DNA of 35,152 nucleotides, from NCBI GenBank assembly GCA_030606215.1, contig JAUWGW010000016.1, positions 1 to 35,152 on the forward strand, read 5' to 3'. Source of the DNA: a bacterium. Its GTDB lineage: Bacteria > NPL-UPA2 > JAUVJM01. The first letter of the stretch is position 1. The number at the start of each line of letters is the position of its first letter. The notes under the pieces were generated by a model. It worked only from the letters and a program-made list of their open reading frames with translations. It was not told the origin of the DNA and ran no database searches. The position numbers were made by a program, and so were the translations under genes. Shown here piece after piece: positions 1 to 35,152 of this stretch.

Positions 1-1
1 T

Positions 2-268
2 AATCTTGAAGATAATGAATGGCATCATTGGGCATGGACAGCCGATAGAAGTGCTGGAACTATCCAATTATTCTTGGATGGTGTAGATCAAGGGACACGC
101 TCTCCAACTGATTTTTCAACCCAGAATATTACAAGTAGTTCAAGATTACATATTGGTAATAATGTGAGTTTCTACAGATTTTTGAATGGCACAATCGACG
201 AGGTCAGGATTTACTCCAGGGCTTTATCTGCGGAAGAGATATTTCAGCATTATGATGAGGGTAATTAA
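2..268 (+). CDS. LamG (ConA-like lectin/glucanase) domain protein, C-terminal part
   Basis: The reading frame is open from the left edge of the window, so the gene starts outside it and only about 88 C-terminal residues are visible. The visible part is the second half of a LamG/Laminin_G_3 jelly-roll: a strand ending in LFLDGVDQ, a strand with HIGNN, and the closing GTIDEVRIYSRALSAEEI helix-strand signature. These domains usually bind carbohydrate in secreted or surface proteins. No PEP-CTERM or other sorting signal follows; the protein stops soon after HYDEGN. Its end resembles that of the LamG gene at 1765-2583 (GLIDDVRFW...HYDN), so the two may be paralogues. The signal peptide and any catalytic domain cannot be judged. 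Confidence 0.8.
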   Translation, partial: NLEDNEWHHWAWTADRSAGTIQLFLDGVDQGTRSPTDFSTQNITSSSRLHIGNNVSFYRFLNGTIDEVRIYSRALSAEEIFQHYDEGN

Positions 269-364
269 GCCGTTCTCTGAAACTGGCTCATGGAAGCACA
301 GATAAAAATCCCCTTTTATCTTCCCATGGTTTATTCCTCACACAAATGTTGCCCATGGAAGGGG

Positions 365-619
365 CTAACTATGACCGGCGCCGACTAAAACGCCTTGAGA
401 TTCAGGGACAATTTCTGGAGAAATTGTATATTCAACCAGTGGAATTTCTTCTTCCTTGAAATGCTCCTCCTTAGAGTGATTCCCAAGTAAGAGTTTGATA
501 ATTTCCTCAGGGTTATCTCCTGTAAGCAACTTTTTTATAAGTTCCAGGGTACTCTGCCCATTTTTCTTCGCTGTTTGCGTGAGACTCATGATTAGTTCAT
601 AATGTCTTGCCCCTTGTGA
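365..619 (-). pseudogene. possible C-terminal remnant of a transposase
   Basis: A short open stretch, with a stop just upstream at 620-622. From an internal ATG at 589 it reads 74 residues beginning MSLTQTAKKNGQSTLELI. The pattern of a short helix, TAKKNG, then a hydrophobic helix ending in LLTG resembles the final helix of IS66-like and related transposases, where a phrase of the type 'TCKKNGxxPxxxLxxLL' is common. The remaining residues (acidic, ending VPESQGVLVGAGHS) are not recognised. No ribosome binding site, promoter or rest of a transposase is seen. It could equally be a small hypothetical protein; the transposase reading is weak. Confidence 0.3.
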
Positions 620-694
620 TTAATGACATCATATTTGGTATCAATTATAAATGTCCTTCATCACACCTTATCATTCCAACTCTGATTTTATTCA

Positions 695-1141
695 TTAGTT
701 TTTTATTTCAAGTCTCCTTTTACGAATTTTCTCTATATTAATAGGATATTTACCATATTTTTCTACAGTATCATACATTTTTATAGTATTTTCGACAGGA
801 ACCAGATCATGTATTTCACTTGATGATCCAATAAGAATTCCTCCAGTAGAACCAATTCGTTCTATTAATTCTAAGGTTTCATCTTCAACATCTTCTTACG
901 TTCCATAAGGAAGGGTCACTGCACAACATACATTTCCAAAAAGAAGTATGTTAGGATACTTTTCTCTAATAGCAAAGATATCATTGCATCCATTTCTCTC
1001 CAAAAGGTTTCCTCTCCCTCCGTATTTTTCAAGCAATTCCCTGTTATCTGCAAAATCATAAGTTAAAATGCGATCAGGTAGTTCAAAATTGATTGTCTTT
1101 ACAAATCTTTCATAATTTGTCACTTTTTTATGCCTCAACAT
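695..1141 (-). pseudogene. uroporphyrinogen decarboxylase-like protein, internally deleted and interrupted (copy 2)
   Basis: From the ATG at 1141 the frame reads a URO-D-like N-terminus (ERFVKTINFELPDRI), then jumps after about 50 residues to the late part of the fold (NDIFAIREKYPNILLFGNV..LPYGT). There it meets TAA at 896-898. Reading through that stop continues in the same frame with EDVEDETLELIERIG, a glycine-rich turn and EIHDLVPVENTIKMYDTVEKYGK, the typical C-terminus of the family, to a stop at 695-697. So the gene has lost its middle (most of the barrel) and carries one nonsense codon. Such URO-D homologues often belong to corrinoid-linked methyl transfer rather than haem synthesis. 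It cannot encode a working enzyme. Confidence 0.75.
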
Positions 1142-1537
1142 TCATAATAAGGATCTTCCCAAGACTGTTTCATACATAGCTACAATATTTTGGGGAGGAA
1201 TACCTGCTTGAATATTATGAACAGGATTAAAAACAAATCAAACACAGGATTCAAAATATCCACGCCTATATCTATTAGGTCAGAAATAAACTCATAAACT
1301 GCTCCACAGGTATGGTAGAAGATTTTTGCTTTGGTCTTTTTCCTTACAGCATCAAAGATTCTTTTCTGGCGCGGTTTAATCATTTTTCTATAGATTTCCG
1401 GTGATATCAGCGGTCCACTCTGTCCAGCGAGATCATCCCAATAGACATACACATCTATATATTTACCGACTTTATTTAAATAATGTTCATTGCAGCGCAT
1501 ATATATTTCAGTGAGCTTTTCAATCATATTCTCAACA
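1142..1537 (-). pseudogene. uroporphyrinogen decarboxylase-like protein, 5'-truncated and frameshifted (copy 1)
   Basis: The frame entering from 1537 gives the middle of a URO-D/methyltransferase-type barrel: IEKLTEIYMRCNEHY, then YWDDLAGQSGPLISPEIYRKMI, then KIFYHTCGAVYEFISDLIDIGVDILNPV. The frame then degenerates. In another frame, positions 1142 to about 1231 read NPVHNIQAGIPPQNIVAMYE and end with TGA at 1142-1144, the normal C-terminus of the family. The switch happens between two copies of AATCCTGT, which suggests a deletion between short direct repeats. The N-terminal third is missing, and the homology stops at about 1538, exactly where the inverted-repeat element begins. Copy 2 starts directly downstream, so this was a tandem pair. 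Confidence 0.75.
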
Positions 1538-1682
1538 GTAAAAATTTAACATGTTCAGGCTTGTTCAAAATATCTCTTTTTAATTTAACTAGAATGTCCC
1601 CTTTTTAGATTGATAAGCATATAGGTTTATCTTCATCTAACCTGCACCGAGGTCACAAGTCTGAACATGTTAAATTTTTTAC
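1538..1682. repeat. 145-bp MITE-like element with about 27-bp inverted ends
   Basis: The left end (1538-1564) contains AAATTTAACATGTTCAG followed by CTTGT one base later. The right end (1655-1682) is the reverse complement of the same sequence with one mismatch and one extra A in the A/T run. No clear target duplication is seen outside the ends. The inside is AT-rich and holds AATGTCC near 1592, similar to the AATGTCCTATTG boxes at the end of the insertion sequence at 34968-35003, so it may be an internally deleted derivative of some insertion sequence. It lies exactly at the broken 5' end of the URO-D remnant, and the promoter of the next gene begins one base after its right end. Confidence 0.65.
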
Positions 1683-1711
1683 TTGACAAACTTTTGAGGG
1701 TGTGTTACAAT
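1683..1711 (+). promoter_or_regulatory. sigma70-type promoter of the LamG/PEP-CTERM gene
   Basis: TTGACA at 1683-1688 and TACAAT at 1706-1711 are separated by 17 bases, close to the sigma70 consensus. Transcription should start near 1718, so ATG codons inside or before this box cannot be the start of the gene. A strong AAGGAGGG follows at 1750-1757. Confidence 0.75.
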
Positions 1712-1764
1712 CCCAAATGATGATAATGGTAAGATTAAAAGAAGATAGAAAGGAGGGCAGGAAA

Positions 1765-2583
1765 ATGATGAAGAAAGAATTAGCTGTAATGGTAGGCGTT
1801 ATTGCTATACTGTTATTTGCATTCAACTCTAATGCAGATGCAGGTCTAATTAGCTGGTGGAAGATGGATGAGGCAACAAGCGGTTCAGCAGATGGAAAAA
1901 CAATCAATGATGCATGTGGTACCAACGATGGAACTGCTAATGACGGAGCAAATAATGCAGGCATGACCTGGACAACAGGTAAATCAGGGGGCGCATTGAG
2001 TTTTGATGGCGTAGATGATTATGTTGGGGGACCTGGTGTTGGAAATTTACAAACACAAACATGGGAAGCATGGATATACCGAGAAGTAGATAGTGGAACC
2101 TATGAAAGGTTTTTAAGTAGACCCAGGGCCACTATCAATAGTTATGCTGCCTTTCTCATGATTAATAAAACAGACAAACTCACGGGTAAAGTAACAGTAG
2201 TAAGTGGAACCGATGTCACCTCGGAATCATCTGCATCTATCCCAGTTGGCGTATGGACACATGTTGCTATGGTTTTCGATGTGGCTACTAACACTAACAC
2301 CCTGTACATTGATGGTGTCCAGGATGGTTCAGTATCAGGTGCTGTTAGCGTCGCTAACACAAGTCAAGGATTTGACATTGGGCGGTTAGAGTCAGTGGGG
2401 ACATGGTACTATGGTTTCGACGGCCTAATAGACGACGTCAGGTTTTGGGACCAAACACTGACCAGTGACCAAATTCTGTGGCATTATGACAACCCCGGTC
2501 AGATTATTCCTGAACCATCTGCGTTACTACTTTTGGGAACGGGGTTATTAGGCTTATTAGTTTTTAAGCGGAAGATGAGTTAA
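1765..2583 (+). CDS. exported LamG-domain protein with PEP-CTERM sorting signal
   Basis: A 272-residue secreted or surface protein. The start at 1765 is chosen because AAGGAGGG lies 7 bases upstream and because earlier ATG codons fall in the promoter. The signal peptide is MMKKELAVMVGVIAILLFAF followed by a likely cleavage after ADA. A LamG/Laminin_G_3 jelly-roll fills about residues 50-245 (ALSFDGVDDYV, a WTHVAMVFD strand, LYIDGVQDG, GLIDDVRFWDQ). The C-terminus is a textbook PEP-CTERM tail: PEPSALLLLGTGLLGLLVF then KRKMS. This implies handling by an exosortase/EpsH system, which is not in the window. It has its own promoter. Its stop codon overlaps the stop of the converging DUF4340 gene (shared TTAA at 2580-2583). 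A role in matrix or polysaccharide binding is an inference. Confidence 0.9.
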   Translation: MMKKELAVMVGVIAILLFAFNSNADAGLISWWKMDEATSGSADGKTINDACGTNDGTANDGANNAGMTWTTGKSGGALSFDGVDDYVGGPGVGNLQTQTWEAWIYREVDSGTYERFLSRPRATINSYAAFLMINKTDKLTGKVTVVSGTDVTSESSASIPVGVWTHVAMVFDVATNTNTLYIDGVQDGSVSGAVSVANTSQGFDIGRLESVGTWYYGFDGLIDDVRFWDQTLTSDQILWHYDNPGQIIPEPSALLLLGTGLLGLLVFKRKMS

Positions 2584-3146
2584 GGTACTTCATCAGGTTT
2601 TTTCTCAAGATCTTTTTTCAAATCACGCAAATCGTCTACACTTTTATCAAGATCATCGAATAAACTTTTCCTTACAACAAGAACTTCTTTCCTATCCTTG
2701 AGCATCACATACATATTACCGCCAACAGCACAATTATCACCGAGGAGAAGCGTAAAAGATTTATCATCAAGTTCAAAGCTTGTCTCGCCCTTTGGACTGT
2801 CCAGACCAAAATCTTTTAAATTCAATGTTTTATCCTTCTCTTCTTTCAACCTTCTCTCAGCCTGCAAGAATTCAAGTCTTGAAAGGATTCTATCTATTTC
2901 ACCTTTATCAGCTTTTACATCCAACGGCTCTACCATCTGCCATTTCTCTTCCCTCTTCTCACATACAATTAGACGCTCCCCTTTCCTTAAGCTGAGTTTT
3001 GTAACATCCTCTGATTCAAAGTCAAAAACTTTTCTGGCCTTTTCTTCCCTCTCCTCCGTCGTTGGCGTTTCCCTTTCAAAGAAATAGATATAGGCACCGG
3101 TCCCCAGCACAATAACAAATACAATTAATGTCTTAATCCACCTCAT
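2580..3146 (-). CDS. DUF4340 domain membrane-anchored protein
   Basis: 188 residues: one N-terminal membrane segment (about residues 5-22, TLIVFVIVLGTGAYIYF), then a soluble domain with the DUF4340 pattern. Features of that domain are a strand with DVTKLSLRKG, a WQMVEPLDVKADKGEIDRIL motif, an LxxFGLDSP motif and a beta-rich end with LLLGDN and YVMLKDRKEVLVV. Family members typically follow GldG-like genes and are often longer; this one has only one module. Its ATG overlaps the TAA of the GldG gene by one base (TAATG), so translation is coupled. Function unknown; context says it is the last, extracytoplasmic-facing part of a Gld-type ABC system. Confidence 0.85.
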   Translation of the reverse strand: MRWIKTLIVFVIVLGTGAYIYFFERETPTTEEREEKARKVFDFESEDVTKLSLRKGERLIVCEKREEKWQMVEPLDVKADKGEIDRILSRLEFLQAERRLKEEKDKTLNLKDFGLDSPKGETSFELDDKSFTLLLGDNCAVGGNMYVMLKDRKEVLVVRKSLFDDLDKSVDDLRDLKKDLEKKPDEVP

Positions 3147-4624
3147 TATCTTCGCCTCTTCAACCAGACAAATACACCAATGAAAACCGCAAGAAGTGGA
3201 AGCCCTGCGATTGTTCCCCAGAATATTGCCTGCATCTGTTTCCCGGAAAGACTCACCTTTCGTATATCCGGAGATTTAGGACCTATTGAAATCAACTTTT
3301 CTTTTTCTGCAAGCCAGTTTATAGAATTAAGAAAGAGGTCAGAATTGCCAGCATTCGCAACCTGTGCATTCGAAACAAAATCTGAATCGCCAAAAACAAC
3401 GAGTCTGCTTCCATGGGTTTCCTCCTCATCATAGTCTACCTGCTCCTGACTGCCGCCAGGCAAATTGCCACCGGGTAAGGATGGTATTTTTTTCTCACCA
3501 ACCGCAGCACCTAAAGAAATAGGACCTTTTTTATCCTCACCTTCATCATATTTTGCCTCTCTTGCTTTCACATTTGTTTCCGCCCATGCTTCCTCAGAGG
3601 TTCTCACAAGCTCTGTTCCCTGAAACGCTTCTTTAGAAAAGAACTCAACTGACCTTGCAAGGGAAAAGATTGTTGCAATACCTTTCATCTTCTGAGTTAT
3701 TTTATGATAACCATAATCATCCGTAAAAATAGTTGTTGGACCTGTGAAGAAAAGCCTGCGGACAGGGTCAAGAACAACGTCTCCTCCAATTTTCACTCCC
3801 CATTCACTAAGAAATCCTTCAAGTCCACAGTCTACAAGAGGGTCTATCATTATAAGACACTTACCGCCTGAGGCTAAATACTCACGCAGGGTTTCTATTT
3901 CATGGCTGGAAAATGATTTCGTTGGACCGATAATATTGAGAACATCACAATCATCGGGAATCTTCTCTTCCCCAAAGAGCAAAAGTTTTTCCACCTTGAA
4001 ATTCTGCCGTTTCAGTAATTTAGCTGCATCTGATATGCCTAACTTTGCAAACCCGCCAATATCTTTCTCCCCGTGTCCACTGACAAAGTAAAGCATACTC
4101 TGTTTTTCCTGAGTGACAGCAAGGATTGCAGAAGTAAAAGCCTCTTCACCCTTAAATTTCGGAGGAGCCGGTTCCCTTCTTTGATAGGGACTAAAATCAT
4201 ATTCAATGACTTCTGACTCAGGCACATGTTTGGATTTTTCCCCACATTCAAATATAACTGTGTTCAGCTCAAAAGTATCCATATTAAGTCGTTTTGCAAG
4301 GAGCTCAACTTTTCCCCTATCTCTTTCCGCATCAATATGCTCAACTGTTATGTTACGCGATTTACCGGAATACTCTTCCAGAATATCTTTAACCTGCCTG
4401 AAGATTAATGTTCCGGGGCGATAGAGTGTAGTTATATAAACCGGCTCCTTCAAATCTTTTAGAATCACAATGGTCTTTGCAGAAAGACTATACTGACGGT
4501 TACTGGTCAAATCAAAACGGTGATGATGGCGGGAATTAAGGTAATTAACCATTGCCCAGAAGATTAGGACAACAACAGTGAAAGCTATAACATTTGCACC
4601 AAATTTCAGTCTTCTAATTTCCAT
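3146..4624 (-). CDS. GldG-like auxiliary protein of an ABC-2 transporter
   Basis: 492 residues. The start at 4624 has GGAGG four bases upstream; an ATG seven codons earlier (4645) has none. An N-terminal membrane helix (about residues 12-28) is followed by the family hallmark FDLTSNRQYSLSAKT. Then comes a large ABC_transp_aux domain with YFVSGHGEKDI, a DCDVLNIIGP segment, a LREYLASGGKCLIMIDP motif and RLVVFGDSDFVSNA. A second helix sits near the C-terminus and the protein ends in WLKRRR. The domain order matches GldG of gliding Bacteroidetes and the many GldG-like proteins of non-gliding bacteria. It belongs with the permease and ATPase upstream. The transported substrate is unknown, and gliding should not be assumed. 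Confidence 0.88.
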   Translation of the reverse strand: MEIRRLKFGANVIAFTVVVLIFWAMVNYLNSRHHHRFDLTSNRQYSLSAKTIVILKDLKEPVYITTLYRPGTLIFRQVKDILEEYSGKSRNITVEHIDAERDRGKVELLAKRLNMDTFELNTVIFECGEKSKHVPESEVIEYDFSPYQRREPAPPKFKGEEAFTSAILAVTQEKQSMLYFVSGHGEKDIGGFAKLGISDAAKLLKRQNFKVEKLLLFGEEKIPDDCDVLNIIGPTKSFSSHEIETLREYLASGGKCLIMIDPLVDCGLEGFLSEWGVKIGGDVVLDPVRRLFFTGPTTIFTDDYGYHKITQKMKGIATIFSLARSVEFFSKEAFQGTELVRTSEEAWAETNVKAREAKYDEGEDKKGPISLGAAVGEKKIPSLPGGNLPGGSQEQVDYDEEETHGSRLVVFGDSDFVSNAQVANAGNSDLFLNSINWLAEKEKLISIGPKSPDIRKVSLSGKQMQAIFWGTIAGLPLLAVFIGVFVWLKRRR

Positions 4625-4653
4625 CTTACCTCCATCTAACCGCATTTAAGAAA

Positions 4654-4713
4654 GCCTCATGAATGAGGCAACTACACCCTGGCCATCTACTGTAGTTGCT
4701 CGATTCATCGAGC
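4654..4713. repeat. 60-bp nested palindromic element
   Basis: Two perfect 16-base hairpins (GCCTCATGAATGAGGC at 4654-4669 and GCTCGATTCATCGAGC at 4698-4713) face each other. The flanking heptamers are also inverted (AACTACA 4670-4676 against TGTAGTT 4691-4697). The whole can fold as a cruciform or Y-shaped RNA. The two hairpins differ at four positions in two compensating pairs, so base pairing in each stem is kept. It lies in the 161-bp gap between the permease and GldG genes, where all other junctions are tight. A shorter repeat-like stretch (TGCTTCGGGACTATG..CAATGACA, about 4750-4780) fills the rest of the gap. Confidence 0.7.
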
Positions 4714-4785
4714 TAAGGGAACCTTATATTTTCCTATCCTCCAAGAGATTGCTTCGGGACTATGTCCCTCACAATGACACAGCGT

Positions 4786-5496
4786 TCACCTCCACTTCCT
4801 CGCTTCAAGTATTCTCACGGTGAGAAAGAGAAACAGAACCATCGTCGTGACATAATAAATAACATCTTTCGTATCAATTATCCCTTTCTGAAACGGTTCA
4901 AAATGGTCGAAAAAACCCAGGTATGCAAATATTTTTGAGAAATTCCCCGGTCTCACCTCACCTGCCCAGCCAATAACCCAGAGAAGAAGAAGTGATACGA
5001 GACTTATAACACCTGCTACAATTTGATTCTTGCTAAGTGAAGAAGCAAACACTCCAATTGAAATGAATACCGACCCCATCAGAATCAATCCTGTATAACC
5101 ACTTATAAGAGGTCCAATATCAGGATTGCCCACAAGTTTCAGAACTACAACATAAAGAAGTGTTGGGAGAAGAAGCAAGATGTAGAAACAAAATCCAGCA
5201 AGGAATTTACCAACGACAACGTGAATTTCCCTCACAGGGTCTGTCATCAAAGTTTCTATTGTTCCGGATTTTCTTTCCTCAGCCAGAAGACGCATTGTTA
5301 TAAGCGGAGAGATAAAAAGAAGTGTAATTGCCATATTTGAAAGAGTATATCTAAGAGAAGCTTCCTGCGTAGCCGCAAGTATCACAGAAAAGAAATAACC
5401 CGAAATGACAAGAAAGGTAGTAAGAACCACATATGCTATCGGAGAGAGGAAGTATGCCTGGAATTCACGAATGAATAATATGAGAATTTTCTTCAT
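4786..5496 (-). CDS. ABC-2 family transporter permease (GldF-like)
   Basis: 236 residues from the ATG at 5496, where the typical N-terminus MKKILILFIREFQAYFLSPI begins. A longer frame to 5532 exists but only adds residues encoded by a repeat. About six membrane segments are visible (AYVVLTTFLVISGYFF; NMAITLLFISPLI; FCFYILLLLPTLLYVVVL; LILMGSVFISIGVFA; ISLVSLLLLWVIGW; YYVTTMVLFLFL). The loop RLLAEERKSGTIETLMTDPV is the coupling signature of ABC-2/NatB/GldF permeases. It starts four bases after the ATPase stop codon, with AGGA about ten bases upstream lying inside the repeat fragment. It forms the membrane channel of the Gld-type system. Confidence 0.88.
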   Translation of the reverse strand: MKKILILFIREFQAYFLSPIAYVVLTTFLVISGYFFSVILAATQEASLRYTLSNMAITLLFISPLITMRLLAEERKSGTIETLMTDPVREIHVVVGKFLAGFCFYILLLLPTLLYVVVLKLVGNPDIGPLISGYTGLILMGSVFISIGVFASSLSKNQIVAGVISLVSLLLLWVIGWAGEVRPGNFSKIFAYLGFFDHFEPFQKGIIDTKDVIYYVTTMVLFLFLTVRILEARKWR

Positions 5497-5500
5497 TATT

Positions 5501-6523
5501 TTAGATTCCTGTCCCCGCTTTCGCGGGGACATGCTTCGCAGAGCCTGTCCCTGTGAAAACAGGGAAATGACGGAGGTTCAGTGAACTTTTTCCACCTTTT
5601 TCCTCTGTAGTAAGGTGCAGAAAGATGTCTTCAAGACTCAGAGTTTCCACCTTCATCTCCAGGATTATCCCGCCGCTCCCCGTGATTGTTCTTGATATAT
5701 TTTCCCTCAAATCAATTCCCTTCTCACATTCTATAGAATAGCGGGTTGTCAGCCGCTGCTGGCTCAAGTCAACCTGTATGACTCCATCAATATTCCTCAA
5801 CTTTTCTGGAATTCTCTCCCCTCCCTTGACTTCAGCAAGAATTGACCCTCTCCCATGCATTTGCTCAACAAGTTTCTGAGGTGCATCCATTGCTACAACT
5901 TTCCCCTTGTCTATAATTATTACGCGTTCACAGACCATCTCCACTTCAGGCAAAATATGGCTTGAAAGAAGCACTGTATGAGTTCCTCCAAGTTCTTTGA
6001 TTAATTCCCTGACTTCCCTGATTTGTCTCGGGTCAAGCCCAATAGTCGGCTCATCAAGGATCAGAACAGGCGGGTCACTTATAAGGGTACCTGCCAATCC
6101 GACTCTCTGTCTATAACCTTTTGAAAGTGTCCCGATAATCTTATTCCTGACATCTGTGAGCCTGCATCTTTCAAAGACATAATTCAACCTTTTCTTAATT
6201 TCTCCTTTTGGTACTTCCTTCAATTTTGCGCGATATATAAGATATTCACCTGCGCGCATATCAAGATACAGTGGTACATTTTCAGGAAGGTACCCAATCT
6301 GTCTCCTGACACCAAGAGAATCTTCAAACACATCAACCCCGCCAACTTTTGCTGCTCCCGAAGTAGCTGGCAGGAAACCGGTGAGGATACGGATGGTAGT
6401 TGTCTTACCCGCGGCATTTGGACCAAGCAAACCGAGAACCTCACCTTTCTCAACTTTAAAACTCACATCCTCAATGCCGATATCCCCGCCGTAATATTTT
6501 GTAAGGTTCTTTACCTCAATCAA
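5501..6523 (-). CDS. ABC transporter ATP-binding protein (GldA-like) with repeat-encoded tail
   Basis: 340 residues. Walker A is GPNAAGKTT (residues 35-43; the usual second glycine is alanine). The signature is LSKGYRQRVG, Walker B is VLILDEPTIGLD, and the switch His is in LLSSHIL. A DUF4162-like C-terminal segment follows, ending around EDIFLHLTTEE. The last roughly 22 residues (HFPVFTGTGSAKHV then PAKAGTGI) are encoded by a palindromic repeat that runs into the gene from 5504, so the natural stop was lost or replaced. The gene overlaps purM by 8 bp upstream and sits 4 bp from the permease. It energises the GldF/GldG system. Confidence 0.9.
   Translation of the reverse strand: MIEVKNLTKYYGGDIGIEDVSFKVEKGEVLGLLGPNAAGKTTTIRILTGFLPATSGAAKVGGVDVFEDSLGVRRQIGYLPENVPLYLDMRAGEYLIYRAKLKEVPKGEIKKRLNYVFERCRLTDVRNKIIGTLSKGYRQRVGLAGTLISDPPVLILDEPTIGLDPRQIREVRELIKELGGTHTVLLSSHILPEVEMVCERVIIIDKGKVVAMDAPQKLVEQMHGRGSILAEVKGGERIPEKLRNIDGVIQVDLSQQRLTTRYSIECEKGIDLRENISRTITGSGGIILEMKVETLSLEDIFLHLTTEEKGGKSSLNLRHFPVFTGTGSAKHVPAKAGTGI
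5504..5590. repeat. palindromic repeat fragment inside the ABC ATPase 3' end
   Basis: On the plus strand it reads GATTCCTGTCCCCGC, TTTCGCGGGGACA, then CCTGTCCCTGTGAAAACAGG and AATGACGGAGGTTCAGTGAAC. The paired CCCCGC/GCGGGG, the ATTCC..GGAAATGAC frame and the final TTCAGTGAAC resemble the interior and ends of the repeat family at 11190-11397. It spans the end of the ATPase coding sequence and supplies its last codons and stop, and it also contains the AGGA upstream of the permease start. Confidence 0.6.
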
Positions 6524-7526
6524 TTTCTATTCCCTTTTTCCCTTCCTTCACTTCGCCGACCTTATAAATATCCTGACCGGCAAGTTTATTTCCATCATCT
6601 TTCCCGACAAATACCACAAATCCAATCCCCATATTGAAGACATTGAATAACTCATCCTCAGAAATATTTCCCTTAGTCTCAAGAATTTTGAAGATGGGAG
6701 GGCAATTCCAGCTTCCTTTTTTTATTACTGCTCTGCAACCTTCAGGGAGTACACGCGGGATATTCCCGTACCACCCACCTCCCGTAATATGCACCATTCC
6801 GTGAATGTCAACCTTCTCCATAAACTCTGATAGAAAGCCCGCATAAATTCTGGTTGGGCGGAGTAATTCTTCACCAAGCTCACAACCAAGAGTGTTTATC
6901 TCACCGGTTAGTTCAAATCCCCTCTCCTCCAGCAAAACTTTCCTCACAAGAGAATATCCATTGCTATGTAATCCTGAGGAGGGAATACCAAGAATCATAT
7001 CCCCGGGAATTATCCTGCTTCCGTCAACTATTTTCCTTCTTTCCACAATTCCAACACAAAACCCTGCCAGGTCAAACTCCCCTTCAGGATAAACTCCCGG
7101 CATCTCAGCCGTCTCACCACCAATGAGAGAACATTTAGCTTCCCGGCAGCCTTCAGCAATACCTTTTACAATATCTTCTGCTTGTTTTAACCTCAGTTTG
7201 TCAATGGCTAAATAATCAAGGAAAAAGAGTGGTTTAGCACCCGAGGTAAGAATATCATTTACACACATCGCAACTAAATCTATTCCGACAGTGTCATATT
7301 TCTCACATAGGCCTGCAATCTTTAGTTTTGTCCCGACACCATCAGCTGCCGATACAAGAACAGGCTCATCATAATCTCCTTTATCAATTGAAAAAAGAGC
7401 GGAAAAACTTCCAACTCCACCAATCACTCCCTTCTGGAAAGTTGTCTGCGCGATTCCTTTTATACGCTCAACAAGCTCCTCCCCCGCTTTTATATCAACA
7501 CCCGATTCTTCATACTGCTTTGTCAC
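6516..7526 (-). CDS. purM: phosphoribosylformylglycinamidine cyclo-ligase (AIR synthetase)
   Basis: 336 residues, full length for PurM. It makes aminoimidazole ribotide from FGAM with ATP in the fifth step of de novo purine synthesis. Visible motifs are the N-terminal YEESGVDIKAGEELVERI, the ADGVGTKLK phosphate-binding loop, DLVAMCVNDI, GGETAEMPG, GIPSSGLHSNGYSLVR and HITGGG with NIPRVLPE. It begins within the purB stop (ATGA-type 4-bp overlap) and its end overlaps the ABC ATPase start by 8 bp, so purine genes and the Gld-type transporter share a transcript. The fold and all active-site segments look intact. Confidence 0.96.
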   Translation of the reverse strand: MTKQYEESGVDIKAGEELVERIKGIAQTTFQKGVIGGVGSFSALFSIDKGDYDEPVLVSAADGVGTKLKIAGLCEKYDTVGIDLVAMCVNDILTSGAKPLFFLDYLAIDKLRLKQAEDIVKGIAEGCREAKCSLIGGETAEMPGVYPEGEFDLAGFCVGIVERRKIVDGSRIIPGDMILGIPSSGLHSNGYSLVRKVLLEERGFELTGEINTLGCELGEELLRPTRIYAGFLSEFMEKVDIHGMVHITGGGWYGNIPRVLPEGCRAVIKKGSWNCPPIFKILETKGNISEDELFNVFNMGIGFVVFVGKDDGNKLAGQDIYKVGEVKEGKKGIEID

Positions 7527-8815
7527 AAACCGAGCCTTTTATATATTTCGTCAACATTGCGCAAAAGGTAATCTAAGCTGAATGAGTCCTCCAATTCCTT
7601 CTCACTTAGATGTTTACGGATTTCTTTGTCTTCCATAAGAGCATTTTTAAAATGAATATCTTCACTATGCGTGCGCATTGCACATTTCTGGACCATATTA
7701 TAAGCAGGTTCCCGTAATAATCCCTTGCCTATTAAAGATGTAAGAATCCGCTGTGAGAAAAATAGCCCGCGACTTAACTCCATATTTTTGAGCATTCTTT
7801 CAGGATAAACTACAAGTCCTTTAATTACCTCAGTGAACTTGGTAAGCATATAGAAAATTAGGATACTGCTATCAGGAATAATCACCCTCTCTGCGGATGA
7901 ATTTGTTAAATCTCTCTCGTGCCAGAGAGCTACATTTTCAAAACCTGCCTGTGCATTACTCCGAACTATACGCGCAAGCCCGCATACCCGCTCACAGATA
8001 ATTGGATTACGCTTATGAGGCATTGCAGAAGAGCCTTTTTGTCCCTTATGAAAGGGCTCCCCCACCTCAGATATTTCTGTCCGCTGAAGATTACGTATCT
8101 CCAGCGCAAATTTATCCAGTGAACTTGCAATAATTGCAAGTGAAGATAGGTAATGAGCATGTCTATCACGCTGGAGAATCTGGGTAGAGACTTTTGCCGG
8201 TTCAAGTCCGAGTTTTTCGCACACATATTTCTCAACAAACGGCGGACAGTGTGAATATGTCCCGACAGCGCCTGAGAGTTTCCCGCAGCTTATAAACTCT
8301 TTAAGTTGAAGCATTCTTTCGCAGTTACGCTGCAGCTCGGCATACATAAGCGCCATCTTCAAACCAAAAGTTACGGGCTCGGCATGCATCCCGTGAGTTC
8401 TGCCCATCAGGACTATATTCTTATATTTTATCGCTTTCTTCTTTAGCGCATCTTCAAGTTCCTCAAGTGCTTCTTTTATGAAATCTACCGCCCTGCACAT
8501 TCTAACAGCAAGAGCAGTATCCTCAATGTCATATGAAGTCAATCCGAGATGGACGAATTTAGCTTCATCTCCAATTTCCTCACTGATAACATTTAGAAAT
8601 GCAATAAAATCATGCTTTACTTTCTCCTCTACCTCCAGTATCTTTCTTACATCAATTCGAGCTTTTTCCTTTATCTTCTTGAGCGCTTGAAGAGGAACTT
8701 CACCAAGTTTAGAACGAGCTTCGCAGGCTAAAATTTCTATCTCAAGCCATACTCTGAACTTTTCTTCCTCCGACCATAGCTCCTTCATCTCCGGGAGAGT
8801 ATATCTATCTATCAC
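7523..8815 (-). CDS. purB: adenylosuccinate lyase
   Basis: 430 residues. It cleaves SAICAR to AICAR and adenylosuccinate to AMP, two purine steps with fumarate release. Fumarase/aspartase-superfamily signatures are all present: LTSYDIEDTA, the GRTHGMHAEPVTFG segment with the catalytic His, and the flexible-loop signature GSSAMPHKRNP. The bacterial C-terminal ADSL domain (about residues 355-430) follows. Overlaps of 4 bp with ndk upstream and purM downstream show a coupled nucleotide operon. Confidence 0.96.
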   Translation of the reverse strand: MIDRYTLPEMKELWSEEEKFRVWLEIEILACEARSKLGEVPLQALKKIKEKARIDVRKILEVEEKVKHDFIAFLNVISEEIGDEAKFVHLGLTSYDIEDTALAVRMCRAVDFIKEALEELEDALKKKAIKYKNIVLMGRTHGMHAEPVTFGLKMALMYAELQRNCERMLQLKEFISCGKLSGAVGTYSHCPPFVEKYVCEKLGLEPAKVSTQILQRDRHAHYLSSLAIIASSLDKFALEIRNLQRTEISEVGEPFHKGQKGSSAMPHKRNPIICERVCGLARIVRSNAQAGFENVALWHERDLTNSSAERVIIPDSSILIFYMLTKFTEVIKGLVVYPERMLKNMELSRGLFFSQRILTSLIGKGLLREPAYNMVQKCAMRTHSEDIHFKNALMEDKEIRKHLSEKELEDSFSLDYLLRNVDEIYKRLGL

Positions 8816-9324
8816 TTTTCTTCCTTCCAGACAATCTCACTCACATTATTCCTGATAACTTTTTCTGTCTCATACACATCAAATATAATTTCGCGAGGCT
8901 CAAACCAGAGTTTAATTTCCCTTTCAGCCTCCTCCTCATTACCGGAAGCGTGAATCACATTTTCAAAGAGCCCGGAAGTACGCACCCTGCCATATGCTCC
9001 GCGTATTGATACAGAATCAGCTTTCTCAGGATTTGTTGCACCTGAAAGCTCTTTTACTTTACCAATTGCATCTTCTCCATAATACACAAGTGTTAGAACC
9101 TTACGCCTGTCATGAAATTCTCCCATAATATATTTGATGAGCTCCCCGAAAAATGGTTTCTCATGCAGATGCTTATAATGTTTCTCAGCCAGTTCTCTTG
9201 TTACTCTCACTACCTTAGCGGCCGCAATTTCAAGTTTTGTTTCAGAAAGTCTTGTAAGAATATTTCCTGTGAGAGAGCGTTTCAACCCGTCAGGTTTTAT
9301 AAGCACAAGCGTTTGTTGTATCAT
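8812..9324 (-). CDS. ndk: nucleoside diphosphate kinase, long form
   Basis: 170 residues. It transfers phosphate between nucleoside tri- and diphosphates through a phospho-histidine. Motifs: QQTLVLIKPDGLKR at the start, KPFFGELIKYI, the SIRGAYG segment and NVIHASGNEEEAEREI with the active His. Usual NDKs are about 135-150 residues. Here the extra length is a segment with GEFHDRRKVLTLVYYGEDAI and an acidic tail after the catalytic region, which looks like a lineage variant rather than a fusion. Placed between sugar permeases and purB; it shares 4 bp with purB. Confidence 0.93.
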   Translation of the reverse strand: MIQQTLVLIKPDGLKRSLTGNILTRLSETKLEIAAAKVVRVTRELAEKHYKHLHEKPFFGELIKYIMGEFHDRRKVLTLVYYGEDAIGKVKELSGATNPEKADSVSIRGAYGRVRTSGLFENVIHASGNEEEAEREIKLWFEPREIIFDVYETEKVIRNNVSEIVWKEEK

Positions 9325-9333
9325 GTCCTGCAG

Positions 9334-10278
9334 TTAACCTTTAATAGCTCCAAGCCTGATTCCTGATATGAAGAATCTCTGTCCCAGAATAAACACAACA
9401 AGCACCGGCGCCATAACAATAATTGAGCCTGCCATGAGAAGTGTCCAGTCAGTCGTATACAACCCCTGGAATGAGGCGAGCATAATGGGAAGCGTTTTCA
9501 ACTCCATACTATTTGTTACAATCAGCGGCCACATGAAATTTCGCCAGGACCCCATAAATGTAAAAATCGTGAGTGTTGCAAGCGCTGGTTTTGATAGGGG
9601 AAGGATTATGCGGAAATAAGTTCCCATTTTAGTACAGCCATCAATTCTCGCGGCATCTTCAAGGTCTTTTGGAATTCCCATGAAGAACTGTCTCAGCATA
9701 AATGTCCCGTACGCACTGAAAAACCCCGGAACAATCAGAGCGAAATAGGAGTCAATCCCTATTGGTTTCCCTACAAAGAAAGAACCTATGTAAAGGTCCG
9801 ATGACCAGAAATCCGTACTGAAGATCTTATTAAGAACCTCAGGCATCACACGCAAAAGGACAAAAACAGGAATCATTGTAACAGCTCCGGGAATCATCAT
9901 GGTAGCGAGGTAAGCCAGGAAAAGTTTATCCCTGCCAGGGAACTTAAGCCGCGCAAAACCATAAGCCGCCAGAGAGCTCGTGAATACCTGACCCAGTGTA
10001 ACAGTAATTGCAACAACAGTGCTATTAATATACCCTCTTCCAAATGGAACTGCGCGCCATGCTTTCGAATAATTTTCAAATACTACCGGGTCAGGAATCC
10101 ATTTTGGAGGATAGGTGAAAACTTCACCCGGCTCTTTGAGTGAGGTTGAGACCATCCACAGGAATGGGAATATCATAGATATGCCAAACAAACTTAACAA
10201 AATGTAAAAGATAGTCTTATTTGTAATTCCCTTTAGTTTCTTCTTCTTCTTTACTTTTTTAAGAGCTTCAGACTCCAT
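9334..10278 (-). CDS. carbohydrate ABC transporter permease, MalG type
   Basis: 314 residues. A lysine-rich cytoplasmic start (VKKKKKLKG) is followed by about six membrane helices. The conserved EAA loop is EDAARIDGCTKMGTYFRI with LPLSKPAL after it, the site that contacts the ATPase subunit. MalG/LacG/AraQ relatives have 270-300 residues; the short extra loop near residues 140-170 (LNKIFSTDFWSSDLYIGSF) is unusual but common in related permeases from uncultured bacteria. It directly follows the MalF-type gene (2-bp gap). No solute-binding protein or ATPase of the sugar type is nearby, so the substrate is open; the ATPase may be a shared MsmX/UgpC-type protein elsewhere. Confidence 0.9.
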   Translation of the reverse strand: MESEALKKVKKKKKLKGITNKTIFYILLSLFGISMIFPFLWMVSTSLKEPGEVFTYPPKWIPDPVVFENYSKAWRAVPFGRGYINSTVVAITVTLGQVFTSSLAAYGFARLKFPGRDKLFLAYLATMMIPGAVTMIPVFVLLRVMPEVLNKIFSTDFWSSDLYIGSFFVGKPIGIDSYFALIVPGFFSAYGTFMLRQFFMGIPKDLEDAARIDGCTKMGTYFRIILPLSKPALATLTIFTFMGSWRNFMWPLIVTNSMELKTLPIMLASFQGLYTTDWTLLMAGSIIVMAPVLVVFILGQRFFISGIRLGAIKG

Positions 10279-10280
10279 AA

Positions 10281-11168
10281 TTAATAGTGAACCACCTTTC
10301 CTCCGTATTTCCAGTTAAAAAGCGTTACAATTAGAATCACAAGGAACAGAAACCATGCAATGGAAGCGGCATAACCCATTTTGAACCACTGGTATGCGTT
10401 ATTGTATATATAATAACTTATTGTAGTAGTAGCCCCGGCAGGACCTCCGCCTGTCATTATGTAAGCTGCCTGGAAACCACCTTGAAAGCCTCCAATAACA
10501 CTCATTACAAAAATGAAGAAAGTTGTTGGTGTAAGCATCGGCCAGGTCACATTCCAGAATTTCTGCCATCCGCTCGCACCATCTATATCAGCCGCCTCAT
10601 ACAACTCCGGGCTTATACCCTGCAGTCCTGCGAGGTATAAAATCATATTATAACCTCCCATACTTGTCCACAGACCCATTATCATAAGCGCAGGTTTTGC
10701 CCACACAGTGCTTGATAACCATTCCGGTCCACCTATTCCCACCTTTGCGAGAAAACTGTTCAATAAACCGAAATCAGGATTATAAATCCAGCGCCAGAGC
10801 ATACAGAGCGCAACGCCAGTAGAAATACTTGGCAGGAAATACACAGTCCTGAAAAAAACAATTCCCCTAATTTTCCTGTTCATGACTAAAGCTAATCCCA
10901 GTGAAGCAAACATCCCTATAGGAATACCCATCATAAGAAAAAAAGTATTGCCTACATATTTCCAGAAAAGATGGTCTTTCATCAGCCTGATGAAGTTCTC
11001 AATAGCAACCCACTTTGGAGGGGTTAGAATATCCCAGTCAACAAAAGCGAGTACAAGGGAAGCAAGAACCGGCAGGGATGTAAAGACGAGGAATCCGAGA
11101 AAGTTTGGGAGGAGGAAAAGGTAACCTCCGAGAGCATCGCGAAATTTCGCACTTTTAAATATGTTCAT
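10281..11168 (-). CDS. sugar ABC transporter permease, MalF/UgpA type
   Basis: 295 residues with six membrane segments beginning at LGGYLFLLPNFLGFLVFTSL. The EAA loop YEAADIDGASGWQKFWNVT, followed by WPMLTPT, pairs this protein with the MalG-type subunit. The segment PKWVAIENFIRLMKD after the first helix is typical of UgpA/MsmF permeases. An AGAGGGA sequence lies about eight bases upstream of the ATG. The upstream 266 bp hold only the MITE-like repeat; the tRNA-Leu promoter further up is the nearest recognisable promoter. The absence of a binding protein gene beside it is notable. Confidence 0.9.
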   Translation of the reverse strand: MNIFKSAKFRDALGGYLFLLPNFLGFLVFTSLPVLASLVLAFVDWDILTPPKWVAIENFIRLMKDHLFWKYVGNTFFLMMGIPIGMFASLGLALVMNRKIRGIVFFRTVYFLPSISTGVALCMLWRWIYNPDFGLLNSFLAKVGIGGPEWLSSTVWAKPALMIMGLWTSMGGYNMILYLAGLQGISPELYEAADIDGASGWQKFWNVTWPMLTPTTFFIFVMSVIGGFQGGFQAAYIMTGGGPAGATTTISYYIYNNAYQWFKMGYAASIAWFLFLVILIVTLFNWKYGGKVVHY

Positions 11169-11189
11169 CCTATCCCTCTAAATACAATA

Positions 11190-11397
11190 GTAAATATTCA
11201 GTAAAGTCCGTTTCCTGTCATTCCCGCCCCTGTTTTCACAGGGGTAAACTCCAGCGGGAATCCATCCCCACTTTCGTGAGGACGGGTTTAGATTTTAGAT
11301 TCCTTCCCGCACAAGCGGGAATCTATTCCTGCTTGGATTCCTGCTTCCGCAGGAATGACAAAAAATGCAGGAATGACGGCTTTCACCGAGTATTTAC
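11190..11397. mobile_element. MITE-like element, copy A, with 8-bp target duplication
   Basis: Left end GTAAATATTCAGTAAAG and right end CTTTCACCGAGTATTTAC are inverted relative to each other. The octamer ATACAATA lies immediately outside both ends (11182-11189 and 11398-11405), a perfect target site duplication. Inside are several palindromes of the type ATTCCCGC..GCGGGAAT and GGATTCCTGC..GCAGGAATGAC. No coding sequence, so it must be moved by a transposase elsewhere. It lies between tRNA-Leu and the MalF-type gene. Confidence 0.8.
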
Positions 11398-11434
11398 ATA
11401 CAATATCACATTCCCCAAAAAAAATCAACATCTA

Positions 11435-11520
11435 TGGTGCCCCTGACTGGACTCGAACCAGCACGCCCTTTCGAGCACAGGCCCTCAACCTGCCGTGTAT
11501 ACCAATTCCACCACAGGGGC
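11435..11520 (-). tRNA. tRNA-Leu (anticodon GAG), CCA encoded
   Basis: On the minus strand the acceptor stem is GCCCCTG pairing with CAGGGGC, followed by A and an encoded CCA. The anticodon stem GCAGG/CCTGT closes the loop TTGAGGG, giving anticodon GAG (reads CUC and CUU). The T-arm contains GGTTCGAGTCC. A long variable arm (GCTCGAAAGGGCG) marks a class II tRNA, consistent with leucine. A promoter fits 20-48 bases upstream. A T-run follows the 3' end on the minus strand (about 11417-11424). Confidence 0.95.
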
Positions 11521-11539
11521 ACAATTCTGAGCACTCACA

Positions 11540-11568
11540 ACTATACAAACCCCCTCATGAAAAGTCAA
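11540..11568 (-). promoter_or_regulatory. promoter of tRNA-Leu
   Basis: On the minus strand TTGACT (11568-11563) and TATAGT (11545-11540) are 17 bases apart. The predicted start near 11533 leaves a 12-base leader before the tRNA. It may also feed the downstream permease genes by read-through. Confidence 0.65.
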
Positions 11569-11576
11569 CGATAAAG

Positions 11577-12413
11577 TTATTTCGCTACCCCTCGTAATTT
11601 CGGGTCAAGAGCATCACGGAGTCCTTCACCAACAAGGTTGAAAGCGAGCACAGTGATGAGAATTGCGAGTCCCGGGAAAAGAGTGAGCCACCATGCGTCA
11701 AAAATGTAGGTTCTACCTTCCGTGAGAATGTTTCCCCAGCTTGGCGATGGTGGTTGAACTCCAAAACCTAAGAAACTCAACCCCGCCTCTAACAGAATTG
11801 CTCCGGCTACACCCAAGCTTGCCGAAACAATAACAGGAGCAAGTGCATTCGGCAATATATGCCTAAATATTATCCTGCGGTCAGTCAAGCCAAGAGCACA
11901 AGCCGCCAGCACAAACTCCCTTTCTTTCAAAGAGAGAAATTCCGCCCTCACGAGACGGGATGTTCCCATCCAGCTTGTTATTCCAATTACAACCATTACA
12001 TTAAAAATATTTGGTCCAAGTAGTGCAATCACAGTTAAAACGAGAAAAAAAACAGGGAAACACATCATAATATCCACAAACCTCATCAAGACTGTATCAA
12101 CCACTCCCCCATAATAACCTGCAATGGAACCAACTAAAATTCCAATACATATGGAAATGCCTACTGCAACAAATCCTACTGATAGAGAGATTCTCGCTCC
12201 ATATAGCATTCTGCTCAGACAATCCCGACCGAGATGGTCAGTGCCCATTGGGCGCTCAATGGATGGTCCAAGAAGTTTTGCATCAACTTTAACCTCCCCA
12301 GGGTCATAGGGAGCAATCAGAGGAGAGAGCATTGCAACAACAAATACTGAGAAAACAACCACAACCCCCGCAACCGCCAATTTATTTCTTTTAAAATAAC
12401 TCCACACACTCAT
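11577..12413 (-). CDS. oppC: oligopeptide/dipeptide ABC transporter permease C
   Basis: 278 residues. The N-terminal OppC_N motif (YFKRNKLAVAGVVVVFSVF) is followed by LIAPYDPGEV and by PMGTDHLGRDCLSRMLYGARISL, diagnostic of OppC/DppC. About six helices follow. The EAA loop is REFVLAACALGLTDRRIIFRH with ILPN after it, and the end is GEGLRDALDPKLRG. It partners with OppB 127 bp upstream in the same operon; the gap holds a degenerate MITE-like copy. Whether the substrate is a dipeptide, oligopeptide or murein peptide cannot be told from this subunit. Confidence 0.93.
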   Translation of the reverse strand: MSVWSYFKRNKLAVAGVVVVFSVFVVAMLSPLIAPYDPGEVKVDAKLLGPSIERPMGTDHLGRDCLSRMLYGARISLSVGFVAVGISICIGILVGSIAGYYGGVVDTVLMRFVDIMMCFPVFFLVLTVIALLGPNIFNVMVVIGITSWMGTSRLVRAEFLSLKEREFVLAACALGLTDRRIIFRHILPNALAPVIVSASLGVAGAILLEAGLSFLGFGVQPPSPSWGNILTEGRTYIFDAWWLTLFPGLAILITVLAFNLVGEGLRDALDPKLRGVAK

Positions 12414-12432
12414 CTCTTATCTCCAATGTACA

Positions 12433-12547
12433 CCACCACCGTATTCACTGAACGCCGCCGCAGGCTCTACCTGTCATTCCCGCAAATGCGGGAATCCATT
12501 AGTTAGATTCCTGCTTACGCAGGAATGACGGCGTTTACACCTATTTC
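12433..12547. repeat. MITE-like repeat, degenerate copy B
   Basis: Left end near 12441 (GTATTCACTGAACG), internal palindromes CATTCCCGCAAATGCGGG and GATTCCTGCTTACGCAGG, and a decayed right end ACGGCGTTTACACCTATTTC. The right end covers the stop codon of oppB (TAG on the minus strand, 12541-12543). No target duplication is recognisable. It could act as a transcript-processing or attenuating hairpin between oppB and oppC. Confidence 0.6.
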
Positions 12548-13506
12548 GTTCCATATCTAATTCGCGGGTCGGCTACTGCATAAAGTATATCTGCAACAAG
12601 GGTTCCAAACAATGTAAGGAAAGCTGAAATTGTCATAATTGTCATCACAGTGGGATAGTCGCGTGAGAGAACAGATTGATATGCTAACCTCCCGATACCC
12701 GGCCAGGCAAATACAGTTTCAACAATTACCGAACCCCCTATCAAGCCAGGAATGAGAAAACCGAATATTGTTATAATTGGCAGTAGAGCGTTGCGCAAAG
12801 CATGTTTATAATAGACTTCATCTTCTGTAAGCCCTTTTGCATATGCAGTTCTGATGTAGTCCTGCCGGATGACCTCAAGCATACTTGAACGCATATATCT
12901 TGAGATACCTGCAATTCCCCCAATAGCAAGTATAAGTGAGGGGAGAACAAGATGCCATATACGGTCAAGGGCAAGCTCCAGGAACCTTAATCCCTCAACT
13001 GCAAATGTTCTCATACCAAGCACAGGCATCCCGGAAAGTTTCACAACACCGAGTATCAAAATATATGCTAACCAGAAACCGGGAATTGAGATTCCAATAT
13101 ACGCCAGAAGTGTCCCGAGATTATCCAGAAAAGAATATCTATGTGTTGCAGAAAAAACTCCAAGCGGTATTGCAAACCCAAAAATAAGAAGTATAGATGT
13201 GATGTTCAAAATCAAAGTTGCGGGAAGTCTTTCCCTGATTTTCTGTAAGACAGGCTTCCCATCTTTAAATGAATAAAGTCTCCCGCTGAATAGTTTCTTG
13301 AGCCAGAGAAAATACTGAATATGAAGAGGTTTATCCAGGTCATAATTCTTCCGCATCTCCTCAACAATCTTCGGTGACGTTTTCGGATTCAACTGCATCC
13401 CTATGGGACTACCAGGAGCTATATGGATTATGACAAATGAAATCACCGTAATCCCGAAAAGAGTCGGGATGCATTGCAGGAAACGTTTTAAAACATATTT
13501 TGTCAT
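12541..13506 (-). CDS. oppB: oligopeptide/dipeptide ABC transporter permease B
   Basis: 321 residues. The start MTKYVLKRFLQCIPTLFGI and the following VISFVIIHIAPG are the classic OppB/DppB beginning. Then come the periplasmic loop with YDLDKPLHIQYFLWLKKL, the LPATLILNI helix and the EAA loop IRTAYAKGLTEDEVYYKH with ALRNALLPI after it. The end, VADILYAVADPRIRYG, is also canonical. About six transmembrane helices. It lies 8 bp after oppA. The last codons border the repeat copy B, but the protein end matches the family, so no residues seem to have been gained. Confidence 0.94.
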   Translation of the reverse strand: MTKYVLKRFLQCIPTLFGITVISFVIIHIAPGSPIGMQLNPKTSPKIVEEMRKNYDLDKPLHIQYFLWLKKLFSGRLYSFKDGKPVLQKIRERLPATLILNITSILLIFGFAIPLGVFSATHRYSFLDNLGTLLAYIGISIPGFWLAYILILGVVKLSGMPVLGMRTFAVEGLRFLELALDRIWHLVLPSLILAIGGIAGISRYMRSSMLEVIRQDYIRTAYAKGLTEDEVYYKHALRNALLPIITIFGFLIPGLIGGSVIVETVFAWPGIGRLAYQSVLSRDYPTVMTIMTISAFLTLFGTLVADILYAVADPRIRYGTK

Positions 13507-13514
13507 CTAAATCC

Positions 13515-15149
13515 TCACCGGTCACTGACCACTGCACGCCGCGGGACGTACCATTTAATTAAATCATACATCAAACCGCCTTTTGCGATTTTCACCGGAT
13601 GAAAATCCTTTTTGCCTCTCTCACCGTATTCAACAACAAAAAATTTCTTGCTCAATACAGGTAATGCTTCCCCAACAAAGAGGAAAGTATACGGCTGCTC
13701 GCGGGCCATAATTTTATGTATCCTGTGATAAATTGCTCTTCTTTTTCCCTTCCGATATTCCCTTCTTCCGGAAACAAGTAGTCTGTCAATTTCTTCATTC
13801 CTGTAGGATATGAAATTGAATCCATCCTTTATCTGACTTGAATGCCAGATTGAGTATTGGTCAGGGTCAACTCCAAGTGACCAGCCAAGAATGCAGGCAT
13901 CAAAGTTCCGCGGGTTGACATACGTATTTATGAATGTAGACCACTCATAAAGCCGAGGAACCGCAACAATCCCAATTTCTCTCCACTGTCTCTGGGCGAG
14001 GACAGCAATATCTCTCCGTATGTCATTCCCGCTGTTAGTAATCAATGTGAATTTAAAAGGCTTTCCTCCTTTATCCAGAATACCATCTCCATCACTGTCA
14101 ATCCAGCCTGCCTCAGCAAGGAGGTTCTTTGCTTTCTCCGGAGAATATGGATAAGGAAGAATTTGCGGATTGTGATACCACATCTGATTCGGGAAAGGAC
14201 CCGTTGCCAGTTTCCCTCGTCCATTGAGACAATAGTCAAGAATTTTCTTACGGTCAAGCGCAAATGTAAGTGCCTGACGCACTCTCCTATCACTGAAAAG
14301 AGAGTTTTCCAGATTATATCCTATGTAGGAATAGCCAAGGCTGAGATGAGTGTAAACTCTCAGGTAAGGATTCTGTCTCATCCTGTCGTATTGGTGCGGG
14401 TAAACATTTGAATAGTCAATCCCCCCGGTCAGAAGTTCTATCTCACTCAGTGAAGTTTCCGGTATGATACGGTAGATAATTCTATCAAGAAAAGGGTGCC
14501 CCTCAAAGTAGTCCTCATTTGCCTCAACGACTATTTTTTCATCGCTTATCCATTCTTTGAAACGAAAAGGCCCTGTCCCCACAGGATAGCGGTTGAACTC
14601 AGCAGTATTTATATCACAGCCGGAAAGCAAATGTTCAGGAATTATCCCTATCGTCCAGCTTTCAAGTCCAGGAGAGAAAGGTTCAGAATACCTAACCTCT
14701 AATTTGTACTTATCCAGAACCCTGACTTCTTCAACCAGTTCATAATCACTGCGTCTTACCGTATTTGTCTTCTCATCCATTATTGCATCATATGTAAACT
14801 TCACATCTTCTGCGGTGAACTCAACTCCATCATGCCACTTTACACCCTTCCTGAGATTGAAGGCAATAACCGGTTTATCACCTTCAACAACTTGCCATGA
14901 ACCTGCTAAATCTCCCACGATGTTCAAATCTTTATCGTATTTCAGAAGACCATTGAAGACAAAACTATTTATATCACTTGAGGCAGAATCCTGAGCTAAG
15001 ATCGGGTTGAGATAGGAAGCATCTCCAATTGAACCTATCACAAGTTGATTGATACTTCTATCAAGAGTGGTCCGCGCTGAGAAAAAACTAATAGAGAGAA
15101 TCAGCATAATAAAAGCTGGAATAGCTAAGAGAATTAATTTAAGCTTCAA
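13515..15149 (-). CDS. oppA: extracellular solute-binding protein family 5 (peptide-binding)
   Basis: 544 residues, normal for SBP_bac_5. One N-terminal hydrophobic segment (residues 4-24) has no lipobox cysteine, so the protein is either periplasmic or held by an uncleaved anchor. Family motifs: LVIGSIGDASYLNPI near the start, WHDGVEFTAEDVKFTYDAI, FNRYPVGTGPFRFKEW, VRQALTFALDRKKIL and the closing region with VDPDQYSIWHSS. The binding pocket cannot be read from sequence, so peptide specificity rests on the Opp/Dpp neighbours. It lies 125 bp after oppF; the gap holds repeat copy C. Confidence 0.93.
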   Translation of the reverse strand: MKLKLILLAIPAFIMLILSISFFSARTTLDRSINQLVIGSIGDASYLNPILAQDSASSDINSFVFNGLLKYDKDLNIVGDLAGSWQVVEGDKPVIAFNLRKGVKWHDGVEFTAEDVKFTYDAIMDEKTNTVRRSDYELVEEVRVLDKYKLEVRYSEPFSPGLESWTIGIIPEHLLSGCDINTAEFNRYPVGTGPFRFKEWISDEKIVVEANEDYFEGHPFLDRIIYRIIPETSLSEIELLTGGIDYSNVYPHQYDRMRQNPYLRVYTHLSLGYSYIGYNLENSLFSDRRVRQALTFALDRKKILDYCLNGRGKLATGPFPNQMWYHNPQILPYPYSPEKAKNLLAEAGWIDSDGDGILDKGGKPFKFTLITNSGNDIRRDIAVLAQRQWREIGIVAVPRLYEWSTFINTYVNPRNFDACILGWSLGVDPDQYSIWHSSQIKDGFNFISYRNEEIDRLLVSGRREYRKGKRRAIYHRIHKIMAREQPYTFLFVGEALPVLSKKFFVVEYGERGKKDFHPVKIAKGGLMYDLIKWYVPRRAVVSDR

Positions 15150-15163
15150 TCTGTTTCTCCAAG

Positions 15164-15260
15164 GTAAATATTCGGTGAACCGTGTTGCTTGTCATTCCCG
15201 CGGAAGCGGGAATCTATCCGGAGTTGCAGTTTTGGATTCCTGCTTTCGCAGGAATGACAC
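15164..15260. repeat. MITE-like repeat, copy C
   Basis: A well-kept left end GTAAATATTCGGTGAAC (15164-15180), then CATTCCCGCGGAAGCGGG and GATTCCTGCTTTCGCAGG palindromes, ending AATGACAC. The matching right inverted end is not found before the oppF stop codon at 15275, so the copy is 3'-truncated. Located between oppF and oppA. Confidence 0.65.
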
Positions 15261-15274
15261 TCCTGACACTTAAC

Positions 15275-16273
15275 TCACCTACTGTCTGAATCAGAATAAC
15301 TATCAACAGCCTGTGGTTTAATCAGGTGGCAGGCTGCGAAGTGGTCCTCCTCAACCTCAACAAGTGGTGGTTCCTCCCTTCTGCATTTCTCCCTCACATA
15401 TGGACACCTGCTACTAAATCTGCATCCTGATAGTTTACCGAGAGCATCTGGCATTTCACCAGAAAGCAGATCTTCCTTCTTCCGTCTACCAGGGTCAGGG
15501 ATTGGTATTGCACTGAGAAGAGCCTTAGTATACGGATGGAGCGGTTTTTTGAAAAGCTTTTCTGTATCCGCTACCTCAAGCAGTTTCCCGAGGTACATCA
15601 CCCCAACCCTTTGGCTTATGAATCTCACAACTGCAAGGTCATGCGCTATGAACAGATATGCTAAATTCAATTTTTCCTGCAGCTCACGAAGAAGGTTCAG
15701 GATTTGCCCTCTTATAGAAACATCAAGAGCAGACACCGGTTCATCAGCAACAATAAGTTCAGGTTCAAGAGAAATTGCTCTGGCAATAGCTATCCTCTGC
15801 CGTTCACCTCCGCTGAACTCATGAGGATAGCGGCTCTTGCACACAGGCTTGAGTCCAACAAGGCGCAAAATTTCCTCTGCTCTCCCCTCAACTAAATCCG
15901 GCTCAACCACATGATGAAATGACAATACTTCTTTCAACATTCCACCAACTGTCTGTCTCGGATTGAGAGAACCGTACGGGTCCTGGAACACCATCTGCAT
16001 TGAACGGCGTATCCTCCGCATTTCCTCTACCCTTAAGTTGAATAGGTCTTCACCTTTGAAATAAACCTCCCCTTCAGTTGGTCTGAGTAAGCCAAGCACA
16101 AGAAACCCTACGGTTGTCTTACCACTGCCACTTTCCCCGACAAGAGCAAAAGTCTCGCCACTATTCACTTTGAAACTAACTCCATCCACCGCTCTAATAT
16201 AGCCACTGCTTCCCAAAAATCTCCCCCGCAATGGGAAATACTTCTTTAACTGGTTAACACTAAGCAAAGACAT
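15275..16273 (-). CDS. oppF: oligopeptide ABC transporter ATP-binding protein F
   Basis: 332 residues. N-terminal LLSVNQLKKYFPLRG is typical of OppF/DppF. Walker A GESGSGKT, Q-loop MVFQDPYGSLNPR, signature FSGGERQRIAIARAI, Walker B ELIVADEPVSALD and switch IAHDLAVVRFI are all intact. The C-terminal oligo_HPY region with CRFSSRCPYVREKCRREEPP and CHLI carries the cysteine cluster seen in this family. It follows the LytM peptidase gene by 8 bp and works with OppD as the second ATPase of the importer. Confidence 0.94.
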   Translation of the reverse strand: MSLLSVNQLKKYFPLRGRFLGSSGYIRAVDGVSFKVNSGETFALVGESGSGKTTVGFLVLGLLRPTEGEVYFKGEDLFNLRVEEMRRIRRSMQMVFQDPYGSLNPRQTVGGMLKEVLSFHHVVEPDLVEGRAEEILRLVGLKPVCKSRYPHEFSGGERQRIAIARAISLEPELIVADEPVSALDVSIRGQILNLLRELQEKLNLAYLFIAHDLAVVRFISQRVGVMYLGKLLEVADTEKLFKKPLHPYTKALLSAIPIPDPGRRKKEDLLSGEMPDALGKLSGCRFSSRCPYVREKCRREEPPLVEVEEDHFAACHLIKPQAVDSYSDSDSR

Positions 16274-16281
16274 TACTGAAA

Positions 16282-16794
16282 CTACTTTATATATTCCGTT
16301 GGGTCAACCGGCACTCCATCCTTCCTGATTTCAAAATGCAGGTGTGGTTTTATCAACCTGTGATCGGCATTTCCAGATTTGCCAACTTTACCAATCACCT
16401 TACCACGATATACTATTTGTCCCTCATTAACACCAATTTCTGAAAGATGTGCATAAATGGTTATGAAACCATCCGGGTGGCGCATCTCAACATATTTTCC
16501 ATAACCCCTCGGATGATTTCCTATTTCTATAACCTGTCCTGTCCGCGCAGCTCTAACAGGAGTTCCAACAGGTACTTCCAGATCAATACCCTTATGGCTT
16601 CTCCCCCCTCTCCGTCTTGCCCCGAAATGTCCCTCGCCCATAGGGTCATTACGGATTATTATATTTCCATTATAGGAAATAGGACATATAAAACCTCTCT
16701 CCGGCCAGAAACCTCTTAAATAGGCATAGTATAAAAGAGAAGCAAAAACAAATGTGAAAAATACAATAACCAGAACTCGCCTTGACCTTCTCAT
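16282..16794 (-). CDS. membrane-anchored M23 (LytM/lysostaphin-type) endopeptidase
   Basis: 170 residues from the ATG at 16794, which has AGGAGG four bases upstream and overlaps the oppD stop by 4 bp. A longer frame to 16911 only reads antisense of oppD. Residues 6-25 form one membrane anchor. The M23 domain (about 60-168) has all metal and catalytic positions: H67 and D71 in HKGID, H116 in YAHLS, and H151/H153 in HLHFEI. It should cut peptide bonds in the periplasmic peptidoglycan cross-bridge or stem. Lying between oppD and oppF, it is transcribed with the peptide importer, which suggests release of murein peptides for uptake. Confidence 0.92.
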   Translation of the reverse strand: MRRSRRVLVIVFFTFVFASLLYYAYLRGFWPERGFICPISYNGNIIIRNDPMGEGHFGARRRGGRSHKGIDLEVPVGTPVRAARTGQVIEIGNHPRGYGKYVEMRHPDGFITIYAHLSEIGVNEGQIVYRGKVIGKVGKSGNADHRLIKPHLHFEIRKDGVPVDPTEYIK

Positions 16795-17756
16795 AGTTCC
16801 TCCTGATAAAGGTGGCATGATACGAAAGTCCCGCTTCCAACATCCACAAGGTGCGGTTTTGCTTCTTTGCAAACCTGTATTGCATATGGGCAGCGGTCCT
16901 GGAAATTGCATCCTGAAGGAAGATTCCTCAAATCCGGAACATGCCCCGGAATTGTCTTAAGATATGTTTCCCTTCTCACAGGGTCGGGGAGACATTCCAA
17001 TAACCCCTTTGTATACGGATGTAGAGGTTTTTTGAATAAATGTCCAACTTCAGCACATTCAACAATTTCACCCGCATACATCACAGCAACCGCATCTGCC
17101 ATTTCAGCAATTACCCCCAGGTCATGGGTTATTAGCAGAATAGACATCTTGAATTTAGATTGCAGTTCACGCATAAGTTCAAGAATCTGAGATGCAATTG
17201 TAACATCAAGAGCAGTCGTCGGTTCATCAGCAATTAGCACTGAAGGTTGAGTGGAAATTGCCATAGCAATCATCACCCGCTGCCTCATACCACCACTCAA
17301 CTGGTGCGGATAACATCCCGCCATCTCTCGCGGGGATGGGATACCAACAAGCTCCAGCAGTTTAATCATGAAAGACTCAGCCTCCATTCGTGAAGTCCTC
17401 TTATGGACAACGATTGCTTCCACAATCTGATTTCCTATAGTGAAAACAGGATTCAGAGATAAAAGAGGCTCCTGAAAAATCATTGCAATTTCCCCACCCC
17501 TTATTCTTCTCATTTCACCCTCAGGAAGTTTCAGGAGCTCTCTTCCCTTATATCTTACATTGCCGCTGACAATTTCCCCCTGAGGTATAAGTCTCATTAT
17601 TGAAAGCGCCGTCACGGTCTTCCCGCAGCCTGATTCACCGACGAGACCAAGGGTCTTTCCTCCCCACATTTCAAAGCTAACATTTTCCACAGCTTTTACC
17701 ACTCCCTCCAGAGTATAAAAACGTGTAGTTAGACCTCTTACTTCAAGAACTTTCAT
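16791..17756 (-). CDS. oppD: oligopeptide ABC transporter ATP-binding protein D
   Basis: 321 residues. N-terminal VLEVRGLTTRFYTLEGVVKAV is diagnostic of OppD/DppD. Walker A GESGCGKT, Q-loop MIFQEPLLSLNPVF, signature LSGGMRQRVMIAMAI, Walker B VLIADEPTTALD and switch LITHDLGVIAEM are complete. The C-terminal oligo_HPY region has CNFQDRCPYAIQVCKEAKP and CHLY. First gene of the importer cluster, 36 bp after secG; no good ribosome binding site is seen before its ATG, and no separate promoter was recognised. Confidence 0.94.
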   Translation of the reverse strand: MKVLEVRGLTTRFYTLEGVVKAVENVSFEMWGGKTLGLVGESGCGKTVTALSIMRLIPQGEIVSGNVRYKGRELLKLPEGEMRRIRGGEIAMIFQEPLLSLNPVFTIGNQIVEAIVVHKRTSRMEAESFMIKLLELVGIPSPREMAGCYPHQLSGGMRQRVMIAMAISTQPSVLIADEPTTALDVTIASQILELMRELQSKFKMSILLITHDLGVIAEMADAVAVMYAGEIVECAEVGHLFKKPLHPYTKGLLECLPDPVRRETYLKTIPGHVPDLRNLPSGCNFQDRCPYAIQVCKEAKPHLVDVGSGTFVSCHLYQEEL

Positions 17757-17792
17757 GGTTAGGTTTCAAGGTGTCAGGATATTAAACTGCAT

Positions 17793-18101
17793 TTATGGTA
17801 GGTCATTGTCAGTATCTGCTGGCACTGGCATTGATTCTTCCTGCATCACAGATTTTTCCATCACTGATGGAGAGCGCTGAGAAATAAGAAGTGTCAGGGA
17901 AATTGAAGTCAACATGAAAATTATACCCAGGACTGTGGTCAGTTTTGCAAGGAAAGTGCGTGTTCCTGTTCCAAAAAGTGTAGTGCTGCCACCACCTCCA
18001 AAAATTCCGGAAAGCCCCTCTGACTTACTCCCCTGCATCATAACAATAAGGATAAGGAAAACACAGACAATGACATGTAATGCCGCAATCACCGCTATCA
18101 T
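17793..18101 (-). CDS. secG: preprotein translocase subunit SecG
   Basis: 102 residues from the ATG at 18101, which overlaps the tpiA stop by 4 bp and has GAGAGGTG about six bases upstream. A GTG three codons earlier lacks spacing for that site. Two membrane helices (IAVIAALHVIVCVFLILIVMM and LTTVLGIIFMLTSISLTLLI) flank the conserved loop QGSKSEGLSGIFGG and GGSTTLFG. SecG aids SecYEG-mediated export through the inner membrane. The short acidic tail (about 25 residues) is of the usual variable kind. pgk-tpiA-secG is a very common bacterial gene order. Confidence 0.94.
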   Translation of the reverse strand: MIAVIAALHVIVCVFLILIVMMQGSKSEGLSGIFGGGGSTTLFGTGTRTFLAKLTTVLGIIFMLTSISLTLLISQRSPSVMEKSVMQEESMPVPADTDNDLP

Positions 18102-18856
18102 TTTATGCACCTCTCTACAATCCCTATAAACGACTCATCCACAAGACTTGCCCCTCCCACCAGAGCTCCATCAATATCTTCTTCCTCAATCAATGCAGAA
18201 ATATTATCGGGTTTTACGCTTCCTCCGTATAAAATTCTCATCTGCTGAGATATTTTTTCCGAAGAAATGTTTGTGAGAAGCTGCCGTATAAACTTATGAA
18301 CTTCATTTGCCTGATGGGGAGTTGCAGTTTTCCCCGTTCCTATTGCCCAAACAGGTTCATATGCTATTACTATTTTAAGGAGGTTCTCACTACTTAAACC
18401 CTCCAGCCCCCCCTCCAGCTGTCTTCTGACAACATTCTCTGTCTTATTTCTTTCCCTTTCCTCAAGCTTTTCTCCCACACACATAATAGGTGTAAGATTC
18501 CACTCAATGGCTTTCTTCACCTTCTTATTAACCATCTCATCCGTTTCACCGGAATGAATCCTTCTCTCAGAATGTCCGATTATTACATACTTACAGCCGC
18601 TTTCACGCAGCATTAGTGCTGAAACTTCACCTGTATAGGCACCTTCTTCCTCCCAGAAAACATCCTGCGCACCGAGTCTTATATGAGTATCCCCTATCTT
18701 CTCATAAACAGCAGATAATGCCGGGAAAGCCGGACAGATAACAATATCAATCTGTGTTATATCACCCAATCTCCCCTTCATTTTTTCAGCAAGCTCACCT
18801 GCTTCTACAAAAGTTTTATTCATCTTCCAATTTCCTGCAATCAGTATCTTTTTCAT
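18098..18856 (-). CDS. tpiA: triosephosphate isomerase
   Basis: 252 residues, standard size. It interconverts dihydroxyacetone phosphate and glyceraldehyde 3-phosphate. Active-site elements: GNWKMNKT with the catalytic Lys, YVIIGHSERR with the His, the catalytic Glu and flexible loop in AYEPVWAIGTGKTAT, and the phosphate loops RILYGGSVKPDN and DGALVGGASL. It follows pgk by 10 bp and overlaps secG by 4 bp. Confidence 0.97.
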   Translation of the reverse strand: MKKILIAGNWKMNKTFVEAGELAEKMKGRLGDITQIDIVICPAFPALSAVYEKIGDTHIRLGAQDVFWEEEGAYTGEVSALMLRESGCKYVIIGHSERRIHSGETDEMVNKKVKKAIEWNLTPIMCVGEKLEERERNKTENVVRRQLEGGLEGLSSENLLKIVIAYEPVWAIGTGKTATPHQANEVHKFIRQLLTNISSEKISQQMRILYGGSVKPDNISALIEEEDIDGALVGGASLVDESFIGIVERCIK

Positions 18857-18866
18857 ATCTTCTCCA

Positions 18867-20051
18867 TCATTTATCCTTCAGTGCAGCAATCCCCGGCAGC
18901 TCTTTCCCTTCTAAGAACTCGAGCGAAGCGCCGCCACCAGTCGAGACATGGCTAAAACGGGGTGCAAGCCCAAACTTATTCACAGCAGCCGCTGTATCCC
19001 CGCCACCGACAATCGTAGTTGCGCTTGACTCTGCGAGATATTCTCCAATTGCCCTTGTCCCTGCAAGAAACGGCGCAAATTCACATACGCCAAGCGGCCC
19101 GTTCCAAAGAACTGTTTTAGCGTCTTTCAAAATCTCAATAAACTTCTTTACAGCAGCCTGGCCAATATCCATTCCCCTCCAGCCTGACGGAATTTCGCTG
19201 CCAGCGGTATTTTCAGTCTTTGCAGAAGCCGAAAATTCATCCGCAATGACATGGTCTAAAGGTAAGACAAAACTAACTCCCACATCATCCGCTTTCTTCT
19301 GCAAACTTGCAGCGAGTTCAAGTTTGTCTTCTTCCACCAGAGAATCACCCACATCCAAGCCCTTCGCTTTTAAAAATGTATAAGCCATCCCGCCGCCAAT
19401 CAGAAGAGCATTCACCTTATCAAGGAGATTTTCAATTACCTCAATTTTCCCCGAAATTTTCGCTCCACCAAGAATGGCAGCAAACGGGCGTTCGGGATTC
19501 TCAAGAACTCTCTGGAAATGTTCAAGTTCCTTCTGAACGAGGAAACCGGCAACTGCCGGCAAAAATTTTGCAATCCCATCAGTTGAAGCGTGCGCTCTGT
19601 GGCAGGTGCCGAAAGCGTCATTTACAAATATATCTGCAAGTTTAGAAATCTTCTCTGCAAACTCGGGGTCATTTTTCTCTTCTTCCGGATGAAAACGCAA
19701 ATTCTCAAGTAAAAGCACATCGCTTTCCTCAGCAATTCTGACTGCCCCCTCCACTTCTTCCCCAATACAATCGTTTAATTTTCGCACTTTCTTCCCGAGC
19801 AATTCTTCAAGCCTTCTTCCAATTACATCTACCCTCAAACTTTCAACAACTTTCCCCTTAGGCCGGCCTAAGTGTGAAGTAAGAATTAGTTTTGCACCGC
19901 TATCAATAATATAATTGACGGTAGGAAGTGCCGCCCTTATTCTTGTATCATCACTTATTTCCCCGCTCTCATCAAGCGGGACATTGAAATCAGCCCGCAT
20001 CAAAACTCTCTTCCCCTTTATGTCAATATCTTTAACCGTCAGCTTAGCCAA
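18867..20051 (-). CDS. pgk: phosphoglycerate kinase
   Basis: 394 residues, full length. It makes ATP from 1,3-bisphosphoglycerate in lower glycolysis. N-terminal substrate motifs [23 protein letters not shown] and [15 protein letters not shown] are present, as are the GTCHRAHAS segment and the ATP-binding domain with [12 protein letters not shown] and the phosphate loop [12 protein letters not shown], ending [14 protein letters not shown]. It lies 2 bp after thi4 and 10 bp before tpiA. Confidence 0.97.
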
Positions 20052-20053
20052 AT

Positions 20054-21824
<1,771 letters not shown>

Positions 21825-21861
21825 TTATGTGTGTGAATTCTGATAAATCAACACTCTGGGT

Positions 21862-21890
21862 ATTTTAATCACCTGCCTACCCGCTGTCAA
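21862..21890 (-). promoter_or_regulatory. promoter of the gap-thi4-pgk-tpiA-secG operon
   Basis: On the minus strand TTGACA (21890-21885) and TAAAAT (21867-21862) are 17 bases apart. Transcription would start near 21855, giving a leader of about 43 bases with AAAGGAGG before gap. The 88-bp gap after nagA holds nothing else recognisable. Confidence 0.7.
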
Positions 21891-21900
21891 TCAATTTATA

Positions 21901-22902
21901 TTATCCTCTCACAAACTTGCCGTTAACAAACTTAATTTCAGGTAGTGCTGGAACTCTCAGTTCTTTATCCAGCCCCTTTCTAAAGGGACGGGATTTATTT
22001 ATGAGTTTTAGTGGGTTGGTGAACCCTATCTTCCAGAGCTGCTCTTCCTCCAACTCTCCAAGTGAGGCGAGAACATTCATACATTGCATTATGTTTGCGC
22101 TTGAACCTGCAAGATAGTCACTATTAACACCTCTTATTTTACCGCTCTCCTCCAGCACAACTTCCACTCCACCAACCTCATAGGTTCCATGAGCCATCCC
22201 GGCAATTGCAGAAGCATCACTTGTAACAATGAACCGTTCAGGAGTCTTTACTCTCAATGCGGTCTTGATAAACTCAGGTGGAAGATGGTGTCCATCAGTA
22301 ATGAACATTCCGATAAGGGAATCTTCCGCAAGCTGCGCCCAGATGGGATTGATGTGTCTCGGCAGCATGCCCGGAATCCCATTACCTAAATGAGTGCAGG
22401 CTCGCGCTCCCGCCTTGATGGCAAGTTTAATCTTTTCCTTCCCTGCCATGTGATGCCCAAGAGAAACTGTTACATTCCCATCCTTAGTTATATGCCGGAT
22501 CAGTGAGTTTGCCCCCTCCAATTCTGGAGCTATGGTTACAAGCACAATCTTACCGGAGGCAAGTTCTTGAAGCTCTTCATAAACTCCTATATCCGGGGTT
22601 TTGACAAATTCTCTATTGTGCATTCCGCGGGCTCCTTCCAGAGGGGATATAAAAGGACCCTCCAGATGTATCCCGAGAATATGCGGGCTAAATTCGGGCT
22701 CATCCATTGCCTCAGCTATTACCGGAAGGGTTTCTCTGTATGCCTCCACTGGAGAAGTAATAACAGTTGGGCAATACGCAATTGTTCCCTGCTCAATCAA
22801 CTTCCGGGTTACAAAGTGCACTTTCTCAACTGTTAATCCCGGAGCTGAGAAATCTACTCCAAGGTATCCATTTATCTGAAGGTCAACAAAACCCTTTTTC
22901 AT
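21901..22902 (-). CDS. nagA: N-acetylglucosamine-6-phosphate deacetylase
   Basis: 333 residues. It removes acetate from GlcNAc-6-phosphate. Amidohydrolase features: DLQINGYLGVDFSAPG near the start (the Q-x-N version typical of NagA), GIHLEGPFIS with the metal Glu, LGHHMAG, CTHLGNGIPG with a metal His, GMFITDGHHLPPEFIK, and the catalytic Asp in VTSDASAIAG. Slightly shorter than the 380 residues of E. coli NagA because the outer beta-sandwich is trimmed. Overlaps nagB by 4 bp. Confidence 0.95.
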   Translation of the reverse strand: MKKGFVDLQINGYLGVDFSAPGLTVEKVHFVTRKLIEQGTIAYCPTVITSPVEAYRETLPVIAEAMDEPEFSPHILGIHLEGPFISPLEGARGMHNREFVKTPDIGVYEELQELASGKIVLVTIAPELEGANSLIRHITKDGNVTVSLGHHMAGKEKIKLAIKAGARACTHLGNGIPGMLPRHINPIWAQLAEDSLIGMFITDGHHLPPEFIKTALRVKTPERFIVTSDASAIAGMAHGTYEVGGVEVVLEESGKIRGVNSDYLAGSSANIMQCMNVLASLGELEEEQLWKIGFTNPLKLINKSRPFRKGLDKELRVPALPEIKFVNGKFVRG

Positions 22903-23633
22903 TTTTTTAGAAGTGCAGACGAATATTTATCCAGATAGATGAATCCCTCGGGATGTTCTCTTAGTATGGAAGCAGGACGCAGAGGTGAAACTTCTCCCTC
23001 AAAACAATCCTTCACAGCCTGTGCTTTCCTGCTATCAGGAACGGTGCAAACAATGGCTTTAGATTTCATTATCTGCTTTATGGACATTGAGATAGCCCTG
23101 CGAGGAACATCTTCCAGCTTATCAAACCAGCCTTCCCCGAGCTGTTGCTGACGGCAATTCTCATCCAGCTCCACAATAATGAAAGGCATCTCAGTATCAA
23201 AGTCTGCAGGAGGGTCATTAAAAGCCAGGTGGCCGTTCTCCCCAATCCCGACGAAAGCAACATCCATTATCTGGTCGGCTAATATTGTATTCAACCGTCT
23301 ACACTCTTCTTCCGGGCCGGGAAAATCTCCAGCGATTAAATGAACCACCCCCGGATGCACCTTCTCAATTAGCCTCTCCTTCAAATAGCGGCGAAAACTT
23401 GCAGGGTGAGATTCAGATATACCCACATATTCATCAAGGTGAAACATTGTCGTTTTTGACCAATCTACAGACGCTTTAGTCAACTCTTCAAGGAACTCGA
23501 ATTGAGACGCGCCGGTAGCAGCAATGAAAGCTGCTTTCCCCCTGGCCGTTATGGCCGCATTCAGAATTTCCTCTGCCTTCCAGGCAGCCGCTTCACCCAT
23601 CGCTTCTTTCGTCTCGTATATTTGTATCTTCAT
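22899..23633 (-). CDS. nagB: glucosamine-6-phosphate deaminase
   Basis: 244 residues. It converts glucosamine-6-phosphate to fructose-6-phosphate and ammonia. Family signatures: GATGASQFEFLEEL in the phosphate-binding loop (here IAATGASQ), FHLDEYVGISESHPASFRRYL with the catalytic Asp, and VGIGENGHLAFNDPP with the active His. Close in size to short NagB/SugarP isomerases (about 245). With nagA it makes a two-step path from GlcNAc-6-phosphate to glycolysis; the sugar could come from chitin, mucin or the cell wall. Confidence 0.94.
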   Translation of the reverse strand: MKIQIYETKEAMGEAAAWKAEEILNAAITARGKAAFIAATGASQFEFLEELTKASVDWSKTTMFHLDEYVGISESHPASFRRYLKERLIEKVHPGVVHLIAGDFPGPEEECRRLNTILADQIMDVAFVGIGENGHLAFNDPPADFDTEMPFIIVELDENCRQQQLGEGWFDKLEDVPRRAISMSIKQIMKSKAIVCTVPDSRKAQAVKDCFEGEVSPLRPASILREHPEGFIYLDKYSSALLKK

Positions 23634-23661
23634 CTTTCCACAACCTCCTTTCTTGTTTAAT

Positions 23662-24888
23662 TCAATCCATTAGCCTGGCTATCTTTACCGGTCTGCCGCT
23701 CGCGATAGATTTATTTGCGGCGATACCAGTAAGAATAGACATTGCTCCAGCCCGGGAATCGGCCATTAACCCCATAGGGTCAGGTAAATCTCTAACAAAA
23801 AGCATGCGCAACAGACGCTCATCTCCACCGCCGTGGCCTCCAGCAGCCTTAGCCAGTTCATAAGTCATGGAATTACCCTGGCGGTCAAAATAGCGGATGT
23901 TGTAAAAGTTATCTGACACTCTATTGCCACTGTGATATTCTTCTGTTTCAAGCCGGCCGCCGGTGCCGTTTATACTCATTTTCCAGCCTTCATAAGGCGC
24001 ATGGGCAATAAGTGAGTAGCTTAAAAAGGCCCCTTCTGCGTAACGCACATTTACCGACATCGTATCTTCAATATCAATCTCCGGGCTGAAAACACAACTG
24101 TCCCGGTAATACTTGTCTACATCTTCAGCGTCAAGATAAAGACCTTTATTATCTAATCCACCCCAAACTGACCGGGTTATATCCCAGTAGAATTCACATG
24201 TTTTCTTATACTTACAGTTCAAACACCGCCTGCCCCGCTCTTTGCGCGTGGGGCCGTAAAACCTGCGGCTGCCAAAGGCAAAAACGGTCTCGGGCTCATC
24301 CTTCAGAAACCAGTTGACCAGGTCAAAATGATGAGTAGCCTTATGCACCAAAAGACCGCCTGAGTTTTCTTTCCTTCGATGCCAGCGCCGGAAATAATCT
24401 GCACCATGTTTGGTATCCAGGAACCATTCAAAATCGATAGACAGTATCTTGCCAACTTTACCTTCTAGGATCAGCTCTTTAACCTTGGTTACGTAAGGTG
24501 CATGACGATAGTTAAAGGTAACGGTCACTTTCCTGCCGCTGCGTTTTTCGGCTGCCAGGATAGCCCGGCATTTCTTATCATCAATAGTCATCGGCTTCTC
24601 GGTAATAGCATCGATGCCGGCATTCAGAGCAGCAATAATATATTGATGATGGTAACGGTCAATGGTAGCGACAATGACGCAGTCAGGCTTTTGTTCTTTA
24701 AGCATTTTGCTAAAGCTGTCATAAACAGGAATCGGCTTTTTTAACTGCCGGTTATAAAATTCCATTCGTTTATAGTTGGGGTCAAACATTCCTACTAACC
24801 GGGCATGTTTGGAAAACGTTTCTTCCATAGGTTTAGCAAACATATAAAGAGACCGTCCGGAACAACCGGCTAAGACATACTTTTTCAT
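23662..24888 (-). CDS. Gfo/Idh/MocA family oxidoreductase with a cysteine cluster
   Basis: 408 residues. An N-terminal NAD(P)-binding Rossmann fold (VLAGCSGRSLYMF replaces the usual GxGxxG) is followed by VIVATIDRYHHQYIIAALNA, the EKPMT motif with the catalytic Lys, and the C-terminal alpha/beta domain with KATHHFDLVNWFL, which bears the usual His-Asp. An insertion CLNCKYKKTC with a later Cys in DSCVF could bind a metal. Family members oxidise sugars or act as NAD-dependent glycosidases (GH109-like); which applies here is not visible. It lies between uxaE (15 bp) and nagB (28 bp), so a sugar-acid or amino-sugar substrate is likely. Confidence 0.85.
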   Translation of the reverse strand: MKKYVLAGCSGRSLYMFAKPMEETFSKHARLVGMFDPNYKRMEFYNRQLKKPIPVYDSFSKMLKEQKPDCVIVATIDRYHHQYIIAALNAGIDAITEKPMTIDDKKCRAILAAEKRSGRKVTVTFNYRHAPYVTKVKELILEGKVGKILSIDFEWFLDTKHGADYFRRWHRRKENSGGLLVHKATHHFDLVNWFLKDEPETVFAFGSRRFYGPTRKERGRRCLNCKYKKTCEFYWDITRSVWGGLDNKGLYLDAEDVDKYYRDSCVFSPEIDIEDTMSVNVRYAEGAFLSYSLIAHAPYEGWKMSINGTGGRLETEEYHSGNRVSDNFYNIRYFDRQGNSMTYELAKAAGGHGGGDERLLRMLFVRDLPDPMGLMADSRAGAMSILTGIAANKSIASGRPVKIARLMD

Positions 24889-24903
24889 TTTTCCCCTTTC
24901 TTA

Positions 24904-26421
24904 TTAGAACAATGTCAAAAGTTTCCCCAATCCCAAAGACTCCATGTGCCTGGAAATATGCCGTTCCAGCAAGCCAAAGTACTCCTCTTCATTTTTATCA
25001 AGGATTTGCATGAGCCTATCCCGGAATATATACTGGTCATTCTCATCCTTTGCCTGAAGCACAGAACCGTAAGTGATGTGAATTAGCTGACGGGTATTAT
25101 CCTCATCAAAAAGTTCTTCCAGCTCCTCGTCTGCTATCTGGTCCACATCCGGTATTGCTTTCAAATCAGTAGTTACATGGTAAGAAACTCTGTCCTGCTC
25201 AAATCTGCTCAGAGCGAATTTATGTATCTGCCGGTAAAAGTCGGGTACCTTCCTTGCCACTGTCCTTATTGCTTCTAAATACGAAGTGCCCGCTGTCTTT
25301 TCATGAAATAGCCCCTGAGTAACCCTACCGACAACACCAAATATAGAGAATTTGTCACTGCCAGAGTGAATGCTGAGCTTGTAATTACCGTATTGCCGGG
25401 CTATAGCGGTATGCTGTTCTAATACACTGGTAAACTTCTGTATATCGCCGATATAGTCTATGGCTTTCTGGAACTCGCCCACAAATCTGGGTGCCAGGCT
25501 GGTAACCTTTACTCCCTGCTCCTTCAACTGGGTAATAATGAAAAAATGGTCACTGGTTAAAGTGGGCAAGTCAGTCTCATCTATAGAGACCTCAAAGTCA
25601 AAAGGCTTCTCGCCGTGAAGCTGGCTCAGGTGTTTGTACATCTTTATTACCTGCTTTATAGCCTGTAAGTACTTAACGGACGCCCTTTTAATTTCCTCAT
25701 CTTTAAAACTGCTCTGTAAACCTTCGCTTTCGAATGTTCGACCGAGGTAGGTATTTAGTAGAAATTCCTTCTGCTTCCGGTCGTCAAAAAGACCTTCGAA
25801 TGCTGACTCAAGTTCCTCTACAGACATCCCATCCGCCTGATTATTGATGTGGTCCGAAGGGTCAACCGTAAACATGGTAAACCCTGCTTTAAAACAGGTT
25901 TCTATATCCTCAGTAGTCTTGAGATGGTCTGCATCGGCACCGAATGGTCTGGTATAATGTTCCTGAAATATCCCCCAGGCAGCCTCATCCATTACCTGCT
26001 GCGGGGTCCGGCCGGTCCGGGTCATCTCCCTTATTGACTGCTGGGCAAAAACAGGCACGACATTAAATTTACTGGCCGCGCGCACGTGTCCTGGCGTAGC
26101 ATTTCCCAGGCGGTCACCGAGCCCGAAACCAGTTTTATTGCCTACAGCCACAGGCCGTGTAAAAGGGCAGAGCTTCCTTAACGAGGCTGCATTCGGGGAA
26201 GTCAGAGGGCAAACTTTCACCTGATAATCCTCACAAGCGTATTCTTCCCCTTCAAATTTCTCAATGTCCGACTTGACTGTATCCCGCGCTTCAGCTATGA
26301 CCAGGAGTTTCTTCCCACCTTTCTTAATCAGAAAAAGTATAGTCCCCTCTCGCTCGGTCAAAGAATCAGGATAAAACTTATCAAACTTCAACAGAGGCCT
26401 GAATGTCTTATCTATCTCCAT
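24904..26421 (-). CDS. uxaE: tagaturonate/fructuronate epimerase UxaE
   Basis: 505 residues from the ATG at 26421. It epimerises D-tagaturonate to D-fructuronate, joining galacturonate to the glucuronate/mannonate branch. Recognised by the UxaE-family phrase GFGLGDRLGNATPGHV and the later FGADADHLKT, FTMFTVDPSDHINN, VSIDETDLPT and SIHSGSDKFSIFG segments, whose His and Asp residues are likely metal ligands. The frame is open back to 26502, but the promoter at 26440-26468 rules that out. The predicted transcript starts at about 26433, exactly on an in-frame GTG, so the message is either leaderless from that GTG (509 residues) or has a 12-base leader with no ribosome binding site. First gene of the uxaE-Gfo-nagB-nagA unit. 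Confidence 0.85.
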   Translation of the reverse strand: MEIDKTFRPLLKFDKFYPDSLTEREGTILFLIKKGGKKLLVIAEARDTVKSDIEKFEGEEYACEDYQVKVCPLTSPNAASLRKLCPFTRPVAVGNKTGFGLGDRLGNATPGHVRAASKFNVVPVFAQQSIREMTRTGRTPQQVMDEAAWGIFQEHYTRPFGADADHLKTTEDIETCFKAGFTMFTVDPSDHINNQADGMSVEELESAFEGLFDDRKQKEFLLNTYLGRTFESEGLQSSFKDEEIKRASVKYLQAIKQVIKMYKHLSQLHGEKPFDFEVSIDETDLPTLTSDHFFIITQLKEQGVKVTSLAPRFVGEFQKAIDYIGDIQKFTSVLEQHTAIARQYGNYKLSIHSGSDKFSIFGVVGRVTQGLFHEKTAGTSYLEAIRTVARKVPDFYRQIHKFALSRFEQDRVSYHVTTDLKAIPDVDQIADEELEELFDEDNTRQLIHITYGSVLQAKDENDQYIFRDRLMQILDKNEEEYFGLLERHISRHMESLGLGKLLTLF

Positions 26422-26439
26422 TGTATTTTTCACTCCCGA

Positions 26440-26468
26440 ATTATACCCCACGCCATTTAGTCTGTCAA
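26440..26468 (-). promoter_or_regulatory. consensus promoter for uxaE operon
   Basis: On the minus strand a perfect TTGACA (26468-26463) and a perfect TATAAT (26445-26440) are separated by 17 bases. Predicted start of transcription 26433. It is back-to-back with the equally perfect promoter on the other strand. Confidence 0.8.
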
Positions 26469-26493
26469 AGAAAACAGAAAAATCTCGGATCCC

Positions 26494-26507
26494 GTAGAAC
26501 ACTCTAC
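26494..26507. promoter_or_regulatory. inverted repeat between divergent promoters, candidate operator
   Basis: GTAGA, four bases, TCTAC: a perfect 5-bp inverted repeat between the two divergent -35 boxes (26463-26468 and 26518-26523), 10 bp before the plus-strand one. A regulator bound here could control both directions. The arms are short and chance is possible; no regulator gene lies in the window. Confidence 0.3.
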
Positions 26508-26517
26508 TGACTTTTTC

Positions 26518-26545
26518 TTGACAATAGACACCCAGGACATATAAT
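26518..26545 (+). promoter_or_regulatory. consensus promoter for the uxuB-lar-pdxB-gnd operon
   Basis: TTGACA at 26518-26523 and TATAAT at 26540-26545 with a 16-base spacer. Predicted start near 26552, then GGAAGGAGGG at 26574-26583 before the TTG start of the first gene. All seven plus-strand genes to 33835 follow without another clear promoter. Confidence 0.8.
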
Positions 26546-26589
26546 AAAATCTGCGAGTCAGCAAGAAAAGTTGGAAGGAGGGTGAAGAT

Positions 26590-27408
26590 TTGAAGGAATT
26601 ATTTGATTTAGATGGTAAAGTAGCTGTAGTAACCGGGGGAGGGGGTATACTCTGCGGCACGATAGCCAGAGCTCTGGCAAAGCAGGGAGTCTCGGTGGCT
26701 ATTTTAGACCTCAACGAAGAGTCAGCTCAAAAAGTGGCTGAGGAAATTTCTAAAGAAGGAGGGAAAGCAATCGGTCTCAAAACAGATGTTCTTTCCCGCG
26801 AAAGTCTGGAGAAATCCAAATCTATTATTATGAAGGAATTTGGGCATCTGGATATTTTGATAAATGGAGCCGGGGGTAATAAGAAGGAAGCAACCACCTC
26901 TAAAGAACTTGAATTTTTTGACATTCCCCCAGAAGCAATCAGATGGGTCTTTGACCTGAATTTTTTAGGAGTCTTCCTTTCCTCACAGGTCTTTGGGAAA
27001 GCCTTAGCAAAACAAAAGGAAGGAATAATCATCAATATTTCCTCAATGAATGCTCTGCGTCCCCTGACTCGTATTCCTGCCTACTCAGCCGCCAAAGCAG
27101 CAGTTTCCAACTTTACTCAATGGTTAGCCGTGCACATGTGTCAGAATTATTCAACGAAGATTCGGGTTAATGCCATTGCACCGGGTTTCTTCTTGACTGA
27201 ACAGAACCGTTTTCTTCTTACTGATGAGAAAACCGGAGAGCTTACCCCTCGGGGAAAAACTATTATAGAGCACACTCCAATGGGGCGTTTCGGCGCTCCC
27301 GAAGACCTCATCGGCATAATTGCATGGCTGGCATCTCCTTCTGCTCAGTTTGTCCAGGGAACAATAATCCCGGTGGACGGAGGATTCTCTGCTTTCAGTG
27401 GTGTGTAA
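26590..27408 (+). CDS. uxuB: SDR-type D-mannonate oxidoreductase (fructuronate reductase)
   Basis: 272 residues, TTG start seven bases after GGAAGGAGGG. Classical SDR: TGGGGILCG cofactor loop (residues 15-23), LDLNEE, NGAGG, Ser151/152, Tyr165 and Lys169 in YSAAK, and VNAIAPGFF. The C-terminus PVDGGFSAFSGV is typical of the SDR UxuB group of Bacillus and Thermotoga, which reduces fructuronate to D-mannonate with NAD(P)H, unlike the long-chain UxuB of E. coli. UxaE, divergently transcribed next door, makes its substrate. Other sugar-acid SDRs are possible, but the C-terminal match and the neighbour agree. Confidence 0.82.
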   Translation: MKELFDLDGKVAVVTGGGGILCGTIARALAKQGVSVAILDLNEESAQKVAEEISKEGGKAIGLKTDVLSRESLEKSKSIIMKEFGHLDILINGAGGNKKEATTSKELEFFDIPPEAIRWVFDLNFLGVFLSSQVFGKALAKQKEGIIINISSMNALRPLTRIPAYSAAKAAVSNFTQWLAVHMCQNYSTKIRVNAIAPGFFLTEQNRFLLTDEKTGELTPRGKTIIEHTPMGRFGAPEDLIGIIAWLASPSAQFVQGTIIPVDGGFSAFSGV

Positions 27409-27426
27409 TATTAAGGGAGAAAAGAG

Positions 27427-28320
27427 ATGGATGTTAAAGAAGCAGGTCGACCACTTAAAAAACTTAAGCCGGAGCATAACTTCTTTGTCGGTATAGATTC
27501 AGATGGATGCACTTTTGATACTATGGAAATAAAGCATAAGGAATGTTTTATTCCTAATATTATCAAGCACTGGGGTCTCCAGCCCATTTCAAAATATGCA
27601 CGGGAGGCTGCAGAATTTGTCAATCTCTACTCCAGATGGAGAGGGATAAACCGTTTCCCCGCCTTAGTCATGGTCTTTGACCTCCTGCGTGAGAGGGAGG
27701 AAGTGAAAAAAAGGGAAGTAGATATTCCCCGGGCTCCTAAGATTAGAGAATTCATTGATTCCGGTGTGCCTCTTGGGAACCCTGCTTTGAAGGAGGCAGT
27801 GGAGAAAACGGGAGACCCTGAACTCAAAAAAGCCCTGGAGTGGAGTGAAGCAGTGAACCGCACTGTGGCAGACATTGTTAGCGGTGTTCCTCCCTTCCCT
27901 TTTGTCAGAGAGAGCCTGGAAAAACTTTCTACTGCAGCAGACTGTGTCGTTGTCTCTGCTACACCGACAGAAGCTCTCCGAAGAGAATGGCAGGAGCACG
28001 GCATTGCTAAGTATGTAAAAGTGATTGCCGGGCAGGAAATGGGTTCTAAGAAAGAGCACCTGGCACTTGCTTCAGGAGGAAAATATAAATCGGACCACAT
28101 TCTTATGATTGGCGATGCTCCCGGAGACATGAAAGCGGCACAAGCGAATAAGGCTCTCTTCTACCCAATTATACCGGGGCAGGAAGAAAAATCCTGGGAG
28201 AAATTCTACAGTGAATCTCTAAGTGTCTTCCTCTCCCAGAAATATGCCGGCGAACATGAGACAAAGTTGGTAGAAGAATTTATGAAGTATCTCCCGGAAA
28301 AACCACCATGGAAGGGATAG
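27427..28320 (+). CDS. HAD-superfamily hydrolase, sugar-acid operon type
   Basis: 297 residues. HAD motif I is DSDGCTFDT (nucleophile D24, acid D26), motif II SATPTEA, the Lys of motif III near KKEH, and motif IV GDAPGD; a large helical cap lies between about residues 40 and 160. The active site is complete, so a phosphatase acting on a small phosphorylated metabolite is the simplest guess. The long N-terminal part and cap (GLQPISKYAREAAEFVNLYS) are not of a family whose substrate I know. It lies 18 bp after uxuB and overlaps larE by 13 bp, so it is tied to the mannonate/nickel-pincer genes. Confidence 0.8.
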   Translation: MDVKEAGRPLKKLKPEHNFFVGIDSDGCTFDTMEIKHKECFIPNIIKHWGLQPISKYAREAAEFVNLYSRWRGINRFPALVMVFDLLREREEVKKREVDIPRAPKIREFIDSGVPLGNPALKEAVEKTGDPELKKALEWSEAVNRTVADIVSGVPPFPFVRESLEKLSTAADCVVVSATPTEALRREWQEHGIAKYVKVIAGQEMGSKKEHLALASGGKYKSDHILMIGDAPGDMKAAQANKALFYPIIPGQEEKSWEKFYSESLSVFLSQKYAGEHETKLVEEFMKYLPEKPPWKG

Positions 28321-29147
28321 ACACCGAACTTTCAGGAAAATTAGAGCGTCTGGAAAAAATATTGTCTACGATGGGAAGCACACTTGTCGCTTACTCAGGC
28401 GGAGTAGACAGCACATTTTTGCTTAAAGTTTCATCCGATGTGTTAAAGGACAAAACGCTTGCCGTCACTGCAAATTCGGAAATATATCCGCCAGGAGAAC
28501 TTGAAGAAGCTGAAGGAAATGCAAAGATGCTCGGCGTAAGGCATAAGGTTATTGAGACAAATGAATTGGATGATACTTGTTTCACGTCCAATACTCCAGA
28601 AAGATGCTATTACTGTAAGAAGGAGTTATTTTCTAAACTATTTCAATTAGCAAATCAGTTCGACTTAGACCATATCATTGACGGTTCAAATTACGATGAC
28701 CTATATGATTTCCGTCCAGGCATGAAAGCAGCATCCGAGCTTGGTGTAAAAAGTCCCTTAAAGGATGCCATGTTCACGAAAGAGGAGATTAGAATATTAT
28801 CAAAGAAAATGAGTTTGCCTACATGGGATAAACCTTCCAGCCCTTGTTTATCAAGCAGGTTTCCCTATGGCAGCAAAATTACAAAGGAAAAACTCTTAAG
28901 AGTTAAACTTGCAGAGGAATTCCTGTCAAAATTCGGAATAAGACAACTGAGAGTTAGAGACCACGGTGATATAGCGAGAATAGAAATTCTGAAACCGGAT
29001 ATGGGTATACTTCTTAAAGAGGATGTCTCTAAAAAAATTACAGACCGATTTCATGCTCTGGGATATACCTATATCACTCTGGACCTTAAAGGCTACAGAA
29101 CAGGCAGTATGAATGAGTCATTAAAAAGAGAAGATAGAATTGGATAG
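28308..29147 (+). CDS. larE: ATP-dependent sacrificial sulfur transferase LarE
   Basis: 279 residues. It inserts sulfur into the pyridinium dicarboxylate precursor of the nickel-pincer nucleotide (NPN) cofactor. PP-loop SGGVDS at residues 30-35 binds ATP; NSEIYPPGELEEAE, ERCYYCKKEL (C100, C103), DGSNYDD and the SSPCLSSRFPYG segment with C180 are family marks. C180 corresponds to the sulfur-donating cysteine; with C100 and C103 a cluster-bound variant is also conceivable. The start overlaps the HAD gene, and its end overlaps larB by 8 bp. Confidence 0.95.
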   Translation: MEGIDTELSGKLERLEKILSTMGSTLVAYSGGVDSTFLLKVSSDVLKDKTLAVTANSEIYPPGELEEAEGNAKMLGVRHKVIETNELDDTCFTSNTPERCYYCKKELFSKLFQLANQFDLDHIIDGSNYDDLYDFRPGMKAASELGVKSPLKDAMFTKEEIRILSKKMSLPTWDKPSSPCLSSRFPYGSKITKEKLLRVKLAEEFLSKFGIRQLRVRDHGDIARIEILKPDMGILLKEDVSKKITDRFHALGYTYITLDLKGYRTGSMNESLKREDRIG

Positions 29148-29898
29148 GGACAAAATCAGAAAACTTTTGAGCGGCGTTAGAGAGGGGAAAATCGGAGTTG
29201 ATGATGCCTTAAAAATTCTAAGATTCCTTCCCTATGAAGACCTAAATTTCGCCAAGATTGATACTCATAGAACTCTAAGGAAAGGCTTCCCGGAAGTGAT
29301 ACTCGGTAAAGGAAAAAGCACAGAGCAAATAACAAAAATTGCACAAAGGTTTCTATCAAGAAACGAACTTCTCATGATTACGAAAGCAAGTAAGGAAGTT
29401 TATGAAGCAATTATAAAAATGAACAAAAATACCGTTTATTATGAAGCGGCTAAAATAGTACTAACTGGTCAGAAGAGAAAAAAAAGAAACAAGAAAACAA
29501 TTTTAGTTGCCAGCGCAGGAACTTCTGACCTGTCAATTGCTGAAGAGGCAGCAGTCACAGCAGAGATTATGGGAAATGCTGTCGGGAGACTTTATGATGT
29601 CGGTGTTGCGGGAATTCACAGACTCTTTGAGAATAAAGAAAAGTTGTTTAATGCGAATGTCATTATAGTTGTTGCCGGCATGGAAGGAGCCTTATCAAGT
29701 ATAGTCACAGGATTAGTAGACAAACCAGTAATTGCAGTTCCGACCAGCACAGGATATGGGGCTAATTTCAACGGGCTATCTGCTTTATTGACTATGTTAA
29801 ACTGTTGTGCACCAGGTGCAGTAGTTGTAAATATAGATAACGGGTTTGGCGGTGGATACTTTGCCAGTCTCATAAACCAGATGAGTAAAGAAAAATAA
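29140..29898 (+). CDS. larB: nickel-pincer cofactor biosynthesis protein LarB
   Basis: 252 residues from a TTG start inside the end of larE. LarB carboxylates and hydrolyses nicotinic acid adenine dinucleotide, the first step of NPN synthesis. N-terminal part with DTHRTLRKGFPEVILGKGKS, then an AIR-carboxylase-like core: TILVASAGTSDLSIAEEAAV, DVGVAGIHRL, VVAGMEGALSSIVTGLV, PVIAVPTSTGYGA and the end VVNIDNGFGGGY. All are canonical. The nickel-inserting LarC that normally completes the set is not in this operon. Confidence 0.95.
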   Translation: MDRDKIRKLLSGVREGKIGVDDALKILRFLPYEDLNFAKIDTHRTLRKGFPEVILGKGKSTEQITKIAQRFLSRNELLMITKASKEVYEAIIKMNKNTVYYEAAKIVLTGQKRKKRNKKTILVASAGTSDLSIAEEAAVTAEIMGNAVGRLYDVGVAGIHRLFENKEKLFNANVIIVVAGMEGALSSIVTGLVDKPVIAVPTSTGYGANFNGLSALLTMLNCCAPGAVVVNIDNGFGGGYFASLINQMSKEK

Positions 29899-29908
29899 GG
29901 AACAGGCT

Positions 29909-31207
29909 ATGCCGTGGTTTTATGAAGAAGCCAAATCAATTGGGGTTGAGCAAAAAAAGGATTTGATGCAGAGGCTGATAGAGCAAGCGCGGGGGAGAAT
30001 AACAAAAGACATTAAAAAAGTCTTGCTTTTGCCCCCTGACCTTACCCGTTATCATTCAGGAGCAGGCCAGTTGACAGAAATAATTTACAGGCTTCTTCCT
30101 GAGAATTGCAAGGTTGATGTCATCCCCACACTGGGACAGCATGTACCTCACACTGACGAGGAAAATAGATGGATGTTTGGCTCTATTCCATTAAAATGTT
30201 TTCATGTGCACGATTGGCGTAAAGGATGCAAAAAAATAGGTGAGGTTAGTGCAGATTATGTGAAAGAGGTTAGCGAAGGAAAAGCAGATTGGCCTATTCC
30301 GATTGAAATCAATAGGATGGTCGTCGAAAATGATTATGACCTCATCATAAACATAGGCCATGTTGTTCCTCACGAAGTCCTGGGTTTTGCCAACCACAAC
30401 AAGAATTATTTTATTGGATTGGGCGGGAAGGAAACTATCTGCACTTCTCATATGATGGCTGCTTGCTGTGGTATAGAAAATAATTTAGGTCAACTCATCA
30501 CTCCCCTCCGGGCTTGCTATAACAAAGCAGAAGAAGATTATTTAAATGAACTCCCTGACGTTTATGTATTGATTGTTATGGCGAGAAATGAAGAGCAGGA
30601 ACTTGTAACCACAGGTTTGTATGCAGGCGATGACCTGGAAACCTATCTGATAGCTGCTCGTAGAAGCAGGGAACAAAACATCACCATTTTTGACGAGCCG
30701 GTAAAAAAGATTGTTGCCGTTATGCAAGCCGATGAATTTAGAAGTACCTGGGTAGCTAATAAGGCTATCTACCGCACCCGCATGGCTCTGGCGGACAAGG
30801 GTGAGTTATTAATCATTGCCCCGGGGCTGGAACGTTTTGGTGAACAATCCGAAGTTGATGCTTTGATTCGTAAATATGGATATGTGGGAACCCCAACGGT
30901 TATGGAGCAATATAGGAAAAACAATGACTTGCAGGATTTAGCACATGCGGCTGCCCATCTGATTCATGGCTCCAGCGAAAGCCGCTTTACCATAATGTAT
31001 GCTCCCGGCAAACTCACCAGAGAAGAGATCAAAAGTGTCAATTTTGAATATATTGAGCTGAATGATGCTTTAAATCGTTATAACCCCGAGAAAATGTCAG
31101 AGGGTTGGAATACTATGCCTGATGGCGAAGAAGTTTATTTTATAAGTTCTCCCTCAGCAGGATTATGGACATGGAAAAAGAAATTGCAAGATCGATTGAG
31201 GAAATGA
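29909..31207 (+). CDS. larA: LarA-family nickel-pincer racemase/epimerase homologue
   Basis: 432 residues. Member of the lactate racemase (DUF2088/LarA) family that uses the NPN cofactor to move hydride at the alpha carbon of 2-hydroxyacids. Seen: DLTR near residue 44, GQHVPHTDEE with H78 and H81, INIGHVVPHEV with H151 and H155, and GLGGKE with K174, the likely residue that tethers the cofactor, followed by H181. The spacing between the His and Lys differs from lactate racemase (insertion ANHNKNYF), so lactate is not the expected substrate. Known homologues include a D-gluconate 2-epimerase; beside uxuB and gnd, a mannonate/gluconate 2-epimerase is an attractive inference. AAGGA lies 11 bases upstream. 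Confidence 0.85.
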   Translation: MPWFYEEAKSIGVEQKKDLMQRLIEQARGRITKDIKKVLLLPPDLTRYHSGAGQLTEIIYRLLPENCKVDVIPTLGQHVPHTDEENRWMFGSIPLKCFHVHDWRKGCKKIGEVSADYVKEVSEGKADWPIPIEINRMVVENDYDLIINIGHVVPHEVLGFANHNKNYFIGLGGKETICTSHMMAACCGIENNLGQLITPLRACYNKAEEDYLNELPDVYVLIVMARNEEQELVTTGLYAGDDLETYLIAARRSREQNITIFDEPVKKIVAVMQADEFRSTWVANKAIYRTRMALADKGELLIIAPGLERFGEQSEVDALIRKYGYVGTPTVMEQYRKNNDLQDLAHAAAHLIHGSSESRFTIMYAPGKLTREEIKSVNFEYIELNDALNRYNPEKMSEGWNTMPDGEEVYFISSPSAGLWTWKKKLQDRLRK

Positions 31208-31262
31208 ATCCCGTTAAACACTATCATAGACCTGGCGGGGTTAAAAGGAGATGTCTAACGGG

Positions 31263-32408
31263 ATGAAAATTGTTGCTGATGAGAACATACCTTTTGTAAA
31301 GCAAGCTTTTGAAAAGTTAGGAGAGGTCGTTACTTATCCCGGGCGCCACATCAATTCTGCAGCGGTCAAAGAATCCGACATCCTCCTGGTTCGGTCAATA
31401 ACCAGAGTTGACGAACCCCTTCTCAGAGGAAGCAAAATTCGTTTCGTAGCTACAGCAACTATTGGCTGCGACCATATTGACATTGATTATCTAAAAAAAG
31501 AGAGCATTCAATTCGCCAGTGCGGCTGGATGCAATGCTAACTCAGTAGCTGAATATCTTGCAGCCGCTCTCCTAATACTTGCTCGCCGGCATGGATTCTC
31601 TCTTTCGGAGAAAACCATCGGTGTGGTCGGAGTGGGAAATGTTGGTTCCCGGGTAGTAGAAAAGGCAGGTATTCTCAACATGAATACCCTCCAGAACGAC
31701 CCTCCTCTATCACGGAAAACGGGCGAGCTGCATTTCCGCCCCATAGAGGAGATTTTAAAGCAATCGGATATTATAACTCTACACGTGCCCCTGACTTACG
31801 AAGGGCAAGATGCAACCTATCACATGGTTAACGACAGTTTTCTTGAAAAAATGAAGAAGGGGAGTTTCCTTATTAACACTTCTCGTGGGGCAGTGGTGGA
31901 TAATCCCGCTCTGCTTATGTCTTTTAGACAGAATAAGTTAAAGGGCGCTGTGCTTGATGTCTGGGAAGGTGAGCCGGAAATAAATGAGGAACTTCTCAGA
32001 GCAGTTGAACTGGGGACCCCGCACATCGCAGGCTATTCCCTTGACGGTAAGACCAATGCTACAATATTGATTTATCGGGCAGTATGCCATTTTCTGAAGG
32101 TCCCCTGCGACTGGCAACTGCCGGAACTCCCTTCCCCTCCCTGCCCGAAAATTGAAGTCGATGATAGTGGAGAAAACGATGAGAAAATATTAGCTGAAGT
32201 AGTGAAAAAAGCTTATGATTTAGAACGTGATGACAAAGCTCTTAGAGAGGTTCTTGAAATTCCTCAATCTCAGCGGCAAATTTTTTTTGACCAATTAAGG
32301 AGCAAATATCCAGTTCGCCGTGAATTTAACAGTATCGAGGTGAATGTCAAAGGAGCTAATCAAGAACTCAGTCAGAAACTAAAAGCTCTCGGTTTTCGCC
32401 AACGATAA
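31263..32408 (+). CDS. pdxB: erythronate-4-phosphate dehydrogenase-like protein PdxB
   Basis: 381 residues from the ATG at 31263; an ATG at 31251 touches AAAGGAG and leaves no spacer. 2-Hydroxyacid dehydrogenase fold: start [29 protein letters not shown] loop GVGNVG (123-128), catalytic R208 in [10 protein letters not shown]237 and H254 in [11 protein letters not shown]. The C-terminal PdxB dimerisation domain ([14 protein letters not shown]) is present, which separates it from SerA. PdxB makes 2-oxo-3-hydroxy-4-phosphobutanoate for DXP-dependent pyridoxal phosphate synthesis. In this operon it could instead oxidise an aldonate phosphate. Close homology to PdxB outside gamma-proteobacteria is uncommon. 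Confidence 0.85.
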
Positions 32409-32419
32409 GGAGATTAATT

Positions 32420-33835
32420 ATGCAAGAAGAAAAACAGAAGATGGGATTGGTTGGATTGGCGGTTATGGGGCAGAACCTTGCCCTCAACATTGAATCAAAG
32501 GGTTTTCCTATTGCCGTATTCAACAGGACTTCAGCAAAGACTGAAGAGTTCGCAAAAGGAACCGCTAAGGGAAAGAAAATCCTCCCCACCTATTCCATTG
32601 AGGAATTCGTCAATTCACTTGAAAAGCCCCGACGCATTATGCTTATGGTAAAAGCCGGCGAGGCTGTAGATAATTTTATCGAGAAACTGCTCCCTAATCT
32701 GGAGAAAGGTGACCTCATAATTGATGGGGGCAACTCTTTTTTTGGTGATACCATCCGCCGCAGTAAGAATTTAGCTGAGAAAGGCATTCTCTATATCGGC
32801 ACCGGAGTCAGTGGAGGAGAAGAGGGGGCACTCCATGGACCTTCACTAATGCCAGGAGGACAGAAATCTTCCTACGATTTGATGGCTCCCATCTTTACCA
32901 AAATTGCTGCCCAGGTAAACGGTGACCCGTGCTGTGCCTACATCGGACCTGATGGAGCAGGACATTATGTGAAAATGGTCCACAATGGTATAGAGTATGG
33001 GGATATGCAGCTGATTACCGAAGCCTACACAATCATGAAAAATATTCTTGGTATGGGAGCTCCCGAGCTACATCAGGTCTTCTCAAAATGGAACGAAGGA
33101 GAACTCAATTCGTACCTTATTGAGATAACCGCAGACATTTTCTCCAAGACCGATGAAGAGACAGGAAAACCGCTCGTAGAACTGATACTGGACAAAGCCG
33201 GTCAGAAAGGAACAGGCAAATGGGCAAGCCAGTCCGCGCTTGATTTGGGCATCCCGGCACCTACAATTGCTGAAGCGGTTTTCGCCCGTTGTATCTCAGC
33301 TCTCAAAGAGGAGCGGGTACAGGCCTCAAGAATTCTCCCCGGACCAGAAACCAAGTTTGATGGCAACCGTGAAGAATTCATTGAAGCTATCCGTCAGGCT
33401 CTCTACGCTTCCAAAATATGCAGTTATGCCCAGGGCTTTGCTCTGATGCAGTCAGCAGGTAAAGAGCACAAATGGAATCTCAAATTAGGAGAGATTGCTA
33501 TGATCTGGCGAGGTGGCTGCATAATCAGAGCTCAATTCCTGCACGGGATAAAGGAAGCCTTTGACCGCAACCCGGGTCTCGCCAATCTGCTTCTTGACCC
33601 TTATTTCAAGGAAGTTATAGGGAAATCTCAAAAAGCCTGGCGCATGGTAATCTCTACATCTGCCAATCTGGGTGTTCCGATTCCGGCTTTCAGTTCCGCA
33701 CTTTGTTACTACGACTCCTATCGTCAGGAAAGGCTGAGCGCTAATTTGATTCAGGCTCAAAGAGATTACTTCGGCGCTCATACCTACCAACGAATAGATA
33801 AAGAAGGAACATTTCACACTGATTGGTATCAGTAA
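32420..33835 (+). CDS. gnd: 6-phosphogluconate dehydrogenase, decarboxylating
   Basis: 471 residues, the long dimeric form. It oxidises 6-phosphogluconate to ribulose 5-phosphate and CO2. NADP loop [18 protein letters not shown] with NRT after the second strand, [21 protein letters not shown], catalytic Lys in [29 protein letters not shown], and the C-terminal [13 protein letters not shown] tail that completes the partner active site. AAGGAG precedes the start by about eight bases. The stop TAA (33833-33835) is part of the left end of MITE-like copy D, although the protein end is of normal length. Zwf and a gluconate kinase are not in the window. Confidence 0.97.
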
Positions 33836-34013
33836 GTATTCGGTGAAGTGTGTTTCCTGTCATTCCCATGAAACTTGTCCTCGCGAAAGCGGGGAATGGG
33901 AATCTATTCACTTTTGGATTCCTTCCCGCGCAAGCGGGAATCTATTCCTGCTTCCGCAGGAATGACAAAAAGGACAGGAATGACCACATTGACACGGTCG
34001 ACCGAATATTTAC
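33832..34013. mobile_element. MITE-like element, copy D, at the gnd stop codon
   Basis: Left end GTAAGTATTCGGTGAAG (33832-33848) and right end CGACCGAATATTTAC (to 34013) are inverted relative to each other. The inside holds CATTCCC, CGCGAAAGCGGGG, TTCCCGCGCAAGCGGGAATC and CTGCTTCCGCAGGAATGAC palindromes, as in copy A. GGTAT occurs just outside both ends (about 33825-33829 and 34014-34018), a possible decayed duplication. The element fills the gap between gnd and hepT and may act as a bidirectional terminator. Confidence 0.7.
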
Positions 34014-34036
34014 GGTATAGTTTTGTGGCTCGTGGG

Positions 34037-34462
34037 TTATGAAGTTTTTGTCAGAAACACAGTGATATAACGTCTAAAAGCATCAAAATCGGTTAGCTGA
34101 TTTTGTAGAATTCCGTAAATCTTCTTTAAATCTATTTCTAAATAATCATGCACTAAAATGTTTCTTAGTCCTGCCATACCTTGAATTCTCTTAGCAAAAT
34201 CAGGAGGGATGATTCCTTCTGAGCCCAATCTATCAATGACCTCTGTGTAGTCCTCACATCTATTCTTACCAAGAGCTGAAAGTATATGACTGCCTATATC
34301 AACTAAATTTTGAGTAGCCAGCTGAAGCCCATGTTCAATTTCCCACTGTTTCTTAAAATCTGAACAGATTTCTTCAAGAGAATATATTTGTAGAGCTGCC
34401 AAAGACCGACTCACACGCTCTAATTCCCTGAGATGTTTATAGATTACATCTTTATCTATCAT
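34037..34462 (-). CDS. hepT: HepT-type HEPN toxin
   Basis: 141 residues, DUF86/HEPN fold of helices. The RNase motif RNILVHDY (R100, H105, Y107) fits the RX4HXY signature; in studied HepT proteins the tyrosine is adenylylated by the MntA partner to silence the toxin. It begins in the last codon of mntA (ATGA overlap), the usual order antitoxin first. The likely target is RNA (tRNA in studied cases). Located between copy D and an insertion sequence, in an accessory setting. Confidence 0.9.
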   Translation of the reverse strand: MIDKDVIYKHLRELERVSRSLAALQIYSLEEICSDFKKQWEIEHGLQLATQNLVDIGSHILSALGKNRCEDYTEVIDRLGSEGIIPPDFAKRIQGMAGLRNILVHDYLEIDLKKIYGILQNQLTDFDAFRRYITVFLTKTS

Positions 34463-34881
34463 GCTAGCACTCTCTGCCTAAAATATTTATTCTGGATCTC
34501 ACGTAGTGGCTTAGTATCTATATACCGTTGAAGGGAATGCACTTCAAAAAAGATTCTATCCTTCTCATCTTTGCTGTCAATAATAGTCCCATCTCTTACA
34601 ACCCTATGGGCAAGAAGTGGAGGTGCTGAGTTAAGGCAGATCACATCAATCCTATTGGACTTAAGTACTGCCATCAAATCCGCCGTCAGTTCCGCCTGGT
34701 ATCCCAAAATTCCTTCTTTTGCTATTCCCTTATTTATTAGAACAGCTATGTCGGTGTCACTAAGTGGATTGCTCTCATCTCTGGCACGAGAACCAAATAG
34801 GTAAGCAACAGTCACCTCTGGTTTGTTCTTAAAATATTTTTTCAACATGCTAATTATTTGTTCACATTTTTGAGATGCCAT
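34459..34881 (-). CDS. mntA: MntA-type nucleotidyltransferase antitoxin
   Basis: 140 residues from the ATG at 34881 (MASQKCEQII), chosen because GGAGG lies five bases upstream; the frame is open further up to 35061 but that region is the end of an insertion sequence. Minimal nucleotidyltransferase fold with the GSx10DxD motif: G30, S31, D42 and D44 in FGSRARDESNPLSDTDIAV. It should AMPylate the HepT toxin. The protein is about 40 residues longer than the smallest MNT proteins; the end (EVHSLQRYIDTKPLREIQ) is helical. Forms a module with hepT. Confidence 0.9.
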   Translation of the reverse strand: MASQKCEQIISMLKKYFKNKPEVTVAYLFGSRARDESNPLSDTDIAVLINKGIAKEGILGYQAELTADLMAVLKSNRIDVICLNSAPPLLAHRVVRDGTIIDSKDEKDRIFFEVHSLQRYIDTKPLREIQNKYFRQRVLA

Positions 34882-34967
34882 TGGTGCCTCCTGCTCAATA
34901 TTATCGCCAACCTTCCCCAAAAAAGCAAGAAAAATGTGACTGTCGAACACTGTCATACCAAAATGAT

Positions 34968-35003
34968 AATGTCCTATTGTAGCAAAATAGAAATGTCCTA
35001 TTG
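34968..35003. repeat. tandem AATGTCCTATTG boxes at an insertion-sequence end
   Basis: AATGTCCTATTG occurs at 34968-34979 and again at 34992-35003, 24 bp apart. They precede the transposase start at 35039 and are probably transposase-binding sites of the left end. A third weaker AATGTCC occurs in the element at 1538-1682. The outer tip of the insertion sequence is not clear; TGTCGAACACTGTCA near 34941 is one candidate. Confidence 0.55.
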
Positions 35004-35038
35004 GGAAGTTAATAATGCTCTTCAGAAAGGAGAGCATT

Positions 35039-35152
35039 ATGGACAGAAAGGACATTATCATAATGAGACAGGAAGAATTAAGAAGGGCAAGTATAGTGAG
35101 TAAAGCTATGGAGGGATTGATAATTCAGAAGAAAGCTGCTGAGATTATTGGT
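35039..35152 (+). CDS. transposase N-terminus (helix-turn-helix, ISNCY-like), cut by window edge
   Basis: 38 codons visible from an ATG preceded by AAAGGAG. The residues MRQEELRRASIVSKAMEG and IIQKKAAEIIG are a typical helix-turn-helix opening of ISNCY-type (and IS481/IS21-like) transposases, where a lysine/arginine-rich helix leads to the AAEIIG turn. The rest of the gene lies outside. The ATG at 35063 is an alternative start. With the boxes at 34968-35003 this is the left end of an insertion sequence next to the mntA-hepT pair. Confidence 0.7.
   Translation, partial: MDRKDIIIMRQEELRRASIVSKAMEGLIIQKKAAEIIG

What the first reader, a model, noticed from the sequence alone, without database searches (positions are those of the whole stretch)
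24904..33835. Possible new uronate route: mannonate to gluconate by a nickel-pincer 2-epimerase, feeding Gnd
Seen: uxaE and, divergently, an operon of SDR uxuB, a HAD hydrolase, larE, larB, a divergent larA and gnd. Known: UxaE makes fructuronate, SDR UxuB makes D-mannonate, and the LarA family includes a D-gluconate 2-epimerase; D-mannonate and D-gluconate are C2 epimers. Inference: mannonate is epimerised to gluconate, phosphorylated and decarboxylated by Gnd, avoiding mannonate dehydratase and KDG. No uxuA, kdgK or kdgA is in the window. The kinase is missing here, and the HAD phosphatase could instead mean the flow runs the other way.
Basis: partly seen in the sequence, partly recalled or inferred. 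Interest (0 to 1): 0.8.

Follow-up and report, generated by a model that had tools for sequence, protein, structure and literature searches.

The report
Nickel-epimerase uronate-to-pentose operon, kinase missing
The window carries an operon that very probably breaks down sugar acids by flipping D-mannonate into D-gluconate with a nickel-pincer enzyme and feeding it to the pentose phosphate pathway; the route was already proposed for Thermotoga in 2012, but here the usual kinase and isomerase are missing and candidate stand-ins lie elsewhere in the genome.

Summary
The genes are real. The LarA homologue belongs to NCBIfam NF052594 ('group 18', putative hexonate epimerase), not to lactate racemases. 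Group-18 relatives in many phyla sit beside uxuB, uxaE, uxaC and gnd, and in Saccharobesus one is fused to gluconokinase, which supports mannonate→gluconate→6-phosphogluconate→Gnd. The genome lacks UxuA, KDPG aldolase, Zwf, UxaC, GntK and LarC, so Gnd's substrate most simply comes from gluconate. The route is not new: it was proposed for Thermotoga in 2012 (gnd-uxaRED-gntEK), and GntE2's mannonate/gluconate epimerisation was assayed in 2020. New here: an unassayed LarA group placed in the route by its neighbours; at least five kinase types beside it; a PPi-type phosphofructokinase homologue, 70-74% identical to genes inside or beside such operons, as kinase candidate; an IolB homologue as isomerase candidate; a conserved HAD phosphatase and PdxB; and LarC absent from 15 of 22 LarA-bearing genomes checked. 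Substrate, kinase and step order remain inferred.

The parts
24904..26421 (-). uxaE, tagaturonate/fructuronate 3-epimerase (open frame reaches GTG 26502)
   Evidence: PF16257 605 bits, profile starts at residue 44; promoter inside the longer frame
26440..26468 (-). promoter of uxaE, TTGACA-17-TATAAT
   Evidence: 12 of 12 consensus match
26518..26545 (+). promoter of the uxuB operon, TTGACA-16-TATAAT
   Evidence: 12 of 12 consensus match
26590..27408 (+). uxuB-type SDR, fructuronate reductase / D-mannonate oxidoreductase
   Evidence: NF006132 390 bits, cut-off 281
27427..28320 (+). HAD phosphatase of a narrow family that travels with LarA and Gnd
   Evidence: HAD_2; all four HAD motifs invariant in 8 members, 62-85% identity; C1-cap fold
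28308..29147 (+). larE, sulfur insertion into the nickel-pincer cofactor
   Evidence: TIGR00268 324 bits, cut-off 150
29140..29898 (+). larB, cofactor carboxylase/hydrolase
   Evidence: NF033503 286 bits, cut-off 175
29909..31207 (+). larA homologue, group 18, predicted D-mannonate/D-gluconate 2-epimerase
   Evidence: NF052594 611 bits, cut-off 500; only PDB relative 4NAR = GntE2; catalytic and cofactor residues kept
31251..32408 (+). pdxB homologue, 4-phosphoerythronate dehydrogenase
   Evidence: NF001309 461 bits, cut-off 434; DUF3410 tail
32420..33835 (+). gnd, decarboxylating 6-phosphogluconate dehydrogenase
   Evidence: TIGR00873 753 bits, cut-off 427

Best explanation
The locus is a uronate catabolic module of the kind proposed for Thermotoga. 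UxaE converts tagaturonate to fructuronate, the SDR reduces it to D-mannonate, the nickel-pincer LarA homologue (cofactor made by LarB and LarE) inverts C2 to give D-gluconate, a kinase encoded elsewhere makes 6-phosphogluconate, and Gnd decarboxylates it to ribulose 5-phosphate. SHOWN here: the genes, their family membership, the conserved neighbourhood, and the genes missing from the assembly. INFERRED: the substrate of this LarA, the order of epimerisation and phosphorylation, the kinase and the isomerase. The best kinase candidate in this genome is a PPi-type phosphofructokinase homologue (G000:C3:19364-20620). The best uronate isomerase candidate is the IolB-family gene beside it. The HAD phosphatase and PdxB may clear 4-phosphoerythronate, a known inhibitor of 6-phosphogluconate dehydrogenase, or PdxB may serve vitamin B6 synthesis; neither was tested.
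For: LarA is NF052594 at 611 bits against 30 for lactate racemase; its only PDB relative is GntE2 4NAR. Catalytic and cofactor residues and the E-V loop and W of hexonate groups 18-20 are kept (PMC7583248). Among 80 group-18 loci, gnd lies nearby in 12, an uxuB-type SDR in 10, uxaC in 6, uxaE in 4. Operons UxaE-UxuB-LarA-PfkA-HAD-Gnd (L092), UxuB-HAD-LarA-Gnd (L064), UxuB-PfkB-LarA-LarE-LarB-Gnd (L055). GntK-LarA fusion beside larE, larB, UxaE, gnd and uxaC in Saccharobesus; uxaC-TRAP-gntK-larA-larC-larE-larB in Catenovulum. Own genome has no UxuA (18), Eda (22) or Zwf (49). Its only PfkA is 70-74% identical to the one inside the L092 operon and to one in an IolB-PfkA-UxaE row on the contig that carries PdxB-LarA-Gnd; the three form a 100/100 clade.
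Against: No group-18 enzyme was found assayed in the papers read. Group 18 has N284 and R289-x-R291 where GntE2 has G and K-x-Q, so the substrate may differ. No gluconokinase of a known family is in the genome; the PfkA candidate is also its only PfkA and may simply serve glycolysis, and sister genome G006, with the same operon, lacks an orthologue. LarC is missing. UxaC is missing. The assembly is 92.9% complete. The altronate route and enolase-type mannonate dehydratases were not searched for.
Confidence: 0.72

Rival explanations
1. Phosphorylation comes first: a kinase makes 6-phosphomannonate and the group-18 LarA epimerises it to 6-phosphogluconate, as activities in Lactobacillus suebicus extracts suggest.
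For: That order was shown in L. suebicus extracts (PMC6978723), with the epimerase gene unknown. Group 18 has an invariant R289-x-R291 after the catalytic lysine that GntE2 lacks, a possible phosphate clamp. A GntK-LarA fusion fits either order.
Against: GntE2 and LarAH15 act on free D-mannonate (PMC7583248, PMC11770544). No distance of the two arginines to the substrate was measured here.
Confidence: 0.2
2. The LarA acts on another hexonate or uronate-derived acid (for example altronate or an aldarate), and Gnd is linked only by regulation.
For: The authors of PMC7583248 suspect a different native substrate for group 19; the group-18 signature differs from GntE2 next to the catalytic lysine.
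Against: Repeated linkage to the SDR mannonate oxidoreductase, Gnd and gluconokinases, including a fusion.
Confidence: 0.1
3. Flow runs backwards: 6-phosphogluconate is dephosphorylated by the HAD enzyme to gluconate, then epimerised and oxidised towards uronates.
For: HAD phosphatase in the operon; no known gluconokinase in the genome.
Against: No Zwf to supply 6-phosphogluconate. HAD-bearing operons elsewhere also carry a kinase-fold gene (PfkA in L064 and L092, a galactokinase-like GHMP gene in L122). No user of the product was found.
Confidence: 0.06
4. The genome uses the ordinary mannonate dehydratase/KDG route and its genes are merely in the unassembled 7%.
For: Assembly 92.9% complete; T. 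maritima has both routes (PMC3750489).
Against: UxuA, UxaC, Eda, Zwf, GntK and LarC are all missing together; relatives G003, G006 and G007 lack Zwf as well.
Confidence: 0.05

Closest known systems
Thermotoga maritima pectin/galacturonate operon gnd-uxaRED-gntEK (Rodionova 2012; PMC3750489)
   Same: gnd, uxaE, an SDR fructuronate reductase and a LarA-family gntE in one locus; same proposed route
   Different: Window lacks gntK and the regulator uxaR; adds HAD, larE, larB and pdxB; its LarA is group 18 rather than group 20 and only about 28% identical to GntE2; genome lacks UxuA, UxaC and LarC
LarAH20/GntE2 and LarAH19/GntE1, D-gluconate 2-epimerases (PMC7583248); LarAH15 (PMC11770544)
   Same: Catalytic and cofactor-binding residues, E-V/S loop, W in helix 11
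   Different: Group 18 carries N-K-x3-R-x-R where GntE2 has G-K-x3-K-x-Q; no assay of group 18 found
Lactobacillus suebicus galacturonate pathway (PMC6978723)
   Same: Mannonate carbon enters as 6-phosphogluconate, avoiding KDG
   Different: There phosphorylation precedes epimerisation; the epimerase gene is unknown

Membership tests
LarA superfamily group 18 (NF052594, putative hexonate epimerase) | Score over the curated cut-off of 500 bits | tested here: met
   611 bits; Saccharobesus, Catenovulum, L092 and L096 relatives 619-659 bits
LarA superfamily group 18 (NF052594, putative hexonate epimerase) | Catalytic D, H, H, K and cofactor R, K, H residues | tested here: met
   D44, R47, H78, H155, K165, H181, K285 invariant in all 36 rows
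D-gluconate 2-epimerase (GntE) | Interconverts D-mannonate and D-gluconate | not testable with these tools
   Needs an assay; inferred from context
Nickel-dependent lactate racemase (NF033504) | Score over the cut-off of 460 bits | tested here: not met
   30.5 bits
Thermotoga-type uxaE-gntE-gntK-gnd route | UxaE, SDR reductase, GntE-like LarA and Gnd encoded together | tested here: met
Thermotoga-type uxaE-gntE-gntK-gnd route | Gluconokinase | tested here: not met
   TIGR01313 only 20 bits on the P-loop of a shikimate-kinase-like gene; the two FGGY kinases look like RhaB and AraB; PfkA candidate untested
Canonical mannonate dehydratase / KDPG route | UxuA and KDPG aldolase | tested here: not met
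   No match in own genome at 92.9% completeness
Nickel-pincer nucleotide biosynthesis LarB-LarE-LarC | LarB and LarE | tested here: met
Nickel-pincer nucleotide biosynthesis LarB-LarE-LarC | LarC nickel insertase | tested here: not met
   No PF01969 in own genome nor in same-family G003
PdxB, 4-phosphoerythronate dehydrogenase in B6 synthesis | Over the PdxB cut-off and PdxJ in the genome | tested here: met
   461 bits against 434; PdxJ present; a different role here is not excluded

The most novel reading that the evidence does not exclude
A complete KDG-free and Zwf-free uronate route in which a PPi-dependent phosphofructokinase homologue phosphorylates gluconate (or mannonate), an IolB-family enzyme replaces uronate isomerase UxaC, the HAD phosphatase and PdxB protect Gnd from 4-phosphoerythronate, and the nickel-pincer cofactor is finished without LarC.
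Probability: 0.15. Interest if true: 0.75.

Novelty: new variant of a known kind. Interest (0 to 1): 0.5.

Why it matters
It places a LarA group with no known assay, found here in over a dozen phyla, in a specific pathway step with named test substrates, and shows that the phosphorylation step next to it has been filled by at least five kinase types. It also offers candidates for the mannonate/6-phosphomannonate epimerase gene that the L. suebicus work left open, and points to apparently LarC-less nickel-pincer systems, including a complete Terriglobus roseus genome.

Tried and rejected
Own-genome GntK search gave only a shikimate-kinase-like P-loop hit. The two FGGY kinases look like RhaB and AraB by reading. 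Of the six PfkB genes, three were scanned and none reached a curated cut-off. PDB and Foldseek/VIA matches of the HAD model give only the generic C1-cap phosphatase fold (phosphoglycolate phosphatase, beta-PGM, mannitol-1-phosphatase, haloacid dehalogenase), no substrate. The idea that the HAD protein replaces gluconokinase was dropped because HAD operons in L064 and L092 also hold a PfkA gene and L122 a GHMP kinase gene. Reading the PfkA substrate from active-site residues was inconclusive: R is kept at the E. coli R243 position by hand alignment. PMC4505799 (Rodionova 2012) was not held, so its content is cited through other papers.
Full report
OBSERVATION. The region 24904-33835 holds uxaE on the minus strand and, divergently, seven + strand genes: uxuB-type SDR, HAD hydrolase, larE, larB, larA, pdxB, gnd. 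Neighbouring + strand genes overlap by up to 13 bases or are at most 43 bases apart, so they look like one operon. Between uxaE and uxuB lie two perfect sigma70-like promoters, one on each strand, at 26440-26468 and 26518-26545 (both match 12 of 12 bases, whereas the next best site matches 10). The minus-strand promoter lies inside the long uxaE frame, so uxaE probably starts at ATG 26421.

WHAT THE LarA IS. It scores 611 bits against NCBIfam NF052594, 'nickel-dependent putative hexonate epimerase' (group 18 of Desguin et al.), cut-off 500, and only 30 bits against lactate racemase. Its only PDB relative by sequence is 4NAR, which PMC7583248 identifies as T. maritima GntE2, a proven D-mannonate/D-gluconate epimerase. 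The residues that match the catalytic and cofactor residues of GntE2 are all present. PMC7583248 predicts that group 18 acts on a hexonate but did not assay it, and a second study (PMC11770544) assays further LarA homologues without naming group 18. A difference: group 18 has an invariant N before the catalytic lysine and R-x-R after it, where GntE2 has G and K-x-Q. This may mean a slightly different substrate, possibly a 6-phosphate.

NEIGHBOURHOOD TEST. A scan of GTDB species genomes gave at least 575 relatives, of which the best 80 loci were kept. Within the held flanks (1.14 Mb in all), gnd is found in 12 loci, an uxuB-type SDR in 10, uxaC in 6, uxaE in 4, larE in 14 and larB in 13. With one or two gnd genes per genome of 3-4 Mb, about 0.5 would be expected by chance (my estimate). 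The gnd-linked loci span, by record title, Planctomycetota, Bacteroidota, Ignavibacteriota, Armatimonadota, Kiritimatiellota, Actinomycetota, a Caldisericota-labelled MAG and unnamed lineages. In Saccharobesus litoralis a single reading frame fuses GntK to a group-18 LarA, beside larE, larB, uxaE, gnd and uxaC. The paper on that strain reports its uxaE, but the words gluconokinase and racemase do not occur in it. Catenovulum has uxaC-TRAP-gntK-larA-larC-larE-larB.

KINASES. Next to group-18 LarA the kinase differs by lineage: GntK (L015, L016, L095), FGGY (L037, L024), two kinds of PfkB (L055 and L023; L096 and L094) and a PfkA of the PPi type (L064, L092). In G007, where the LarA is of another group, a galactokinase-like GHMP gene sits with HAD, pdxB, larA and gnd. 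The window's own genome has no GntK and no FGGY gluconokinase. Its only PfkA is 70% identical to the one inside the L092 operon and 74% to one in an IolB-PfkA-UxaE row in G009, on the same 17 kb contig as HAD and PdxB-LarA-Gnd; these three form a clade at 100/100. It bears the sequence GGND...PKTIDND, which by my knowledge of the family marks PPi use. It may instead be the glycolytic enzyme, and G006, with the same operon, has no orthologue, so this is a candidate only.

MISSING GENES. Own genome (1.52 Mb, 92.9% complete): no UxuA, UxaC (19), KDPG aldolase (22), Zwf (49), LarC (14, 50). Zwf is also absent from G001, G003, G006 and G007, the other LarA-bearing members of this nine-genome phylum. 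Thus Gnd is unlikely to work in the usual oxidative pathway and most simply receives 6-phosphogluconate from gluconate. An IolB-family gene (TIGR04378, over cut-off) lies next to the PfkA gene in the own genome and upstream of PfkA and UxaE in G009. The related KduI of E. coli facilitates galacturonate and glucuronate conversion (PMC3578941; the authors hypothesise isomerisation), so IolB is a candidate for the missing isomerase; an inositol-type pathway is an alternative source of the uronate.

HAD AND PdxB. The HAD proteins are 62-85% identical across phyla with all catalytic motifs kept and fold as a C1-cap phosphatase. 4-Phosphoerythronate inhibits 6-phosphogluconate dehydrogenase and is removed by dedicated phosphatases elsewhere (abstract of PMC6449344); PdxB uses the same compound. 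A protective role is a hypothesis. PdxJ is present, so PdxB may serve vitamin B6 synthesis.

NOVELTY. The route was proposed in 2012 and its T. maritima epimerase assayed in 2020 (PMC6978723, PMC3750489, PMC7583248). PMC6978723 notes that gntE homologues were already reported in Terriglobus. The window is therefore a new variant: a different LarA group, a different kinase and probably a different isomerase, plus HAD and PdxB. The finding is useful because every open step has a named gene and a simple assay.

LIMITS. No assay of group 18 was found. Altronate-route genes, KDG aldolases of other families and enolase-type mannonate dehydratases were not searched; a weak enolase-superfamily match lies in the own genome at L117:306-1652. 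HAD, PdxB and PfkA distributions were read from neighbourhoods and a few genomes only.

Noticed in passing
G000 and further genomes (G022 = Terriglobus roseus DSM 18391, complete): No LarC (PF01969) in 15 of the 22 LarA-bearing genomes among the 26 searched; T. roseus has larA, larE and larB side by side but no LarC match, suggesting nickel insertion by another protein.
   Followed up: partly
L016:11765-12448 and L015:12775-13461: Small membrane proteins beside larB with weak (below cut-off) matches to the NicO nickel-transport family.
   Followed up: no
window 18098-21812: tpi, pgk, a Thi4-like gene and gap form a minus-strand row next to nagA, nagB, a Gfo/Idh gene and uxaE (by reading of the translations); the same tpi-pgk-Thi4-gap order is in G003 (L121).
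   Followed up: no
L011 and L013 (G000:C1, C22): Two copies of an inositol-3-phosphate synthase-like gene followed by a PfkB kinase, one with transketolase halves downstream; an unusual cluster in a small genome (reading).
   Followed up: no
window 34037-35061: Two adjacent minus-strand genes that look like a HEPN/MNT nucleotidyltransferase pair; the second weakly matches PADLOC PDC-S09.
   Followed up: partly
L122:13747-15357: Galactokinase-like GHMP gene (below cut-off) in line with HAD, pdxB, a non-group-18 larA and gnd in G007; a further possible kinase for the route.
   Followed up: no
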